64,000 bases of DNA. Source: Roseococcus microcysteis (GTDB lineage Bacteria; Pseudomonadota; Alphaproteobacteria; Acetobacterales; Acetobacteraceae). Numbering within the stretch: position 1 is the first letter of the stretch; each line of letters starts with the position of its first letter. The translations under genes and the position numbers were made by a program. The notes below the pieces were generated by a model. It ran no database searches, was not told where the DNA came from, and worked only from the letters and a program-made list of their open reading frames with translations. The stretch spans positions 1 through 64,000 of the forward strand of contig NZ_CP061718.1 of NCBI RefSeq assembly GCF_014764365.1, in the 5' to 3' direction. Below are positions 1 through 64,000 of the stretch, piece by piece.

Positions 1-1476
1 ATGCGGGAAATGAGCCACCATGACCTGCTTCGCCCCGGCCAGACCTGCTGGCGCACCACCCGCGCCGACCGCATGGCCGTCATCGTGGACGCGGCCGATT
101 ATTTCTGCGCGGCGCGCGACGCGATGCTGCGGGCGCGGCGGCGCATCATGCTCATCGGCTGGGATTTCGACGCGCGCATCGAGCTGACGCCGGGCGAGAC
201 GGAGGAAGGCGCGCCGCCCAAGCTGGGCGATTTCATCCTGTGGCTGGTGCGGAAGCGGCCGGAGCTGGAGGTGTTCATCCTGCGCTGGGACCTCGGCGCC
301 ATCCGCACGGTCTTCCGCGGCACCACCTTCTTCACCCTGCTGCGCTGGAAGGCGCATCCGCGCATCACCGCGCGTCTGGATGGCGCGCACCCGGTGGGCG
401 GTTCGCAGCACCAGAAGATCCTGGTGCTGGACGACGCCATCGCCTTCTGCGGCGGCATCGACATGACGGGCGAGCGCTGGGACACGCGCGAGCACGCGGA
501 TGACGAACCACGCCGCATCCGCCCCAATGGCGCGCCCGAGAAGCCGTGGCATGACGCGACCACGGCGCTGACCGGGCCGGCCGCCGCCGCGCTCGGTGAA
601 CTCGCGCGCGAACGCTGGAAGGTCGCGGGCGGGGCGGAATTGCCGCCGGTGGAAGGCGGGGGCGATCTCTGGCCCGACTGGCTCGCCCCGCAATTCCGCG
701 AGGTGGAGATCGGCATCGCGCGCACCCGGCCCGAAATGCCCGACGCACCCGCCATCCATGAGATCGAGGCGCTGTATCTCGACCTCATCCTGCGCGCGCG
801 GCGGCACATCTACGCCGAGAGCCAGTATTTCGCCTCGCGCCGCATCGCCGAGGCCATGGCGCGGCGCCTCGCCGAGCCCGACGGCCCCGAGATCGTGCTG
901 GTGAACCCCCACACCGCACAGGGCTGGCTGGAGCCCATCGCCATGGACACCGCCCGCGCGCGGCTGCGTGAGGCGCTGCGCGGGCATGACCCGCATGGGC
1001 GTTTCCGCATCTACCACCCCGTCACCGCCGGCGGGCGGCACATCTATGTGCATGCGAAGGTGATGGTGGTGGATGATGCGGTGCTGCGCGTGGGTTCCTC
1101 CAACATGAACAACCGGTCGCTGCGCCTCGACGTGGAGTGCGACGTGGTGCTGGAAGGCCGCGATGACGCCGCGCGCGCCGCCATCACGGATGTGCGCGAC
1201 GGGCTGCTGGCGGAACATCTGGGCGTCACGGCGGAGGAGGTGGCGGCGCGCATCGCGGAGGGCGGCTCGCTCATCGGCGCGATCGAGGCGCTGCGCGGCG
1301 AAGGGCGCAGCCTCGTGCCCTATGAGACGCCGGACCTGAACGCCGTCGAGACCTGGCTCGCGGACAATGAGGTGCTGGACCCGGAGGGCCCGGGCGAGGC
1401 CTTCGAGAGTCTGGCCAAGCGCGGGCTGTTCCGCCGTTTCGGCCGGATGCGCCTGGCGCGCCGACAGCGCGATTGA
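1..1476 (+). CDS. Phospholipase D-like (cardiolipin synthase-type) protein
   Basis: This 491-residue protein carries two HKD half-sites typical of the phospholipase D superfamily: His137-Gln-Lys139 followed by ILVLDD and GGID, and His351-Ala-Lys353 followed by VMVVDD and GSSNMNNRS. Each half-site supplies one His to a joint active site that transfers a phosphatidyl group through a phospho-histidine intermediate. Family members act on membrane phospholipids (hydrolysis, transphosphatidylation or cardiolipin synthesis). No convincing transmembrane segment is visible, so it is more like the soluble PLDc_2 proteins than classical Cls. The window begins exactly at an ATG; a second in-frame ATG lies at position 10 and the upstream region is not visible, so the true start is uncertain. 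The next gene follows after 50 bp. The family is certain; the substrate is not. Confidence 0.88.
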   Translation: MREMSHHDLLRPGQTCWRTTRADRMAVIVDAADYFCAARDAMLRARRRIMLIGWDFDARIELTPGETEEGAPPKLGDFILWLVRKRPELEVFILRWDLGAIRTVFRGTTFFTLLRWKAHPRITARLDGAHPVGGSQHQKILVLDDAIAFCGGIDMTGERWDTREHADDEPRRIRPNGAPEKPWHDATTALTGPAAAALGELARERWKVAGGAELPPVEGGGDLWPDWLAPQFREVEIGIARTRPEMPDAPAIHEIEALYLDLILRARRHIYAESQYFASRRIAEAMARRLAEPDGPEIVLVNPHTAQGWLEPIAMDTARARLREALRGHDPHGRFRIYHPVTAGGRHIYVHAKVMVVDDAVLRVGSSNMNNRSLRLDVECDVVLEGRDDAARAAITDVRDGLLAEHLGVTAEEVAARIAEGGSLIGAIEALRGEGRSLVPYETPDLNAVETWLADNEVLDPEGPGEAFESLAKRGLFRRFGRMRLARRQRD

Positions 1477-1526
1477 CCCTTGCGGGCGCGCGGCGCAACT
1501 TCGGCGCAAGTCAGGAGGAGACGACC

Positions 1527-2324
1527 ATGCTCGAAACCCATCCCCGCCGCGAACTGCGCATCTCGTCCATGCGCGACAAGGTGAGCCCGGCCGAATGGCA
1601 GGCCCGCGTGGACACCGCCGCCGCCTATCGGCTGGTGGCGCTCTACGGCATGGACGACATGGGGGCGAACCACATCTCGACGCGCGTGCCGGGCGAGGGG
1701 CACAACTTCCTCATCAACCCCTATGGCATGATGTATGACGAGATCACGGCCAGCTCGCTCATCAAGATCGACGAGCATGGCAATGTGCTGGGCAAGCCCG
1801 ACTACGGGGATTTCGACTTCGGCATCAACCGCGCGGGCTTCGTCATCCATTCCGCCATCCATATGGCGCGTGAGGATGCGGGCTGCGTCATCCACACCCA
1901 CACCTGGCCGGGCATGGCGGTCTCCTCGCTGGAATGCGGGCTGCTGCCGCTGAACCAGACCTCGATGCGCTTCGCCAAGGTGCGCTACCACGACTTCAAC
2001 TCCGTGGTGCTGGACCTCAGCGAGCAGGACCGGCTGGTGCGCGACCTGGGCGATGCCAATTGCATGGTGCTGCGCAACCATGGGCTGCTGGTGACGGGCA
2101 ACACGGTGGGCGAGGCCTTCAACTGGCTGCACCGCATGGAGAAGAGCTGCATGGCGCAGCTCGCCGCCATGGCCTGCAACTCGCCCTTGCAGAAGGTGGC
2201 GCCGGAGGTGATCGAGAAGACCTGGCTGGCCTACCAGCCCGGCACGCGCCGCCCCTTCGGCGTGATGGAGTGGCCGGCGCTGCTGCGCCAGCTGGACCGG
2301 AAGAGCCCCGGCTACGACGTCTGA
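1527..2324 (+). CDS. Class II aldolase/adducin family protein
   Basis: The protein (265 residues) has the class II aldolase/adducin fold. GANHISTRVPG near the N-terminus forms the substrate loop, HTHTWPGMAVSS supplies two metal-binding histidines, and RNHGLLVTG supplies the third. Such proteins bind zinc and cleave or decarboxylate phosphorylated or free hydroxy-acids and sugars, but many, like this one, have no assigned substrate. The ATG at 1527 is chosen because AGGAGG lies about 9 nt upstream; the frame itself is open from inside the preceding gene. It lies alone between the phospholipase-like gene and a small membrane protein. The family call is firm, the reaction unknown. Confidence 0.88.
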   Translation: MLETHPRRELRISSMRDKVSPAEWQARVDTAAAYRLVALYGMDDMGANHISTRVPGEGHNFLINPYGMMYDEITASSLIKIDEHGNVLGKPDYGDFDFGINRAGFVIHSAIHMAREDAGCVIHTHTWPGMAVSSLECGLLPLNQTSMRFAKVRYHDFNSVVLDLSEQDRLVRDLGDANCMVLRNHGLLVTGNTVGEAFNWLHRMEKSCMAQLAAMACNSPLQKVAPEVIEKTWLAYQPGTRRPFGVMEWPALLRQLDRKSPGYDV

Positions 2325-2407
2325 GCCAAGGGCAACCAAGGGGCGCGTGGCGCGCTTTCTACCTGAGGTGACCCGGTCCGGGCCGCCACGGGACAAGGAA
2401 GGCCGCC

Positions 2408-2839
2408 ATGGTCGCCATTGCCGCACCGGGGTTCGCAAGACCCCTGCATCCATTTCACGCCATCCTGCTCGCCTTCCCCTTGCCGCTCTTCCTGGGTGCG
2501 CTGCTGAGCGACCTGGCCTATGGCGCGAACTACCATGAGCAATGGGCCAACTTCGCCTCCTGGCTGATCGCGGGCGGGCTGGTGATGGGCGGCCTCGCGC
2601 TGGCCTGGGCGGTGGTGGAGCTGTTCCTGCTGCCGCGCCCGCTGCGCCGCTGGCAGGGCTTCTACATCCTGGCCCTGCTGGTCATGTGGGGGGTGGGCTT
2701 CGTGAACGCCCTGGTCCACGCCAAGGACGCCTGGGCGACGATGCCCGAGGGGCTCTGGCTTTCCAGCGCGACCGCGCTGCTGGCCCTGCTGGCGAGCTGG
2801 ATGGGCTATGCCCGCTATGAACGGGGAGCCGTGCGATGA
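2408..2839 (+). CDS. Small four-helix membrane protein (DUF2231-like)
   Basis: A 143-residue hydrophobic protein with four predicted membrane segments, at roughly residues 17-38, 50-75, 84-105 and 115-135. The N-terminal pattern LHPFHAILLAFPLPLFLGALL is typical of DUF2231-type inner-membrane proteins, whose function is unknown. An AAGGA-type ribosome site precedes the ATG. Its last codon and stop overlap the start of the next gene by 4 bp (ATGA at 2836), so the two are translationally coupled. In related bacteria DUF2231 proteins often sit beside secreted sorbosone/glucose-dehydrogenase-type proteins, as here, so it may help that lipoprotein or its electron transfer at the membrane. That role is inference. 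Confidence 0.75.
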   Translation: MVAIAAPGFARPLHPFHAILLAFPLPLFLGALLSDLAYGANYHEQWANFASWLIAGGLVMGGLALAWAVVELFLLPRPLRRWQGFYILALLVMWGVGFVNALVHAKDAWATMPEGLWLSSATALLALLASWMGYARYERGAVR

Positions 2840-4128
2840 GGCGCCGCACCTTCGCCACGGGCGTGGCCACGCTGGCGCTCGCCGCCTGCAACGACGAACC
2901 GGGGTCCGTGCAGATGGGCCAGTCGCCCGAGCTGCCGCAACCCAGCCGCGGCCTGCTGCCGGACATGACCATCCCCCGCCCCGCGGGCTGGGGCGATGAC
3001 AGGCCGGTGGTGCCGGAGGGCTACACCATCACCGCCATCGCGACGGATCTGCGCATCCCGCGCCAGACGCTGCTGCTGCCCAATGGCGACATCCTGGTCG
3101 CCGAGGGGTCGGGCGGCAATGCCCCCGTGCTGCGGCCCAAGGACCTCGTCGCCGGCATCATCAAGTCCTGGGGCCGGAGCGGCGTGTCGGGCGGCAACCG
3201 GCTGACGCTGCTGCGCGACGCCGATGGCGACGGCGTCTATGAGACGCGGCGCGTCTATGCCGATGGGCTGAACGCGCCCTATGGCCTGGCGCTGGTGGAC
3301 GGCACGATCTACGTGGCGAACCAGGACGCGCTGGTGGCCTTCAACCACGCCGAGGGCTCGCTGGAAGCCATGGGGCCGCCGCGCCTGGTGGCGCGGCTGC
3401 CCGCGGCCATCAACCACCACTGGACCAAGGCCCTGACCGCGAGCGCGGATGGGCGCTTCCTCTATGTGGGCATCGGCTCCAACAGCAACATCACCGAGCG
3501 CGGGATGCCGGCCGAGGAAAACCGCGCCATGGTCTGGGAGATTGATGCCGCCGACGGCGCGCATCGCCCCTATGCCACCGGGCTGCGCAACCCCACGGCG
3601 CTGGCCATCCAGCCCGAGACGGGCCAGCTCTGGGCCGTGGTGAATGAGCGGGACGAGATCGGCCCCGATCTGGTGCCCGACTACCTCACCTCCGTGCGCG
3701 AGGGCGGCTTCTATGGCTGGCCCTACAGCTACTGGGGCAACCATGTGGATGAGCGCGTGCGCCCGCAGGACCCGGAGCGCGTGGCGGCCGCGCTGACGCC
3801 CGACTACAGCCTGGGCGCGCATGTGGCGGCGCTGGGCGTCGCCTTCTCGACGCCCGCCATGGGGCCCGCCTTCGCCGAGGGCGTCTTCGTGGGCATGCAT
3901 GGCAGTTGGAATCGCACGCCGCCCTCCGGCTACAAGGTGGTCTTCGTGCCCTTCCGCGACGGCCGGCCGGCCGGGGACGCGGTGGACTTCATCTCGGGCT
4001 TCCTCGACGCCGAGGGCAATGCGCGGGGCCGCCCGGTGGGCGTCACCGTGGACCCGCGCGGCGCCCTGATCATGGCCGATGACCTGACCAACACCATTTG
4101 GCGCGTGACGGCGCCCGGGGTGACCTAG
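2836..4128 (+). CDS. PQQ-type sorbosone/glucose dehydrogenase-like lipoprotein
   Basis: A 430-residue protein that starts with a lipoprotein signal (MRRRTFATGVATLALAAC, lipobox LAAC), so it is expected to be exported and lipid-anchored. The rest is a six-bladed beta-propeller of the soluble glucose/sorbosone dehydrogenase group. Typical stretches are GLNAPYGLAL, HWTKALTASADGRFLYVGIG, ATGLRNPTALAI, GGFYGWPYSYWGNH and HGSWNRTPPSGYKV, where conserved His, Arg and Trp residues line the PQQ pocket. Members oxidise aldoses or sorbosone, passing electrons from PQQ to quinone or cytochrome; many family members have no tested activity. No cytochrome domain is fused and no pqq gene is nearby. The start overlaps the upstream membrane protein by 4 bp. 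The gene converges with the hydrolase gene 13 bp downstream. Confidence 0.85.
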   Translation: MRRRTFATGVATLALAACNDEPGSVQMGQSPELPQPSRGLLPDMTIPRPAGWGDDRPVVPEGYTITAIATDLRIPRQTLLLPNGDILVAEGSGGNAPVLRPKDLVAGIIKSWGRSGVSGGNRLTLLRDADGDGVYETRRVYADGLNAPYGLALVDGTIYVANQDALVAFNHAEGSLEAMGPPRLVARLPAAINHHWTKALTASADGRFLYVGIGSNSNITERGMPAEENRAMVWEIDAADGAHRPYATGLRNPTALAIQPETGQLWAVVNERDEIGPDLVPDYLTSVREGGFYGWPYSYWGNHVDERVRPQDPERVAAALTPDYSLGAHVAALGVAFSTPAMGPAFAEGVFVGMHGSWNRTPPSGYKVVFVPFRDGRPAGDAVDFISGFLDAEGNARGRPVGVTVDPRGALIMADDLTNTIWRVTAPGVT

Positions 4129-4141
4129 CCGACGGCGCCCC

Positions 4142-4954
4142 TCACGCCTTCGGCGCGGCCAGGAATTCCAGCACGGCCGCGTTGAAGTCGGCGGGGTTGT
4201 CATTGTTCAGCCCATGGGTGGCGCGGGCGATGGTCACGCGCCGCACATGGGGGATGGTGCGTTCCAGCGCGTCCATGATGCGCCCGAATTGCGGCTGGCT
4301 CTGCGCGCCGCCCAGCAGCAGCGTGGGCGCCTGGATGGCCTGGGCGGCCGCGAGGGAATAGGGCGCGCGGCGCTCATCCACCTGCCCCAGCAGGGTGCGG
4401 GCATTGTCGCGGCTGATGCGCTTGCGGTCCTCCGGGCGGCGTTCCCAGGCGCCGGGGCCGCCGGTGGCTTCGGCGGCGTGGGTCAGGCCGCCCTCGACAT
4501 CGCCCGAGGCGATCATCGCGGCCGCGCGCGCGAAGGCGGCCCCCTGCGCGCCGGAGGGCGGCGCGCCGCCCAGGCTTTCATCCAGCTCCCCGCCCGGCTC
4601 GGCCAGGAGCAGCGCGCGCACCAGATGCGGATGGCGCTCGGCCACGCGGAAGGCGATGTGCCCGCCACGCGAATGGCCCAGCAGCGCCACCGGCCCCGCG
4701 CCGAGCGCCGTGATGACGCCCGCGACATCGGCCACATGGCGGTCAATGGTGAAGTCGCCGCCTTCCTCCCACTTCCCCGGCCAGCAATGCCGCATGCTGA
4801 GCGCCATCACGCGGTGGCCGGCGGCGGCGAAGGCCTCCATCTGGGGGGCGAAGCTGCGCTGGTCGCCCAGCGTGCCGTGCACCAGCAGCAAGGGCGGGCC
4901 GCTGCCCGCCTCGGCATAGGCGATGGGGTGGCCTTCCACGGTGATGCTGGGCAT
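4142..4954 (-). CDS. Alpha/beta hydrolase
   Basis: A 270-residue alpha/beta-hydrolase. The oxyanion-hole region is LLVHGTLGDQRSF (near residue 24), the nucleophile elbow is GHSRGGH with Ser95, and the catalytic His lies in ATHGLNN near residue 248. The ATG at 4954 is preferred because AGGAAAGGA sits just upstream; a longer in-frame form starting at 4987 has no such site. Substrates of this subgroup cannot be predicted; esters, epoxides and C-C bonds are all cleaved by relatives. It lies downstream of livM on the same strand, separated by 78 bp holding a strong hairpin, so it is probably transcribed separately from the transporter operon. Confidence 0.85.
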   Translation of the reverse strand: MPSITVEGHPIAYAEAGSGPPLLLVHGTLGDQRSFAPQMEAFAAAGHRVMALSMRHCWPGKWEEGGDFTIDRHVADVAGVITALGAGPVALLGHSRGGHIAFRVAERHPHLVRALLLAEPGGELDESLGGAPPSGAQGAAFARAAAMIASGDVEGGLTHAAEATGGPGAWERRPEDRKRISRDNARTLLGQVDERRAPYSLAAAQAIQAPTLLLGGAQSQPQFGRIMDALERTIPHVRRVTIARATHGLNNDNPADFNAAVLEFLAAPKA

Positions 4955-4991
4955 GGGCGTTCCTTTCCTGCCGCATGACCGTCCCATGCGG

Positions 4992-5018
4992 CGGCCGGCC
5001 CGTGAAGATGGCCGGCCG
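4992..5018 (-). terminator. GC-rich hairpin after livM
   Basis: A perfect 9-bp inverted repeat, CGGCCGGCC and GGCCGGCCG, is separated by 9 nt. It lies 15 bp beyond the livM stop. There is no T-run on the minus strand, so it is either a weak terminator or an mRNA 3'-end stabiliser for the liv operon. Confidence 0.45.
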
Positions 5019-5032
5019 TTCCGGGGCGCGCG

Positions 5033-6022
5033 TTATTCCGCCGGCGCCGCCGCCGGCGTGGGCCGCCGCCGCCGCGCCAGCCCCGACATGATGGACCCCG
5101 TGATGCCCTTGGGCATGTAGATGATGAACAGCACCAGCAGCAGGCCGTAGATGGTGCCGTCCAGCCCATGGATGTCATGGCCGAAGGTGACGCGCAGCGT
5201 CTCGGCCAGCAGCAGGGTGAATACCGCGCCCACCGTCGGCCCAAGCTGCGTGAACAGCCCGCCCGCGATGACCGCGAAGACGATCTGCAGCGAGATGGCG
5301 ATGCCCGAGACCGTCTCGGGGTTGATGTACATCTGGTACTGCGCGTAGAGCGCGCCGCCCAGCGTGGTCATCGCCGCGCTGATCATCAGGATCATGAGCT
5401 TGGCGCGGGTGACGTTGACGCCGACCGAGGCCGCCGCGTCCTCATCTTCCGACGAGGCCTCCAGCGCGTAGCGCAGCATGGAACGGTCCACCAGGCGCCA
5501 GATCACCAGCCCGCCCAGCCAGACCAGCAGCGCCACGTAGAAGAAGGTCGCGCGGTCGCCGAATTGCAAAGCGAGGAAGGAGGTGCCCTCCGGCACGCCC
5601 GTCACCGTCATGCCGAGCGAGCCGCCCGTCTGGTCGCGCAGGCCCACGATGGTGAGGCGCACCACCTCGCCCAGCGCGAGTGTCACCAGCGCGAAGTAGT
5701 GGCCCACGATGCGGAAGCGGAAGCAGGGGTAGCCCACCAGCAGCGCCATCGCCATCGAGACCAGCATGGCGACCGGGATGCCCACCCAGGGCGAGAGCCC
5801 CATGGTGTTCCACAGCATGGTGACGACATAGGCGCCGACACCCAGGAAGGCGCCATGGCCGAGGGACACCATGCCGAACCGGCCCATGATGGACCAGGAG
5901 GTGTAGACGAAGCCCCAGATCAGCACCGTGATGAGGATGTGCAGATGGTAGTTGCCAAGCCCCAGCAGCGGCACCACCGCCAGGGCCGCGATGCCGATGC
6001 CGCCCAGGATGCGCGTGTTCAT
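5033..6022 (-). CDS. livM: Branched-chain amino acid-type ABC transporter permease LivM
   Basis: A 329-residue inner-membrane permease of the LivM family with eight to ten hydrophobic helices. The family signature stretch is present as GRFGMVSLGHGAFLGVGAY (near residues 48-66), and VGVNVTRAKLMILMISA is the cytoplasmic coupling region that contacts the ATPase. It would form the hetero-dimeric channel with LivH and be energised by LivG and LivF. The C-terminal tail is short and Arg/Pro/Ala-rich. The start ATG at 6022 is preceded by GGGGAGCAGG. The livH stop lies 13 bp upstream, so this is the last gene of the operon. Related systems also carry amides, urea or aromatic acids, so the solute is not certain. 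Confidence 0.92.
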   Translation of the reverse strand: MNTRILGGIGIAALAVVPLLGLGNYHLHILITVLIWGFVYTSWSIMGRFGMVSLGHGAFLGVGAYVVTMLWNTMGLSPWVGIPVAMLVSMAMALLVGYPCFRFRIVGHYFALVTLALGEVVRLTIVGLRDQTGGSLGMTVTGVPEGTSFLALQFGDRATFFYVALLVWLGGLVIWRLVDRSMLRYALEASSEDEDAAASVGVNVTRAKLMILMISAAMTTLGGALYAQYQMYINPETVSGIAISLQIVFAVIAGGLFTQLGPTVGAVFTLLLAETLRVTFGHDIHGLDGTIYGLLLVLFIIYMPKGITGSIMSGLARRRRPTPAAAPAE

Positions 6023-6035
6023 GGACCTGCTCCCC

Positions 6036-6892
6036 TCAGCGGCTGAACAGGCCCTTGGGCCTGACGAACATCATGGCGATGAAGAAGCAGAAGGCGATGA
6101 CGTAGCCCCACTCGATCTGGAACAGGTAGCCGCCCACCGAGATGAACTGCGCGAAGATGAAGGCCGCCACGAAGCCGCCCAGCATGTTCCCCAGCCCCCC
6201 CATCACGCAGACCATGAAGGTGATGGGGCCGAAGGAGAGGCCGATGGCGGGGTGCACATCGTATTGCAGCACCAGCAGGCTCGCTGCCACGCCCGCCATG
6301 CCGCCGCCGATGGCGGAGGTGATGAGGTAGATGCGCCGCGGGTCCACGCCCATCAGCGGCATGATCTCGCGGTCCTGGGAAATGGCGCGGATGGCGGTGC
6401 CGAGATAGGTGCGCGTGAGGAACAGCCAAAGCAGCAGCACGCCCACCAGTGCGGTCGCGAAGGCCAGGATGCGCGCGAAGCTGAAGAACATGTCGCCGAA
6501 TTCCACCACCGGCATGCGGATGCCGATGTTGCGGAACTCGATCCCGAAGGCGAGCGTCGCGGCCGCCTGCAGGAAGAACAGCACGCCACCCGTCACCAGC
6601 AGCTGGTTGATGGGCGCGGTGCCCAGCACGGGTTCGATCACGAAGCGGTGGAGTATCACGCCCAACAGCGCCACCCCCAGCACGGCGGCGCTGATGGCCC
6701 CCGGCAGCGGCACCTCGTAATACACATAGAGGAAGAAGATGGCGTACATGCCCACCATCACCAGCTCGGCATAGCAGATCCAGACCACGTCGATCACGCC
6801 GAAGACCAGGTTCAGGCCGAGCGCCAGCAGCGCCAGCACGCCCCCAGCAGCAGCCCGTTGATGATGGATTCGAGCAGGAAGCTGTCGAACAT
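6036..6892 (-). CDS. livH: Branched-chain amino acid-type ABC permease LivH, frameshifted in this sequence
   Basis: LivH-type permease. The main open frame (6036-6839) would start at a GTG and give 267 residues, but it would lack the first half of the first membrane helix. An ATG at 6892 opens a second frame encoding MFDSFLLESIINGLLLG, exactly the missing N-terminus. Adding one base to the C-run at 6841-6845 joins the two into a 285-residue protein of normal LivH length. The rest shows the expected hydrophobic helices and the conserved stretch LNLVFGVIDVVWICYAELVM. It sits between livF and livM and would pair with LivM. A consensus error in the run is more likely than gene death, because the remainder is undamaged. 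Confidence 0.85.
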
Positions 6893-6902
6893 GATGCGAT
6901 CC

Positions 6903-7615
<713 letters not shown>

Positions 7616-7619
<4 letters not shown>

Positions 7620-8362
7620 GACGCGGCCTCGTCGAAGGTGATCTTCTCGGAGCCCAGGTAGATCTCGATCACGCGCGGGTCACGCGCCACCTCGCGCGGC
7701 AGGCCTTCGAAGATCTTCTCGCCATGGTCGAGCACGATGGCGCGGTCCACGACGCGCATCAGCACGCCCATGATGTGTTCCACCCAGATGATGGTGATGT
7801 TCTTCTCCCGCCTTATGTGGCCCAGCATGTCGGCGGCGGCGTTCATCTCGGTCTCGTCCAGCCCGCCCAGGCTTTCATCGGCCAGCAGCAGGCGCGGCTG
7901 GGTGGCGATGGCGCGGGCCAGTTCCAGCTTCTTGAGGCCGGCGGCACCCAGCGACGCCACCTCGGCGTGCGGGTCGGTGGGCAGGCCCACCAGGGTCAGC
8001 GCCTCCTCCGCCTGGTCCAGCGCCTTGGCGCGCGTCACGCTGCCGCGCTGGCCGTAGAAGGCGGCGGTGACGACATTGTCCAGAATGGTGAGCTGCTTGA
8101 ACGGGCGCGGAATCTGGAAGGTGCGCCCCACGCCGCTGTGGCAGATCTCGATGGGCGCGAGACCGCCGATCTCGCGCCCTTCCAGCTTGATGCTGCCCTC
8201 GCTCGGCTTCAGCAGCCCCGCGATCATGTTGAAGGTCGTGCTCTTGCCCGACCCGTTGGGGCCGATCAGCCCCAGGATCTCGCCCTGTTCGAGCGCGAAG
8301 GAGATGCGGTTCACGGCCACGAAGCCGCTGAACCGCTTGGTCAGGTTCTCGACCTGCAGCAT
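7616..8362 (-). CDS. livG: Branched-chain amino acid-type ABC ATP-binding protein LivG
   Basis: A 248-residue ABC ATPase with Walker A GPNGSGKST, a LivG-type Q-loop region (GVGRTFQIPRPFKQL), a degenerate signature near LGAAGLKKLELARAIA, and Walker B RLLLADESLGGLDETEM with the H-loop WVEHIMG. The signature lacks the classic LSGGQ; this degeneracy recurs in LivG-type subunits that work as heterodimers with LivF. The ATG at 8362 is preceded by GGAAGGGC. It is separated from the upstream substrate-binding protein gene by 105 bp containing two hairpins, which may lower its expression relative to the binding protein. Confidence 0.92.
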
Positions 8363-8376
8363 GCCCTTCCGCCCTC

Positions 8377-8424
8377 AGAGCAGATCGCACATGGCTGGCA
8401 ACAGCCATTGCGTGAATCTGCTCT
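8377..8424 (-). promoter_or_regulatory. Long intercistronic hairpin between binding protein and livG
   Basis: A long imperfect palindrome. The outer stem is AGAGCAGAT (8377-8385) with ATCTGCTCT (8416-8424). The inner stems are CGCA with TGCG and ATGGCTG with CAGCCAT, closing a 4-nt loop. In total 20 base pairs are interrupted by one 1-nt and one 3-nt bulge. It lies in the transcript between the binding-protein gene and livG. By analogy with other binding-protein operons it may protect the 3' end of the upstream cistron or partly terminate transcription. That role is inferred. Confidence 0.6.
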
Positions 8425-8438
8425 TCATGACGCGGCTG

Positions 8439-8468
8439 GAGTGGTTTTCACGCATGTGAAAATCGCTC
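8439..8468 (-). promoter_or_regulatory. Second hairpin directly after the binding-protein stop codon
   Basis: TTTTCAC (8445-8451) pairs with GTGAAAA (8456-8462) across a 4-nt loop, and the stem can be lengthened by about six more pairs (including G-U) into the stop codon region. There is no T-run after it on the minus strand. It probably acts with the neighbouring hairpin at 8377-8424 to set the relative amounts of binding-protein and transporter mRNA. Confidence 0.5.
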
Positions 8469-9772
8469 TAGCGGGCGGCGTAGGCATGGCCCGCCGGCAG
8501 CGGGAGCACGGGGTCGGCGGTCTTCAGCGCCTCCGGCCACACAATCTTCGTCTCCCCCTCCACATACTGCATCACCACGGGGGTGGAGCGGGCATTCTGC
8601 CCCGCCATCGGGTGGCCCGGCGGGTTGAACTGCACGCCATAGCCCTGGATGGTCCCGCCCACCGGAATGTCGGTGGCGAGTGCCGCCTGGCGCAGCGCAT
8701 CGGGCGTGAAGCCGCCATGGTTGCGGATGGCGCGCGGCAGCACGTCCGTCAGCAGGATCCAGGTCTGGTTGAAGCCCATGGAGGTGTGGGGCGGCACCTC
8801 GGTCACGTTGGTCTCGGCGCGGTAGCGGCGGACCATCTCGGCCGTGACGTCGCCCAGGCCGGGTGCGAGCGAGGCCGGGTTGAGCAGCTGCGCCGCCACC
8901 GGGTCCACGTTGTAGATGTAGTTCGCGTCCTGGCGGAAGGTCTGCTGCAGGCGGTCGATCTGCCCATAGCCCGCCCCATGCCCGATCAGCGCGCGCCAGC
9001 GCAGGCCCAGCTCACGCGACTGGCGCAGGAAGAGCGTGATGTCGGGGTTGTAGCCGGTGTGCAGGATGACGTCCGGCCGTTCGCGCCGCAGCTTGGTGAC
9101 CAGCGAGGAGAGGTCGGGCGCGGTGGCCGCATAGCCCTCCTTCAGCACCAGGCGCAGGCCGAGTTCGCGCGCGGTGGCCTCGTTGCCGGCGGCCACGCCG
9201 GCGCCATAGGGGCCGTCCTCATAGATGATGGCGACGCGCACATCGCGCACCGGCTTGCCCAGGCGGGATTGCGCGTTCTCCGCCACGAAGCGGCAGGAGG
9301 CCTCGCCGAACTGGTCGCTGTGGACCTGCGCGCGGAAGACGTATTCGAGGTTGCGGTCCTTGAACACCGAGGAGGCCACGCAGACATTCGCCCACATGAA
9401 GCGGCGCTGCTGGTTCACGCGCTGCGCCATGGGCACGCAATGCGCGGACGAGAACACGCCCATGATGATGTCCACGCGCTCCTGCTCCAGCAGGCGCGTC
9501 ATCTCGTTGATGGCGACCTCGGTGCGGGATTGCGCGTCGGCGTAGATGGCGTTGAGGCGGTGGCCCTCCACGCCGCCACGCTCATTGATCATGTCGATCG
9601 CGTGCTTGGTGCCGATGGCGGAGGCGAGCGAGCCGCCGCCGGCGAAGGGCCCGGTGTAGTCATAGATCACGCCGAGCTTGATCTCGCGCTGCTGCCCGAA
9701 GGCCGCGGCGGGGACGAGGGACAGCGCGCTCGCGCCACCCAGCAATCCACGTCGGCTCAGATGATGGTGCAT
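8468..9772 (-). CDS. ABC transporter substrate-binding protein (LIV family)
   Basis: A 434-residue periplasmic binding protein of the leucine/isoleucine/valine family (Peripla_BP_6). A Tat-type signal is visible: SRRGLLGGASALSLVPAAAFG, with twin Arg near residues 6-7. It is followed by the mature start REIKLGVIYDYTGPFAGGG, the usual first strand and ligand loop. The longer frame to 9886 is rejected because AGGGAGGGACAGG precedes the ATG at 9772. It captures solute and delivers it to LivHM. The chain is longer than LivJ/LivK, as in the amide/aromatic-acid branch, so branched-chain amino acids are not assured as ligands. It has its own promoter (9834-9862), and two hairpins separate it from livG. 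Confidence 0.9.
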   Translation of the reverse strand: MHHHLSRRGLLGGASALSLVPAAAFGQQREIKLGVIYDYTGPFAGGGSLASAIGTKHAIDMINERGGVEGHRLNAIYADAQSRTEVAINEMTRLLEQERVDIIMGVFSSAHCVPMAQRVNQQRRFMWANVCVASSVFKDRNLEYVFRAQVHSDQFGEASCRFVAENAQSRLGKPVRDVRVAIIYEDGPYGAGVAAGNEATARELGLRLVLKEGYAATAPDLSSLVTKLRRERPDVILHTGYNPDITLFLRQSRELGLRWRALIGHGAGYGQIDRLQQTFRQDANYIYNVDPVAAQLLNPASLAPGLGDVTAEMVRRYRAETNVTEVPPHTSMGFNQTWILLTDVLPRAIRNHGGFTPDALRQAALATDIPVGGTIQGYGVQFNPPGHPMAGQNARSTPVVMQYVEGETKIVWPEALKTADPVLPLPAGHAYAAR

Positions 9773-9833
9773 CCTGTCCCTCCCTGTCGTTCTGATTGTG
9801 CGGCTCTGCTGGCCGTTGGACGTTCCGGGAGTG

Positions 9834-9862
9834 AGTGCAGCGGGCGAGGGGATTGCTGTCAA
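9834..9862 (-). promoter_or_regulatory. Candidate sigma-70-type promoter of the liv operon
   Basis: On the minus strand a perfect -35 box TTGACA (9862-9857) is followed after 17 bp by TGCACT (9839-9834). The -10 is weak (3 of 6 matches). This would place the transcript start about 55 nt before the binding-protein start codon and just beyond the terminator of the M20 peptidase gene. Confidence 0.5.
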
Positions 9863-9866
9863 TGGG

Positions 9867-9896
9867 AAAAACGCCGGGCGCGGCAACGCCCGGCGT
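9867..9896 (-). terminator. Intrinsic terminator of the M20 peptidase gene
   Basis: On the minus strand a 10-bp GC-rich stem (ACGCCGGGCG with CGCCCGGCGT, plus-strand reading) with a 6-nt loop is followed by TTTTT. It begins 9 bp after the peptidase stop codon. Stem plus T-run is the standard factor-independent terminator and it is the clearest one in the window. Confidence 0.85.
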
Positions 9897-9904
9897 GGCG
9901 CGCC

Positions 9905-11320
9905 TCAGCTCCCGCGGTGGAAGGCGGCGCGGTCCATCCGGCCGAGTTCCGTCAGCAGCAGCGGCCAGAGCCGCAGCCCCTCGTCGAAGGAGGAGAGGCG
10001 GAAGAACTCGTTGGGCGCATGCGCATCCTCGTCCGCGCTGGACAGGCCGAACATCAGGCTGTCCATGCCGAGCTTCTCCTGGAAGATGGTGGTGATGGGC
10101 ACGGTGCCGCCCAGGCGCGTGAGCGCCGGCTCGCCGCCCTTTTCCTGCCGCAGCACGGTGGTGGCGGCCGCGCGCAGCGGGTGGTCGGCGCCCAGCGTGT
10201 AGGCGCGGGTGCCGCCCGGCGTGTAGTCGAATTCCAGCGCGACGCCGGGCGGCGCGTGGCGTTCCAGATGCGCCTTCACCGCCGCCTGCGCGCCCGCCGG
10301 GTCCTGGCCGGGAATGAGGCGCATGGTCAGCTTGGCGTGCGCCTCGGCCGGCGTCACCGTCTTGCCGCCCTCGCCGATATAGCCGCCCCACATCCCGTTG
10401 ACCTCCACGGTGGGGCGCAGCGTGGTGCGTTCGCGCACCGTATAGGCCGGGTCGCCAAAGGGGGTCGCGCCATAGGCCGCGTACCAGGCGGCCTCGTCGA
10501 AGGGCAGGGTGGCGGCCTCGGCGCGCAGCGCGTTGGTCATGGGCGGCGCGCCGGCCTCGAAGCCCTCCACCACCACGCGGCCGTGTTCGTCATGCAGCGT
10601 CGCGATCAGGCGCGCCATCTCGTGCAGGGCGTTGCGCAGCGCGCCGCCCACCTTGCCCGAATGCGCGTCCTTCCTCGCGGTGCGCAGGCTGAAGCGCAGC
10701 GAGGTGATGCCGCGGCAGCCGATGTTCAGCATGGGCTGCGGCCCGGAGGCGCCGCCGCCATCGGCCGAGAGCATCGCATCCGCCACCAGCAGCTCGCGGT
10801 TCGCCTCGATCAGCGCGGGCAGGCTCGGGCTGCCCACCTCCTCCTCGCCTTCCAGGAAGAGCTTCACGTTCACCGGGCAGCCGCCCTCGACGGCGAGGAA
10901 CGCGCCCACCGTCTCGATGGCGATGGTGGTGGAACCCTTCACGTCCGAGGCGCCGCGCGCATAGATCCGCCCGTCGCGGATGGTGGGCTCGAAGGGCGGC
11001 GAGTGCCACAGCTCCATCGGGTCCGCCGGCTGCACGTCGTAATGGCCGTAGATCATGATGGTGGGCTTGTCGGGCCCCGCGCCCAGCCAGGCGCCATAGA
11101 CGGCGGGCTGCCCGCCCTTGGGCATGTCGGGTGCGTCCAGCAGTCGCACATCCTGCAGGCCCAGCGCGCGCAGCCGCTCCAGCAGGAATTCCCGCGCGCC
11201 GCGCATGCCATGCTCGAAGGCCGGGTCGGTGCTGACCGAGGGCAGGCGGATCAGCGCCAGGAGCCGGTCGAGGATGGCCTCGCGCTGGCTGGCCAAATGT
11301 CGCGCGACTTGTTCGCTCAT
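9905..11320 (-). CDS. M20 family metallopeptidase (dipeptidase-like)
   Basis: A 471-residue di-zinc peptidase of the M20 family. The first metal site is YGHYDVQP (His93, catalytic-type Asp95), the bridging Asp126 lies in GASDVKG, and EGEEEVGSP (near residue 158) supplies the catalytic and metal-binding glutamates. A lid/dimerisation domain follows, then the C-terminal metal His region. The length fits cytosolic dipeptidases and carboxypeptidase-like members. Such enzymes trim dipeptides or N-acylated amino acids; the exact substrate is unknown. The ATG at 11320 with GGAG upstream is preferred over a much longer open frame that begins with low-complexity sequence. A strong terminator follows. 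The FIST/kinase genes are divergent. Confidence 0.88.
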   Translation of the reverse strand: MSEQVARHLASQREAILDRLLALIRLPSVSTDPAFEHGMRGAREFLLERLRALGLQDVRLLDAPDMPKGGQPAVYGAWLGAGPDKPTIMIYGHYDVQPADPMELWHSPPFEPTIRDGRIYARGASDVKGSTTIAIETVGAFLAVEGGCPVNVKLFLEGEEEVGSPSLPALIEANRELLVADAMLSADGGGASGPQPMLNIGCRGITSLRFSLRTARKDAHSGKVGGALRNALHEMARLIATLHDEHGRVVVEGFEAGAPPMTNALRAEAATLPFDEAAWYAAYGATPFGDPAYTVRERTTLRPTVEVNGMWGGYIGEGGKTVTPAEAHAKLTMRLIPGQDPAGAQAAVKAHLERHAPPGVALEFDYTPGGTRAYTLGADHPLRAAATTVLRQEKGGEPALTRLGGTVPITTIFQEKLGMDSLMFGLSSADEDAHAPNEFFRLSSFDEGLRLWPLLLTELGRMDRAAFHRGS

Positions 11321-11466
11321 GCAGGGATCTCCGATCGTCGCGCGCAAGGCTAGATCAGCGGCGATGGGCTGGGAATTGCCGCGCCGCGGACCTTCCCACG
11401 CTGGCATCACTGATGCGCTGTGATACTCTTCGGTTGCGGCGAGCACGGCGGGAAGGGAAACAGGAT

Positions 11467-11532
11467 ATGGCGCTTCAGCCAATGATGCCTCCGGTTGCAA
11501 GCGGGGCCGTGCGGCGCCACGTGCGGGTGTGA
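11467..11532 (+). CDS. Possible 21-codon leader ORF ahead of the FIST gene
   Basis: An ATG at 11467, preceded by GGGAAGGGAAACAGGAT, opens a short frame of 21 codons whose TGA (11530-11532) overlaps the ATG of the FIST gene as TGATG. The FIST gene has no good ribosome site of its own at this point, so reading of this small frame could couple translation into it. It could equally be chance; no homologue can be judged by eye. Confidence 0.25.
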   Translation: MALQPMMPPVASGAVRRHVRV

Positions 11533-12734
11533 TGGCCGCGATCCGCGTCGCCTCCGTCCGCCACACCCATCCGGATGTGGCCGCCCGCCTGTGCCGGCAG
11601 CGCATCGGGCCGGATGCGCCCGCCATGCTGCTGGTCTTCTGCGGCGGCAAGCATGACCCCGTGGCCATGCTCGCGGCCCTGCGCGCGGAATTCGGCCCGG
11701 TGCCCATCCATGGCGGTTCCGCGGCCGGCGTCATCGGCCGCGAGGGCTGCGGCTATGCCGGCTTCGAACTGGGCGTGCTGGCCATCATGGACCCGGGCCT
11801 CGTGCCCCAGGCGGTGCTCACCGAGGCACTGCGCCGGGATGAGGTGGCGGCCGGGGCGGAGCTGGGCGCGGCCGTGGGCGCCATCGCGAGCCCCGATGCG
11901 GCGGTGATGCTGCTCTTCGACAGCGTGGCCTCGCGCACGCCGCCCTTGCTGCACTTCGCCAGCTCCATCGTGGAGGGCTTCCATGACGGCTTCGGCAACA
12001 CGCCGCTGCAGCTCTTCGGCGGCGGGCTGCTGACGGACATGAACCTGACCGGCGGCTGGGTCTTCGCCGGCGACCGCGTGCTGAAGCATGCCGCCGTGGC
12101 GCTGGTCTTTCCCCCCGGTGTGGCGGTCGAGACGGTCATCATGCATGGCTGCCGGCCCATCAGCTCCTTCATGGAGATCACGCGCATCCAGGGCGCCGAG
12201 GTGTTCGAGCTGGATGGCGAACCGGCACTCACCGTCATCGAGCGCATGCTGGGCCTGCCGCCAGGCGAGGTGCGCGGACAGGAACTCTCGCTGACGGTGA
12301 CGCTGGGCCAGAAGCTGGGCGACCCCTACGCCCCCTACCAGGAGGGCGACTATGTGAACCGCCTGATCTTGCGCGCCACGCCCGAGGCGGGCTCGGTCAC
12401 GTTGTTCGAGCCGGACTTCGCCCTTGGCGCCCAGGTGCAGATCATGAGCCGCGACAACTCGCTCATGCTCGATTCCGTGCGCCGGGGCGTGGCCGCGATG
12501 AATGCGGGGCTTGTGGGCACCGACCCCCTCTTCGCCCTCTACATAGACTGCGCGGGCCGCGCGAGTGCCCGCAGCGGCGCCGCCATCGAGGAGGCGGAGC
12601 TGGTGACGCAGGGCTTCGCCCCCGCAGTGCCGCTGCTGGGCTTCTATTCGGGCGTGGAGGTGGCGCAGGTGGGCGGCGGCATCGGGCGTTCCCTCGACTG
12701 GACCGGCGTGCTGGCCGTGTTGCGCCGCCGATGA
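11532..12734 (+). CDS. FIST-domain sensor protein (NosP-like)
   Basis: A 400-residue protein made of a FIST_N domain (about residues 15-200) and a FIST_C domain (about 220-385). Diagnostic patches are LLVFCGGKHDP, IHGGSAAGVIG and, near the C-terminus, GFYSGVEVAQVGG. FIST proteins are soluble input modules; one branch, NosP, binds haem and senses nitric oxide and controls a partner kinase encoded next to it. Here the stop overlaps the start of a histidine kinase by 4 bp (ATGA at 12731), the same arrangement. Whether this one binds haem cannot be read from sequence alone. A GTG directly before the ATG at 11532 is an alternative start. Confidence 0.85.
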   Translation: MAAIRVASVRHTHPDVAARLCRQRIGPDAPAMLLVFCGGKHDPVAMLAALRAEFGPVPIHGGSAAGVIGREGCGYAGFELGVLAIMDPGLVPQAVLTEALRRDEVAAGAELGAAVGAIASPDAAVMLLFDSVASRTPPLLHFASSIVEGFHDGFGNTPLQLFGGGLLTDMNLTGGWVFAGDRVLKHAAVALVFPPGVAVETVIMHGCRPISSFMEITRIQGAEVFELDGEPALTVIERMLGLPPGEVRGQELSLTVTLGQKLGDPYAPYQEGDYVNRLILRATPEAGSVTLFEPDFALGAQVQIMSRDNSLMLDSVRRGVAAMNAGLVGTDPLFALYIDCAGRASARSGAAIEEAELVTQGFAPAVPLLGFYSGVEVAQVGGGIGRSLDWTGVLAVLRRR

Positions 12735-14104
12735 CCCAGCACCCGCCGCCGCAAAACCCGATCGAGCGCGAGCTCGCCTACTACCGGCGCGAATGCAATG
12801 ACCTGGGTGCCAGGCTGCTGCGCCTCCAGGAGGAGCAGAGCCAGGCCTTCCGCGAGGCGCGCCGCAGCCGCACCGTCGCCAAGCTGATCCGCGAGGCGCA
12901 CCGGCTGACGGATGTGTGCAACCTGCCCGACGAGATCGGCGAGCCGATGCTGGAAGTGGTGGTGGACAACGCGCTCTGCGACCGTGCGGCCTTCCTGGAG
13001 CGTGTCGGCCCGGAGGAGCCGCCGCGCTTCCGCGTCACCCACATGATCGGCATGGGCGGCGAGAGCTGGCCGCGGGAGGTGGTGCTGCCCGCCGCCCCCG
13101 GCTTCTTCTTCACCACCTCGCGCACGCCCATCGAGCCGCCGGCCTATGAGCTGACCTCCATCCTGCGCACGCCCTACATCCTCTGGGCCCATGACCCGGG
13201 CAGCGGCGTCGCGCTCATCATGGGCAACCACAGCGAGGGCAATGTCTCCCGCCCCTTCGAGACGCGGGACCAGGAACTGGTGGAGGGCGCGCTCTCGGTC
13301 TACATCGACGTGCGCGCGCGCAAGGCGGCGGAGGCGGAGCTGCGCGCGGCCAAGCTGGCGGCGGAGGCAAGCGGCGCGGCCCGCGCGCGCTTCCTGGCCA
13401 CGCTGAGCCATGAGCTGCGCACGCCGCTCAATTCCATCATCGGGTTTTCCGAGATCCTGTCGTCCGGCTCCAGCATCTCCGCGACGGCGCGGCAACGCGA
13501 CGCCTATATCGCGCAGATCCATGATTCCGGCCGCATGCTGCTGGAGCTGATCGACAACATCCTGGACTACGCCAGCCTGGAGAACGCGACGCCCAGGCTG
13601 CGGCGCGAATGGATCGCGGGGCGGTCGCTGCTGGATGCGGTGCTGGGCGAGGCGGGCTCGATCGCGCTGCGCCAGGGCGTGGAGCTGGTCTGCGATCCGC
13701 CCGAGGAGGGGTTGCAGCTGCATGTGGACCGGCTGCGCTTCCGCCAGGTGCTGACCAACCTGCTGGGCAATGCGGTGAAGTTCACGCCCGCCCGCGGCCG
13801 CGTCAGCCTCGCCATCCTGGCCACGCCCAACGGTGGAGCCATGGTGCGCGTGACGGATACGGGCATCGGCATCGCGCCCGATGACATCCAGCGCGCGCTC
13901 GAACCCTTCCAGCAGGTCTCGGACGGGCACAGCCGGCAATTCCCCGGCACCGGCCTCGGCCTGCCCATCGCCAAGACGCTGGTGGAGGCGCATGGCGGCA
14001 CGCTCGGCATCGAGAGCGTGCCGGGCATGGGCACCAGCGTCACCGTCACGCTGCCGCCCGAGGCGGTGCGGCGGGTGGGGGAGGGCGCGCCCGCCCCCGG
14101 CTGA
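12731..14104 (+). CDS. Soluble sensor histidine kinase paired with FIST protein
   Basis: A 457-residue histidine kinase without membrane segments. Residues 10-60 form a charged, coiled-coil-like segment. Residues 60-195 resemble a GAF-type sensory domain. A second helix (195-220) leads to the HisKA motif LATLSHELRTPLN with phospho-acceptor His227. The ATPase domain has N-box NLLGNAVKFTP, G1 DTGIGI and G2 GTGLGLPIAK. No receiver domain is attached, so a separate response regulator must exist; none adjoins it. The 4-bp overlap with the FIST gene makes an obligate partnership likely, with the FIST protein as the signal receiver that modulates autophosphorylation, as in NosP/NahK. The Pro/Ala tail after the ATPase domain is short. 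Confidence 0.9.
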   Translation: MTQHPPPQNPIERELAYYRRECNDLGARLLRLQEEQSQAFREARRSRTVAKLIREAHRLTDVCNLPDEIGEPMLEVVVDNALCDRAAFLERVGPEEPPRFRVTHMIGMGGESWPREVVLPAAPGFFFTTSRTPIEPPAYELTSILRTPYILWAHDPGSGVALIMGNHSEGNVSRPFETRDQELVEGALSVYIDVRARKAAEAELRAAKLAAEASGAARARFLATLSHELRTPLNSIIGFSEILSSGSSISATARQRDAYIAQIHDSGRMLLELIDNILDYASLENATPRLRREWIAGRSLLDAVLGEAGSIALRQGVELVCDPPEEGLQLHVDRLRFRQVLTNLLGNAVKFTPARGRVSLAILATPNGGAMVRVTDTGIGIAPDDIQRALEPFQQVSDGHSRQFPGTGLGLPIAKTLVEAHGGTLGIESVPGMGTSVTVTLPPEAVRRVGEGAPAPG

Positions 14105-14108
14105 GGCC

Positions 14109-15320
14109 TCAGGCGGGGGTGTGGCCGGGCTCTCGTCCGATGCTGGCCGGCGTCGTCGCCGCCAGGGTGGCGAGGTTGCTGTCCACCGCCTCGAACAGCC
14201 CCCAGCAATCCGTGTAGCCCTGGGGGAAGCCGGGCGAGCCCGCCTCGGCGTCCTGCTGGCGCGCATGGATGTAGTTGGTCCAGCGGCGCGTGGCGGGGCG
14301 GCGGTGGTGGAAATCATGGCACGGGGCGTCGCCCACCAGCACGAAGAGCCGCACGAAGAGCTGCACGGTCAGCATGTTCAGCCACCAGCCGGCCCATTGC
14401 GCCAGGCCGCGCAGGGTGTCGGCCCGCGCCTCCGGCGGGGGGCGGCCGGCGAAGACGCCCGTGGTCGCCTCGCAGACGAAGAGCTTGTCGCGCAGCGCGA
14501 TGAAATGGGCGTCCGGGAAGCGGTGCTCGCAGAGGATGCGGTAGATGGTCGCGATCTGGAGCAGCACGGTCACCGGCAGCACCCACAGCACCAGCAATTC
14601 CACCAGCGTGCCGGTCGCCAGCGCCAGGGCGATGAGGCCGAGCCAGAAGGCGCGGCCCATCCAGTCATGCGCCCGGTCTCCGGTGAAGAGCGAGGCCTGG
14701 ATGCGGCGGCGGAGAAAATGCAGGTGGAAGGCGGGCGAGACGGTGATCCGCGCCACGCGCCGCCACAGCTCGGCCTTGGGCAGGCCGGCCTCGAGCCGGC
14801 ACAGGCCCAGCACGAAATCGGCGAACTCATCCTCCTCGGTCAGCAGCTTCTTCGCGCTGTGGTGCATCATGTGCTCGCGCTGGTAGTCGTCGAAGCGCTT
14901 GAACAGGAGGAAGGCCGAGACCATCCGCCCCACCTGCCGGTTGCGGCCGCGGTTGGCGAAGACGGTGCCGTGCGAGCAGTGGTGGAAGATCACCACCTGG
15001 AACAGCCCAAGGCCGGAGGAGGTCAGCAGCCACCCCAGCGGCAGCAGCAGCCAGGCGGCCAGGGGCGGGGCGGCCAGCATCAGGGGCAGGGCGCCGAGCG
15101 CCATGCCGCCCAGCACCAGGGCCAGCGCGCCCGCCACGAAATGCGCGGCCGGGCGGTCGGCGCGCGTCTCGCCCGGGGCGGGCATGGCGGTGAGCCAGGT
15201 GAGGAAGGGTTGCAAGGCCGCCGGGAGACGGACGGCCATGGCCTCGCGGGGGTTGCGGAGGGCTGGCGCGGGGCTGAGGGCCGGCGCCTCCGCGGCGAAA
15301 GTGTCGCGGGAGAGAAACAT
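14109..15320 (-). CDS. Membrane fatty-acid desaturase-like protein
   Basis: A 403-residue integral membrane protein with the three histidine clusters of di-iron desaturases/hydroxylases: HHCSH (His113, 114, 117), HMMHH (His150, 153, 154) and a C-terminal DFHHR. Pairs of hydrophobic helices lie near residues 62-108 and 232-275. Such enzymes use O2 to desaturate or hydroxylate acyl chains or related lipids at the inner membrane. The start at 15320 is preceded by AGGAACG; the frame continues upstream without a better site. It converges with the histidine kinase gene, leaving only 4 bp between stops. The substrate (acyl lipid, sphingolipid, carotenoid) cannot be chosen from sequence. Confidence 0.82.
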   Translation of the reverse strand: MFLSRDTFAAEAPALSPAPALRNPREAMAVRLPAALQPFLTWLTAMPAPGETRADRPAAHFVAGALALVLGGMALGALPLMLAAPPLAAWLLLPLGWLLTSSGLGLFQVVIFHHCSHGTVFANRGRNRQVGRMVSAFLLFKRFDDYQREHMMHHSAKKLLTEEDEFADFVLGLCRLEAGLPKAELWRRVARITVSPAFHLHFLRRRIQASLFTGDRAHDWMGRAFWLGLIALALATGTLVELLVLWVLPVTVLLQIATIYRILCEHRFPDAHFIALRDKLFVCEATTGVFAGRPPPEARADTLRGLAQWAGWWLNMLTVQLFVRLFVLVGDAPCHDFHHRRPATRRWTNYIHARQQDAEAGSPGFPQGYTDCWGLFEAVDSNLATLAATTPASIGREPGHTPA

Positions 15321-15469
15321 CGGCAGCGTTCCTTGTCGAATGTCGCACTTTGTGGACTGGCGCCACCATACAACGTTCGAAAGGAATGCACGGCATAGGA
15401 TCAAGCATTAACGCACGCCGGGTGGGGCGCCGCGTCGCGGTCACTTGAACCATATTGTCAGGAAAGGGG

Positions 15470-15556
<87 letters not shown>

Positions 15557-15573
15557 ACGATGGGGTGAGCGGC

Positions 15574-15602
15574 GAGATAAAGGGGGGCCGGGGGGCCGTC
15601 AA
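15574..15602 (-). promoter_or_regulatory. Promoter of tRNA-Leu
   Basis: On the minus strand TTGACG (15602-15597) and TATCTC (15579-15574) are separated by exactly 17 bp. This predicts a start about 10 nt before the mature tRNA. The segment after the -10 is GC-rich (GCCGC), like the discriminators of stable-RNA promoters under stringent control. Confidence 0.7.
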
Positions 15603-15701
15603 TCCCACCCCGCGCGGAATTCGTCACATGGCGTGTGGCATCTCCCCCTGGCCCCGCGCGCCCGCCCCCCATATGGTCCGGCGCGACCGGAGGATGGTGC
15701 G

Positions 15702-16634
15702 ATGCGCAAGGTGGCGACGGTGTTCGGCGGGGCGGGTTTCCTGGGGCGGCAGATCGTGCAGCGCCTGGTCCGCGAGGATTGGATGGTGCGGGTGGCCGTG
15801 CGCGACCCGGTGCGGGCGCATGGCATGCACACCATGGGCCGGGTGGGGCAGGTGGCGGCACTCGCTGCCGATGTGACGCGCGATTCGGGCGTGGCCCGCG
15901 CGGTCGAAGGTGCCGGCGTGGTGGTGAACTGCGTGGGCATCCTGCACGGCAATTTCGAGGCGGTGCAGGCGGAAGGCCCGGCCCGCATCGGGCGCCTCGC
16001 GGCCGCGGCGGGGGTGGAGAAGCTGGTCCATGTCTCGGCCATCGGCGCCGATGCGACGAGCGAGAGCCGCTATGCCCGCAGCAAGGCGGCGGGCGAGGAG
16101 GGGCTGCGCGCCGCCTTCCCCAACGCGACCATCCTGCGCCCCTCGATCGTGTTCGGGGCGGAGGACGCCTTCTTCAACCGCTTCGCGCAGATGGCCATGG
16201 TCTCGCCCATCATGCCCGTCATCTGCGGCGAGACGCGCTTCCAGCCCGTGCATGTGGGCGATGTGGCCGATGCGGTGATGGCGGCGCTCGCCCGGCCCGA
16301 GGCGGCGGGGCGGACCTATGAGCTGGGCGGGCCGCGCGCCTGGACCTTCCGCGAGTTGCTGGCCTTCATTGTGAAGGAGACCCATCGCAAGCGCCGGCTG
16401 GTGAACATCCCGCTGGGCGTGGCGCGGTTGCAGGCGCGTTTCGCGGAGCTGTTGCCCAACCCGCCGCTGACGCGCGACCAGCTGATCCTGCTGCAACAGG
16501 ACAATGTGGTGGCGCCGGGCGCGCTCACCCTGCGCGACCTCGGCATCACGCCCGCCGCGGTGGAGGGTCTGGTGCCGGCCTACCTCGCGCGGTTCCGTCC
16601 GGGCGGGAACCGGAGGGAGCGGCCAGGGGTTTAG
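15702..16634 (+). CDS. NAD(P)-binding epimerase-like protein, complex I NDUFA9 type
   Basis: A 310-residue atypical short-chain dehydrogenase/NAD-dependent epimerase fold. The nucleotide-binding loop is FGGAGFLG at residues 8-15, followed by a VNCVGILHG strand and SIVFGAEDAFFNRFAQM, which are typical of the NDUFA9/complex-I-associated branch. The usual YxxxK catalytic pair is replaced by YARSK (near residue 125), so activity is possible but the family is often a structural or quinone-related subunit. The ATG at 15702 follows GGAGGATGGTGCG. The gene is monocistronic between tRNA-Leu and gltD. Relatives sit widely in alphaproteobacteria, usually away from the nuo operon, as here. Confidence 0.82.
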   Translation: MRKVATVFGGAGFLGRQIVQRLVREDWMVRVAVRDPVRAHGMHTMGRVGQVAALAADVTRDSGVARAVEGAGVVVNCVGILHGNFEAVQAEGPARIGRLAAAAGVEKLVHVSAIGADATSESRYARSKAAGEEGLRAAFPNATILRPSIVFGAEDAFFNRFAQMAMVSPIMPVICGETRFQPVHVGDVADAVMAALARPEAAGRTYELGGPRAWTFRELLAFIVKETHRKRRLVNIPLGVARLQARFAELLPNPPLTRDQLILLQQDNVVAPGALTLRDLGITPAAVEGLVPAYLARFRPGGNRRERPGV

Positions 16635-16861
16635 GTCCGGAACGGACATATATGCTTGCCTAAAGCCCCGTGTCTCGCACCACCCACGTAACGGAGTGGA
16701 AAAATAGGTAAGCAAGACTGACTAAAATGTTGCTTTTGCTCTGGCGCGGGCGAAAGCAACCCGTTAAGCATCCTGCAAGGGAGAGGGCCGCGCGCGGCTG
16801 CGCGGCCTTGCCCAATTCCCAGGCCGGCCCCCGCCGGACCCCAGGTTGCAAGGATCGTCCC
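16635..16861 (+). promoter_or_regulatory. Structured leader/promoter region of gltD-gltB
   Basis: This 227-bp gap is clearly AT-richer in its first half than its surroundings. It can form a helix of GCTTGCCTA (16654-16662) with TAGGTAAGC (16705-16713, one G-U) and then a strong 11-pair hairpin GTTGCTTTTGC (16729-16739) with GCGAAAGCAAC (16750-16760). A possible -10-like TATATG lies at 16649. This looks like the promoter plus a folded 5' leader ahead of glutamate synthase. The hairpin lacks a T-run, so it is not a plain terminator. Known glutamine-responsive RNA classes could not be matched by eye. Confidence 0.5.
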
Positions 16862-18298
16862 ATGGCCGAGCGCATGCTCCAATTCGTCCGCCTGCAACAG
16901 CAGACGCCGGACAAGCGCCCCGCCAGCGCCCGCCGCGAGGATTTCGACGAGATCTACGCCCGCTTCGACCCCGAGCGCGCCAAGCAGCAAGCGAGCCGCT
17001 GCAGCCAATGCGGCGTGCCTTTCTGCCAGGTGCATTGCCCCTTGCAGAACAACATCCCCGACTGGCTGAAACTGACCGCGGAAGGGCGGATGGAGGAGGC
17101 CTATGAGGTCGCCGCCGCCACCAACACCTTCCCCGAGATCTGCGGCCGCGTCTGCCCGCAGGACCGTCTCTGCGAGGGCAATTGCGTCATCGAGAAGGGG
17201 TTCGAGAGCGTCACCATCGGCTCGGTCGAGAAGTACATCGTGGACACCGCCTGGGAAAATGGCTGGGTGAAGCCGCCCACGCCCACGCGGGAGCTGCCCC
17301 ATTCGGTCGGCATCATCGGCGCGGGCCCGGCCGGGCTGGCCGCGGCCGAGCGGCTGCGCGTGCGGGGCTTCCAGGTGCATGTCTATGACCGCTACGACCG
17401 CGTGGGCGGGCTGATGATCTACGGCATCCCCAACTTCAAGCTGGAGAAGGAGGTGGTGCTGCGCCGCTGGGAGCAATACGCGGCGGGCGGCATCCATTTC
17501 CACATGAACACGGCGGTCGGCCAGGACGTGACGCTGGAGGAACTGCGCGCGCGGCATGACGCCATCTTCATCGCGACCGGTGTGTACAAGGCGCGCGACG
17601 TGGAACTGCCGGGGGCGGACCTCGCGGGCGTGGTGCCGGCGCTGGATTACCTGACGGCCTCCAACCGCCAGAATCTGGGCGACACGGTGCCGGACTACGA
17701 GAGCGGCGCGCTGAACGCGGCGGGGCGCGAGGTGGTGGTGATCGGCGGCGGCGACACCGCCATGGATTGCGTCCGCACCGCCATCCGCCAGGGCGCGGAG
17801 CTCGTCACCTGCCTCTATCGCCGCGACAAGGCGAACATGCCCGGCTCCATGCGCGAGGTGCACAATGCGGAGGAGGAGGGGGTGCGCTTCCTCTGGCTCT
17901 CGGCGCCGGAAGCCTTCCTGGGTGCGGGTTCGGTCACCGGCGTGCGGGCCGCGAAGATGCATCTCGGCCTGCCCGACGCCACCGGCCGCCAGCAGGTGGC
18001 GCCCATCCCGGGCAGCCATTTCGTGGTTCCCGGCAGCCTGGTCATCAAGGCGCTGGGCTTCGACCCCGAGGATTTGCCCACGATGTTCAATGAGCCCGCC
18101 CTGGCCGTCACCCGCTGGGGCACGCTGAAGGTGGATTACCGCACCATGATGACCGACCTGCCCGGCGTCTTCGCCGGCGGCGACATCGTCCGCGGGGCCT
18201 CGCTGGTGGTGTGGGGCATCCGGGATGGCCGCGACGCGGCCGAGCAGATCGCGCAATACGTGCTGGCCAAGGCCAGCCTCCAGCAGGCGGCGGAGTGA
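16862..18298 (+). CDS. gltD: Glutamate synthase (NADPH) small subunit
   Basis: A 478-residue GltD. The N-terminal iron-sulfur region has Cys47, Cys50, Cys55 and Cys59 (CSQCGVPFCQVHC) and a second set in CGRVCPQDRLCEGNC. It is followed by an FAD-binding GAGPAGLAAAERL and an NADPH-binding VIGGGDTAMDC, and ends with the FAD motif GVFAGGDIVRG. It takes electrons from NADPH and passes them through FAD and [4Fe-4S] clusters to GltB, so that 2-oxoglutarate and glutamine become two glutamates. The ATG at 16862 is chosen for the family N-terminus; a longer frame from 16727 runs through the structured leader. gltB follows after 5 bp. The order gltD-gltB is the reverse of the enterobacterial operon. Confidence 0.96.
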   Translation: MAERMLQFVRLQQQTPDKRPASARREDFDEIYARFDPERAKQQASRCSQCGVPFCQVHCPLQNNIPDWLKLTAEGRMEEAYEVAAATNTFPEICGRVCPQDRLCEGNCVIEKGFESVTIGSVEKYIVDTAWENGWVKPPTPTRELPHSVGIIGAGPAGLAAAERLRVRGFQVHVYDRYDRVGGLMIYGIPNFKLEKEVVLRRWEQYAAGGIHFHMNTAVGQDVTLEELRARHDAIFIATGVYKARDVELPGADLAGVVPALDYLTASNRQNLGDTVPDYESGALNAAGREVVVIGGGDTAMDCVRTAIRQGAELVTCLYRRDKANMPGSMREVHNAEEEGVRFLWLSAPEAFLGAGSVTGVRAAKMHLGLPDATGRQQVAPIPGSHFVVPGSLVIKALGFDPEDLPTMFNEPALAVTRWGTLKVDYRTMMTDLPGVFAGGDIVRGASLVVWGIRDGRDAAEQIAQYVLAKASLQQAAE

Positions 18299-18303
18299 CG
18301 GAG

Positions 18304-21300
18304 ATGACGGAAGAAACCGGCGCGCAATTCGCGGAAGGCTACGCCCGCAACAAGGCCCTGCTGGAGCAGGCCGGCATTGACACCACCGAGCATGACGCCT
18401 GCGGCGTGGGCCTCGTGGCCGCGCTGGATGGCAAGGCCTCGCGCGCGGTGGTTCAGGCGGGCATCGAGGCGCTGAAGGCCGTCTGGCACCGCGGCGCCGT
18501 GGACGCCGATGGCAAGACCGGCGACGGCGCGGGCATCCATGTCGAGATCCCGCAGGAATTCTTCGCCGAGGCCGTCCGCAATGGCGGCGACAAGGTGAAG
18601 CCCGGCCCCATTGCGGTGGGGCAGGTGTTCCTTCCCAAGACGGATTTCGGCGCGCAGGAACGCTGCCGGCAGATCGTCGAGACCGAGATCCTCGCCATGG
18701 GGTACGGCATCTATGGCTGGCGCCAGGTGCCCATCCACACCGCCGTCATCGGCGAGAAGGCGAACGCGACGCGCCCCGAGATCGAGCAGATCCTGATCCA
18801 TGACCCCGAGCTGCGGGACGTGGAGACGATGGAGCGCGACCTCTACGTGATCCGCCGGCGCATCGAGAAGCAGGCCATCGCGGCGCAGATTCCGGAGCTC
18901 TATCTCTGCTCGCTGTCCAGCCGGTCCATCATCTACAAGGGCATGTTCCTGGCCGAGGCGCTGTCCGAATTCTACCCGGATTTGCAGGACCCGCGCTTCG
19001 TCAGCCGTTTCGCCATCTACCACCAGCGCTACAGCACCAACACCTTCCCCACCTGGCGCCTCGCGCAGCCCTTCCGGATGATCGCGCACAATGGCGAGAT
19101 CAACACGCTGCACGGCAACGTCAACTGGATGAAGGCGCACGAGACGCGCCTCTCCCACCCGCTGCTGGACGCCTATCTCGATGACATCAAGCCCGTGATC
19201 CAGGCGGGCGGGTCCGACACCGCCAGCCTCGACAACGTCTTCGAGCTGCTGGTGCGCGGCGGGCGCGACGCGCCCATGGCCAAGGCCATGCTGATCCCGG
19301 AAAGCCTCGGCAACAACGCGACCATGCCGCCGGCGCATCACGACCTCTTCCTCTACTGCAACGCGGTGATGGAGCCCTGGGACGGGCCGGCGGCGCTCTG
19401 CGGCACGGATGGGCGCTGGGTGGTGGCGGGGCTGGACCGCAACGGGCTGCGGCCGTTGCGCTACACCGTGACCGATGGCGGCCTGCTCATCATCGGCTCC
19501 GAGACGGGCATGGTGAAGGTGGCCGAGGACCGGGTGAAGGCGAAGGGCCGCGTCGGTCCCGGCCAGTTCATGGGCGTGGACCTCGACACGGGCAAGCTCT
19601 ACCTCGACCATGAGCTGAAGGACATGCTGGCCGCCCGCAAGCCCTTCGGCCAATGGGTGAACCGCACCACGCGCATTGACGGCATCGTGAAGGCCCAGCC
19701 CGCCGCGCCGGCGCCGCTGACCGGCGAGGCGCTGCGCCGCGCCCAGCTCGCCGTCGGCTACACGCTGGAGGAGCTGGAGCAGATCCTGCACCCCATGGTG
19801 GAGGACATGGCCGAGGCCGTGGGCTCCATGGGCGATGACACGCCGGTGGCGGTGCTCTCGTCGCAATATCGCGGCCTGCACCACTACTTCCGGCAGAGCT
19901 TCAGCCAGGTCACCAACCCGCCCATCGACAGCCTGCGCGAAACCCGCGTGATGACGCTGCGCACGCGGCTGGGCAACCTCGGCAACATCCTGGATGAAGA
20001 CCCCACGCAGTGCGACATGCTCATGCTCGACAGCCCCGTGCTGTCGAGTGCGGAGTTCGGCGCGATGCGGGCCCATATGGGCGCCTCGGCCTGCGAGGTG
20101 GACTGCACCTTCCCCGTCAGCGAGGGCGAGGCCGGGCTGCGCCGCGCGCTCGACCGCATCCGCCGCGAGAGCGAGGATGGCGTGCGCTCCGGCTGCCAGC
20201 ACGTCATCCTGACCGATGAGGCGCAGGGGGCGGACCGCGTGGCGGTGCCGATGATCCTCGCGGTCAGTGCCGTTCACACGCATCTGGTCAAGACCTCGCT
20301 GCGCACCTTCACCTCGCTGAACCTGCGCTGCGCGGAATGCCTGGACGTGCACTATTTCGCGGTGCTGATCGGCGCGGGGGCCACCACCGTCAACGCCTAT
20401 CTGGCGGAAGCCTCGGTGGCGGACCGCCACCGGCGCGGGCTGTTCGGTGAACTCACGCTCGACCAGGCCATCGCGCGCTACAAGAAGGCGGTGGACAAGG
20501 GGCTGCTGAAGGTGATGTCCAAGATGGGCATCTCCGTCCTCTCCTCCTATCGCGGGGGGATGAACTTCGAGGCCATCGGCCTCTCCCGCGCCCTGGTGGC
20601 AGAGTTCTTCCCCGGCGTGCCCTCGCGCATCTCGGGCATTGGCCTCGCCGGCATCGCGCGGCGCGCCATGGCTTTGCATGAGCGCGCCTTCGGCTCTGAG
20701 GCCGTGACGCTGCCGGTGGGCGGCCTCTACAAGCTGCGCCAGCGCGGCGAGGCGCATGCCTTCGGCGGCACGCTGATCCACATGCTGCAAAAGGCGGTGG
20801 ACACGGACAGCTACCAGACCTTCAAGCGCTACAGCGAGGCGGTGCGCCGCCAGCCGCCCGTGGCGCTGCGGGACCTGCTGGATTTCCGCGCCGAGGGCCG
20901 CCGCGCCATCGCCATCGAGGATGTCGAGAGCATCACGGAAATCCGCAAGCGGCTGCTGGCGCCGGGCATCTCGCTGGGGGCGCTCAGCCCCGAGGCGCAT
21001 GAGACGCTCTCCATCGCCATGAACCGCATCGGCGCGCGCAGCGACAGCGGCGAGGGCGGCGAGGACCCGGAGCGCGCGAAGCCCCGCCCGAACGGCGACA
21101 ACGCGAACAGCGCGATCAAGCAGATCGCCTCCGGCCGCTTCGGCGTCACGGCGGAGTATCTGAACAACTGCCGCGAGATCGAGATCAAGGTCGCCCAGGG
21201 CGCCAAGCCCGGCGAGGGCGGCCAGCTTCCGGGCTTCAAGGTGACGGGGCTGATCGCGAAGCTGCGCCACTCCACGCCCGGCGTCACGCTGATCTCGCCG

Positions 21301-22833
21301 CCGCCGCACCATGACATCTATTCGATCGAGGATCTGGCGCAGCTCATCTACGATTTGAAGCAGATCAACCCCGAGGCCACGGTCTGCGTGAAGCTGGTCT
21401 CGCGTTCGGGCATCGGCACCATCGCGGCCGGCGTGGCGAAGGCGAAGGCGGATGCCATCCTGGTCTCCGGGCATTCGGGCGGGACGGGCGCCTCGCCGCT
21501 CACCTCCATCAAATATGCGGGCCTGCCCTGGGAGATGGGCCTCAGCGAAACCCATCAGGTGCTGCTGCTGAACCGGCTGCGGCACCGGGTGAAGCTGCGC
21601 ACCGATGGCGGGCTCAAGACCGGGCGGGACGTCGTCATCGCCGCCATGCTGGGCGCCGAGGAATTCGGCATCGGCACCGCGTCCCTGGTGGCGATGGGCT
21701 GCATCATGGTGCGGCAATGCCATTCCAACACCTGCCCCGTGGGGGTCTGCACCCAGGACGAGGCGCTGCGCGCCAAATTCGTGGGCAGCCCGGAAAAGGT
21801 CATCAACCTGTTCAGCTTCGTGGCGGAGGAGGTGCGGGAAATCCTGGCCGAACTCGGCTTCCGCAAGCTGGAGGATGTGATCGGCCGCACGGATCTGCTG
21901 AAGCAAGTCAGCCGCGGCGCGGAGGATCTGGACGACCTCGACCTCAACCCGCTGCTGGTGAAGGCCGATAGCGGCCCGCACGCGCCCTTCTGCACGCTGG
22001 AAGGCCGCAACGAGGTGCCCGAGACGCTGGACGCCGACATGCTGCGCGACGCCGCACCGCTGTTCGAGCGGGGCGAGAAGATGCAGCTGGCCTACAACAT
22101 CCGGAACACGCACCGCGCCATCGGCACCAAGGTGTCGTCCCGCATCGTGCGGCAATACGGGATGACGGGGCTGCAGGAGGGCCATCTGTCGGTGCGGCTG
22201 CGCGGGTCCGCGGGCCAGTCGCTGGGCGCCTTCGGGGTGCGGGGCCTCAAGCTCGAGGTCTTTGGCGACGCCAATGACTATGTGGGCAAGGGGCTGTCGG
22301 GGGCGACCATCGTGGTGCGGCCGGCGCCGTCCTCGGGCCTGGTCTGGAACGAGAACACCATCATCGGCAACACCTGCCTCTATGGTGCCACGGCCGGCGC
22401 CCTCTTCGCCGCCGGCCAGGCGGGCGAGCGCTTCGCCGTGCGCAACTCCGGCGCGGTGACGGTGGTGGAAGGCTGCGGCGCGAATGGCTGCGAATACATG
22501 ACCGGCGGCACCGTCGTGATCCTGGGCGAGGTCGGCGACAATTTCGGCGCGGGCTTCACGGGTGGACAGGCTTTCATCCATGACCCGGCGGGCACCTTCG
22601 AGCGGCGGGTGAACCCCGACACCCTCCTGTGGCAACGCCTGGAAAGCGCCCATTGGGAAGGTGAGCTCAAGCGCCTGATCGAACGCCATGTGGCCGAAAC
22701 GGGCAGCCGAAACGCGGCCCGCCTGCTCAATGACTGGTCGAGCGAGCGGGGGCATTTCTGGCACATCGTGCCCAAGGAATACGCCCGCTATTTGCCGCGT
22801 CCGATGCGCGAGGTGGCGGAAGCGGCCGAGTAG
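18304..22833 (+). CDS. gltB: Glutamate synthase (NADPH) large subunit
   Basis: A 1509-residue GltB, normal length. Cys33 in HDACGVG is the N-terminal nucleophile exposed after removal of a 32-residue propeptide; the amidotransferase domain (to about 430) releases ammonia from glutamine. Next come a central linker domain and the FMN-binding synthase barrel (about 850-1200), with Cys1133, Cys1139 and Cys1144 (CX5CX4C) for the [3Fe-4S] cluster. The C-terminal beta-helix GXGXG domain (about 1250-1480) ends the chain. An internal Gly/Glu-rich loop near residue 915 is typical. It works with GltD in the cytosol as the main entry of ammonia nitrogen into glutamate. GGAG precedes the ATG and gltD ends 5 bp upstream. 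Confidence 0.97.
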   Translation: MTEETGAQFAEGYARNKALLEQAGIDTTEHDACGVGLVAALDGKASRAVVQAGIEALKAVWHRGAVDADGKTGDGAGIHVEIPQEFFAEAVRNGGDKVKPGPIAVGQVFLPKTDFGAQERCRQIVETEILAMGYGIYGWRQVPIHTAVIGEKANATRPEIEQILIHDPELRDVETMERDLYVIRRRIEKQAIAAQIPELYLCSLSSRSIIYKGMFLAEALSEFYPDLQDPRFVSRFAIYHQRYSTNTFPTWRLAQPFRMIAHNGEINTLHGNVNWMKAHETRLSHPLLDAYLDDIKPVIQAGGSDTASLDNVFELLVRGGRDAPMAKAMLIPESLGNNATMPPAHHDLFLYCNAVMEPWDGPAALCGTDGRWVVAGLDRNGLRPLRYTVTDGGLLIIGSETGMVKVAEDRVKAKGRVGPGQFMGVDLDTGKLYLDHELKDMLAARKPFGQWVNRTTRIDGIVKAQPAAPAPLTGEALRRAQLAVGYTLEELEQILHPMVEDMAEAVGSMGDDTPVAVLSSQYRGLHHYFRQSFSQVTNPPIDSLRETRVMTLRTRLGNLGNILDEDPTQCDMLMLDSPVLSSAEFGAMRAHMGASACEVDCTFPVSEGEAGLRRALDRIRRESEDGVRSGCQHVILTDEAQGADRVAVPMILAVSAVHTHLVKTSLRTFTSLNLRCAECLDVHYFAVLIGAGATTVNAYLAEASVADRHRRGLFGELTLDQAIARYKKAVDKGLLKVMSKMGISVLSSYRGGMNFEAIGLSRALVAEFFPGVPSRISGIGLAGIARRAMALHERAFGSEAVTLPVGGLYKLRQRGEAHAFGGTLIHMLQKAVDTDSYQTFKRYSEAVRRQPPVALRDLLDFRAEGRRAIAIEDVESITEIRKRLLAPGISLGALSPEAHETLSIAMNRIGARSDSGEGGEDPERAKPRPNGDNANSAIKQIASGRFGVTAEYLNNCREIEIKVAQGAKPGEGGQLPGFKVTGLIAKLRHSTPGVTLISPPPHHDIYSIEDLAQLIYDLKQINPEATVCVKLVSRSGIGTIAAGVAKAKADAILVSGHSGGTGASPLTSIKYAGLPWEMGLSETHQVLLLNRLRHRVKLRTDGGLKTGRDVVIAAMLGAEEFGIGTASLVAMGCIMVRQCHSNTCPVGVCTQDEALRAKFVGSPEKVINLFSFVAEEVREILAELGFRKLEDVIGRTDLLKQVSRGAEDLDDLDLNPLLVKADSGPHAPFCTLEGRNEVPETLDADMLRDAAPLFERGEKMQLAYNIRNTHRAIGTKVSSRIVRQYGMTGLQEGHLSVRLRGSAGQSLGAFGVRGLKLEVFGDANDYVGKGLSGATIVVRPAPSSGLVWNENTIIGNTCLYGATAGALFAAGQAGERFAVRNSGAVTVVEGCGANGCEYMTGGTVVILGEVGDNFGAGFTGGQAFIHDPAGTFERRVNPDTLLWQRLESAHWEGELKRLIERHVAETGSRNAARLLNDWSSERGHFWHIVPKEYARYLPRPMREVAEAAE

Positions 22834-22874
22834 CGTCCTTCACGCGAAAGGGGCGAGGTGGCATAGAGTCCGCC

Positions 22875-23543
22875 GTGCGGATTCTCCATCACCTCCCCCT
22901 CTCGCCCTATTCGCGCAAGGTGCGCCTCGCCCTTGCGGAGAAGCGGATTCCCTTCGAACTGAAGACCGAACGCGTGTGGGAGCGGCGCGAGGAATTCCTC
23001 GCGATGAACCCCGCCTGCACCGTGCCGGTGCTGGTGGAGGAGAATGGCTTCGTCATCGCCGACAGCTACGCCATCTGCGAATACCTGGACGAGGCCTATC
23101 CCGACACGCCCCTGATCGGCCGGACGCTGGGCGAGCGCGCCGAGGTGCGGCGCCTGGTGGCCTGGTTCGACACGCGCTTCGCCGGCGAGGTGACGCGCAA
23201 CCTGATCTGGGAGCGGCATCTCAAGCGGGCGCTGGGCAAGGGCAACCCGGATGCGGCGGCGATCCGCGCGGGCTATGCGAACCTCAAGCCGCATCTGGAC
23301 GTGATCGGCTGGCTGGCGGAGGAGCGGCCTTGGCTGGCCGGGCCGAACCTGTCGCTGGCGGATTTCGCGGCGGCCGCGCATCTGTCGGCGCTGGATTACG
23401 CCAATGACGTGGACTGGGAATACAATGCGGCGGCGCGGGACTGGTACAGCCGGGTGAAGTCGCGGCCGGCGTTCCGGGGGCTGCTGGCGGATCGGGTGAG
23501 CGGGTTGGAGCCGCCGGCGCATTATGCTGACTTGGACTTCTAG
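22875..23543 (+). CDS. Glutathione S-transferase family protein
   Basis: A 222-residue GST-fold protein. The thioredoxin-like domain (1-80) has the active-site strand LPLSPYSRKVRLAL, a cis-Pro in NPACTVPVL and the gamma-glutamyl contact ADSYAI. An all-helical domain with LAGPNLSLADFAAAAHLS, the N-capping box, follows. The start is a GTG at 22875 with no strong ribosome site. GST-like FzlA, which bundles FtsZ in Caulobacter, has similar size and lineage, but this cannot be told from a detoxifying GST by eye. The gene is 41 bp after gltB and ends in a terminator-like hairpin. Confidence 0.85.
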   Translation: MRILHHLPLSPYSRKVRLALAEKRIPFELKTERVWERREEFLAMNPACTVPVLVEENGFVIADSYAICEYLDEAYPDTPLIGRTLGERAEVRRLVAWFDTRFAGEVTRNLIWERHLKRALGKGNPDAAAIRAGYANLKPHLDVIGWLAEERPWLAGPNLSLADFAAAAHLSALDYANDVDWEYNAAARDWYSRVKSRPAFRGLLADRVSGLEPPAHYADLDF

Positions 23544-23547
23544 GATT

Positions 23548-23578
23548 CCCCGCGAAATCACTGCGCGCTTTCGCGGGG
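23548..23578 (+). terminator. Hairpin after the GST-like gene
   Basis: A perfect 10-bp inverted repeat CCCCGCGAAA / TTTCGCGGGG with an 11-nt loop begins 4 bp after the stop codon. No T-run follows on the plus strand, so it is a terminator or 3'-end stabiliser. Confidence 0.5.
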
Positions 23579-23607
23579 GCCCCGGAGGGCGCCGGTCCTG
23601 GTGACGG

Positions 23608-23638
23608 GCTCAGCCTGCCGAGGCTGAGCTTCGGCAGG
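23608..23638. repeat. Two overlapping inverted repeats (REP-like element)
   Basis: GCTCAGCC (23608-23615) can pair with GGCTGAGC (23622-23629), while CCTGCCGA (23614-23621) can pair with TCGGCAGG (23631-23638). Both are perfect 8-bp stems and they exclude each other. The sequence resembles the short palindromic elements scattered between genes in many alphaproteobacteria. It lies between the convergent GST-like and xthA genes. Confidence 0.45.
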
Positions 23639-23685
23639 GCATCAAAACGGGTCGGCCCTGCTTTCGCTGTCAGGCCTGCCAGGGG

Positions 23686-24456
23686 CTAAGCGGCAATCTC
23701 CACCCACACCGGCGCATGGTCACTCGGGCTTTCCTCCGCCCGCGCCTCCGTATCCACGCCACACGCCACCAGCCTTTCGGCCAGCTCCGCGCTCAGCAGC
23801 GCGTGGTCGATCCGCAGCCCGCGGTTCTGCTCGAAGGCCGAGCCGTAATCCCAATAGGTGAAGGGCGCATGGTCCGGGTGCAGCGCCAGCACCGCATCCG
23901 TCAGGCCCAGATGCGTCAGCGCCCGCCAGCGCGCGCGGCTCTCGGGGTGGACCAGGGCGTCGGTGGGGGGCAGGGCGCCCGGCGCCAGGTCGGCTTGGGT
24001 CGGGCAGACATTGTAGTCGCCCAGGATGGCCAGCGGGCGGAAGGCGTCGAGCTGCGCCGCCGCCCAGACCCGGAGACGGTCCATCCAGCGCCACTTATAG
24101 GCCATGCCCTCGGCGCCGCCCGAATTGCCATTGGGCAGGTAGATGCCCGCCGCCACCATGCCGGCCACCTCCACCGCCAGGAAGCGCGCATGGCCATCCT
24201 CATCCTCGCCGGGCAGCGACTCGGCCAGGAGTGTGAAGGGCAGGCGCGACAGCACCGCCACCCCGTTGCGCCCGCCATGCTGGCCGACGGCATGCAGGCT
24301 GTAGCCGCTGCCCTCGAATTCCAGCCCGGGGAATTCCTCGGTCTTGCACTTGGTTTCCTGGAGGAAGACCACGTCGGGCCCATGCCGGTCCAGGAAGCGG
24401 CGCAGATGCGGCACGCGCCGGCGGATGGAGTTCACATTGAAGGTGGCGAGGCGCAT
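23686..24456 (-). CDS. xthA: Exodeoxyribonuclease III
   Basis: A 256-residue AP endonuclease/3'-5' exonuclease of the ExoIII family. All catalytic motifs are visible: MRLATFNVNSIRRR with the metal-near Asn, FLQETKC with the metal-binding Glu, YLPNGNSGG, LGDYNVCP with the catalytic Asp/Asn, RIDHALLS and the C-terminal SDHAPV with the Asp-His pair. It cuts DNA 5' of abasic sites and removes 3' blocking groups during base-excision repair. Length is normal. It is 40 bp downstream of erpA on the same strand and may be co-transcribed with it. Confidence 0.95.
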   Translation of the reverse strand: MRLATFNVNSIRRRVPHLRRFLDRHGPDVVFLQETKCKTEEFPGLEFEGSGYSLHAVGQHGGRNGVAVLSRLPFTLLAESLPGEDEDGHARFLAVEVAGMVAAGIYLPNGNSGGAEGMAYKWRWMDRLRVWAAAQLDAFRPLAILGDYNVCPTQADLAPGALPPTDALVHPESRARWRALTHLGLTDAVLALHPDHAPFTYWDYGSAFEQNRGLRIDHALLSAELAERLVACGVDTEARAEESPSDHAPVWVEIAA

Positions 24457-24496
24457 GGGCGCGATGTTCCCCGCCCCGGCGCCGGGCGCAAGCCCC

Positions 24497-24835
24497 TCAG
24501 GCGACGGCGAAGCTCGTCCCGCAGCCGCAGCCGCTGACGGCCTGCGGGTTCCGCACCACGAAATGCGCGCCGATCAGCGCCTCGTGCCAGTCCAGCTCGG
24601 CCCCGCGCACGAAGTCGAGCGAGACCTCGTCCACGAAGAGCGTCACGCCCTCCACCTCGACCATCACATCGTCATCCTGGCGGATGTCTTCCAGCGCGAA
24701 GCCATATTGCAGGCCCGAGCAGCCGCCGGCCGAGACGGTCAGCCGCAGCCCCGCGCCCGGCCGCCCCTCGCGTTCCGCGATGGCGCGGATTTCCTCGGCG
24801 GCGCGGGGGGTCATGGTGAAGCTGCCGTCGGGCAT
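24497..24835 (-). CDS. erpA: Iron-sulfur cluster insertion protein ErpA/IscA type
   Basis: A 112-residue A-type carrier. The three conserved cysteines are in GGCSGLQYGF (near residue 40) and SGCGCGTSF (near 104 and 106), the signature of HesB/IscA/ErpA. These proteins receive [4Fe-4S] or [2Fe-2S] clusters and hand them to apo-enzymes. AAGGAGATCACC right before the ATG at 24835 fixes the start; the open frame continues far upstream but has no site. The gene stands alone, not in an isc or suf operon, which favours ErpA over IscA or SufA. Confidence 0.9.
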   Translation of the reverse strand: MPDGSFTMTPRAAEEIRAIAEREGRPGAGLRLTVSAGGCSGLQYGFALEDIRQDDDVMVEVEGVTLFVDEVSLDFVRGAELDWHEALIGAHFVVRNPQAVSGCGCGTSFAVA

Positions 24836-24913
24836 GGTGATCTCCTTGATCCTCAATCTAGGCATGCCGACAAAGGATTTCCACCACCGCCCCCCGGCTG
24901 ATAGGCAGGCGCG

Positions 24914-26076
24914 ATGCTGGATGCCCCCACCTCCACCCCCAAGGCCCCCTATGCCGTGCGGACCACCCGCGGCCGCCTGCACGCCGAGCCGGAGGACCAG
25001 AGCCGCACCCCCTGGCAGCGCGACCGCGACCGCATCATCCATTCCCGCGCCTTCCGCCGGCTGCAATACAAGACGCAGGTCTTCGTCTTCCATGAGGGCG
25101 ACCATTTCCGCACCCGGCTGACCCATTCCATCGAGGTCGCGCAGATCGCCCGCAGCCTGGCCCGCCGCCTGCGCCTGGACGAGGACCTGGCCGAGGCGCT
25201 GGCCCTGGCGCATGACCTCGGCCACCCCCCTTCGGCCATGCGGGGGAGGAGGCGCTGGACGGCCTCATGCGCAGCCATGGCGGCTTCGACCACAATGCGC
25301 AGAGCCTGAAGCACGTGACGCAGCTCGAACGCCGCTATGCCGGCTTCGACGGGCTGAACCTCTCCTGGGAGACGCTGGAGGGGCTGGCCAAGCACAATGG
25401 CCCGGTGCGGCGGCCGGCGCCCTACCTGGCGCGCTACAACGCCGTGCAGGACCTGGAACTCGGCACCCATGCGAGCGCGGAGGCGCAGGTGGCCGCTCTG
25501 GCGGACGACATCGCCTACAACAACCATGACCTGGAGGATGGCCTGCGCGCGGGCCTCTTCACCGTGGAGGAGGTGGCCGCCATGGCCCTGCCGCGCCAGG
25601 CCCTGGCCGAGGCCCGCGCCGCCCACCCCGATCTGCCCGCCGACCGCGCGGCGCCCGAGATGGTCCGCCGCGTCATCGCCGCCATGATCCGCGACGTGGC
25701 GGAGGAGACGGAGCGGCGGCTGGCCACCCTCTCACCCGCCAATGTGGAGGCCATCCGCGCCGCGCCGCAGCCCGTGGTGGCCTTCGGCGCGGCGATGCGC
25801 GGGGCCAATGCCGAGATGCGCGAATTCCTGTTCGAGCGGATGTATCGCCATTTCCGGGTGAACCGGGCCTCACAGAAGTCCAAGCGGGTGGTGCAGATCC
25901 TGTTCCAGCTTCTGCACGGCGGGCCGCAGATGCTGCCCGATGAATGGCGCGCCCGCGCGGGCGAGGCCGGCAGCCCCCAGGCGGCCGAGACGGTGGGCGA
26001 CTACATCGCCGGCATGACCGACCGTTTCGCGCTGGAGGAATACCGGCGGCTGACGGACCCGCATGTGGGGGGGTAG
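24914..26076 (+). CDS. dgt: Deoxyguanosinetriphosphate triphosphohydrolase-like protein, frameshifted in this sequence
   Basis: An HD-domain dNTPase. The first frame from the ATG at 24914 reads through [13 protein letters not shown] and ends its homology at AHDLGHPP. The second frame resumes with [17 protein letters not shown] and runs to 26076. Adding one C to the 6-C run at 25225-25230 restores the family motif [15 protein letters not shown] and gives one 387-residue protein of normal length. The HD residues and the downstream [14 protein letters not shown] metal-site motif are intact. The enzyme removes triphosphate from dNTPs and balances nucleotide pools. A consensus error is likely because both halves are well conserved. 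It is divergent from erpA and is followed by tandem stem-loop repeats. Confidence 0.88.
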
Positions 26077-26080
26077 GCCG

Positions 26081-26278
26081 CGTCCGATCGCCCCGGCGCA
26101 GCCGGGGCGTGAATCGGCCGCGTGGCGAAGCGTCCGATCGCCCCGGCGCAGCCGGGGCGTGAATCGGCCGCGTGGCGAAGCGTCCGATCGTCCCCGGCGC
26201 AGCCGGGGGCGTGAATCGGCCGCGCGGCGAAGCGTCCGATCGCCCCCGGCGCAGCCGGGGGCGTGCATCGGCCGCCCC
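26081..26278. repeat. Tandem repeat of 50-52 bp units, each holding a hairpin
   Basis: Four units lie head to tail: 26081-26130 and 26131-26180 (50 bp, identical), 26181-26232 (52 bp) and 26233-26278 (incomplete). Each has a GC hairpin of the type CCCCGGC-GCA-GCCGGGG; copies 3 and 4 have a longer stem with matching extra bases on both sides, which implies selection for pairing or repeat conversion. They fill the gap between the convergent dgt and DUF805 genes and may serve as a bidirectional terminator. The copy number may differ between strains. Confidence 0.8.
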
Positions 26279-26285
26279 AACTATT

Positions 26286-26783
26286 CTAACGCCCCGCCTC
26301 CACATCATCCCCATAGCGGTTCGTGAACCGGTCGCCCTGCTGGCACAGCCAGAACAGCAGCGGGAGGATGCCGATCACGGTCGGGATCAGCAGCAGCCAC
26401 CAGCCGGAGCGGTTCACATCATGCAGCCGCCGCACCGCGAGGCCGAGCGAGGGCAGGATCAGCAGCAGCGAGGTCACGTTGCTGACCGGCTGCGGCGCGC
26501 CCCAGTAATAGCCGTAATTGTTGCCGTCGATCGTGCCGGTGACCATGCCGAGCAGCACCGTCGCCAGCACGAAATACCAATGCGCGGCGCGCGACGACCG
26601 CCCGCTGAAATTCACATAGTTCTTCAGCGCCAGCGCGATGGCCTGGCCGAAGCCCACCACCCGATGCGGCGGCACCTGGCCACCCGAGAGGTTGTTCAGC
26701 ACCGAAAGCCGTTCCTGGTATTCGGCGGCGGAGATTTCGCCGCGCGCGAAGCGCTCTTCCAGCAATTGCCGTGCGTTGCTCAT
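26286..26783 (-). CDS. DUF805 membrane protein with SHOCT-like N-terminus
   Basis: A 165-residue protein. Residues 3-30 (RQLLEERFARGEISAAEYQE) are a SHOCT-like short helical motif often found at the ends of membrane proteins. Then follows a DUF805 domain with the typical NYVNFSGRSSRAAHWYF start, three to four membrane helices and the signature RRLHDVNRSGWWLLL. DUF805 proteins are small inner-membrane proteins without known activity. The ATG at 26783 is selected because the family N-terminus begins here. It is divergent from argS and its 3' end faces the tandem repeats. Confidence 0.82.
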   Translation of the reverse strand: MSNARQLLEERFARGEISAAEYQERLSVLNNLSGGQVPPHRVVGFGQAIALALKNYVNFSGRSSRAAHWYFVLATVLLGMVTGTIDGNNYGYYWGAPQPVSNVTSLLLILPSLGLAVRRLHDVNRSGWWLLLIPTVIGILPLLFWLCQQGDRFTNRYGDDVEAGR

Positions 26784-26882
26784 GAAATCCCGTCCGGGTG
26801 ATGGTCCGGGCCGGAGTTTAGGCCATGCGCGACGCAGGGGCACCCCTTGCCGAAACGCCCCCCCGCGCCGCACAACCCGCCC

Positions 26883-28670
26883 ATGAGCCTGCCCCCCGCC
26901 CCCGCCGACATCTTCGCCCATCTGCGCTCCCGCATCGTGGAGGCGCTCAGCGCCCTGCTGCCCGAGCTGCCGGAGGAGGCCTTCGCCCGCGTCACCGTCG
27001 AACCCCCGCGCGAGGCCGCGCATGGCGACATGGCGACCAATGCGGCGCTGGTGGTGGGCAAGGCGGCGAAGCAGGCGCCGCCCAAGCTGGCGGCCGCCCT
27101 GGCCGAGAAGCTCACGGCGCTGCCCGAGGTCACGGAGGCCAGCCCCGCGGGCCCCGGCTTCGTGAACATCCGCCTGGATGAGGGTTTCATCCGCGCCCAG
27201 CTCGGCGTGATCCTGGCGGCGGGCGAAACCTATGGCCAGGGCGCGCCGCGTCCGGGCCGGATCAATGTGGAATATGTCTCGGCCAACCCCACGGGCCCCA
27301 TGCATGTGGGCCATTGCCGTGGGGCCGTGGTGGGCGATGCGCTGGCGGCGCTGCTGGCCAAGGCGGGCCATGAGGTCACGCGGGAGTATTACATCAACGA
27401 CGCCGGCGCGCAGGTGCAGGCCTTGGCCTATGCCGCCTATTGGCGCTACCTCCAGGCGCTCGGCACCACGCTGACCGAGGATGAGTATGCCCAGCTCATC
27501 CCCGGCGGGCTGCAATATCGCGGCGAATACCTGGTGCCGGTGGGCGAGGCGCTGGCGCGGCACCATGGCGACGCGCTCGCCGAAATCGGCACCGCCCATG
27601 GCCCGGGCCTGGCCGGCCCCGACCGCTGGTTCGCCACGGTGCGCGAAACCACCGTCGCCATGATGATGGACATGATCCGCGACGACCTTGCGGCGCTCGG
27701 CGTCCAGCACGACATCTTCATCAGCGAGGCCGCGATGGTGGCCGAGGGCAAGCTCGACGCCGCCGAGGCGCTGTTGAACGCCCAGGGCCTGATCTATCGC
27801 GGCGTGCTGGAACCCCCCAAGGGCAAGACCCCGGACGACTGGGAACCGCGCGAACAGACCCTCTTCCGCGCCACCCAGTTCGGCGACGAGGTGGACCGGG
27901 CGCTCCGCAAATCCGACGGCTCGGGCACCTATTTCGCCAATGACATCGCGAACCACCTGGGCAAGATCGAGCGCGGCTTCGACGCGCTGGTCCATGTCTG
28001 GGGCGCGGACCATGGCGGCTATGTGAAGCGGATGCAGGCGGCGGTGGCCGCGCTGTCCGACCGGCGCGTGAGCCTGGACGTGGTGCTGGCCCAGATCGTC
28101 CATGTGGTGAAGGACGGTCAGCCGGTGCGCATGTCCAAGCGCGCCGGCACCTATGTCACCCTGCGCGACCTGATCGACGAGGTGGGCCGCGACGCCGTGC
28201 GCTTCACCATGCTGACGCGCAAGGCGGACGCGCAGATGGAGTTCGACCTGGACCTCGTGGTGCAGCAATCGCGCGACAACCCGGTCTTCTATGTCCAGTA
28301 CGCCCATGCGCGCTGCCGCTCGGTGCTGCGGGCGGCGGGGGAACCCGCTGATCTGGCCGCTGCGCCGCTCGACGCGCTGACCGACCCGGCGGAACTGGCG
28401 CTCATCCGCCGCATGGCCGGCTGGCCGCGCGTGGTGGAGGCCGCCGCCGCCGCGCGCGAACCGCACCGGGTTGCGTTTTTTCTGAATGACCTCGCGGGTG
28501 ATTTTCATCTATTGTGGAACAAGGGCAGGGAAGATTCTTCCCTGCGATTCATCCAGGAAGGCGACCCCGAGGGGACACGGGCGCGCCTGGCCCTGGTGGC
28601 CGCGACGGCCGCGGTGATCAGGTCCGGGCTCGGCGTGATGGGGGTCGCGCCGGTCGAGGAGATGCGATGA
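26883..28670 (+). CDS. argS: Arginine--tRNA ligase
   Basis: A 595-residue class I aminoacyl-tRNA synthetase. After the N-terminal tRNA D-loop-binding domain, [14 protein letters not shown] carries the HIGH motif as His141-Val-Gly-His144, and MSKRAG at 417-422 is the KMSKS equivalent. The C-terminal helical anticodon-binding domain (about 470-595) is complete. It charges tRNA-Arg using ATP. The start ATG at 26883 fits the family. Its stop overlaps the SPOR gene start (ATGA at 28667), opening a long operon that leads into nagZ and scpAB. Confidence 0.96.
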
Positions 28671-29401
28671 GTGACACGACATTGCCCTCCTGGCGGGTTC
28701 GCCCGCCGGAGAGGGCGCGGGCGGGATGGGGGATCCCGCCCTTGGTCTGGCTGCTGGGGGGCGGCCTGATCGGGGTCGGCGCGCTGGGCGTGCTGCTCCT
28801 GTGGGGGAGCAACGCGCTCTCGCCCAACGGGGTGCCGCTGATCGAGGCCGATGACCGGCCCTTCCGCGTGCGCCCGGAGAATTTCGTGGCGGCACCGGCC
28901 CCACGGCCTTCCGAGACCATCTTCGAACGCCCCGGCGCCAGGCCGGAGCGGGTGGGCGAGGCACGTCTCGCCCCCGGCCCCGAACGTCCGCTGCCCGATG
29001 GCTGGCGCCAGGCGGCCGTGCCGCCGCCCACGCCGCTGCCGCCGGCCGCCGCGCCCGGCGGGTCGGGCCTGCAGCCGGCCATCACGGCACAGCCCGCGGC
29101 CCCGCCCATCGCGGCGCCCGCGCCCACACCCGCCGCCGCGCCGCGCCCGGTGGCCGGAGGGGTGCAGGTCCAGCTCGGCGCCCTGCCGAGCGAGGAGGGC
29201 GCCATGGCCGAATGGAACCGCCTGCGCGGCCGCGTGCCGGAACTCGCCCCCTTCAGCCCCAACGTGGTCCGCTTCGACCGCGACGGGCGGCCCACCTTCT
29301 GGCGCCTGCGCGTGGGCGGGGTGCCCGACCGTGACGCGGCCCAGGCCCTGTGCGAACGGGTGCGTGCCAGCGGCGGCAATTGCGCGGTGCTGGGCAGTTG
29401 A
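28667..29401 (+). CDS. SPOR-domain membrane protein
   Basis: A 244-residue protein with one membrane helix at about residues 24-48, a long Pro/Ala-rich periplasmic linker (70-165) and a C-terminal SPOR domain (about 168-244, beginning [17 protein letters not shown]). SPOR domains bind denuded glycan strands at the division septum, so the protein is expected to localise to the divisome. It lies between argS and nagZ, a conserved arrangement in alphaproteobacteria, and overlaps both neighbours by 4 bp (ATGA) and TTGA. Confidence 0.88.
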
Positions 29402-30294
29402 GGGCAGGGGGCCGCAAGCCCGCCATCATCGGGCTGGCGGGCCCCAGCCTGACGGGGGAGGAGGTGGCGCTGCTGCGGGCGGAACTCCCGCTCGGCGTCA
29501 TCCTGTTCCGCCGCAATGTCGTGGACCCCGCGCAGCTGCGGGCGCTCACCGCCGCCATCCGTGACATCCTGGGGGCCGGAACGCCCATCCTGGTGGACCA
29601 GGAGGGCGGGCGCGTGGCCCGGCTGCGCGCGCCGCATTGGCCGGAATTCCCGCCGCCCGCCACCTTCGAACACGGCCCCGCCGAGGCCGCCCGCGCCAAT
29701 GCCGAGGCCCTGGCGCGCATGTGCCTGGCCGAAGGGCTGGACGTGGTCTGCGCGCCCTGCCTCGATCTGCGCCTGCCCGGCGCCCATGACGTGATCGGGG
29801 ACCGCGCCTTTTCCGCCGCGCCGGAGGAGGTCGCGCGCCTCGGCGCCGCCTGGATCGCGGGGCTGCGCGCCGGCGGCGTCATGCCCGTGCTGAAGCACAT
29901 CCCCGGCCATGGCCGCGCCACGCTGGACAGCCACCTGGCCCTGCCGGTGGTGGAGGCGGACCGCGCGACGCTGGCCGCCGACTTCGCCCCTTTCCGCGCC
30001 CTGGCGGCCCCCGATCTCTGGGCGATGACCGCGCATATCCTCTACCCGGCACTCGATTCCGAGCGCTGCGCCACCCTCTCCCCCCGCGTGATCGCCGAGG
30101 TGATCCGCGGCGAGATCGGCTTCACGGGATTCCTGATTTCCGATGATCTCGCCATGAAGGCGCTGGACGGCACGCCCGGCGCGCTCGCCGCACAGGCGCT
30201 GGCGGCGGGGTGCGACGCGGTGCTGCATTGCTCGGGCGTGCTGGCGGAAAGTGCCGCCGTGCTGGACGCCTGCCCGGTGACGGCCGCCGCATGA
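29398..30294 (+). CDS. nagZ: Beta-N-acetylhexosaminidase (NagZ)
   Basis: A family 3 glycoside hydrolase of about 298 residues. It shows VDQEGGRVARLR, the NagZ signature KHIPGHGRATLDSH (the His assists catalysis) and ISDDLAMKAL carrying the Asp nucleophile. The enzyme removes GlcNAc from anhydro-muropeptides during peptidoglycan recycling in the cytosol. The frame is open further upstream, but homology begins only around RKPAIIGLAGP. The TTG at 29398, overlapping the SPOR stop as TTGA, is therefore the most likely start, with low certainty. Its stop overlaps the next ATG (ATGA at 30291). Confidence 0.92.
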   Translation: MRAGGRKPAIIGLAGPSLTGEEVALLRAELPLGVILFRRNVVDPAQLRALTAAIRDILGAGTPILVDQEGGRVARLRAPHWPEFPPPATFEHGPAEAARANAEALARMCLAEGLDVVCAPCLDLRLPGAHDVIGDRAFSAAPEEVARLGAAWIAGLRAGGVMPVLKHIPGHGRATLDSHLALPVVEADRATLAADFAPFRALAAPDLWAMTAHILYPALDSERCATLSPRVIAEVIRGEIGFTGFLISDDLAMKALDGTPGALAAQALAAGCDAVLHCSGVLAESAAVLDACPVTAAA

Positions 30295-30998
30295 TGCCCG
30301 ACTGGTTCCCCGATGTGACGGCGGTGGTGCTGGCCACCATCATCGCCATCACCTTCCACGAGGTCGCGCATGGCTGGGCCGCCCGCGCCCTGGGCGACCC
30401 CACGGCGGCGCTGCTGGGCCGGCTGTCCTTCAACCCCATCCGCCATGTGGACCCGGTGGGCACGGTGCTGGTGCCGGGCATCCTGCTGGTGTCGCAGCTC
30501 ATGGCCACGGGCGGCGTGCAGATGATGTTCGGCTGGGCCAAGCCCGTGCCGGTGGATGTCCGCAACTTCGCCAATCCGCGCGTGGGGATGATGTGGGTGG
30601 CCATCGCCGGGCCGGCCATGAACTTCGCGCTCGCCGTGCTGGCGGGGCTGTTGATCCATGTGGCGGTGGCGGGGGACGCGTTTCTCTCGGCCGAATCGCT
30701 CGCCTGGGTCTATCGCTTCGTCAGCTTCGCGATCCTGGTGAACCTCGTGCTCGGCCTGTTCAACCTCATTCCCGTGCCGCCACTTGATGGCGGGCGCATC
30801 GCGGTGGGGCTGCTGCCCTACCGCGCCGCCATGGCCTATGCGCGGCTGGAGCATGCGGGGCTGTTCCTGGTGCTGGGCGTGCTCTTCCTGCTGCCCATGG
30901 CCATCCCCGCCTTCCGGCCGATGGACTGGTTCCTCTTCGAGATCGTCCGCCCCGTCTTCAACTTCGTGGTGTGGCTGACGGGGAATGGCCGGCTGTGA
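30291..30998 (+). CDS. M50 (site-2 protease-like) membrane metalloprotease
   Basis: A 235-residue polytopic protein of the M50B family. The zinc motif HEVAH lies at residues 23-27 in the first helix, and NLIPVPPLDGGR with Asp166 supplies the third ligand. A GPAMNFALAVLAGLL helix lies between them. Five to six hydrophobic segments fit the family. No PDZ domain is present, so it is the short type of unknown substrate rather than RseP. It is embedded with 4-bp overlaps between nagZ (ATGA) and scpA (GTGA), implying co-translation. Confidence 0.88.
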   Translation: MMPDWFPDVTAVVLATIIAITFHEVAHGWAARALGDPTAALLGRLSFNPIRHVDPVGTVLVPGILLVSQLMATGGVQMMFGWAKPVPVDVRNFANPRVGMMWVAIAGPAMNFALAVLAGLLIHVAVAGDAFLSAESLAWVYRFVSFAILVNLVLGLFNLIPVPPLDGGRIAVGLLPYRAAMAYARLEHAGLFLVLGVLFLLPMAIPAFRPMDWFLFEIVRPVFNFVVWLTGNGRL

Positions 30999-31765
30999 GC
31001 GACAGCGCCGCCCCTGACGCGCTGCTGCTGGACATCGAGGGCTTCCAAGGCCCGCTCGACGTGCTGCTGGAGCTGGCGCGGGCGCAGAAGGTGGACATCC
31101 GCTCCATCTCCATCCTTTCGCTGGTGGACCAGTATCTCGCCGTGATCGAAGGCGCGCGGGTGCGGATCGAGCTGGCGGCGGACTGGCTGGTCATGGCCGC
31201 CTGGCTCGCCTGGCTGAAATCCCGCCTGCTGCTGCCCGAGGAGGAGCGGGGCCCCGATGAGGAAGACCCCCTGCTCGCCGCCGCCCGCCTCACCGAGCGC
31301 CTGGCCGAGCTGGACCGCATGCGCGCCGCCGCCGAATGGCTGGGCCGCCGCGCCCAGCTCGGGCGCGAGACCTTCGCCCGCGGCGCCCCGGAATCGCTGC
31401 GCGTCGAGGACCGCACCGGGCTGGTGACGGACCTGACCACCCTGTTGCGCGCCTATGCCGCCGCCCGCCGCCGCGCCGTCGCCTCGCGCCCCTTCACGCC
31501 GCGCCCGCGCAAGCTGTGGTCCGTGGCCGAGGCGCTGGGCCGGCTGCGCGCCCTGCTGGGCGAGGCCGGCACGGGCTGGTCCACGCTCGGCCAGTTCCTG
31601 CCGCCCGACATGCTTTCGCCGCTCGATCGTCGCGCCGCCATGGCCAGCACGCTGGTGGCGGCGCTGGAGGCGGCGCGGGGCGGCGCGGTGGAGCTGCGAC
31701 AGGACACCGTCTTTGGACCCATCCATCTGCGAAAAGGCGAGGGGGAGCTGCCGCATGTCGCCTGA
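30995..31765 (+). CDS. scpA: Segregation and condensation protein A
   Basis: A 256-residue kleisin. The N-terminal signature LDIEGFQGPLDVLLELARAQKVDI and the helical stretch LAADWLVMAAWLAWLKSRLLLP bind the SMC neck; the C-terminal winged helix near residues 190-256 (LGQFLPP onward) binds the SMC cap. With ScpB and SMC it loads on chromosomes near origins and aids segregation. The GTG at 30995 overlaps the upstream stop. It overlaps the start of scpB by 11 bp. Confidence 0.93.
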   Translation: MSDSAAPDALLLDIEGFQGPLDVLLELARAQKVDIRSISILSLVDQYLAVIEGARVRIELAADWLVMAAWLAWLKSRLLLPEEERGPDEEDPLLAAARLTERLAELDRMRAAAEWLGRRAQLGRETFARGAPESLRVEDRTGLVTDLTTLLRAYAAARRRAVASRPFTPRPRKLWSVAEALGRLRALLGEAGTGWSTLGQFLPPDMLSPLDRRAAMASTLVAALEAARGGAVELRQDTVFGPIHLRKGEGELPHVA

Positions 31766-32357
31766 ACACGACACCCACCCGGATTTCACCCGCGCCCTGC
31801 GGGTCGCGGAGGCGCTGGTCTTCGCCTCGGACAAGCCCGTGCCGCTCCCGCGCATCCAGTCCGCCCTGCCCGAGGGGGTGGAGGCCGCCACCGTGATGAC
31901 GGCACTCGCCGCCCGCACGGCGGGGGCGGCGGTGGAGCTGGTGGAGGTGGCCGGCGGCTTCGCCTTCCGCACCGCGCTCGATCTGGCGCCGGCCATCACC
32001 CGCGTGGTGGAGGTGCCGCGCCGCCTGCCGCGCGCGGCCATGGAGGCGCTGTCCATCATCGCCTACCACCAGCCCGTGACCCGCGCCGAGATCGAGGAAA
32101 TCCGCGGCGCCACCCTCTCCCAGACCACGCTGGACGCGCTGCTGGAGGCGGACCTCGTGACACCCCGCGGGCGGCGGGAGAGCCCCGGCCGCCCCACGCT
32201 CTGGGGCACCACGAAGCATTTCCTGGACCAGTTCGGCCTGAAATCCCTGAACGACCTGCCCCGGCGGGAGGAACTCGTCTCGGGCGACCTGGCGGTGGGC
32301 CCGCGCGACGGCGCACCGCCTTTGGTGCCCGATGGGGGCGTGCAGCGGGCGGCGTGA
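31755..32357 (+). CDS. scpB: Segregation and condensation protein B
   Basis: A 200-residue ScpB with two winged-helix domains. Family-typical stretches are RVAEALVFASDKPVPL near the N-terminus, RLPRAAMEALSIIAYHQPVTR and RRESPGRPTLWGTT near the middle. A flexible acidic/Pro tail ends the chain. It dimerises and binds the ScpA linker to regulate SMC. The ATG at 31755 lies within the end of scpA. Confidence 0.93.
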   Translation: MSPEHDTHPDFTRALRVAEALVFASDKPVPLPRIQSALPEGVEAATVMTALAARTAGAAVELVEVAGGFAFRTALDLAPAITRVVEVPRRLPRAAMEALSIIAYHQPVTRAEIEEIRGATLSQTTLDALLEADLVTPRGRRESPGRPTLWGTTKHFLDQFGLKSLNDLPRREELVSGDLAVGPRDGAPPLVPDGGVQRAA

Positions 32358-32427
32358 CGCGGCCCGGCATGGACAGGCGCGGCCCGCCCCGCCACAAGGC
32401 CCGCATGCCCGCCCATCCCGCCCCCGC

Positions 32428-33482
32428 ATGAGCCTCCGGCTGGACGACATCCACCACGCCTATGGCCCCAAGCAGGTCCTGCGCGGGGTGAGCCTGGAGG
32501 TGGCGGCGGGCGAGATCGTCTGCCTGCTGGGCCCCTCGGGCGATGGCAAGACCACGCTGCTGCGGCTGGTGGCGGGGTTGGAACCACTCCAGCAGGGGCG
32601 CATTTCGCTGGGTGGCCGCGTGCTGGCCGCGCCGGGCGAGGATGTGCCGCCCGAGGCGCGCCATGTGGGCTTCGTCTTCCAGGACTACGCGCTGTTCCCC
32701 CATTTGACCGTCGCCGACAACGTGGCCTTCGGCCTGCGCCGCATCCCGCGCGGGGATCGCGGCTGGCGCGTGGCCGAGGCCCTGGCGCGCGTGGGGCTCG
32801 AGGCCTATGCCCAATCCTGGCCGCACCAGCTCTCGGGCGGGCAGCAGCAGCGCGTGGCGCTGGCCCGCGCCCTGGCCCCGCGCCCCGAGGCCCTGCTGCT
32901 GGACGAGGCCTTCGCGAGCCTGGACGCAAGGTTGCGCGAACAGGTGCGCGACGACACCCTGCATGTGCTGCAGCAGGCCGGCATTCCCGCCCTGATCGTG
33001 ACCCATGACGCGGAGGAGGCCATGTTCATGGCCGACCGCATCGCCCTGATGCGCGAGGGACGGGTGGTGCAGCTCGGCACGCCCGAACAGCTCTACCTCC
33101 ACCCCGCCACCCCCTTCGTCGCCACCTTCCTGGGCGAGGTGAACCGCCTGCCCGCCCGCATCCGCCAGGGGGCCGCCGAGACGGTCATCGGCGCCGCCCC
33201 CGCCCGCGGCCTGCCCGAGGGCGCGCCCGCCGAATTGCTGCTGCGCCCGGAGGGGCTGCGCGTGATGGAGGCCGGCAGCACGGGCAGCGCGCTGGCCGAG
33301 GTGCAGGCCTGCCGGCTGCTCGGCGCCACCACCCTGGTCCATATGGCGGTGGCGGACGGGGAGGGGGCGTGCTGCACCTCCATGCCCGGCTGCCCCCCGG
33401 GGCGCGCCTCTCGCGCGGGGACCGGGTGGGGGTGGCGCTGGACCCCGAGCGCGCCTTCGCCTTTCCTTCCGAAACCTCATGA
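32428..33482 (+). CDS. ABC transporter ATP-binding protein (FbpC/PotA type), frameshifted near the C-terminus
   Basis: An ABC ATPase with Walker A GPSGDGKTT, signature LSGGQQQRVALARAL, Walker B ALLLDEAFASLD and H-loop IVTHDAEEA, followed by a C-terminal TOBE-like regulatory domain from about residue 235. As sequenced, the reading frame leaves the family at VADGEG and ends in unrelated Arg/Pro/Gly-rich residues at 33531. Adding one G to the 5-G run at 33363-33367 restores a standard TOBE ending (GVALDPERAFAF) with a TGA at 33480-33482 and 351 residues. No permease or binding protein is adjacent, so it is an orphan ATPase of an importer for iron, spermidine or similar. It occupies the position where tatA is usually found. 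Confidence 0.85.
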
Positions 33483-33604
33483 TCCGAATCCGGGGGGCGG
33501 GGTGCAAGCGGGCGCTGGCGCGACTAAGTAGTAAGCCTGCCGCATTGGCGCGGCGCGGCCCGGCTGGTATCGATGGCCCCCTTGAGGGCTAAGCAGAGGA
33601 CTTG

Positions 33605-34291
33605 ATGTTCAACCTCGCCTGGACAGAGATCCTGCTGATCATCATCGTCGCGGTGGTGGTCATCGGGCCCACGCAGCTTCCGGGCGCCATCCGCGGCATG
33701 GCGGACGGCATCAAGAAGGCGAAGCGGCAATTGGCGGCCTTCCAGCAGCAGGCCGATGAGCTGGTGCGCGAAGCCAAGCTCGAGGGCGTGCGCGACCAGA
33801 TCGCGGATGTGAAGGGCGCCATCAACGAAATCCGCAGCTTCGACCTGAAGGGCCATATCCAGAAGGCGGTGGACGAGGACGGGACGCTGACGCGGACCTT
33901 CAACGAGGACCCGCTCTCGGGCTCCACCACCACGGCCAGCACGCCCGCCTGGACGCCGCCGCCCACGGCCCGCGACACGCCCGACGCGCCGGCCATGATC
34001 CCGCCGCAGACGATGGCGCCCTACAAGCCGCCGCCGGAGCCGCCCAAGCCCGAGGTGCCGGCCTTCCTGCCGCCCTCCACCCCCGCGCCGCTGAACATGG
34101 CGCCGCCCCCGCCGCCGCCCGCGCCCGTTGTGGCGACACCGCCCGCGCACGTTGTGGCGACGGAGCCCGCGCCCGTGGTGGCGCCGGTGGCCGAGGCGCC
34201 CGCCGAAATCCCGCCCGCCGAAGCGCCGCGCATCGAAAACGCCGCCACCGAAGCCCCCGCGCCGGCCCCCGTGCCGGCCAAGACCGCCTGA
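33605..34291 (+). CDS. tatB: Sec-independent translocase protein TatB
   Basis: A 228-residue TatB. One N-terminal membrane helix (about 5-21, TEILLIIIVAVVVIGP with the polar Glu near residue 9) is followed by the conserved GPTQLPGAIRGM hinge, an amphipathic helix and coiled-coil-like segment to about 110. The remaining half is a very long Pro/Ala/Thr/Val-rich tail. TatB and TatC form the receptor for folded precursors with twin-arginine signals. AGAGGA precedes the ATG; a TTG directly upstream is an alternative. tatC follows after 9 bp. No tatA is adjacent. Confidence 0.88.
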   Translation: MFNLAWTEILLIIIVAVVVIGPTQLPGAIRGMADGIKKAKRQLAAFQQQADELVREAKLEGVRDQIADVKGAINEIRSFDLKGHIQKAVDEDGTLTRTFNEDPLSGSTTTASTPAWTPPPTARDTPDAPAMIPPQTMAPYKPPPEPPKPEVPAFLPPSTPAPLNMAPPPPPPAPVVATPPAHVVATEPAPVVAPVAEAPAEIPPAEAPRIENAATEAPAPAPVPAKTA

Positions 34292-34300
34292 GGCCCCGCC

Positions 34301-35101
34301 GTGTCGGACATCACCAAGGACGATCCCATCAACGACAAGCCCATGTCGCTGATGGAACACCTGATGGAGCTGCGCGCGCGCCTGCTCTGGTCGGTGGGCA
34401 CTTTCATCGTGATGTTCATCCTGTGCTACTACTACAGCGCACAGATCTACGGCTTCCTGGCCCGCCCGCTGGCCGACATCCTGATGGCCCAGGGCGCCGG
34501 CGCCGGCGACCGGCGGATGATCTTCACCGCCCTTTATGAAGCCTTCTTCACCTACCTGAAGGTGGCCTTCTTCGGCGCGGTCTTCTTCAGCTTCCCGATG
34601 TGGGCCACGCAGCTCTGGCTGTTCATCGCGCCCGGCCTCTACCGCTCCGAGAAGCGGACGATTATGCCCTTCCTGCTGGCCTCGCCCGTGCTGTTCGTGG
34701 CCGGTGCGGCGCTCGTTTACTACTTCATCTTCCCGCTGGCCTGGCACTTCTTCATCAGCTTCGAGACGCCGGCCGGGGCCGGCACCGTCGCCATCCAGCT
34801 GGAGGCGAAGGTCAGCGAATACCTCTCGCTGGTCATGCACATGATCCTGGCCTTCGGGCTCGCCTTTCAGCTGCCCATCCTGCTGGTGCTGCTGTGCAAG
34901 GTGGGCATCTTGAGCGTGGATTCGCTCCGCAAGGGGCGACGCTATGCCATCGTGGGCATGTTCGTGGTGGCGGCCGTGATCACGCCCCCGGACATCATCA
35001 GCCAGGTCGGCCTCGCCCTGCCGCTGATCCTGCTCTACGAGGTCTCGATCCTGCTGGCGGCCTGGATGGCGCCCAAGCCCGCGAAGCTCGATCCCGACTG
35101 A
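34301..35101 (+). CDS. tatC: Sec-independent translocase protein TatC
   Basis: A 266-residue polytopic protein with six predicted membrane helices. The N-terminal MSLMEHLMELRARLLWS holds the conserved Glu-Leu-Arg that contacts twin-arginine signals, and FIAPGLYRSEKR is the family-typical periplasmic/cytosolic turn. The acidic residue of the second periplasmic cap is present. It is the core signal-peptide receptor with TatB. The start is GTG at 34301; a downstream ATG before SLMEHL is possible. serS follows after 20 bp, the usual alphaproteobacterial order. Confidence 0.95.
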   Translation: MSDITKDDPINDKPMSLMEHLMELRARLLWSVGTFIVMFILCYYYSAQIYGFLARPLADILMAQGAGAGDRRMIFTALYEAFFTYLKVAFFGAVFFSFPMWATQLWLFIAPGLYRSEKRTIMPFLLASPVLFVAGAALVYYFIFPLAWHFFISFETPAGAGTVAIQLEAKVSEYLSLVMHMILAFGLAFQLPILLVLLCKVGILSVDSLRKGRRYAIVGMFVVAAVITPPDIISQVGLALPLILLYEVSILLAAWMAPKPAKLDPD

Positions 35102-35121
35102 TTTTCCGGAACGCCTGACCC

Positions 35122-36381
35122 ATGCATGACATCAAGACGGTCCGGACGGACCCGGCGGGCTTCGACGCGGCCTTGGCGCGGCGCGGCCTGCCGCCGCAAT
35201 CGGCCGCGCTGCTGGCGTTGGACGAGGCGCGGCGCGCGGCGATTGCCCTGGGTGAGGGCGCCCAGGCCAGGCGCAATGCCCTCTCGCGCGAGATCGGCGC
35301 GGCCATGAAGCGCGGTGACACGGCAGAGGCCGAGCGCCTCAAGGCCGAGGTCGCGGCCGCCCTGGCCGAGGCCGCCGCTGCCGATCCCGCCGCGCGTGAG
35401 GCCGCGCTTTCCGAGGCACTGGCGGTGCTGCCCAACACGCTCGACCCCGAGGTGCCGGACGGCGCCGACGAGAGCGCCAACGTCGTCCTGCACCAGCATG
35501 GCGAACCCGCCCAAATCCCGGACGCCAAACAGCATTTCGAGCTGGGCGAGGCGCTGGGCCTCATGGACTTCGCCACCGCCGCCCGCCTTTCGGGCAGCCG
35601 CTTCGTGGTGCTGAAGGGGGCGCTGGCGCGGCTCGAGCGCGCGCTGGGCCAGTGGATGCTGGGCGTGCACACGGACCGGCACGGCTACACCGAGGTGAAT
35701 CCGCCGCTGCTCGTGCAGGCGCCCGCGCTCTACGGCACGGGGCAATTGCCCAAATTCGAGGAAGACCTGTTCCGCGCCGGCGACCACTACCTGATCCCGA
35801 CGGCGGAAGTGCCGCTGACCAACCTCGTCGCCGACCAGATCATCCCCGAGCCCGAACAACCGCTGCGCTACACGGCGCTGACCCCCTGCTTCCGCAGCGA
35901 GGCCGGCAGCGCCGGCCGCGACACGCGCGGCATGCTGCGCCAGCACCAGTTTCCCAAGGTGGAGATGGTCTCTATCACCCGCCCCGAGGACAGCGCCGAA
36001 GAGCATGAGCGCATGACGCGCTGCGCCGAGGCCATCCTGACCGAACTCGGCCTGACCTGGCGCCGCATCATCCTCTGCGCCGGGGATACGGGCTTCGGCG
36101 CCGCCCGCACCTATGACCTGGAGGTCTGGCTGCCCGGGCAGCGCGCCTGGCGCGAGATTTCCTCCTGCTCCAACTGCCGGGATTTCCAGGCCCGGCGCAT
36201 GAAGGCGCGCTTCAAGCGCGGCAAGGAAAACCTGTTCCTGCACACGCTGAACGGCAGCGGCGTGGCCGTGGGCCGCGCGCTGATCGCGGTGATGGAGACG
36301 CACCAGCAGCCCGATGGCTCCATCCGCGTGCCGGAGGTGCTGCGGCCCTGGATGGGCGTGGATGTGATCGGCAGCGTCTGA
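35122..36381 (+). CDS. serS: Serine--tRNA ligase
   Basis: A 419-residue class II synthetase. The N-terminal coiled-coil arm (about 27-105) binds the long variable arm of tRNA-Ser. Motif 2 is [17 protein letters not shown] (near 255) and motif 3 contains [19 protein letters not shown] (near 375). Ser-AMP and ATP-binding residues appear intact. The ATG at 35122 gives the expected MHDIKTVR start. The gene ends the argS-to-serS block, and a hairpin at its stop codon marks the boundary with the convergent kinase operon. Confidence 0.96.
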
Positions 36382-36416
36382 TCGGCTTCGGTGGCATCAC
36401 CGAAGGCGTGAATCAG
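36378..36416. terminator. Bidirectional hairpin between serS and the kinase gene
   Basis: CTTCGGTG (36386-36393) pairs perfectly with CACCGAAG (36398-36405) over a 4-nt GCAT loop, inside an outer CTGAT/ATCAG pair that includes the serS stop codon. The symmetric hairpin lies in the 48-bp gap between convergent genes, so it can act on both strands. No strong T-run is seen. Confidence 0.55.
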
Positions 36417-36429
36417 CCGCGCAAAATTC

Positions 36430-37821
36430 CTAGACCGGCAGCCGCATTCGCGCCCTCAGCCCGCCCATCGGGCTCTCCTCCAGCGCGATCTCGCCGCCAT
36501 GGGCGCGCACCACGTCGCGCGCGATGGCCAGCCCGAGCCCCGTGCCCGTGGCCGAACCGCTGGTGAAGGGCTTGAAGGCCTCGGCGCGCTGCGCGGCCGG
36601 GATGCCCGGGCCGTCATCATCCACCAGCACCTCCGCCCAGCCGCGCTCGGCGCTGGCGGGCGGGCGCACCGTCACCGCGATGCGGCGCGCGTGGCGCCGC
36701 GCATTGTCCAGCAGGTTGCCCAGGGCGCGGGCCATGGCGTCGCTGCGCAGCCTCAGCGGCAGGCTTTCGGGCATCTCCAGCTCCACCGTGGCGCCGCTGC
36801 GGCGGGCCTTGGCGGCGGCCTCGCTCACGATGGCGACGAGGTCGGCCGAGCGCGCCGCCTCCGTCCCCTCGCCGCGGGCGAAGGCGAGATAGGCCTCCAC
36901 CATCCGCTCCATTTCCTCGACATCCTGCGTCAGGGCCGCGATGTCGGCCTCCGTCTCCGGCGTGCGGGGCAGCATGGTGAGTTCGAGGCGCATCCGCGTG
37001 AGTGGCGTGCGCAGGTCGTGGCTGATGCCCGCCAGCATCTCGGTGCGCTGGTTCACGAAGCGCAGGATGCGTTCGCGCATGGCGTTGAAGGCGACCGCGG
37101 CCTGGCGCACCTCGCGCGCCCCCTCGGGCTTGATGGGGCCGTTGTCGCGGCCGAGGCCGAAGGTCTCCGAGGCCTCGGCCAGCCGGCGGATCGCGCGCAC
37201 CTGGTTCTTCATGAACAGCACCGCCACCACCGCCAGCAGCACGGCCGAGCCCACCAGCCAGATGACGAAGACATAGAGGGTGGTGGTGATCAGCCGCCGG
37301 CGCGAGGCCTCGAAGGTCAGCACCCCGTCATCGAGCTGCGCGCGGATGATGATGACATTGGGGTCGCTGTGCCAGTCCACGTCGAAGGGCAGCGCCAGGC
37401 GTTCGCTCAGCGCGCTTCGCAGGTCGCTCTCCAGAGGCAGCAGGCGCATCCAGGCGGGGCGGTGGGGGATGGGGCCGAGGGCGGCGTCCGGCTCGAAGCT
37501 GAGGGCGAGGCCCAGCCGCCACTGCGCCTCGCGCATCACGAAGGGCCGCGTCTCGGGCGAGGCGGCCTCGACCATCACCGAGACGAAGCCCACATCGCCC
37601 GCGAGGCCCGAGGTGAGGCGGCGCGAGATCACGTCCAGGTGCCCGCCGTAGAAGAGCTGCAGGGCCACCCCCTGCAGCACCACCAGCGGCAGCAGCAGGA
37701 TCAGCAGCACGCGCGCGAGCAGGCCCCGTGGCAGCACCGCCGAAAGCCGCCTGGCCAGCGACTTGTCCGGCCGCAGCAGCGTGGCGAGCCAGGTGGCGCG
37801 CGCGGGCCGGCTCACGCTCAC
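36430..37821 (-). CDS. Membrane sensor histidine kinase (EnvZ type)
   Basis: A 463-residue sensor kinase. TM1 (about 34-56) and TM2 (about 182-204) flank a periplasmic domain of some 125 residues. A HAMP linker follows (205-257), then HisKA motif AGISHDLRTPLTRMR with His268, N-box NLLDNARRHA, G1 DDDGPGIP and G2 GTGLGLAIA. The pattern NLLDNARRHA is typical of EnvZ-like kinases. The start is a GTG overlapping the stop of the response regulator as GTGA (37821-37818), so it is the last gene of a MarR-regulator-kinase operon. The signal cannot be predicted. Confidence 0.93.
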   Translation of the reverse strand: MSVSRPARATWLATLLRPDKSLARRLSAVLPRGLLARVLLILLLPLVVLQGVALQLFYGGHLDVISRRLTSGLAGDVGFVSVMVEAASPETRPFVMREAQWRLGLALSFEPDAALGPIPHRPAWMRLLPLESDLRSALSERLALPFDVDWHSDPNVIIIRAQLDDGVLTFEASRRRLITTTLYVFVIWLVGSAVLLAVVAVLFMKNQVRAIRRLAEASETFGLGRDNGPIKPEGAREVRQAAVAFNAMRERILRFVNQRTEMLAGISHDLRTPLTRMRLELTMLPRTPETEADIAALTQDVEEMERMVEAYLAFARGEGTEAARSADLVAIVSEAAAKARRSGATVELEMPESLPLRLRSDAMARALGNLLDNARRHARRIAVTVRPPASAERGWAEVLVDDDGPGIPAAQRAEAFKPFTSGSATGTGLGLAIARDVVRAHGGEIALEESPMGGLRARMRLPV

Positions 37822-38519
37822 GGCCCGGGCCGGAGGACGTAGCCGCGGTGGCGGATGGTGTGCAGGAAGCGCGGCTCGCGCGGGTCGGCCTCGATCTTGC
37901 GGCGCAGGCGCGTCACCTGCACGTCCACGCTGCGCTCGCCGGCATCGGGCGTGCCCAGCGCGGCGGCGATGTCCTCGCGCGAGAGCACCTCGCCCGCGCG
38001 GCGGGCGAGCGCCGTCAGCAGCGCCGTCTCGCCGCCCGTCAGGCGCTGGACGCCCTCGGGCGTGCGGAGCTCCGCGCGCTCCGCGTCGAACCAGCGATCG
38101 CCGAGCTGCACGAGGCCCAAGGGGGCGGCGGCCGGGGCCGCGGGCTGGGCGCGGCGCAGGATGGTGCGGATGCGCAGCGCCAGTTCGCGCGGGTCGAAGG
38201 GCTTGGCGAGGTAGTCGTCGGCGCCGTGCTCGAAGCCCGCCACGCGGTCATCGGGGTCGCCCCGGGCGGTCAGCATCAGCACCGGCGTGTCGCTGCCCTC
38301 GCGGCGCAGGGCCTCGACGAATTCGAGGCCCGTCTCGCCCGGCATCATCACGTCCACGACCAGCAGGTCGAACTCCATGCTGGCGAGCGCGGCGCGCGCG
38401 GCGGCGGCATCGGCGGCACCGGCCACGCGGTGGCCCTGCTCGGCCAGGAAGCGCTGCAGCAGGGCGCGCAGCCTGGCGTCATCGTCCACGACCAGGATGT
38501 CGGCGGCGGGCTCGGCCAT
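37818..38519 (-). CDS. OmpR-family response regulator
   Basis: A 233-residue regulator. The receiver domain has the acidic cluster VDDD (near 11-14), phospho-acceptor Asp56 in VVDVMMPGETGLEF, a Thr in LTARGD and Lys in YLAKPFDP. The C-terminal winged helix (about 135-233) contains the OmpR-type LTGGETALLTAL and RSVDVQVTRLRRKIE. It pairs with the EnvZ-type kinase encoded downstream with a 4-bp overlap. A MarR-type regulator gene ends 4 bp upstream, making a three-regulator operon. Confidence 0.94.
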   Translation of the reverse strand: MAEPAADILVVDDDARLRALLQRFLAEQGHRVAGAADAAAARAALASMEFDLLVVDVMMPGETGLEFVEALRREGSDTPVLMLTARGDPDDRVAGFEHGADDYLAKPFDPRELALRIRTILRRAQPAAPAAAPLGLVQLGDRWFDAERAELRTPEGVQRLTGGETALLTALARRAGEVLSREDIAAALGTPDAGERSVDVQVTRLRRKIEADPREPRFLHTIRHRGYVLRPGP

Positions 38520-38523
38520 GGCG

Positions 38524-39138
38524 TCAGGCGCTCCGGCGGGCGGCCAAGGGGGGCGTATTGGGGGCGGGGGCGAAGGCCGGCGTGGTGCGGCCGGGGGCGG
38601 CGGCGCGTTCCAGCTCCTCGAACTGGGTGCGGGCCTCGGGGCCCATCAGCCCGCGCATGACGCGGCGGAAGCCCTCCACCGCCTCGGGCCCGGCTTCGCG
38701 GTAGGCGCGCAGCACCCATTCGCGCTGGGCGTCGAAGAGGCGGCGTTCCAGCGCCTCGCCCTGGGGTGTGAGGCGCAGCAGGCGCTGACGCTTGTCCTTC
38801 AGCCCCGGCGCCTGGTGGACATAGCCCTGGTCAATGAGCGGTTGCAGCACGCGCCCCAGGGATTGCTTGGTGATGGAGAGGATGGCCAGCAGCTCGCCCA
38901 CCTTCATCCCCGGCGCGCGCCCCACGAAATGCAGCACGCGATGATGCGCGCGCCCCATGTCGAGCTGCGCCAGGATGCGGTCCGCCCCCGCGGTGAAGTC
39001 GCGATAGCCGAAATAGAGCAGGTCCTGGGCGAGGCGGAGTTCCTCCTCGCGCAGAAACAGCAGGCTGCGCGCCGGCGCGCTGTCCGGGCGCATCATCTCC
39101 TGGTGCAGGCTGGGCGGGCGGTCCGGCATGGCTGCCAT
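38524..39138 (-). CDS. MarR-family transcriptional regulator
   Basis: A 204-residue winged-helix regulator. The DNA-binding core is visible as MKVGELLAILSITKQSLGRVLQPLIDQGYV followed by the wing DKRQRLLRLTPQG, and it is flanked by dimerising helices. The C-terminal 30 residues are a Pro/Ala-rich tail. AAGAGGAAC directly before the ATG at 39138 sets the start; upstream in-frame ATGs at 39162 and beyond lack such a site. It is the first gene of an operon with the response regulator and kinase and is divergent from ilvE. Such proteins usually repress their own promoter and neighbours and respond to small ligands. Confidence 0.88.
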   Translation of the reverse strand: MAAMPDRPPSLHQEMMRPDSAPARSLLFLREEELRLAQDLLYFGYRDFTAGADRILAQLDMGRAHHRVLHFVGRAPGMKVGELLAILSITKQSLGRVLQPLIDQGYVHQAPGLKDKRQRLLRLTPQGEALERRLFDAQREWVLRAYREAGPEAVEGFRRVMRGLMGPEARTQFEELERAAAPGRTTPAFAPAPNTPPLAARRSA

Positions 39139-39161
39139 GTTCCTCTTTTCGGTCAGGTTCA

Positions 39162-39253
39162 TTGACACATTTTTTCCGGACATTCTAGAAGCAAGGGGCA
39201 TCACGCAATGATGCTGCGCCGCAAGGTGTCCGGGCATTCCTTTCCGAACATCC
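39162..39253. promoter_or_regulatory. Divergent marR-ilvE control region with repeated sites
   Basis: On the plus strand TTGACA (39162-39167) with TCTAGA 16 bp later is a candidate ilvE promoter. On the minus strand TAGAAT (39187-39182) is a good -10 for the MarR gene. Three direct copies of CCGRRCATYC lie across both promoters, at 39176-39185, 39230-39239 and 39244-39253, and the palindrome TTCTAGAA sits at 39183-39190. They could be sites for the MarR protein or the response regulator. This is inferred from position. Confidence 0.5.
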
Positions 39254-39299
39254 TCCACGGCGCAAGCGCAATGTGCAGACAAGCGGTGGAGAGACGCCC

Positions 39300-40178
39300 G
39301 TGGCCCTGGTTCCCTATGACGACCGTGACGGCTTCATCTGGTGGAATGGCGAGTTCCGCCCCTGGCGGGACGCCAAGCTGCACGTCCTGACGCACGGGCT
39401 GCACTATGCCTCCGCCGTCTTCGAGGGCGAGCGCGCCTATAATGGCCAGATCTTCAAGCTGCGCGAGCACAGCGAACGCCTGATCAATTCCGGCCGCATC
39501 CTGGGCTTCGAGATTCCCTGGAGCGTGGAGCAGATCGACGCCGCCTGCCAGGAGACCGTGGCGAAGAACGGCCTCACCAACGCCTATGTCCGCCCCATCG
39601 CCTGGCGCGGCGCGGAGGAGATGGGCGTGGCCGCGCAGAACACGAAGGTCCACATGGCCATCGCCGTCTGGGAATGGGGCGCCTATTTCGGCGTGGAGCA
39701 GCGGATGAAGGGCGTGAACCTGGCCTGGGCCAAGTGGCGCCGCCCCCACCCCGAAACCGCGCCCACCGCCTCCAAGGCCACCGGCCTCTACATGATCGGC
39801 ACCATGAGCAAGCACGCCGCCATGGATGAGGGCGCGGATGACGCCATGATGCTCGACTGGAAGGGCGACGTGGCCGAGGCGACCGGCGCCAACGCCTTCT
39901 TCGTCTTCGACGGCGAGATCCACACGCCCACCCCCACCTGCTTCCTGGACGGCATCACGCGGCGCACCGTCATGGGCCTCGCGCACAAGCGGCAGATGAA
40001 GGTGGTGGAGCGGGTGATCAAGCCCGAGGAACTGCCCCGCGCCACCGAGGCCTTCCTGGCCGGCACGGCGGCCGAGGTCACGCCCATCCGCCGCATCGGC
40101 GCGCAGGACTTCACGCCGGGCCGCATCACCGAGACGCTGATGAAGGATTATGAAGCGACGGTGAACAACCGGGCGTAA
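39300..40178 (+). CDS. ilvE: Branched-chain amino acid aminotransferase
   Basis: A 292-residue class IV PLP aminotransferase. WWNGEFRPWRDAKLHVLTHG and GLHYASAVFEGERAY form the substrate region, ASKATGLYMIG holds the PLP lysine, and EATGANAFFV and a C-terminal GTAAEVTPIRRIG bind the cofactor phosphate. It interconverts Leu/Ile/Val and their 2-oxo acids with glutamate, which links it to GltBD output. The GTG at 39300 is chosen because GGAGAG lies about 7 nt upstream. It is monocistronic with a folded region after its stop. Confidence 0.94.
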   Translation: MALVPYDDRDGFIWWNGEFRPWRDAKLHVLTHGLHYASAVFEGERAYNGQIFKLREHSERLINSGRILGFEIPWSVEQIDAACQETVAKNGLTNAYVRPIAWRGAEEMGVAAQNTKVHMAIAVWEWGAYFGVEQRMKGVNLAWAKWRRPHPETAPTASKATGLYMIGTMSKHAAMDEGADDAMMLDWKGDVAEATGANAFFVFDGEIHTPTPTCFLDGITRRTVMGLAHKRQMKVVERVIKPEELPRATEAFLAGTAAEVTPIRRIGAQDFTPGRITETLMKDYEATVNNRA

Positions 40179-40238
40179 CTTTGCATCGCGCGTAATTCGC
40201 CATTCCGGCGATTCCGCGTGCCGGGATCACGCGCAAAG
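40179..40238 (+). promoter_or_regulatory. Folded 3' region after ilvE
   Basis: CTTT (40179-40182) and GCGCGT (40188-40193) can pair with ACGCGCAAAG (40229-40238), enclosing GCC/GGC (40199-40209) and an alternative CGCGTG/CACGCG stem. It is a multi-helix structure beginning right at the ilvE stop, probably a terminator or 3'-end element. The rest of the gap to 40354 contains a TTGACG at 40241 without a good -10 and a small CCCTGC/GCAGGG hairpin. Confidence 0.4.
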
Positions 40239-40354
40239 CCTTGACGGCCGCGCCCTGCGCTGGAATGCAGGGGGCAGCCGGAGGTGAAGCGGAACATGCA
40301 TGAGCCAAACGCCGTGCAACCGGAGTCAATTGGTTCATCGCGGGTGATGCGGGC

Positions 40355-43231
40355 GTGATCGCCCGCGCCTTGCGGCGCTGGCGCCTGCGCCCGGCCCTTC
40401 GGGCCCTGCGCGAGGCTGACGCGGCGCGTGACGCCGGGCGCTGGACACAGGCCGCGCAACGCTACCGCCGCTATCTCCAGGACAGGCCGCAGGATGCCCC
40501 CGTCTGGGTCCAGCTCGGCCATGCCGAGAAGGAGGGCGGCGAGCATGCCCGCGCCGAGGCCGCCTATCGGGAGGCCATGCGGCTGCGCCCCGAGGACCAT
40601 GACGCGCCGCTGCATCTCGGCCATGTGCTGAAGCTGCAAGGGCGCCTCGTGGAGGCGACGGAGGCCTATGACCTCTCGGCCCGTCTCGCCCCCGTCAACC
40701 ACGCCGCCCAGGAACTGCGCGCGCTGCGCCCCGAGCCGGAGTCCGATGCGCCGCGCGGCCTGTTCCGCCCCGCCCCCATGGCGCGGGTGGTGGAGCGCGA
40801 GGCGCTCGCCGCCGCCCAGCGCGCCGCCGAGGCCGCGCCCGAGGACCGCGAGGCCCGCCGCGCCCTGGCCGAGGCGGCGCTGGCCGCGCATGAGCACCTG
40901 CTGGCGCGCGAGGCGGCGCTGGCCTGCTGGGCGGCCCAGCCCGACCGGCGCCATTGGCAGCTCGCGCGCCGCACCACCGGCGCGCCGCCACCCCCCTCCG
41001 GACAGGCGGCGTCCGGCGGCACCCTCTACGACGTGACGGACCTGTTGAGCCTCGTGCGCGAGACCGGCCGCGCCACCGGCATCCAGCGTGTGCAGCTCGG
41101 CCTCGCCGAGGGCATCCTGGCCGACCCCGAGGCGGCCGCCGAGGCGCGCTTCGTGGTGCTGGCCGAGCGCATGGGCCCGCTCTGGACGCTGGAGGTGGCC
41201 GATCTGCGCGCCATCCTCACCTATTGCCTGGCCGAGCGGCACGACCCCAACCGCGCCCGTGCCCTGGTGGAGGCCGCCTATGACCGCGCCCGCCCCACCG
41301 ACCTCACGGCCGCGCGGCATTTCGTCATCCTGGGCGCCTTCTGGTTCTGGACCGGGGCGCCGGCGGCACTCGCGCGGCTGCGCGCGGCGGGGCTGCGCAT
41401 CGGCGTGCTGGTCTATGACCTGATCCCCGCGACCCACCCCGAATACACCAGCGAGGGCACGGTGCTGGCCTTCCGCCAGGGCCTGGCCGAGGGCGCCCAG
41501 CTCTGGGATTTCGCGCTCACCATCAGCGAATACACGGCGCGCGAGCTGCGGCGCGCCTTGCAGGAGCTGGGCGCGCCCGCCATTCCCATCCGCCCCGTGC
41601 CGCTCGCCCACCGCATGAACGCGGCCCTGCCCGAGGGGGGCGAGGCCTGGCCCTCCGCGCTGGCGGGGCTGCGCGGGCAGGACTACATCCTGAGCGTCTC
41701 CACCATCGAGGCGCGGAAGAACCACCTGGCGCTGTTCCAGGCCTGGCGGCTGCTGCTGGCCGAGGGCTTCGAGCCGCCGCCGCTGGTCATCGTGGGCCGT
41801 CCGGGCTGGCGGGTGGATGACCTGATGGCGCAGCTCGAGGCCACGCGTTACCTCGACGGGCGCATCCGCATCGTCCATGGCATCTCGGACCCGGAGCTGG
41901 ACGCGCTGTATCGCGGCTGCCTGTTTTCCATCTTCCCCTCCTTCACCGAGGGCTGGGGGCTGCCGGTGGGGGAATCGCTGGCGCTGGGCAAGCTCTGCCT
42001 CGCGGCCCCCGAGGGCGCCACGCCCGAGGCCGGCGCGGGCTTCGCCGAACCCATAGACGCCTACAGCCCCCGCGCCATCGCGGAACGTGTGCGCCATTTC
42101 GTGACCGACCGCGCGGCACTCGCCGCCGCCGAGGCGCGCATCCGCGAAGGCTTCCGCGCCCGCAGCTGGGCCGAGGTCTCGGCCGATTTCCTGGCGGGCA
42201 TGGCCGAACTCACCGCCGCCCCGCCCCCGCAGCGCGAGACGCCCATGCCGCCCCGCCTCGCCCCCGGCGAGCGCTGGGTGCTGAGCCAAGGCGCCCCCGC
42301 CTGCATGCTGCTGGGCGCGGGTTTCGAGCCGCCGGAGGATGGCGGCGCGCCCCTGCTGGGCGCCCATGGCAGCCTGGAGGTGACGCTGGAGGCGCCGGCC
42401 ACCCTGCTGCTGCGCCTGGCCGCGCGCCCCTGGGCGGAGATGAACCGCCTGGGCGCCTTCGCGGAGGGCGCCGCGCCGCGTTGGTTCGGCCTGATGCCGG
42501 GGCAGGAGGCGGCGGCGGTGCTGGACCTGCCCGCCGGTACGCACCAGATCGGCCTCCTGCTGGAAGGCCCGCTGGAGCCACCCCCCGGCCACCCCGACCC
42601 GCGCCCCATCCGCGTGGCGCTGCGCGAGGTGGCGGCGGTGGCGCCGGGGGCCGCGCGCCTGCCGCCGCGCCGCGGCATCCAGCTCGGCCCGCTCGCCGAG
42701 AACCCCGCCTGGGCCGCCATGCTGGCCGAGGGCTGGGACCTGTCGCCCGACATGGTGGGCGTGCAGCCCCTCTCCGTCGCCCCCGTCATCGCCTTCGCCG
42801 CCGAGGGGGTGGAGGCGGGCGAGGGGCTGCGCGTGCTGCTGCACCTGGCGGTCCAGCCCGGCGCGAGCGGGGTGCTGCGCCATGCGGAGGGCGACCTGCC
42901 GCTGCCCCAGGCGGGCGGGCCTCTCATCCTGCCGCAGCGGGTGGAGGCGGGCGAGGGCGGCCTCGTGCGGCTGCGCCTGTCCATGGCCGAGGGCGGCATG
43001 CCGCCGCTGCGCCTTGTCGGCCTGCAATGGGCGGCGGAGACCGACACGGAAGGCCGCCTCGCCTTGCTGGAGGGGCTGCTGATGGCCGGCGGCGAGGGGC
43101 TTGGCCTGTCGGGCGCCGAGCGCATCGCGCAGATCGAGGCGCGGCTGCAACGCGACGCTGGCGTGGCACCCCTGCCGGGCGGCGAGGCGGGGCGGGCCGC
43201 GCTGCGGCTGGCCGGCGCGCGCCGCAGCTGA
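40355..43231 (+). CDS. Large glycosyltransferase with TPR N-terminus (GT-B, group 1)
   Basis: A 958-residue protein. Residues 10-130 contain TPR-like helices (WVQLGHAEKEGGEHARAEAA, LGHVLKLQGRLVEA). A GT-B fold begins near 225 (YDVTDLLSLVRETGRATG) and its nucleotide-sugar domain at about 440 (LSVSTIEARKNHLALF), with the E-x7-E motif in EGWGLPVGES near 532. Residues 630-958 form a beta-rich C-terminal part of unknown type. It likely transfers sugars during surface polysaccharide synthesis, with the TPRs recruiting partners. The start is the first available GTG after an upstream stop, with a weak ribosome site. The second glycosyltransferase follows after 2 bp, so they are one unit. Confidence 0.85.
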   Translation: MIARALRRWRLRPALRALREADAARDAGRWTQAAQRYRRYLQDRPQDAPVWVQLGHAEKEGGEHARAEAAYREAMRLRPEDHDAPLHLGHVLKLQGRLVEATEAYDLSARLAPVNHAAQELRALRPEPESDAPRGLFRPAPMARVVEREALAAAQRAAEAAPEDREARRALAEAALAAHEHLLAREAALACWAAQPDRRHWQLARRTTGAPPPPSGQAASGGTLYDVTDLLSLVRETGRATGIQRVQLGLAEGILADPEAAAEARFVVLAERMGPLWTLEVADLRAILTYCLAERHDPNRARALVEAAYDRARPTDLTAARHFVILGAFWFWTGAPAALARLRAAGLRIGVLVYDLIPATHPEYTSEGTVLAFRQGLAEGAQLWDFALTISEYTARELRRALQELGAPAIPIRPVPLAHRMNAALPEGGEAWPSALAGLRGQDYILSVSTIEARKNHLALFQAWRLLLAEGFEPPPLVIVGRPGWRVDDLMAQLEATRYLDGRIRIVHGISDPELDALYRGCLFSIFPSFTEGWGLPVGESLALGKLCLAAPEGATPEAGAGFAEPIDAYSPRAIAERVRHFVTDRAALAAAEARIREGFRARSWAEVSADFLAGMAELTAAPPPQRETPMPPRLAPGERWVLSQGAPACMLLGAGFEPPEDGGAPLLGAHGSLEVTLEAPATLLLRLAARPWAEMNRLGAFAEGAAPRWFGLMPGQEAAAVLDLPAGTHQIGLLLEGPLEPPPGHPDPRPIRVALREVAAVAPGAARLPPRRGIQLGPLAENPAWAAMLAEGWDLSPDMVGVQPLSVAPVIAFAAEGVEAGEGLRVLLHLAVQPGASGVLRHAEGDLPLPQAGGPLILPQRVEAGEGGLVRLRLSMAEGGMPPLRLVGLQWAAETDTEGRLALLEGLLMAGGEGLGLSGAERIAQIEARLQRDAGVAPLPGGEAGRAALRLAGARRS

Positions 43232-43233
43232 CC

Positions 43234-46065
43234 ATGCGCGTGCTGCTCGACATGCAGGGCGCGCAGGGGGCGTCGCGCTCCTCGGGCGTGGGGCGCTATC
43301 TGCGAGGGCTCGCCCATGGCATGGCCCGCGCGCGCGGCGGGCGCGAACTGCACCTGCTGGTCAATGCGCGGCTGCGCGAATCCGCCGCCAGGCTGGTGGA
43401 GGAGTTCACGCCCATCCTGGGGCGCGAGGCGCTGCACCTCTTCACGCCGCCCGAGGGCTGCGCGGCGGGCGGCGACCCGCAATCCCCCCGCCGGCGCCTC
43501 GCGGAACTGCTGCGCGCCGAGGCGGTGCATGACGCGACGCCCGACCTGCTGCTGGTGGGCTCGGTCTTCGAGGGCTGGCGCGACGAAGCCGTCACCACCT
43601 GGCCCGCCAGCCTGCAACGGCCGCGCACGGCGGCGGTGCTCTATGACCTGATCCCGCTCTCGCTCAGGCCGATGTATCTCGACGGGCTGTGGCGCGAGGC
43701 GGGGCTGCTGCCCTGGTATCACCGCGCGCTGGACGAGGTGGCGCAGGCGGAGACGCTGCTCTGCCTCTCCGAGGCCACGCGGGAGGAGGCGCTGCGGCAC
43801 CTGCGCAAGCCGCATGAGCGCCTGGCCGTGCTGGGCGGCGGCGTCGAGCCGCATTTCGTGCCGCCCGAGGTGCCGGACCCCGGCCTGCCCGCGCGCTATG
43901 GCCTGCCGCCGGACTACCTGCTCTTCCTCGGCGCCGGTGACCCGCGCAAGAACGAGGGCGTTCTGCTGGACGCGCTGGCCCTGCTGCCGCCCGCGCTGCG
44001 CGCCCGCCACCCGCTCGCCATCGGCCATGTGAACCCGCCGCATCTGCGCGCCATGGCCGAGGCGCGCGGCCTGACGCCCCGCGAGGTCATCACGCTGCCC
44101 TTCGTGGCCGAGGCGGATCTGCCCGGCCTCTACGCCCAATGCGCGCTGCTGGTCTTTCCCTCCCTGGCCGAGGGCCTGGGCCTGCCGCTGATGGAGGCCA
44201 TGGCCTGCGGCGCGCCCGTGATTTCCAGCAACCTCTCGGCCATGCCCGAGGTGATGGGCCGCGCCGATGCGCTGTTCGACCCGAACGACGCGCCCGCGCT
44301 CGCCCGCATGATCGAGGCGCTGCTCCGCGATCCCGATCGCCTGGCCGAGATGCGCGCCTATGGGCTGCGCCGCGCGCGCGAATTCAGCTGGGACGCCGCC
44401 GCCGCCCGCGCCTGGCCGGCGCTGGACGCCATGGGCGCGGGGCGTGGCTACTGGCGCCCGCTGCCGCGTCCGCGCCTCGCTCTCGTGGCGCCCCTGCCGC
44501 CCGCGCCCACCGGCATCGCGGACTACACGGCCGAACTCGCCCCCGCGCTGGCGCCGCATTATGCCGTGACGCTCGTCTCCGACACCCCGCCCGAGGGCGC
44601 GCTGCGCGGCCGCTTTCCCTGGATGCCGGAAACCGAGTTCCTGGCCGAGGGCGCGCGCTTCGACCGCATCCTCTACCAGGTGGGCAACAACGCGCTGCAC
44701 GCCTCGACCCTGCGCCGCCTGCTGCCGCGCCACCCCGGCATGGTGACGCTGCACGACCCCGTGCTGACCGACCTGCGCAACTGGATGATGACCGACCGCG
44801 CCGAGCGCGAGGCGGCGCTGGCGCGGCGGGTGGAGGAGGAAGGCTACCCCGCGGCCCTGGCCGGCAAGCCCGGCGCCGGCAGCGCGGGCGTGCTGTCCCA
44901 GGCGCTCGGCGTGCTGGTCCATTCCGCCCATGCGCGGCGGCGCCTGCAGGACGAGTACGGGATGGAGGCCACCCAGCATGTGCGGGTGCTGCCGCATCTG
45001 CGCGCGGGGTCCGGCCTGCCGGCCAGGGGGCGCGCGCGGCGCGCGGCGGGGCTGGGGCGGGGGGCCTTGGTCGTCGCGGCCTTCGGCCTTGTCACCATCC
45101 GCAAGGAGCCGATCGAGCTGGTGAAGGCCTTCGCCCGCATCGCCGCGCAGTTTCCCGAGGCGCGGCTCGTTTTCGTGGGCGGGGCCCAGGATGCGCTGGA
45201 CCGGCGCATCAGCGACCTGGCGCGGCGGCTCAACCTCGCCTCGCGCGTCAGGGTCACGGGGCGCCTGCCGCTGCCCGAATATCGCCACTGGCTCGCGGCC
45301 GCCGACCTCGCCGTGCAGCTGCGCGCCGACAGCACCGGCGAGACCTCGGGCGCGGTGAAGGACGCGCTGATGGCGGGGCTGCCCGTGGTGGTCAACGCCC
45401 ATGGCGCCATGGCGGAACTGCCGGAGGGGGCCTGCCGGATCATTCCCAACAGCTTCACCGAGACGGAGCTGGCGGAGGCCATCGGCCGGCTCCTGGCCTC
45501 GGGCGAGGCGCGGAAGGCGCTGGGGCAGGCGGGCCGCGCCTGGGCGCAGGCCGCCCTGGCGCCCGAGGATGTGGGAAGGCGGCACCGGCAGCAGATCGAG
45601 GAGGCCTATCTCTTCGGGCCCGGCGCGGGCGGCCATGACGTGGCCCGCTGGGCGGCGGAGCTGCCGCTCTCGGCCGAGGACGCGGCGGCGGGCGGCGTCG
45701 CCATGGCCCGCGCCTGGCCCGGTGCGCGCCGGCCCCGGCTGTGGTTGGACATCGCCACGCCGGATTTCGAGCCGGGCTTGCTCGCGCTGCTGCGCGAGGG
45801 CGCGGGGCGTTTCCGTCCGGAGCCCTGCCGCCTTGCCGCGGGCGGCTTCGTGACCGCCCATGGCTGGGCCTGGGAGAAGCTCTCCCTGCCCGGCCTGCCA
45901 CCGCCCGAGGGGCCGGCCGTGCTGACCCTGGCGGATGCGCTGCTGACCGCGGCACCCGCGGGGCGCGAGGCGGCCATCATCGCCGGCTGCCCTCTGCTGG
46001 CGCCACCCCCTGCCGGCGCGGGCGAGGCCCAGCGCGCGGCGGTGCTGGATCAGCTCACGGATTGA
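43234..46065 (+). CDS. Tandem double glycosyltransferase (two GT-B domains)
   Basis: A 943-residue protein with two group-1 glycosyltransferase modules. The first (about 1-395) has GVGRYLRGL near the N-terminus, LFLGAGDPRKNEG near 230 and the E-x7-E motif in EGLGLPLMEAMACG near 311. The second (about 410-770) starts APLPPAPTGIADY, has FGLVTIRKEPIELV near 613 and GETSGAVKDALMAG near 702. The last 170 residues are Ala/Pro-rich and of unknown role. Two sugar transfers by one chain are likely. It directly follows the TPR glycosyltransferase, and its stop overlaps by 11 bp, tail to tail, with the alpha-2-macroglobulin gene. Confidence 0.85.
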   Translation: MRVLLDMQGAQGASRSSGVGRYLRGLAHGMARARGGRELHLLVNARLRESAARLVEEFTPILGREALHLFTPPEGCAAGGDPQSPRRRLAELLRAEAVHDATPDLLLVGSVFEGWRDEAVTTWPASLQRPRTAAVLYDLIPLSLRPMYLDGLWREAGLLPWYHRALDEVAQAETLLCLSEATREEALRHLRKPHERLAVLGGGVEPHFVPPEVPDPGLPARYGLPPDYLLFLGAGDPRKNEGVLLDALALLPPALRARHPLAIGHVNPPHLRAMAEARGLTPREVITLPFVAEADLPGLYAQCALLVFPSLAEGLGLPLMEAMACGAPVISSNLSAMPEVMGRADALFDPNDAPALARMIEALLRDPDRLAEMRAYGLRRAREFSWDAAAARAWPALDAMGAGRGYWRPLPRPRLALVAPLPPAPTGIADYTAELAPALAPHYAVTLVSDTPPEGALRGRFPWMPETEFLAEGARFDRILYQVGNNALHASTLRRLLPRHPGMVTLHDPVLTDLRNWMMTDRAEREAALARRVEEEGYPAALAGKPGAGSAGVLSQALGVLVHSAHARRRLQDEYGMEATQHVRVLPHLRAGSGLPARGRARRAAGLGRGALVVAAFGLVTIRKEPIELVKAFARIAAQFPEARLVFVGGAQDALDRRISDLARRLNLASRVRVTGRLPLPEYRHWLAAADLAVQLRADSTGETSGAVKDALMAGLPVVVNAHGAMAELPEGACRIIPNSFTETELAEAIGRLLASGEARKALGQAGRAWAQAALAPEDVGRRHRQQIEEAYLFGPGAGGHDVARWAAELPLSAEDAAAGGVAMARAWPGARRPRLWLDIATPDFEPGLLALLREGAGRFRPEPCRLAAGGFVTAHGWAWEKLSLPGLPPPEGPAVLTLADALLTAAPAGREAAIIAGCPLLAPPPAGAGEAQRAAVLDQLTD

Positions 46066-49000
46066 CCGTGATGCGCGCGGCGTTCTGCCGCGCGAAGAAG
46101 CTGGGGCGGTACATGTCCACCACCTCCGCCCCCGGCAGCTCGAAGCGGCCCGGCGTCACCACGCGCATGCGGGCGGCGATGCGGACCTCCCGCGCCTCGC
46201 GGTTGAAGGTGAAGGCGGCGGCCAGGCGGTCATCCAGGGCGGGCATGGCGTCCACCTCCGAGAGCTGGCCGAGGTCCGGCTGGCCGGGCACGGGGCCGGC
46301 GGGCAGGCGCGTGACGATCTCCCACCCCGCGGGCAGGCCCTGGGTGAGCATGGCCATGTGCTCCTGCCCGCTCTCGGCGCGGGCATCCAGCACCAGCAGG
46401 AACTCCACGCCAGGGCGCATGGTGTCGAGGTTCAGCGCCTGGCCATCCAGCGCCAGGAAGCGGCGGCGGATGGTCATCTGCTGGCGCCCGGCGGGGGCCG
46501 CCTGGGCGGGGGTGCCGGAGATGGCGATCTGCACGGGCAGGGGCGCCTCGCCCGCGTTGCGGAGAACGCCGCCCCCGGTCACGTCCAGAACGCGCGCCTG
46601 GGTGGCGGTGCCGTTCCAGGCGGCGCGGAGGGGCCGCGCATCCTGGCCGAGGGTCACGGCCGCCAGCACGGCCCAGGCCTGTTCCTGGGTGGAGGCGCGG
46701 GCGGGGGTCAGTTCCGGGCCGGGCAGGCGGGCCGCGGCGGCGCTGATCTGGGCGGCGGGCAGCCCGGCCTCGCGCGCCAGCACCACCAGGGCCAGCGCGT
46801 CGCGCGCGGCGCTGCCGTAGTCGTAGAGCCAGTCGGTGCGCGCCGTCATGGCCAGCGCCTCGGCGAAGGCGGCGTTCGCGCGCTCCGCATCGCCCGCGCG
46901 GGCGAAGCTGGCGGCGAGCTGCGCGCGTGACAGCGGCGTGGGCAGGCGCGAGGAGACCTCCAGCAGCCGCCGCGCCGCCCCCAGCCGGTGCCGCCCGGCG
47001 AGGGAGAGCGCGTTCAGCCGCGCCGCCTGGGCCGCGAAATGCGCGGGTTCGGAGGGGCTCTGGTCCAGGCGTTCCTCGAGGTCCGTCAGCGCCGCCTGCA
47101 AGGGCGCCTCGGGCACGTTGGCGCCGGCGGCGCGGGCGCGCAGCAGCGCCTCCACGGCATAGGCGGAGGTCCAGTATTGCGGCTCGCCCTGGGCGGACCA
47201 CAGGCCGAAGCTGCCATCGAAGCGCTGCCGGGCCAGGATGCCGTCCACCGCGCGTTGCAGGGCCGCGAGGTCGCGCGATGGGCTGCCCTCGTTCAAGGCG
47301 GCCGCCATGCCGATGGCCTGGGACGACACCTGCTCCAGGCAGGCCAGCGGGAAGGCCTGCAAGGCGGCCAGCATCCCCGCCGCGTCATAGCGCACGGGCG
47401 AGCCGAGGCGGGCCACGGCCCGCCAGCCCGGCAGGAAGGCCCGCGCATCGGGCGCGAGGCGCGCCTCGGCGCCCGGCGCCACCTCCATGGTCGAGAAGGC
47501 GGTCGCGATGGGGCGGGAAGACCGCACCGTGATCCGCGCCTCGCGCGTCGCGGTGAAGCCGCTGGGGCCGGTGACGGAGAGGCGCAGCACGCCCTCGCCA
47601 GGTGCGGTGGCACTCAGCGGCAGGGCCGGCTGGGCGCGGGCGCCCGCATCCAGCTGCGCCGTGATGCGCGCCTCGCCGCGCAGCGCCAGCGCGCCCTCGG
47701 CGGTGAGGTTCACCACCACCTCGCCCGCCGGCAGTTCGAGGTTGTGCAGCAGCAGCGCCGCATCCGCCTCATCGCCGGGGGCGAGGAAGCGGGGCAGCAG
47801 GGGTTCGGCCAGCAGCGGGTCGCGCACGGTGAGCGGGCGGGAGGCCGCGCCCACCCGCGCCTCGGCCCAGGCCACGGCCATCAGGCGCAGCTCGCCCGCG
47901 AAATCGGGCAGGTCGAGGGGGATCACGGCGCGGCCCTGCGCGTCCGTCTCCACCACGCCGCTGAACAGCGCGACGTTGCGCTGGGGCGGCGTGAGCGCGG
48001 CCAAGCCGTCCATGTCATCGCCGCCCTGGCGCAGCGTGGCGGGCGTGCCATCGGGCGGGGCGATCAGCCGGCCGTAATCGTCGCGGATGTCCACGCCCAA
48101 GGTGCGGCGGCCCATGTAGTGCGTCAGCGGGTCGGGGCTGGCGAAGCGGGTCAGGCGCAATATGCCCTCATCCACCGCGGCCAGCGTCAGCCGCACGGGG
48201 CCGGAGGCGCCCGCCACGGTGACGGGGAGATCCAAGCGCGTGTTGGGCCGCACGCGGTCGGGCGCGTCCAGCGTCACCGCCAGCGCCCGGCTGTCGCGCG
48301 CCATCTGCACCCAGGCGAGGCCGAGCGCGCGGCCTGGTTGCTGCGGCCCGGATTCGGGGCGGAAGACCGTCACGGCCACATAGGCGCCCGCCCCCCAGGC
48401 CGCCTCGGCGGGGAGGGTGATTTCGGCGCCCGCCTCGGGCACCTCCATCTCGCGGATCGAGACCAGGCGGTCGGTCAGCACCGCCACCGCGGCGCGGCCG
48501 GCGAAGGGCGGCGTGATCCGCAGCGTCACCGTCTCGCCGGGCGCGTAGCTGGCGCGGTCGGTGGCCACGTCCACGCGGTCGGGCACCTCGGCGCTCTCGC
48601 TCGCCACCCAGCCGGAGCGGAAGCGGATGGAGGCCAGCGCCATGCCGCCCGCCTCCTGCGCCTCCAGCCGGTAGCGGCCGAAGGGGAGGGTGCGGGTGAA
48701 GCGGCCGGGCTCGGTGCCGGTGAGGCGGATGGGGGTGCTGTCCACCGGCTCATCGGTCCAGACCGTCTCGTAGCGGGGCGTGCCGCCGCGGACGACGATG
48801 CGCCAGTCGGGGCGTTCGCGCACGAGGCGGAGGTTCACCTCGCCGGCGAGGGGGTTCCCCTCGGCATCGGTCATGATGACCTGCACGGCGGCCTCAGCCC
48901 CCGCATCCACGGCGAAGGGCGCGGCGAGGCCCAGGAAGCGCGGCTGCGCGGCCACGGCGAGGTCCAGCGTGGCGCGGGAGGCGCGGCCGCCCGGTTCCTC

Positions 49001-51133
49001 CACCAGCACCGTCACCTCGCCGCGCAGCGGGCGGGTGGTGTCGGGGGCGGAGGGGAGTTCGAGCCGCAGCGTGGCGCGGCCATCGGCGTCGGTCTCGGGC
49101 AGCTCGGCCTGGATCAGGTCGGGGGCGAAGGTCTCGTCCTCCAGCCCGAAGCGGAAATCGCGCCAGCGCTCGAAGGGGCTGCGCTGGGTGGTCAGGCGCA
49201 GCTCCGCGCTGCCCGACAGCCCGCTGCCCGGCGCGCCATAGAGGAAGCGCGCGGTGACGGGGAGGTCGAGCGGCTGGCCCGGCCGCAGCGGGCCGGGGGC
49301 GGGGCCGGCCTCGACGGCCAGGCGCTCGGCCACGAAGGCCTCCACCCGGAAGGTGAGCTGGCCGACGGGCGGCGCGTTGGGGTCCGTCACGGCCTCCAGC
49401 GTCCAGGCGCCGGCCTGGGCGCCCAGGGGCAGGGCAACGGGCCAATGGCCGCCATCGCGCACCACCTGCTCGGCCAGGATCTGCCCATTGGGGCGGCGCA
49501 GGCGCAGGCGCAGCGGCGCGTCCACCGGCGCCCCGCCCACATTGCGCAGCAGCGCCATGGCCTGCACCGTCTCGCCCGGCCGGTAGATGCCGCGATCCAG
49601 CCACAGGAAGGCATCCAGCGGCCCGGGATGCGCGCGCCCCGCCACGCCCCGGTCGGACAGGTCGAAGGAGGCCGCCTCCAGGTTCAGCGTGACGAGATCG
49701 TCGTCCGTCATGGCGTGCAGCGCCACGGCCGCCATCGGCCCCTCCCCGCGCAGCAGCGGGGCGTTGAAGCGCGCCAGCCCGTCGGGGCCGGTGGTGGCCT
49801 CGGCCAGGATGTCGTTGTTGCGGGCCATCAGCGCCACCCGCACGCCCTCGCGCGGGGCGGCGGAGGCGAGGCCCCGCACCTGCGCCGCCAGCCCGCCCGC
49901 GCCGCGCCAGGCCGTCAGGCCAAGGTCCGTCACGATCAGCGGCTGCGCCGCCGTCAGCCCGCGCGAATCCCGCGCGCCATCGGCCGGGCGCGCCACCATG
50001 ATGTAGAGGCCGGGGCCGGCCGTCCGCACCGCCTCCGGCAGGGGCACGGCGAGGCGCTGGAAGCGGTTGGCCTCGCCGCGCGGCAGGTCTATCGCGCCCT
50101 CCCACACCACCTGGCCCCATTCCTCATGGAGGTAGCCCGCGGTCCAGCCGCTGATGGCCTCGCCCAGCCGCGTCTCGCGCGAAAAGGGAACCAGGCTGCG
50201 CTCCGTCAGGCGGATCACGCGCATCTCGATGGCCGAGATGTTCATCAGCGCCATGGGCACCCGCGCCTCGGCACGGTCGCGCGGCATGAGGTAGTGGCCG
50301 GGGTCGAAGGCGAGGCGCGGCGCCCGGTCGGGCATGGCGATGTTCAGCACCTGGTCCTGGTTCACCCGCAGCCCGTCCTCGCCGGGCATGCCCGCGCGCA
50401 GGATCACGCGCGTGCTGCGGCCGAGCGGCAGGCCCAGGATGCAGATCGAGTCGCGCTCGCGCGTGAAGCCGAGGCCGGGAATGGCGGGTTCGGCGCGCAG
50501 CCAATCCTCGGGGCGCCAGTCATCGCGGCGGGCGGGCGGCGTGGTGAAGCCCAGGCAGGCGCGGGCGGGCTCGGCGTCAGGCTCGGTGTTGAGGCGGCGG
50601 ACCAGCACGCCCACCTCGCGCCGCGCGGCGGCGAGCGCCTGCTGGTGGCGGGGGTTGGAGGGGTCGCGCTGCAGCACGGCCTCAAGTGCCGCCAACCGCG
50701 GCAGGGGGCGGTTCTGCGCGGCCAGCGCCTCCGCCATCACCAGCAGCGAGGGGATTTCGGGCGCGCCGCCCGGCACCTCGATGAAATTCTGCCAGGCGGC
50801 GCGCAGCGCGCGGACGCCATCGGGCGGGGTGCGGCGGAGTTGCGCGCGGGCCAGCGCCAGCCATTGCTCGGGCGTGGCCTGGCCGAGGGCCACGCGCGCC
50901 TCCCAGGCCTCGGCGGCGGCGGCCCAGTTGTTCTGGCGCTCGGCGGTGGCGGCGCGGCTTTCGGCGGCCTGGCGCTGCGCGGCGGTGCCGCCGGCGGGGT
51001 GGCGCCGTTCCAGCTCATTGCGGTAGCGCTGCGAATCCTGCCAGAGGCCGGGAATCTCGAAGCCCTGCGCGGCCAGCGGCGCGGCGGGCAGGGTGAAGGC
51101 CAGCAGGAACAGCAGGAACAGGCGCCGGAACAT
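46055..51133 (-). CDS. Bacterial alpha-2-macroglobulin family protein
   Basis: A 1692-residue exported protein. The N-terminus has a cleavable signal (LFLLFLLAFTLPAAPLAA). Repeated macroglobulin-like beta domains follow (for example DRGIYRPGETVQAMALLRN near 510). A thioester motif CLEQ has its Cys at residue 1265, followed by the alpha-alpha toroid domain and a C-terminal receptor-like domain. The intact thioester suggests covalent trapping of proteases in the periplasm, as for YfhM-type proteins. There is no lipobox. In many bacteria the partner penicillin-binding protein 1C gene is next; it is absent here. AGGAAG precedes the ATG at 51133. The DNA between it and the P450 gene holds a palindrome. 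Confidence 0.92.
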   Translation of the reverse strand: MFRRLFLLFLLAFTLPAAPLAAQGFEIPGLWQDSQRYRNELERRHPAGGTAAQRQAAESRAATAERQNNWAAAAEAWEARVALGQATPEQWLALARAQLRRTPPDGVRALRAAWQNFIEVPGGAPEIPSLLVMAEALAAQNRPLPRLAALEAVLQRDPSNPRHQQALAAARREVGVLVRRLNTEPDAEPARACLGFTTPPARRDDWRPEDWLRAEPAIPGLGFTRERDSICILGLPLGRSTRVILRAGMPGEDGLRVNQDQVLNIAMPDRAPRLAFDPGHYLMPRDRAEARVPMALMNISAIEMRVIRLTERSLVPFSRETRLGEAISGWTAGYLHEEWGQVVWEGAIDLPRGEANRFQRLAVPLPEAVRTAGPGLYIMVARPADGARDSRGLTAAQPLIVTDLGLTAWRGAGGLAAQVRGLASAAPREGVRVALMARNNDILAEATTGPDGLARFNAPLLRGEGPMAAVALHAMTDDDLVTLNLEAASFDLSDRGVAGRAHPGPLDAFLWLDRGIYRPGETVQAMALLRNVGGAPVDAPLRLRLRRPNGQILAEQVVRDGGHWPVALPLGAQAGAWTLEAVTDPNAPPVGQLTFRVEAFVAERLAVEAGPAPGPLRPGQPLDLPVTARFLYGAPGSGLSGSAELRLTTQRSPFERWRDFRFGLEDETFAPDLIQAELPETDADGRATLRLELPSAPDTTRPLRGEVTVLVEEPGGRASRATLDLAVAAQPRFLGLAAPFAVDAGAEAAVQVIMTDAEGNPLAGEVNLRLVRERPDWRIVVRGGTPRYETVWTDEPVDSTPIRLTGTEPGRFTRTLPFGRYRLEAQEAGGMALASIRFRSGWVASESAEVPDRVDVATDRASYAPGETVTLRITPPFAGRAAVAVLTDRLVSIREMEVPEAGAEITLPAEAAWGAGAYVAVTVFRPESGPQQPGRALGLAWVQMARDSRALAVTLDAPDRVRPNTRLDLPVTVAGASGPVRLTLAAVDEGILRLTRFASPDPLTHYMGRRTLGVDIRDDYGRLIAPPDGTPATLRQGGDDMDGLAALTPPQRNVALFSGVVETDAQGRAVIPLDLPDFAGELRLMAVAWAEARVGAASRPLTVRDPLLAEPLLPRFLAPGDEADAALLLHNLELPAGEVVVNLTAEGALALRGEARITAQLDAGARAQPALPLSATAPGEGVLRLSVTGPSGFTATREARITVRSSRPIATAFSTMEVAPGAEARLAPDARAFLPGWRAVARLGSPVRYDAAGMLAALQAFPLACLEQVSSQAIGMAAALNEGSPSRDLAALQRAVDGILARQRFDGSFGLWSAQGEPQYWTSAYAVEALLRARAAGANVPEAPLQAALTDLEERLDQSPSEPAHFAAQAARLNALSLAGRHRLGAARRLLEVSSRLPTPLSRAQLAASFARAGDAERANAAFAEALAMTARTDWLYDYGSAARDALALVVLAREAGLPAAQISAAAARLPGPELTPARASTQEQAWAVLAAVTLGQDARPLRAAWNGTATQARVLDVTGGGVLRNAGEAPLPVQIAISGTPAQAAPAGRQQMTIRRRFLALDGQALNLDTMRPGVEFLLVLDARAESGQEHMAMLTQGLPAGWEIVTRLPAGPVPGQPDLGQLSEVDAMPALDDRLAAAFTFNREAREVRIAARMRVVTPGRFELPGAEVVDMYRPSFFARQNAARITVNP

Positions 51134-51176
51134 GGGCAGGCTTCCTCGACCATTGCCGGGCGGCTGATTCACGGCA

Positions 51177-51192
51177 TCGGTGAGGTCACCGA
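51177..51192. promoter_or_regulatory. 16-bp palindrome upstream of the alpha-2-macroglobulin gene
   Basis: TCGGTGA-gg-TCACCGA is a perfect 7-bp inverted repeat with a 2-bp centre, 44 bp before the start codon of the macroglobulin gene. The near absence of a loop fits a dimeric regulator's operator better than an RNA hairpin. Confidence 0.35.
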
Positions 51193-51268
51193 AACCGACC
51201 AGGCGCCCCCGGGGAGGCGTCCCCCGGTTCCCCCCAGCATGGCATGAAAGCGGCGCGGCGCGAGGGCC

Positions 51269-52615
51269 TCAGCGCGGGGTGACGGACAATGTCATCCCGC
51301 CCCGCGGCCGCACGCTGAGCCGGGCGCGCGGCATGGGGCGCGTGCTCTCCGGCACCGCGAAGTCGAGGCGCTGGAGCAGCACGGCCAGGAAGGCCGTCAT
51401 CTCGGCCTGGGCGAAGGCCGCGCCCGCGCAGATGCGCGGCCCCAGCGAGAAGGGAATGTAGCCGAAGCGCGGCGGCTTGCGCGGCGCATCCGGCAGGAAG
51501 CGCTGGGGGCGGAAGGCGTGCGGCGCGTCCCAGAGCTGCTCATGCCGGTGCAGCAGCCAGGGCAGGGCCATGACCGTATCCCCCGCGCGCACCGTCACCT
51601 GGCCGATGCGGTCGGCCTTCGCCGCCTCGCGCGAGAGATAGGGCACGGGGGGGTAGAGGCGCATCGCCTCCTGGGTCACGGCCTTGGTGAAGGGCAGGCG
51701 GGGCAGGTCGGCATAGTCCGGCGCGCGGCCGCCCAGCACTTCCGCATGTTCGGCGCGCAGGCGCTCCAGCGTGGGGGGGTGGCGGGCGATGAGGTAGAGC
51801 GACCAGGTCAGCGCATTGGCCGAGGTCTCGCTGCCCGCCAGCAGCATCATGCCCAGCTCGTTCACCAGCGCCTCGGCGTCGAGCAGCGGCAGGCCCTGGG
51901 CGTTCAGCGCGGCGCGCATCTCGGCGAAGAGCCCGCCCTCCTCCGGGTCGGCGGCGGCGATGCAGCCTGCGATGGTCGCGCGGATGTCACGCGCATGGCG
52001 CAGCGCCCCGCGCAGCTGGAAGCCCGAAAGCCGGTCGGGCAGGCCGAGCAGATGGGCGAAATCCACCGCCAGCACGGATTGCTCATATTCGGCGAAGCTG
52101 GAGGCGATGCGCCGCGCCGCCGCTTCCGTGCCGGTGCGCGGGAACAGCGCGCGCATGACGGCGAGCGCCGTCGTGCCCGCCAGCTCCGCCGAGACATCCA
52201 CCTGGCCCCGCCAGCGCGAAGCCACCTCCTCCGCCCCCTGCACGAACAGCGGAAAGAAGCCCGCCGTCCGCGCCGGGTGCAGCAGCTTCATCACCACCGC
52301 GCGCCGCTCGGCCCAGAGGGGGCCGTGATTGCCGAACATGCTGTCGCCCAGCACGGGCGAGACGGCGGAACGGAAATGCCGGCTCTTCGCCTCGTAATCG
52401 GCCGCGTGCAGGATGAAGACGTGCCGCACCAGGTCCGGCTCGTTCACCACCAGGGTGCGCTGGCGCAGGGTGCGGATGGGGATCAGGCGGTGGCGGAACC
52501 CCGTCTCGGGGAAGAAGCGCAGCAAATCCTGCGCCGAGGTGCGGATCATCGCCCAGGGGCCGGGGAAGCGGGCGGGCAAGGCGGGGCGCGGCGGGATCAG
52601 GTCCGGGGCGGACAT
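51269..52615 (-). CDS. Cytochrome P450
   Basis: A 448-residue soluble P450. The I-helix oxygen-binding motif is AGSETSANA (near 250), the K-helix ExxR is EAMRLYPPVPYLSREA, the meander region PHAFRPQRFLP is present, and the haem loop FSLGPRICAG holds Cys396. All catalytic features are intact. It is a class I-type enzyme needing ferredoxin and reductase, none of which are adjacent. The ATG at 52615 is chosen over a longer frame because the family N-terminus starts here. It is 43 bp downstream of the acyltransferase-like gene and probably co-transcribed with it and the MFS gene, suggesting a tailoring enzyme for an exported or detoxified small molecule. Confidence 0.92.
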   Translation of the reverse strand: MSAPDLIPPRPALPARFPGPWAMIRTSAQDLLRFFPETGFRHRLIPIRTLRQRTLVVNEPDLVRHVFILHAADYEAKSRHFRSAVSPVLGDSMFGNHGPLWAERRAVVMKLLHPARTAGFFPLFVQGAEEVASRWRGQVDVSAELAGTTALAVMRALFPRTGTEAAARRIASSFAEYEQSVLAVDFAHLLGLPDRLSGFQLRGALRHARDIRATIAGCIAAADPEEGGLFAEMRAALNAQGLPLLDAEALVNELGMMLLAGSETSANALTWSLYLIARHPPTLERLRAEHAEVLGGRAPDYADLPRLPFTKAVTQEAMRLYPPVPYLSREAAKADRIGQVTVRAGDTVMALPWLLHRHEQLWDAPHAFRPQRFLPDAPRKPPRFGYIPFSLGPRICAGAAFAQAEMTAFLAVLLQRLDFAVPESTRPMPRARLSVRPRGGMTLSVTPR

Positions 52616-52658
52616 CAGGCGGAACTCCAGGGCGCCAGAAGGGCGGCGCGGGGAGTGG

Positions 52659-53417
52659 CTAATCCCGTGGCGGGGGCGCGTCCAGGGCGGCCAGCTCCTC
52701 GGCGATGGGTCCTTCCAGCGCCGCCTGCATGGCGGCCATGGCGCGGATGGCGTCCGACCCGTCCAGCACCCGGTGGTCCATGGCGAAATGCAGGGCGACC
52801 GCGCCATCGGGCGCGATGGGGCCGAAGCTGAGGAAGACCGGCACGATGCTGACGCTGTCCAGCAATTCCCCGCCATGCTCGCCCAGCGCCGAGATGGCGT
52901 AGTTGCCCCCCAGGCGCAGCACGGGCCAGCCGAGTCCCATGGAGAGCGCATAGCCCGCCCGCCGCAGCGGCCAGGGCAGGCGCCCGGCGGCCAGCATCCA
53001 GCGCAGGGCCGCGCTTGCCGCGCGCGGGCTGGCCTTCACCGCCGCCAGACGCGCGGCCAGGTCCGGCAGGGGCGTGTCATGGGCGCGGAACAGCCGGGCG
53101 GGGGCGAGCAGGGTCTCCTCCCCATCGCGCGCCTCGACCATCACGCAGCCCTGGGCGTGCGGCGCCTCGATCAGGTGTGGCCAGGGCAGGCTGGCATGCA
53201 CCCGGCGCAGCGGCGGGTGCTGCTGCGCGGCGATGGCGAAGGCCTTGGCGAAGAGGGCGGTCCAGGGCGGGCGGGGGGCGGGCAGCGAAGCGCGGGCCGC
53301 CCGCGCGCGCGGAATGACGAGCTGCCCGCGGAAGAGAAAGCGCGGCACGGCGCGCGAGGCGGCGGAGAGATCGCCCATCAGCCGCCGCCCCGGGCTCAAG
53401 GCGATGCGCCGGATCAT
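52659..53417 (-). CDS. Stand-alone E2-type acyltransferase-like protein
   Basis: A 252-residue protein resembling the catalytic core of 2-oxoacid dehydrogenase E2 subunits and chloramphenicol acetyltransferase. The hallmark DHRVLDG, with His215 as general base, is preserved near the C-terminus (HFAMDHRVLDGSDAIRA). No lipoyl or E1-binding domain is present, and the N-terminal 60 residues are basic. Such stand-alone proteins would accept acyl-CoA or an acyl carrier, but no substrate is known. Its start overlaps the MFS gene stop (ATGA at 53417-53414), and the P450 gene follows closely. Confidence 0.68.
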   Translation of the reverse strand: MIRRIALSPGRRLMGDLSAASRAVPRFLFRGQLVIPRARAARASLPAPRPPWTALFAKAFAIAAQQHPPLRRVHASLPWPHLIEAPHAQGCVMVEARDGEETLLAPARLFRAHDTPLPDLAARLAAVKASPRAASAALRWMLAAGRLPWPLRRAGYALSMGLGWPVLRLGGNYAISALGEHGGELLDSVSIVPVFLSFGPIAPDGAVALHFAMDHRVLDGSDAIRAMAAMQAALEGPIAEELAALDAPPPRD

Positions 53418-54796
53418 CGCTTGCCGCTGACCTCCGCCCCCACGTCGCGCGGCAGGCGCAGCGCGAGGGGGGCGGCGCTGGCCACCACCAGCCCCGCCAC
53501 CAGGAAGGCCGTGGTGAAGTCCGCCACCGCCAGCGCGTCGCGGCCGGCCAGATGCTGGCTGACCTCCAGCGCGGTGGAGGCGATGACCACGCCGATGGCC
53601 GGCGGCAATTGCTGGGCCGTGCCGTAGAAGCTGGTGCCCGCGCTCAGCCGCTCGCGCGGGATGTCCGCGAAGGCCAGCGTGTTCAGCGAGGTGAATTGCA
53701 GCGATCGGAACAGCCCGCCGAGTGCCAGGGCCGCGAAGAGTGCGGCCACCGGCCAGGCGGGCGAGAAGGCGGCGCCGATGGCCACGCCGGCCGCCGCCAG
53801 CAGGCCGTTGGCCACCAGCACGTTGCGGAAGCCCCAGCGCCGCAGCACGGGCCTGGCCAGGGGCTTCATGGCGAAGGCGCCCAAGGCCGTGGCGAAGGCC
53901 ACCAGCCCCGCCTGGGTGGCGCTCCAGCCGAAGCCCAGCTGCAGCAGCAGCGGCACCAGGAAGGGCACGCCGCCCGCGCCGGCGCGGAACAGGCTGCCGG
54001 CCAGGGTCGCATAGTGGAAGGAGGGGAAGCGCAGCAGCGTCAGGTCAATGGCCGGGCGCTTGGCCCGCCGGCAATGGCGCAGCGCCAGCAGCGCGACCAC
54101 GCCGCCCAGGACCAGCAGCGCCTCCGGCATGCCGGCGGGGAAGACGCCGCGGCCCACCGTCTCGAACCCCGCCATGAGGGTGGCCAGCGCGCCGCCGACC
54201 AGCAGCAGCCCCTTGATGTCGGGCGGGCCCGGGTTCTGGACGGGCAGGGGGGTGATCTTCCAGGCCACCAGCGCGAAGCCCAGCAGCGCCACCGGCACGT
54301 TCAGCCAGAACACGCTGCGCCAGCCGAAGAGGTCCGTCATGATGCCGCCCAGGGGTGGCCCGGTGATCGGCCCCAGCATGGCGGGCATGGTCAGCCAGGC
54401 CATGGCGGTCAGCATCTCGTCCTTGCGGATGCCGCTGAGCAGCAACAGCCGCCCCACGGGCACCATCATGGCGCCGGCCATGCCCTGGAAGATGCGCGCC
54501 GCCACCAGCTCGCCCAGCGAATTGGCGAAGCCGCAGGCGGCCGAGGCCGTGCCGAACAGCAAGATGGCCATGAGGAAGACGCGCTTCGCCCCGAAGCGGT
54601 CCGCCACATAGCCGCTGACCGGGATGAAGACCGTCAGCGCCACCAGGTAGGAGGTGATGGCCACCCCCAACCGCGCCGGGTCCTCGTTCAGATCCCGCGC
54701 CATGGCGGGGAGCGCGGTGACGACGGCCGAGCTGTCGAGGTTCTGCATGAACAGCGCCGAGGCGACGATGATCGCGGTGGTGCGTGTTCCTGCCAT
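53414..54796 (-). CDS. MFS drug/metabolite transporter (DHA2/EmrB-like)
   Basis: A 460-residue polytopic major-facilitator protein. The N-terminal helix ends in NLDSSAVVTALPAMARDL, the DHA2-type motif D. VSGYVADRFGAKRVF is motif A, and GPITGPPLGGIMTDLFGWRSVFWLN is motif C, the antiporter signature of exporters. It probably pumps a hydrophobic compound out against protons. It is the first gene of a three-gene unit with the acyltransferase-like and P450 genes, and is divergent from the phnW-like gene 86 bp away. Confidence 0.9.
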   Translation of the reverse strand: MAGTRTTAIIVASALFMQNLDSSAVVTALPAMARDLNEDPARLGVAITSYLVALTVFIPVSGYVADRFGAKRVFLMAILLFGTASAACGFANSLGELVAARIFQGMAGAMMVPVGRLLLLSGIRKDEMLTAMAWLTMPAMLGPITGPPLGGIMTDLFGWRSVFWLNVPVALLGFALVAWKITPLPVQNPGPPDIKGLLLVGGALATLMAGFETVGRGVFPAGMPEALLVLGGVVALLALRHCRRAKRPAIDLTLLRFPSFHYATLAGSLFRAGAGGVPFLVPLLLQLGFGWSATQAGLVAFATALGAFAMKPLARPVLRRWGFRNVLVANGLLAAAGVAIGAAFSPAWPVAALFAALALGGLFRSLQFTSLNTLAFADIPRERLSAGTSFYGTAQQLPPAIGVVIASTALEVSQHLAGRDALAVADFTTAFLVAGLVVASAAPLALRLPRDVGAEVSGKR

Positions 54797-54882
54797 GCCC
54801 CGCAGGGTAGGGTGGCCCGCACCGCGCCGGAAGCAGGGCGAAACCCCTTTTCGCCGGGCGCGATTCCAGGCAAGGGCAGGAT

Positions 54883-55998
54883 ATGCCCGACATGCTCCTG
54901 CTGACCCCCGGCCCCGTCCAGACGCACCCCTCGGTGCGCGCCGCCATGGATGAGGACATCGCCCCCTGGGATGCCGAGTTCCGCCCCTTCTACACCAGCC
55001 TGCGCGAGCGGCTGCGGGACCTCGCGGGCGGGGTCGAGGGCGTGCATGCCACCCTGCCGCTGCAGGGTTCGGGCCACATGATCCTGGAGGCCGCGCTGCG
55101 CACCTATGTGGCGCCGGGCGCCACCCTCCTGGTGCCGATGAACGGGGAATACGCGGTGCGCATCGCCCGCCTGGCGCGCGAGGCGGGGCGCGCGGTAGTG
55201 GAATTGCCGGCCCAGGACACCCATGCCGTGACGTCCGAGGCGGTGGCGGCGGCGCTGGAAGCCCACCCCGAGGCCACGCACCTCGCCATGGTGCAGAGCG
55301 AGACGGGCAGCGGCATCGTGAACGACGTGGCCGCCATCGGCGCCGTGGTGCGCGCGGCGGGGCGGCGGATGATCGTGGACGCGGTCTCGGCCTTCGGGGC
55401 GCTGCCGCTGGACCTCTCGGCCCAGCCGGAACTGGACGCGGTGGTCTTCACCTCCAACAAATGCCTGGAGAGCGTGCCGGGCTTCGCCTTCGCCGTGGCG
55501 CGGATGGACCGCACGGAGGCATGCGCAGGGCAGGCGGGGTCCTGGAGCCTCGACCTCTCGGACGTGCTGGCCCAGGCCAAGCGCAGCGGCTGGGGCAGCC
55601 TGCGCTTCACCGGCCCGGTGCAGACGCTGCGGGCCTTGGAAGTGGCGCTGGACCGGCTGGATGCGGAAGGCGGGCCGGCGGCGCGGCTCACGCGGTACCG
55701 GGCCAATGCGGCGCGGCTCTACCAGGGGCTCTGCGCGCTGGGCCTGCGGCCTTACCTGAACCAGGCCGAGCAGGGGCCGGTGGTGGTCACCTTCCACCAG
55801 CCGGACGGCATGGATTTCCATGGTTTCGTGGGCGCGCTCAAGGCGCGCGGCGTGAACATCAGCGCCTACTACACGACCGAGGCGCCGACCTTCCGCGTCG
55901 GCGCCATCGGCGATGTGGGCCTGGCCGAGATGGACCGCGCGGTGGCGGCCATCGCGGAGACCCTGGCCGCGATGGGCAAGCTGCCCGCCGCGGCCTGA
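54883..55998 (+). CDS. phnW: Class V aminotransferase, probable 2-aminoethylphosphonate--pyruvate type
   Basis: A 371-residue PLP enzyme of fold type I. LLLTPGPVQTHPSVRAAM and the wide LPLQGSGHMILEAALRTYV are typical of the PhnW/alanine-glyoxylate aminotransferase group. DAVSAFGALPLDL supplies the cofactor Asp. SNKCLESVPGFAF holds the Schiff-base Lys193, and the end TEAPTFRVGAIGDV matches PhnW closely. The start has GGCAAGGGCAGG upstream. No other phosphonate gene (phnX, phnA, phnY) is adjacent, so a role in glyoxylate transamination is the alternative. Confidence 0.72.
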   Translation: MPDMLLLTPGPVQTHPSVRAAMDEDIAPWDAEFRPFYTSLRERLRDLAGGVEGVHATLPLQGSGHMILEAALRTYVAPGATLLVPMNGEYAVRIARLAREAGRAVVELPAQDTHAVTSEAVAAALEAHPEATHLAMVQSETGSGIVNDVAAIGAVVRAAGRRMIVDAVSAFGALPLDLSAQPELDAVVFTSNKCLESVPGFAFAVARMDRTEACAGQAGSWSLDLSDVLAQAKRSGWGSLRFTGPVQTLRALEVALDRLDAEGGPAARLTRYRANAARLYQGLCALGLRPYLNQAEQGPVVVTFHQPDGMDFHGFVGALKARGVNISAYYTTEAPTFRVGAIGDVGLAEMDRAVAAIAETLAAMGKLPAAA

Positions 55999-56008
55999 TC
56001 CGCGTGCT

Positions 56009-56650
56009 TCAGAAGCGGTAGCGCAGCGTCGCCCCCAGCACGAAGGGGTTGATGTCCGCCCGCGCGCGGATGGTGCCGCTGTTCACGCTGACATCGGGCT
56101 GCATCATGATCCACTTCAGGTCGAGGTTCGCCACCCAGTTGGGCGTGATCTCGTAGTTGAAGCCAATGCTGGGGGCCACGCCCACGCTCGGCTGCACCCG
56201 CACCCGGTTCACCGCCCCCGCCCGGCTGCCGCCATGGCCGTAGAACCAGGTGGCGTTGAGGCCCAGGCCCACATAGGGGCTGAAGCGCGAATTCGGCATC
56301 GGGTGGTATTGCACCGTCAGCGTGGGCGGCAGCGCCCAGACATGGCCGAGGTTCACATTCCCCAGCGCCGAATCCCGCACGCGGATGTCATGGCGCGTGG
56401 TGGCCGCGATCAGGTTCGCCGAGAAGTTCGGCGTCACGAAATAGGTGAAGTCGAGCAGCGGGCTCGCGCTGTTGGTCGCCTCCGGCCGGCCGCCGATGAC
56501 GCCCACATTCCCGCCATTGGTGGGCAGGACGCCCACGGCGCCGAAGCCCACCATGAAGTCGCCGGCGCGCAGGCCGCGCACCTCCTGCGCCCCCGCCAGC
56601 CCCGTGCTCGCGATCAGCGCCGCACCGGCCAGCAATCCCAAACCACGCAT
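56009..56650 (-). CDS. ompW: OmpW-family outer-membrane protein
   Basis: A 213-residue protein with a cleavable signal (MRGLGLLAGAALIASTGLAGAQ) and the alternating pattern of an eight-stranded beta-barrel. Typical stretches are LLDFTYFVTPNFSANLIAATT, LPPTLTVQYHP, SPYVGLGLNATWF and VNLD-like NLDLKWIMM. The chain ends in Phe, the outer-membrane insertion signal. OmpW forms a narrow hydrophobic channel. The ATG at 56650 is preceded by GGGAG. An exact FNR-type box lies about 70 bp upstream (56716-56729), fitting the known oxygen control of OmpW elsewhere. Confidence 0.9.
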   Translation of the reverse strand: MRGLGLLAGAALIASTGLAGAQEVRGLRAGDFMVGFGAVGVLPTNGGNVGVIGGRPEATNSASPLLDFTYFVTPNFSANLIAATTRHDIRVRDSALGNVNLGHVWALPPTLTVQYHPMPNSRFSPYVGLGLNATWFYGHGGSRAGAVNRVRVQPSVGVAPSIGFNYEITPNWVANLDLKWIMMQPDVSVNSGTIRARADINPFVLGATLRYRF

Positions 56651-56715
56651 GTCCAAACTCCCTATCGCGGCATCCCGCCGCGCCCGAGGACTACGCCCGG
56701 GAAGGGAGCTGGACT

Positions 56716-56729
56716 TTGATGCACATCAA
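56716..56729 (-). promoter_or_regulatory. FNR/Anr-type binding site for ompW
   Basis: TTGAT-gcac-ATCAA is a perfect match to the FNR/CRP-family anaerobic box. Its centre is 72 bp from the ompW ATG, so a start at about 56681 would put it at -41.5, the activator position. The only gene it can serve on this side is ompW. Confidence 0.7.
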
Positions 56730-56803
56730 CGGCTTTGCGCCTTGTGGCGGCGCCGTGGCCGCAAGGTCACGGCCAGGCGGCGCGCGACCCTGCGGTTGAG
56801 GCG

Positions 56804-57451
56804 TCAGTCCACCTTCACCCAGCGCAGATAGGGGCGCTCGGCCTTCCAGCCCTGGGGGAAGCGCGCCTTGGCGTCCTCGTCGGGGATGGAGGGGAGGATG
56901 ATGGCCTCCGCCCCCGGCTGCCAGTTCACGGGGGTGGCGACCTTCGCGCGGTCGGTCAGCTGCAGGCTGTCGATCACGCGCAGCACCTCATGGAAGTTGC
57001 GGCCCGTGCTGGGCGGGTAGGTGAGGGTGAGGCGCACCTTCCGCGACGGGTCCAGCACATAGACGGTGCGGACGGTCACCGACGGGTCCGCCTCCGGATG
57101 GATCATGCCATAGAGCTGCGAGACATGGCGCGAGGGGTCCGCGATCATGGGGAAGTTCAGCGCATGGCCCTGGGTGTCCGCGATGTCCTCGGCCCAGGCG
57201 GCGTGGCGGTCCAGCGGGTCCACGGACAGGCCGATCACCTTCACGCCGCGCTTGTCGAATTCGGGCTTGAGGCGCGCGGCCTCGCCGAGTTCGGTGGTGC
57301 AGACGGGCGTGAAATCCTTGGGGTGGGAGAAGATCACCACCCAGGAATCGCGCGCCCAGTCGCTGAAGCGGATGGGGCCTTCGGTGGTCTCGGCCTCGAA
57401 ATCGGGCGCGACCTGGCCGAGGGTGAGGGGCATTCCGTATTGGAGGCTCAT
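56804..57451 (-). CDS. 1-Cys peroxiredoxin (Prx6 group)
   Basis: A 215-residue peroxiredoxin. The peroxidatic Cys51 is in HPKDFTPVCTTE, with Thr48 and the downstream Arg needed for peroxide activation. The long C-terminal arm after residue 160 (GAEAIILPSIPDEDAKARFP) and the ending PYLRWVKVD are those of the Prx6 group. No resolving Cys is seen in the usual place, so it is the 1-Cys type and needs another thiol donor. It reduces hydrogen peroxide and alkyl hydroperoxides. It is 154 bp upstream of ompW on the same strand but separate from it, and divergent from fhs. Confidence 0.93.
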   Translation of the reverse strand: MSLQYGMPLTLGQVAPDFEAETTEGPIRFSDWARDSWVVIFSHPKDFTPVCTTELGEAARLKPEFDKRGVKVIGLSVDPLDRHAAWAEDIADTQGHALNFPMIADPSRHVSQLYGMIHPEADPSVTVRTVYVLDPSRKVRLTLTYPPSTGRNFHEVLRVIDSLQLTDRAKVATPVNWQPGAEAIILPSIPDEDAKARFPQGWKAERPYLRWVKVD

Positions 57452-57574
57452 GGGCTGGTCTCCCTTGCCGCGGGGTTTGTGCGCGCGGCGTTGCAGATTC
57501 TGCCCGAGGATATACGCGGTGGGAGGCGCGAATTTAAGGGCGGGCTCCGGGAAAATTCGGCCATAAACAACGGT

Positions 57575-57643
57575 AATTCATGGTGAATTCTGCCGCCCCC
57601 CGCGGCGCGGCGGGTGCGCGCGGGTCTTGCCCCCCGCGCCGCG
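57575..57643 (+). promoter_or_regulatory. Palindrome and hairpin in the prx-fhs divergent region
   Basis: AATTCA-tgg-TGAATT (57575-57589) is a perfect AT-rich palindrome in a GC-rich genome and may be an operator. It is followed by CGCGGCGCGG (57601-57610) with CCGCGCCGCG (57634-57643), a 10-bp stem that could fold in the fhs leader 40 nt before its start codon. No known folate riboswitch consensus was recognised. Confidence 0.4.
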
Positions 57644-57683
57644 CGGCGCCATTAGCGCCCCAACCCAGGGAGAAGCTTCCGGA

Positions 57684-59357
57684 ATGTCCATAGACCTCGA
57701 GATCGCCCGCGCGGCCACCCTCGCGCCCATCACGCGCATCGCGGCCGCCGCCGGCATCCCGGAGGAGGCGCTGGAACCTTATGGGAAGTTCAAGGCCAAG
57801 GTGGGCCTGGATTTCGTGGGCCGCGTGCGGGCGGAGCGGCCGCTGGGCAAGCTGGTGCTGGTCACCGGCATCAACCCGACGCCCGCGGGCGAGGGCAAGT
57901 CCACCACCACGGTCGGCCTGGGCGATGCGCTGAACCATATCGGCCACCGCGCCATGATCTGCCTGCGCGAGCCGAGCCTCGGCCCCTGCTTCGGCGTGAA
58001 GGGCGGGGCCACGGGCGGCGGCCATGCGCAGGTGGTGCCGATGGAGGACATCAACCTCCATTTCACCGGGGATTTCCACGCCATCACCGCCGCCAACAAC
58101 CTGCTGGCCGCGATGCTGGACAACCACATCTACTGGGGCAATGCGCTGGGCATTGATGCGCGGCGCATCACCTGGCGGCGCGCGCTGGACATGAATGACC
58201 GCGCGCTGCGCTCGGTGGTGGGCTCGCTGGGCGGCACGGCCAATGGCTTCCCGCGCGAGGACGGGTTCGACATCGTCGTCGCCTCCGAGGTGATGGCGGC
58301 CTTCTGCCTGGCGCATGATCTGGACGACCTCCAGCAGCGCCTGGGCCGCATCATCGTGGCGCAGACGCGCGAGGGGAAATCGGTCACGGCGGCCGACCTC
58401 AAGGCCGATGGCGCCATGGCCGTGCTGCTGCGCGACGCCTTCGCGCCCAACCTGGTGCAGACCCTGGCCGGCAGCCCCGCGCTGGTGCATGGCGGGCCTT
58501 TCGCGAACATCGCCCATGGCTGCAACAGCGTGGTGGCGACGAAGCTCGGCCTGCACCTCGCGGATGTGGTGGTGACCGAGGCGGGCTTCGGCGCCGACCT
58601 GGGCGCCGAGAAGTTCCTCGACATCAAGTGCCGCCTCGCGGGCCTCGCGCCCGATGCCTGCGTGGTGGTGGCGACCGTGCGCGCGCTCAAGATGCATGGT
58701 GGTGTGGCGAAGTCGGCGCTGGGGCATGAGGATGTGCCGGCGGTGAAGCGCGGCGTGGTGAACCTCGCCCGCCATGTGGAGAACATGCGCAAGTTCGGCC
58801 TGCCGCCCGTGGTGGCGCTGAACCGCTTCAACGGCGACACGGCCGCCGAAATCCAGGCGGTGCAGGAGGCGATGGCGGCACTCGGCGTCGAAGCCATCCT
58901 CTGCACGCATTGGGCCGATGGTGCGCCCGGCGCGGTGAAGCTCGCCGAGGCCGTCATGCGCCGCATCGCGGCGGGCGAGGCGCGGTTCAGCCCGCTCTAT
59001 CCCGACGACATGCCGCTCGCCGACAAGATCGGCACCATCGCCCGCGAGATCTACCGCGCGCGGGAGGTGGCGATCCCGGACGCGGTGCGGGCGAAGCTGG
59101 CGCGCTTCGAGGCGCAGGGCTTCGGCCAGGTGCCCGTCTGCATCGCCAAGACGCAATATTCCTTCAGCGCCGACCCCACCGCGCTGGGTGCGCCCGAGGG
59201 CCATGTGCTGCCGGTGCGCGACGTGCGGCTCTCCGCCGGGGCGGGCTTCGTGGTGGCGATCTGCGGCGATGTCATGACCATGCCGGGCCTGCCGCGCGTG
59301 CCGGCGGCCGAGAGCATCCGCCTGGACGCGGAGGGCCGCATCGAGGGCCTGTTCTGA
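57684..59357 (+). CDS. fhs: Formate--tetrahydrofolate ligase
   Basis: A 557-residue enzyme. The ATP-binding loop [11 protein letters not shown] is at residues 66-76, [20 protein letters not shown] follows, and [18 protein letters not shown] is the folate region; all are family signatures. It makes 10-formyl-tetrahydrofolate from formate, ATP and tetrahydrofolate, feeding purine and one-carbon pools. Length is normal. AGGGAG and the ATG at 57684 set the start. A clear terminator follows the stop, separating it from the cellulose genes. Confidence 0.96.
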
Positions 59358-59367
59358 AGGTTACCCA

Positions 59368-59395
59368 CGCGACTCGGTGCCCGTCGCGCATTTTT
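59368..59395 (+). terminator. Intrinsic terminator of fhs
   Basis: CGCGAC (59368-59373) pairs with GTCGCG (59383-59388) over a 9-nt loop and is followed by CATTTTT. It begins 11 bp after the fhs stop codon. Confidence 0.65.
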
Positions 59396-59542
59396 CATGT
59401 TATTGTCGCCGTGAGAGAGGCAGCGTTCATGAGTTGCGCCATACGTAGTGGCGCTGATCCTTGGGGCGCGGGTTGAGAGGCGGGGCGGCATGGCCCGCGG
59501 CACGGGCATGGGCATGGTCTTGGCAGGGGGCGACAGGCGGGC

Positions 59543-60351
59543 GTGGAGCGTGAGATCGGCAATGTCGTGGCGGATGTGGGCCTCAGGGCGTTCCGCTATT
59601 TCAGCTTCCCACCCGTGCTCTTCGAGACGCGCCCACGTCCGGTGGTGAAGGAGGCGCCGGCGCCGGCCCCAAATCCGGCCCCAATTCCGGCCCCGGCGCC
59701 GGTGGCGGCACCTGTTCCACCTCCGGCGCCGCAAGCCGCGCGGCCGCCGGATGTGGTTCAAGCCACGCCATCCTCGCCCGCCATGCCGGCCGCGGCACCC
59801 CCCCGCCTGCCGTGCCCGCCCGCTTCGCCGATGGCCTGCCCCGTTTCGGCGTCACGGCCCTGCCGACCGGGGCGCCTGCCTCGCCCTCGGGCGGCATCGC
59901 CGGCGGGGGACTCTTCGCGCCGCAGCCCTCCGCGCCGAGCTTCACCGCCCCGCCGCCTTCCAGCCCGGCCCCGGCCTTCGTGGTGCCGGCCGCGCGGACC
60001 GACAGCGCGCCCAGCCCATCCCCCGCATTGTCGCCGCCTGCCACGCAGGCGCCCCCGGCGGCGCAGGCCGCCGCGCCCATGGCGCCGCCATTCGCGGCGA
60101 CGCCCGCGCCGATGGCGCCGCCGCCCGCCGCCGCCTGGCCCGACCCCTTCGCGCCCGCCGCCATGCCCGAGGCCCCACGGCTGCGCCGCCTGGCGGAGTT
60201 GCAGGGCCTCGCCCCGCCACCCCCGCCGCCGCCACGCCCCGCCGGCACCCGCAGCTACGCGCTGTTGCAGGATGTCCATGCGGAGCTGGCCGGCCGCGCC
60301 CCGCCCGTCGCCCCCTTTGCGCCCCCTGGGCGGCGCGACCCTCCGGCGTGA
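59543..60351 (+). CDS. Proline-rich protein of the cellulose operon, frameshifted in this sequence
   Basis: A GTG at 59543 opens a frame with a short folded N-terminus (MEREIGNVVADVGLRAFRYF) and then Ala/Pro-rich repeats. The frame turns to unrelated Arg/Pro sequence after about residue 87. A second frame, with RFADGLPRFGVTALPTG and a compact end (LRRLAELQGLAPP, SYALLQDVHAELAG), runs to 60351. One more C in the 7-C run at 59798-59804 joins them into about 269 residues. It stands just before bcsQ, where proline-rich accessory Bcs proteins occur in other bacteria, and may help assemble the synthase. The name is left open because the low complexity prevents a family call. Confidence 0.6.
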
Positions 60352-60358
60352 CCGGCTG

Positions 60359-61186
60359 ATGCCTCTGATCACCTTCGCATCCCCAAAAGGGGGAGTGGGC
60401 AAGACGACCCTGGCCGCGCATGTCGCGGCGCTGCTGGCGCGCGCCGGCCTGCCCGTGGTGGCGCTGGACCTCGACCCGCAGAACGCGCTGCGCCTGCATC
60501 TGGGCCTGCCCCTGTGGGAGCCCGCGGCCTTCACCGCCCATATCGCCCAGCGGCCCAATTGGCGCGAATGCCTGGTGCAGACGGAATCCGGCGTGCGCGT
60601 CCTGCCCTTCGGCCCGGGCGATGCCGTGCGGGCCATGGGGGTCGCGCAGGCGCTGACCACCAGCCCCGAATTGCTGGCCGAGCCGCTGCGCGAGATGCTG
60701 GCGGTGCCGGGCCTCATCGTCATCGTGGACAGCCCGCCCGGCCCCAACCCGGCGCTGGCCGCCATCTCTCCGCTGACGGACATCCTGGTCATGGTGCTGC
60801 TGGCCGATGCCGGGAGTGCGGCCGTCATTCCCCAGATCGCGAGCAACCGCATCCTGGGCCGCGGCACGCTCGCCGCCCGTGTGGGTGAGCGCGCGGTGAT
60901 GGTGCTGAACCAGGTGGAGAACGGAAATCCATTGAGCGAGGCGGTGTTGGACATGGCCCAGAATGCCCTCGGGCCGCGCTTCCTGGGCGTGGTCTGCCGT
61001 GACCTCGGCGTGGCCGAGGCCCTGGCCGACCGGCGCATGCTGCTGGAGGGCGAGCCCGGCGCGGGCGAGGACCTGCTGGTGCTGACCGAGGCGCTGGCCA
61101 AGCGGCTGCGCACCGCGGCGCCGGGTCATGGCGCGCCCGGCTACGGCGCCGCCCCACCGAACGGCACGCCCTGGGGCCGGGCATGA
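60359..61186 (+). CDS. bcsQ: Cellulose biosynthesis ParA/MinD-like ATPase BcsQ
   Basis: A 275-residue P-loop ATPase of the ParA/MinD superfamily. The deviant Walker A ASPKGGVGKTT has the signature Lys10 and Lys15; LDLDPQNALRLHLG and VDSPPGPNP are the A' and B regions. In Bcs systems BcsQ sets the polar site of the synthase. The ATG at 60359 is 7 bp after the proline-rich gene. Its end overlaps an ATG at 61183 that probably starts bcsA. The tail is Gly/Pro-rich. Confidence 0.88.
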   Translation: MPLITFASPKGGVGKTTLAAHVAALLARAGLPVVALDLDPQNALRLHLGLPLWEPAAFTAHIAQRPNWRECLVQTESGVRVLPFGPGDAVRAMGVAQALTTSPELLAEPLREMLAVPGLIVIVDSPPGPNPALAAISPLTDILVMVLLADAGSAAVIPQIASNRILGRGTLAARVGERAVMVLNQVENGNPLSEAVLDMAQNALGPRFLGVVCRDLGVAEALADRRMLLEGEPGAGEDLLVLTEALAKRLRTAAPGHGAPGYGAAPPNGTPWGRA

Positions 61187-61211
61187 GCTTCCCCGCCCCC
61201 CCGACCGCAAG

Positions 61212-63638
61212 ATGCGCCTGCTGCGCGGCGCCTCGGGCGCGCTGGGCCTGCTGCTGGCCCTCGTCTTCATCACCCTTCCCATGGGTGCCACCGCCCAGGC
61301 CTGGCTGACCGTGGCCGGCATCGGCGTCTTCCTCGTGCTGAACCGCAACAAGTCGCGCCTGGTCAGCGTCATCCTGGTGATGCTCTCGGTCACCATCACC
61401 AGCCGCTACCTCTACTGGCGGGCCACCGAGACGCTGGAATTCGAGACCTTCCTGCAGACCATCTTCGGCTCGCTGCTGTTTCTCGCGGAGGTCTTCGCGG
61501 GGCTGCTGATGACGCTGTCCTACATCCAGACCACCTATCCGCTGGACCGCAAGCCCGTGCCGCTGCCGCGCGACGTGGAGAGCTGGCCGATGGTGGATGT
61601 CTACATCCCCACCTACAACGAGGACCTCGACCTCGTGCGGCCCACCGTGCTGGCCGCCATGAACATGGACTACCCGCGCGAGAAGCTGAACGTCTGGATC
61701 CTGGACGATGGCCGCCGCCCCGCCTTCCGCGACTTCGCGGAGGAGGTGGGCTGCGGCTACATCATCCGCCCCGACAACAAGGGGGCGAAGGCCGGCAACC
61801 TCAACCACGCGATGAAGCACACGCCGGGCGAGTTCATCGCGATCTTCGACTGCGACCACGCGCCCACGCGCGCCTTCCTCCAGCTGACACTCGGCTGGCT
61901 GGTGCGCGACAAGAAGCTCTCGATGGTGCAGACGCCGCACCATTTCTACAGCCCCGACCCCTTCGAGCGGAACCTGGCCCGCAAGCGCGCCGTGCCGAAC
62001 GAGGGCCTGCTCTTCTACGGCCTGATCCAGCCGGGCAATGACCTCTGGAACGCCGCCTTCTTCTGCGGGTCCTGCGCCGTCATCCGCCGCTCCGCGCTGG
62101 AGGAGGTGGGGGGCGTGGCCCACGAGACCGTGACGGAAGATGCCCACACCGCCTTCCGCATGCAGCAGAAGGGCTGGGACACGGCCTATATCCGCATCCC
62201 GCTGGCCTCGGGCCTCGCCACGGAACGTCTCGCGCTGCACATCGGCCAGCGGATGCGCTGGGCGCGCGGCATGCTCCAGATCATGCGGATCGAGAACACG
62301 CTCTTCGCCCGCGGCCTGACCATGATGCAGCGGCTTTGCTATTTCATCGCGCAGTTCGGCTTCATGTTCGCCATCCCGCGCATCGTCTTCCTCACCTCGC
62401 CGCTGGTGTTCCTGTTTTTGGGCGAGAGCGTCATCGCGGCCTCGCCGCTCGCCATCATCGCCTATGCGGGCGGGCATATCTTCCACGCCATCGCCACCAC
62501 GGCGCGGCTGAACGGGCCGCACCGGCATTCCTTCTGGTCGGAGATCTACGAGGCCTCGCTCGCGGCGCAGCTCGTCCCGGTCACCATCCTCACCCTGCTC
62601 GACCCGCGGAAGGGGAAGTTCAACGTGACCGACAAGGGCGGCACCCTCGACGAAGGCTATCTCGACGTGCAGGCCGTGCTCGCGAACCTCATCCTGCTGG
62701 TGCTGGTGGCCATCGGCTTCGTCATCGGCCTGGTGGGCTACATCATGTCCGAGGCCGGCAGCCTGGAGGCGCGCGCCTACCTGCTCAACACCATCTGGGC
62801 CGGCCTCGCGCTGGTGCCGCTCTCGGCCGGCGTGGCCGTGGGGCGGGAGCGCGAGCAGTCGCGCCTGCGCGCGCGCGTGGCCGCCCATGTGCCGGGCGAG
62901 CTGGTGCTGGCCGATGGCACGCGGCTGCCTTCCATGACGCAGGACCTGTCGCTCTCCGGCGCGCGGCTGCGGCTGGACCGCCCCCTTGGCCTGGCTGATG
63001 GGGACCGGGTGGATCTGCTGCTGCATTCGGGCGGCGAGGAGATCCCGCTGAAGGCGACCGTGGTGCGCTGGGAGGGCAATGACGCCTACCTGCAATTCCT
63101 GGTCGAGAATCTGCAGGATGAATCCAACGTGGTCCGCGCCTTCTTCGGTCGCGCCGATGCCTGGCTCTACTGGGACAAGTGGCCCAAGGACCGCCCGCTG
63201 CGCTCGCTGGCGAATGTGGTCGCGGCCACGGCCGATGTGGTGTTCAACAAGTATCGCTTCGGCCGGGTGCGGGCGGGCCACAAGCCGGTCCCGCCCGAGG
63301 TGGCCAAGCCCGCCGCCGAGGCACGGGCCTCGGGCGTGCTGCCCCCGCGCCGGCCGCAGGCCTCGGGTGCCGCCACGGTGGTGACCGCGGGTGCGCGGGT
63401 GGTGGCGGGCCTCACCGGCCTGTTGCTGCTGCTGGGCGCGGGTGGCGCCTTCGCGCAGCAGCCGCGCCCCGCGCAGCGCCCCCCGGCCCCGGCGCCCGCC
63501 CAGGCGCAGCCGGCGCCCGAGCCGCCGCCCCTGGTGGCCCCCGCCCCCTGCTGGCGCCGGCGCCGCTGCCCGAGCCCGCGCCCGTGCTGGCGCCGCCGCC
63601 CAGCCTGCCGCCGCCGCCCAGCGGCGCGCGCGTGGTGA
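61212..63638 (+). CDS. bcsA: Cellulose synthase catalytic subunit BcsA, probably fused to BcsB
   Basis: As sequenced this is an 808-residue GT2 membrane enzyme. The catalytic pattern is D165/D166 (WILDDGRRP), DCD at 213-215, TED at 308-310 and QRMRW at 346-350. Several helices surround it, and a PilZ domain (about 545-655; RxxxR and DLSLSGA) binds cyclic di-GMP. It polymerises UDP-glucose to beta-1,4-glucan and secretes it. The end has a hydrophobic helix (VVAGLTGLLLLLGAGGAFA) and Pro-rich linker, then garbled Arg/Cys sequence; one more C in the run 63544-63548 would join it to BcsB. The ATG at 61183, overlapping bcsQ, would also be in frame with one more C at 61196-61202. Confidence 0.93.
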   Translation: MRLLRGASGALGLLLALVFITLPMGATAQAWLTVAGIGVFLVLNRNKSRLVSVILVMLSVTITSRYLYWRATETLEFETFLQTIFGSLLFLAEVFAGLLMTLSYIQTTYPLDRKPVPLPRDVESWPMVDVYIPTYNEDLDLVRPTVLAAMNMDYPREKLNVWILDDGRRPAFRDFAEEVGCGYIIRPDNKGAKAGNLNHAMKHTPGEFIAIFDCDHAPTRAFLQLTLGWLVRDKKLSMVQTPHHFYSPDPFERNLARKRAVPNEGLLFYGLIQPGNDLWNAAFFCGSCAVIRRSALEEVGGVAHETVTEDAHTAFRMQQKGWDTAYIRIPLASGLATERLALHIGQRMRWARGMLQIMRIENTLFARGLTMMQRLCYFIAQFGFMFAIPRIVFLTSPLVFLFLGESVIAASPLAIIAYAGGHIFHAIATTARLNGPHRHSFWSEIYEASLAAQLVPVTILTLLDPRKGKFNVTDKGGTLDEGYLDVQAVLANLILLVLVAIGFVIGLVGYIMSEAGSLEARAYLLNTIWAGLALVPLSAGVAVGREREQSRLRARVAAHVPGELVLADGTRLPSMTQDLSLSGARLRLDRPLGLADGDRVDLLLHSGGEEIPLKATVVRWEGNDAYLQFLVENLQDESNVVRAFFGRADAWLYWDKWPKDRPLRSLANVVAATADVVFNKYRFGRVRAGHKPVPPEVAKPAAEARASGVLPPRRPQASGAATVVTAGARVVAGLTGLLLLLGAGGAFAQQPRPAQRPPAPAPAQAQPAPEPPPLVAPAPCWRRRRCPSPRPCWRRRPACRRRPAARAW

Positions 63639-64000
63639 CGCGCACCCTGCGCGACCTCGGCCTCACCGGCCCCATGCAGCTGCGCGGCATCCAGGATCTG
63701 CAAGGCGTGCTGTTCGGCCTGCGCGCCGATGAGGTGGTGACGGAGGCGAGCCTGATCGTCTCCGGCGCCGCCTCGCCCTCGCTCATCCCCTCGCTCAGCC
63801 AGGTGGCGGTGACGCTGAACGAGCAGGCGGTGGGCGCCATTCCGATAGATGCCGCGCGCCAGGCCTTCGGCCCGCTGGAATTCCCGCTGGACCCGCTCTT
63901 CTTCTCCGAGATCAACCGGCTGAACTTCCGCTTCTCCGGCCGCTACACCACCGAGTGCAACGACCCGAATTCGGGCCTGCTCTGGGCGAATGTGTCGGAC
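63548..64000 (+). CDS. bcsB: Cellulose synthase subunit BcsB, N-terminal part, cut by window end
   Basis: From 63548 a frame continues the Pro-rich linker and reads TRTLRDLGLTGPMQLRGIQ, then PSLSQVAVTLNEQAVGAIPI and FFSEINRLNFRFSGRYTTEC to the window end. These match the first carbohydrate-binding region of BcsB, the periplasmic partner that guides the glucan and stabilises BcsA. No normal start or signal peptide precedes it in this frame (only a GTG at 63584); the membrane helix with a signal-like end lies in the bcsA frame. The two are thus best read as one BcsA-BcsB polypeptide. The end is missing. Confidence 0.85.
   Translation, partial: MLAPAPLPEPAPVLAPPPSLPPPPSGARVVTRTLRDLGLTGPMQLRGIQDLQGVLFGLRADEVVTEASLIVSGAASPSLIPSLSQVAVTLNEQAVGAIPIDAARQAFGPLEFPLDPLFFSEINRLNFRFSGRYTTECNDPNSGLLWANVSD

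Follow-up and report, generated by a model that had tools for sequence, protein, structure and literature searches.

A free E2-type acyltransferase paired with a cytochrome P450 in Roseococcus microcysteis: a candidate hydroxylation-acylation module

A stretch of 64,000 nucleotides of the Roseococcus microcysteis genome (hereafter the window) contains a gene for a stand-alone E2-type acyltransferase (AT) next to a cytochrome P450 gene, and it is somewhat probable that the two form a two-enzyme module, in which the P450 hydroxylates a substrate and AT acylates that hydroxyl from acyl-CoA. The P450 would act first, on a small and probably hydrophobic molecule, and AT, an E2-type catalytic domain working as a free enzyme, would then acylate the newly made hydroxyl from CoA, with acetyl as the most likely group. 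The pair lies between an old MdtD-like MFS transporter gene and a gene for a bacterial alpha-2-macroglobulin (A2M), where relatives keep an RND pump with its adaptor. The MFS gene now overlaps AT without belonging to the module by descent, and the transporter could, but need not, be the exporter of the product.

Gene annotation of the window covered about 46-59 kb (Table 1). The ORF coordinates agree with the preliminary description, which had reported three genes on a single strand with a 4-bp MFS/AT overlap and the P450 gene 43 bp off, and a stand-alone acyltransferase with an intact DHRVLDG motif. The mechanical ORF of the P450 opens at 52951, and the ATG at 52615 was chosen on homology. 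The ATGA overlap suggests translational coupling of MFS and AT. The A2M gene lies 96 bp downstream of the P450 gene on the same strand, so that the P450 need not be the last gene of the unit; a scan for sigma-70-like promoters found 0 sites at the locus, where shuffled sequences would give only 0.1. Internal stops are absent from MFS, AT and P450, and the dN/dS values between three species (0.16-0.28 for AT, 0.08-0.10 for P450 and 0.05-0.08 for MFS) show that all three are maintained genes under purifying selection.

Table 1. Features of the MFS-AT-P450 locus and flanking genes (window coordinates).
Feature	Position	Strand	Description
MFS transporter	53414..54796	-	460 aa, DHA2/MdtD-like; adjoins AT-P450 in this lineage only
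AT (stand-alone E2-type acyltransferase)	52659..53417	-	252 aa; DHRVLDG = residues 214-220
Cytochrome P450	51269..52615	-	448 aa; heme-Cys, ExxR and I-helix motifs intact
MFS stop/AT start overlap	53414..53417	-	ATGA, 4 bp
AT-P450 spacer	52616..52658	-	43 bp
A2M (context)	46055..51172	-	also near MFS in relatives
PhnW-like aminotransferase (context)	54883..55998	+	diverges from MFS, 86 bp apart

The three genes had been interpreted as one cassette for the oxidation, acylation and export of a small molecule. Read as a bacterial phase I-II-III set (P450, acylation, MFS export) for the detoxification or secretion of an outside compound, this trio now seems unlikely. The reading is consistent with the 4-bp MFS/AT overlap on a single strand in three species, with the relationship of the MFS to multidrug pumps and with a window that lacks ketosynthases. 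As for the accompanying statement that scaffold-making enzymes are missing, the search covered ketosynthases, for which it is borne out, with 6 KS-domain matches in the genome and 0 in the window. Moreover, another MFS gene is convergent with AT in four genomes of genus g95 (27 and 25% identity in the two that were aligned), and a different one is located upstream of the P450 gene in G278 and G301. However, the full trio was found in just 3 of 397 family genomes (G000, G044 and G124), all of them closely syntenic Roseococcus with identical gene order, in which AT-P450 sits at the MFS/A2M location, and the MFS has matches at E <= 1e-70 in 316 of the 397 genomes, with AT present in only 26. AT and P450 are together in G175 and G352 with the MFS orthologue elsewhere, and the stretches fetched around AT-P450 of G175, G352 and G685 contain no relative of the window MFS; in G338, MFS and P450 are together and AT was not found. 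On these distributions the trio was rejected as an inherited unit: the MFS is a common gene, which lies beside AT-P450 only in this small lineage. A peptide-pattern scan of the genome contigs matched 2 loci, and no report of an E2 subunit, a P450 and an MFS transporter together was found in the open-access literature.

The MFS matches MFS_1 (7e-52), and its best NCBIfam match, MdtD PRK10504, reaches 275.9 bits against a cut-off of 426, for which reason it is called MdtD-like only. The divergent MFS/PhnW-like pair is kept in 12 of the 13 other genomes of the genus, and in other Roseococcus the neighbour of the MFS is a PhnW-like gene, joined in the cases observed by an RND pump.

What holds of the original interpretation is the linkage of an E2-type acyltransferase to a P450, which recurs as a pair across genomes, while the MFS drops out as a member of a conserved trio. 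The P450 gene adjoins AT in 5/5 AT-bearing Roseococcus genomes, at no fewer than two locations: apart from the window site, the pair adjoins a polysaccharide deacetylase gene in G352, whereas in G175 it is about 5 kb away from the counterpart of that gene, with AT and P450 overlapping by 4 bp. A 4-bp AT/P450 overlap is also present in G685, a genome of another alphaproteobacterial family (78% complete), whose P450 is 36% identical to that of the window. The P450 clade is present in 8/14 genus genomes, and the probability that all five AT genomes fall among these eight is 0.028 under an assumption of independence, which fails.

The adjacency might also be a coincidence of accessory genes with unrelated roles, which would fit with AT and P450 each occurring alone in many genomes and with neighbours that vary from genus to genus. 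Two distributions count against the module: AT was not detected in 4/9 genomes carrying the P450 clade (G338, G278, G301 and G141), and a P450 is beside AT in just 5/26 AT relatives of the family search, in which some stretches were short, and in 0/21 of family f171. In favour of the pair, the site between UvrB and an FAA hydrolase in two genomes of genus g72 is occupied by the P450 in G141, and by AT with an extra catalase-like gene in G284. Against coincidence, the pair is adjacent in every AT-bearing genome of the genus at more than one location, and its overlap in G685 is independent; such a chance arrangement is therefore considered improbable, and the two-enzyme module is preferred.

PF00067 matches the P450 at 1e-63, obtained with a query starting one codon late, and the protein contains FSLGPRICAG, EAMR and AGSET, which we take to be the heme-Cys loop, the ExxR motif and the I-helix motif, respectively. 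Among plasmid records, 8 matched it at 33-34%. Its closest solved relatives by sequence are LUT5, a chloroplast carotenoid enzyme, cholesterol 24-hydroxylase, CYP4B1 and P450 BM3. A carotenoid, sterol or lipid substrate was considered on this ground, and the relatives proved too distant to name one. No report on a Roseococcus cytochrome P450 was found in the open-access literature, and the accessible part of a Roseococcus-related paper (PMC8776678) does not mention P450.

AT passes the Pfam gathering cut-off for 2-oxoacid_dh (PF00198; 7e-07, 29.4 bits against 23), with a partial stretch scoring 22.3 bits, just below 23, in the genome-wide search, and the relative in G685 scoring 20.8 bits. PF00198 is the sole Pfam match in the 252 residues, and both a lipoyl and a peripheral subunit-binding domain are absent. 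The AlphaFold2 model (pLDDT 91.9, pTM 0.90) predicts the fold of an E2 catalytic domain: its best Foldseek and VIA-align matches are E2 cores (9j1w by VIA-align: Z 21.3, 204 aligned residues, rmsd 2.5), at 14-21% identity in structural alignments. D214, H215, R216 and D219 are conserved in 24/24 alignment rows and S176 in 23/24; in an alignment with an E2, these residues fall on its GTFTIS and DHRVVDG segments. In the accessible part of the E2o paper, a His-Asp-Gly consensus is given, and two residues of the E. coli protein, Asp374 and His375, are described as catalytically important; replacement of His375 by Trp keeps 60% activity, and the authors doubt an acid-base role for this residue (PMC5986005). 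In view of this tolerance, the D-H-R motif alone proves no chemistry for AT. The AT of the window species has a long stem in the tree (0.67) and the loosest dN/dS among five local genes, which together suggest that its function may have shifted. AT was found in 8/299 genomes across the phylum, all of one class, and in 1/4 genomes examined from the order and family of G685; it is split over two frames in G088 (locus L049).

CAT and E2 have a common HxxxDG-type catalytic core. AT could thus be a CAT-like antibiotic-inactivating acetyltransferase, with the P450 and the MFS, which is related to drug pumps, as further resistance genes; this is very unlikely, as the nearest folds are E2 cores and the partners of AT elsewhere are metabolic oxidoreductases. 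Even less credible is a remaining role of AT in pyruvate or oxoglutarate dehydrogenase, as an accessory or degenerate E2: AT has the fold and active-centre residues of E2 but lacks the lipoyl and subunit-binding domains, E1 and E3 are absent among the five local proteins scanned, and this role was rejected given two other E2 domains in the genome, which score 292 and 281 bits where AT scores 22.

Beyond the P450, AT loci have other oxidoreductase partners, namely short-chain dehydrogenases (SDR), 2-hydroxyacid dehydrogenases and Fe-alcohol dehydrogenases (Fe-ADH). Counted by context rather than by row, 8 contexts have a partner on the same strand: a P450 at the window locus, in G175/G352 and in G685, a 2-hydroxyacid dehydrogenase in g95, an Fe-ADH in g72 (G072/G225), and an SDR in g34, in rhizobia and in f171 (L144/L145). 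In a post hoc count, a partner of these classes, P450s included, was present at 21/48 AT loci and beside 16/367 control genes, where the classes were picked after the neighbours were known, the rows are related, some of the partners found served as seeds for the class HMMs, so that controls may be under-detected, and L048 and L049, with an SDR on the opposite strand, were left out. The other 27/48 loci include some of f171, whose neighbours presumably are murI and rpsD, a call made outside Pfam. Matches were obtained in 31 plasmid records, and AT and the oxidoreductase overlap by 4 bp in 4/4 rhizobial records examined among them. It is conceivable, though less likely than not, that AT represents an alphaproteobacterial family of free E2-type O-acyltransferases, undescribed in the open-access literature searched, whose members swap partners and cap fresh hydroxyls, the window pair being one case. 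Coupling would then possibly vary by lineage, often through a 4-bp overlap, between a P450 and the three dehydrogenase types.

Proteins of the AT family are sometimes annotated as "2-oxo acid dehydrogenase subunit E2", that is, as subunits of dehydrogenase complexes, and the window AT lacks the domains that such a role needs. Should these proteins act as free O-acyltransferases in coupling with hydroxyl-forming enzymes, a modification step has gone unrecognised in many alphaproteobacterial genomes, and what the partners have in common would offer a direct route to the substrate. The locus further illustrates how misleading a tight operon of a single lineage can be: what recurs is the AT-P450 pair and not the trio.

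Stand-alone E2-type O-acetyltransferases are already known. According to the accessible part of PMC5819245, AbmA4 and its homologues Agg4 and QmnD3 are acyltransferases of the free E2 type, with a hydroxyl as the target of acetylation; together with Mad17, these enzymes of tetronate antibiotic pathways resemble AT, by description rather than by sequence comparison, in being free E2-type proteins with a role in hydroxyl acylation, putative in the case of AT (PMC5819245, PMC7489565, each as far as accessible), and AbmA4, listed with 280 aa, is similar in size. Agg4-type enzymes, however, belong to polyketide clusters, in which an alpha/beta hydrolase of the Agg5 type eliminates the acetate, whereas AT has a P450 partner in a ketosynthase-free window, and neither a partner alpha/beta hydrolase nor polyketide or tetronate genes are among the five local proteins scanned. 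AT shares fold, catalytic-domain length, the D-H-R-x-x-D-G motif and the Ser/Thr position with E2 catalytic cores, but differs in its low identity, its missing accessory domains and the lack of linkage to E1/E3. The MFS resembles MdtD-type transporters in its best match and in its proximity to an RND pump with adaptor in relatives, but stays under the curated cut-off in a genome that has no close copy of that pump (best 37% identity). The AT-SDR pairs found in rhizobia and in other Alphaproteobacteria involve the same AT family and, in the rhizobial records, the same 4-bp oxidoreductase overlap; they combine AT with a short-chain dehydrogenase and an upstream isoprenylcysteine-methyltransferase-like gene, whereas the window AT is combined with a P450.

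The three genes of the MFS-acyltransferase-P450 locus (coordinates in the table) are intact open reading frames and lie on one strand of the window, the latter as was stated in the preliminary description. The genes for the MFS transporter and the stand-alone E2-type acyltransferase (AT) share an ATGA, the AT gene is separated by 43 bp from the gene for the cytochrome P450, and a divergent PhnW-like gene lies 86 bp upstream of the MFS gene. The source genome, G000, is a single contig of 4.2 Mb. Pairwise comparisons among the genomes G000, G044 and G124 gave dN/dS values of 0.05-0.08 for the MFS transporter, 0.08-0.10 for the P450 and 0.16-0.28 for the AT; thus, all three are maintained as genes, with the AT under the loosest constraint. 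The nearest named records for the AT are from Roseococcus suduntuyensis (90% identity) and R. thiosulfatophilus (93%). In another genome, G088, the AT copy is split over two reading frames (locus L049, 6642-7394), which is either a pseudogene or an assembly error.

Features of the window locus and of two related gene arrangements
Feature	Source	Positions	Strand	Remarks
MFS gene	window	53414-54796	minus	intact open frame
AT gene	window	52659-53417	minus	intact open frame
P450 gene	window	51269-52615	minus	intact open frame
Alpha-2-macroglobulin gene	window	46055-51172		starts 96 bp after P450 gene
AT-P450 cluster	G685, locus L122	2460-7973		followed by beta-lactamase-fold hydrolase, HI0933-like flavoprotein, Zn-ADH
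ICMT-like methyltransferase, AT, SDR	rhizobial loci L156-L159	~7388-9652		tight order

It had been proposed that these genes are one cassette for the oxidation, acylation and export of a single small molecule. Among 397 genomes of the source family, the AT was found in 26, the MFS transporter in 316 (E <= 1e-70) and P450 matches (1e-170 or better) in nine; all three genes were found to adjoin only in G000, G044 and G124, where the flanking genes are identical in kind. The trio therefore does not travel between lineages, and the expected conservation elsewhere was not borne out. The earlier finding is real but misdrawn: the AT and the P450 are the recurring unit, and the MFS transporter is not a fixed third member.

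In 12 of 13 other Roseococcus genomes, G338 being the exception, the MFS gene is paired divergently with the PhnW-like gene. Seven genomes without the AT-P450 pair had a fetched stretch reaching the alpha-2-macroglobulin gene, and all seven carry two genes between it and the MFS gene, with products of about 1030 and 375 amino acids; in locus L096, Pfam identifies these as an AcrB-type RND pump and a HlyD-type adaptor, calls that rest on gene size and start in the other loci. Both genes are absent from this interval in the window, where AT and P450 lie; the pair thus occupies the pump site of the relatives. The best match to the L096 RND pump in the window genome is 37% identical. In G338, the P450 is located at the pump site and no AT was found.

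Unlike the trio, the AT-P450 pair travels. In G175 and G352, AT and P450 are adjacent at a different genomic place, overlapping by 4 bp in G175, and the MFS orthologue lies away from them. A 4-bp overlap also occurs in G685, a 78% complete genome from another family of the class, whose fuller cluster may reveal the pathway. In genus g72, G141 and G284 share a site flanked by UvrB on one side and, on the other, by genes for an FAA hydrolase and then an endonuclease/phosphatase-family protein; it is occupied by the P450 in G141 and by the AT, together with a catalase-like gene, in G284. The P450 of the window groups with that of G338 (tree, 100/97), and the genus's five P450-linked ATs fall within one clade of 12 (tree, 100/100), which includes unlinked copies. 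The link is present in 5/26 AT-bearing family genomes and in none of 21 loci of family f171, and the AT was not detected in 4/9 P450-clade genomes. Other MFS genes are convergent with the AT in four genomes of genus g95 and, in G278 and G301, precede the P450; these cases weigh against a clean exclusion of transporters. Elsewhere in G000, another P450 (C1, 3106743-3109410; 36% identical to that of the window) has a ketosynthase domain some 600 bp away, and an open frame of 2389 aa at 2.63 Mb includes a further ketosynthase.

Relatives of the AT have other partners. In all four rhizobial records examined (31 matched), the AT overlaps a short-chain dehydrogenase (SDR) gene by 4 bp and an ICMT-like gene lies upstream; one of these ATs and further Ensifer records are annotated as "2-oxo acid dehydrogenase subunit E2". 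The record behind L156 (CP090106.1), labelled S. meliloti plasmid pSymB, carries tgt and coaD on 3.7 Mb and may be the chromosome. The AT gene is preceded by a 2-hydroxyacid dehydrogenase gene in g95 (4-bp overlap in 3/4), overlaps an SDR gene in genus g34 and is followed by an Fe-alcohol dehydrogenase gene in G072 and G225 of g72. Same-strand neighbours from these three classes or the P450s, a set chosen post hoc, flank 21/48 AT loci versus 16/367 other genes of the same loci; against a common theme of partners, the remaining 27 AT loci, 19 of the 21 f171 loci among them, have no such neighbour. Four of seven further short AT loci have one.

The AT model (pLDDT 91.9, pTM 0.90; 24-row alignment) shows the E2 catalytic fold in structure comparison. 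Pfam detected no lipoyl domain in the window AT, and the two high-scoring E2 domains of the genome lie away from the locus. D214, H215, R216 and D219 are the same in 24/24 rows and S176 in 23/24; these residues correspond to Asp374, His375, Arg376, Asp379 and, by motif reading, Thr323 of E. coli E2o, which were mutated as active-centre residues in a study that found Asp374 and His375 the most important (PMC5986005). The same study doubts the role of His375 as acid-base catalyst, and therefore the conserved motif leaves the chemistry of the AT unsettled. Beside the observed anatomy, predicted fold, residues and recurrence, we infer a chemistry and an order of steps: most likely, the P450 would create a hydroxyl group, which the AT would cap with acyl-CoA as donor. 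Going by gene position and the 4-bp overlap, the MFS transporter may export the product in the window's lineage. The main value of the locus lies in the AT family. Tetronate pathways are known to use free E2-type acyltransferases for the acetylation of a hydroxyl group (PMC5819245, PMC7489565), and the AT resembles these enzymes in likewise being a free-standing E2-type protein.
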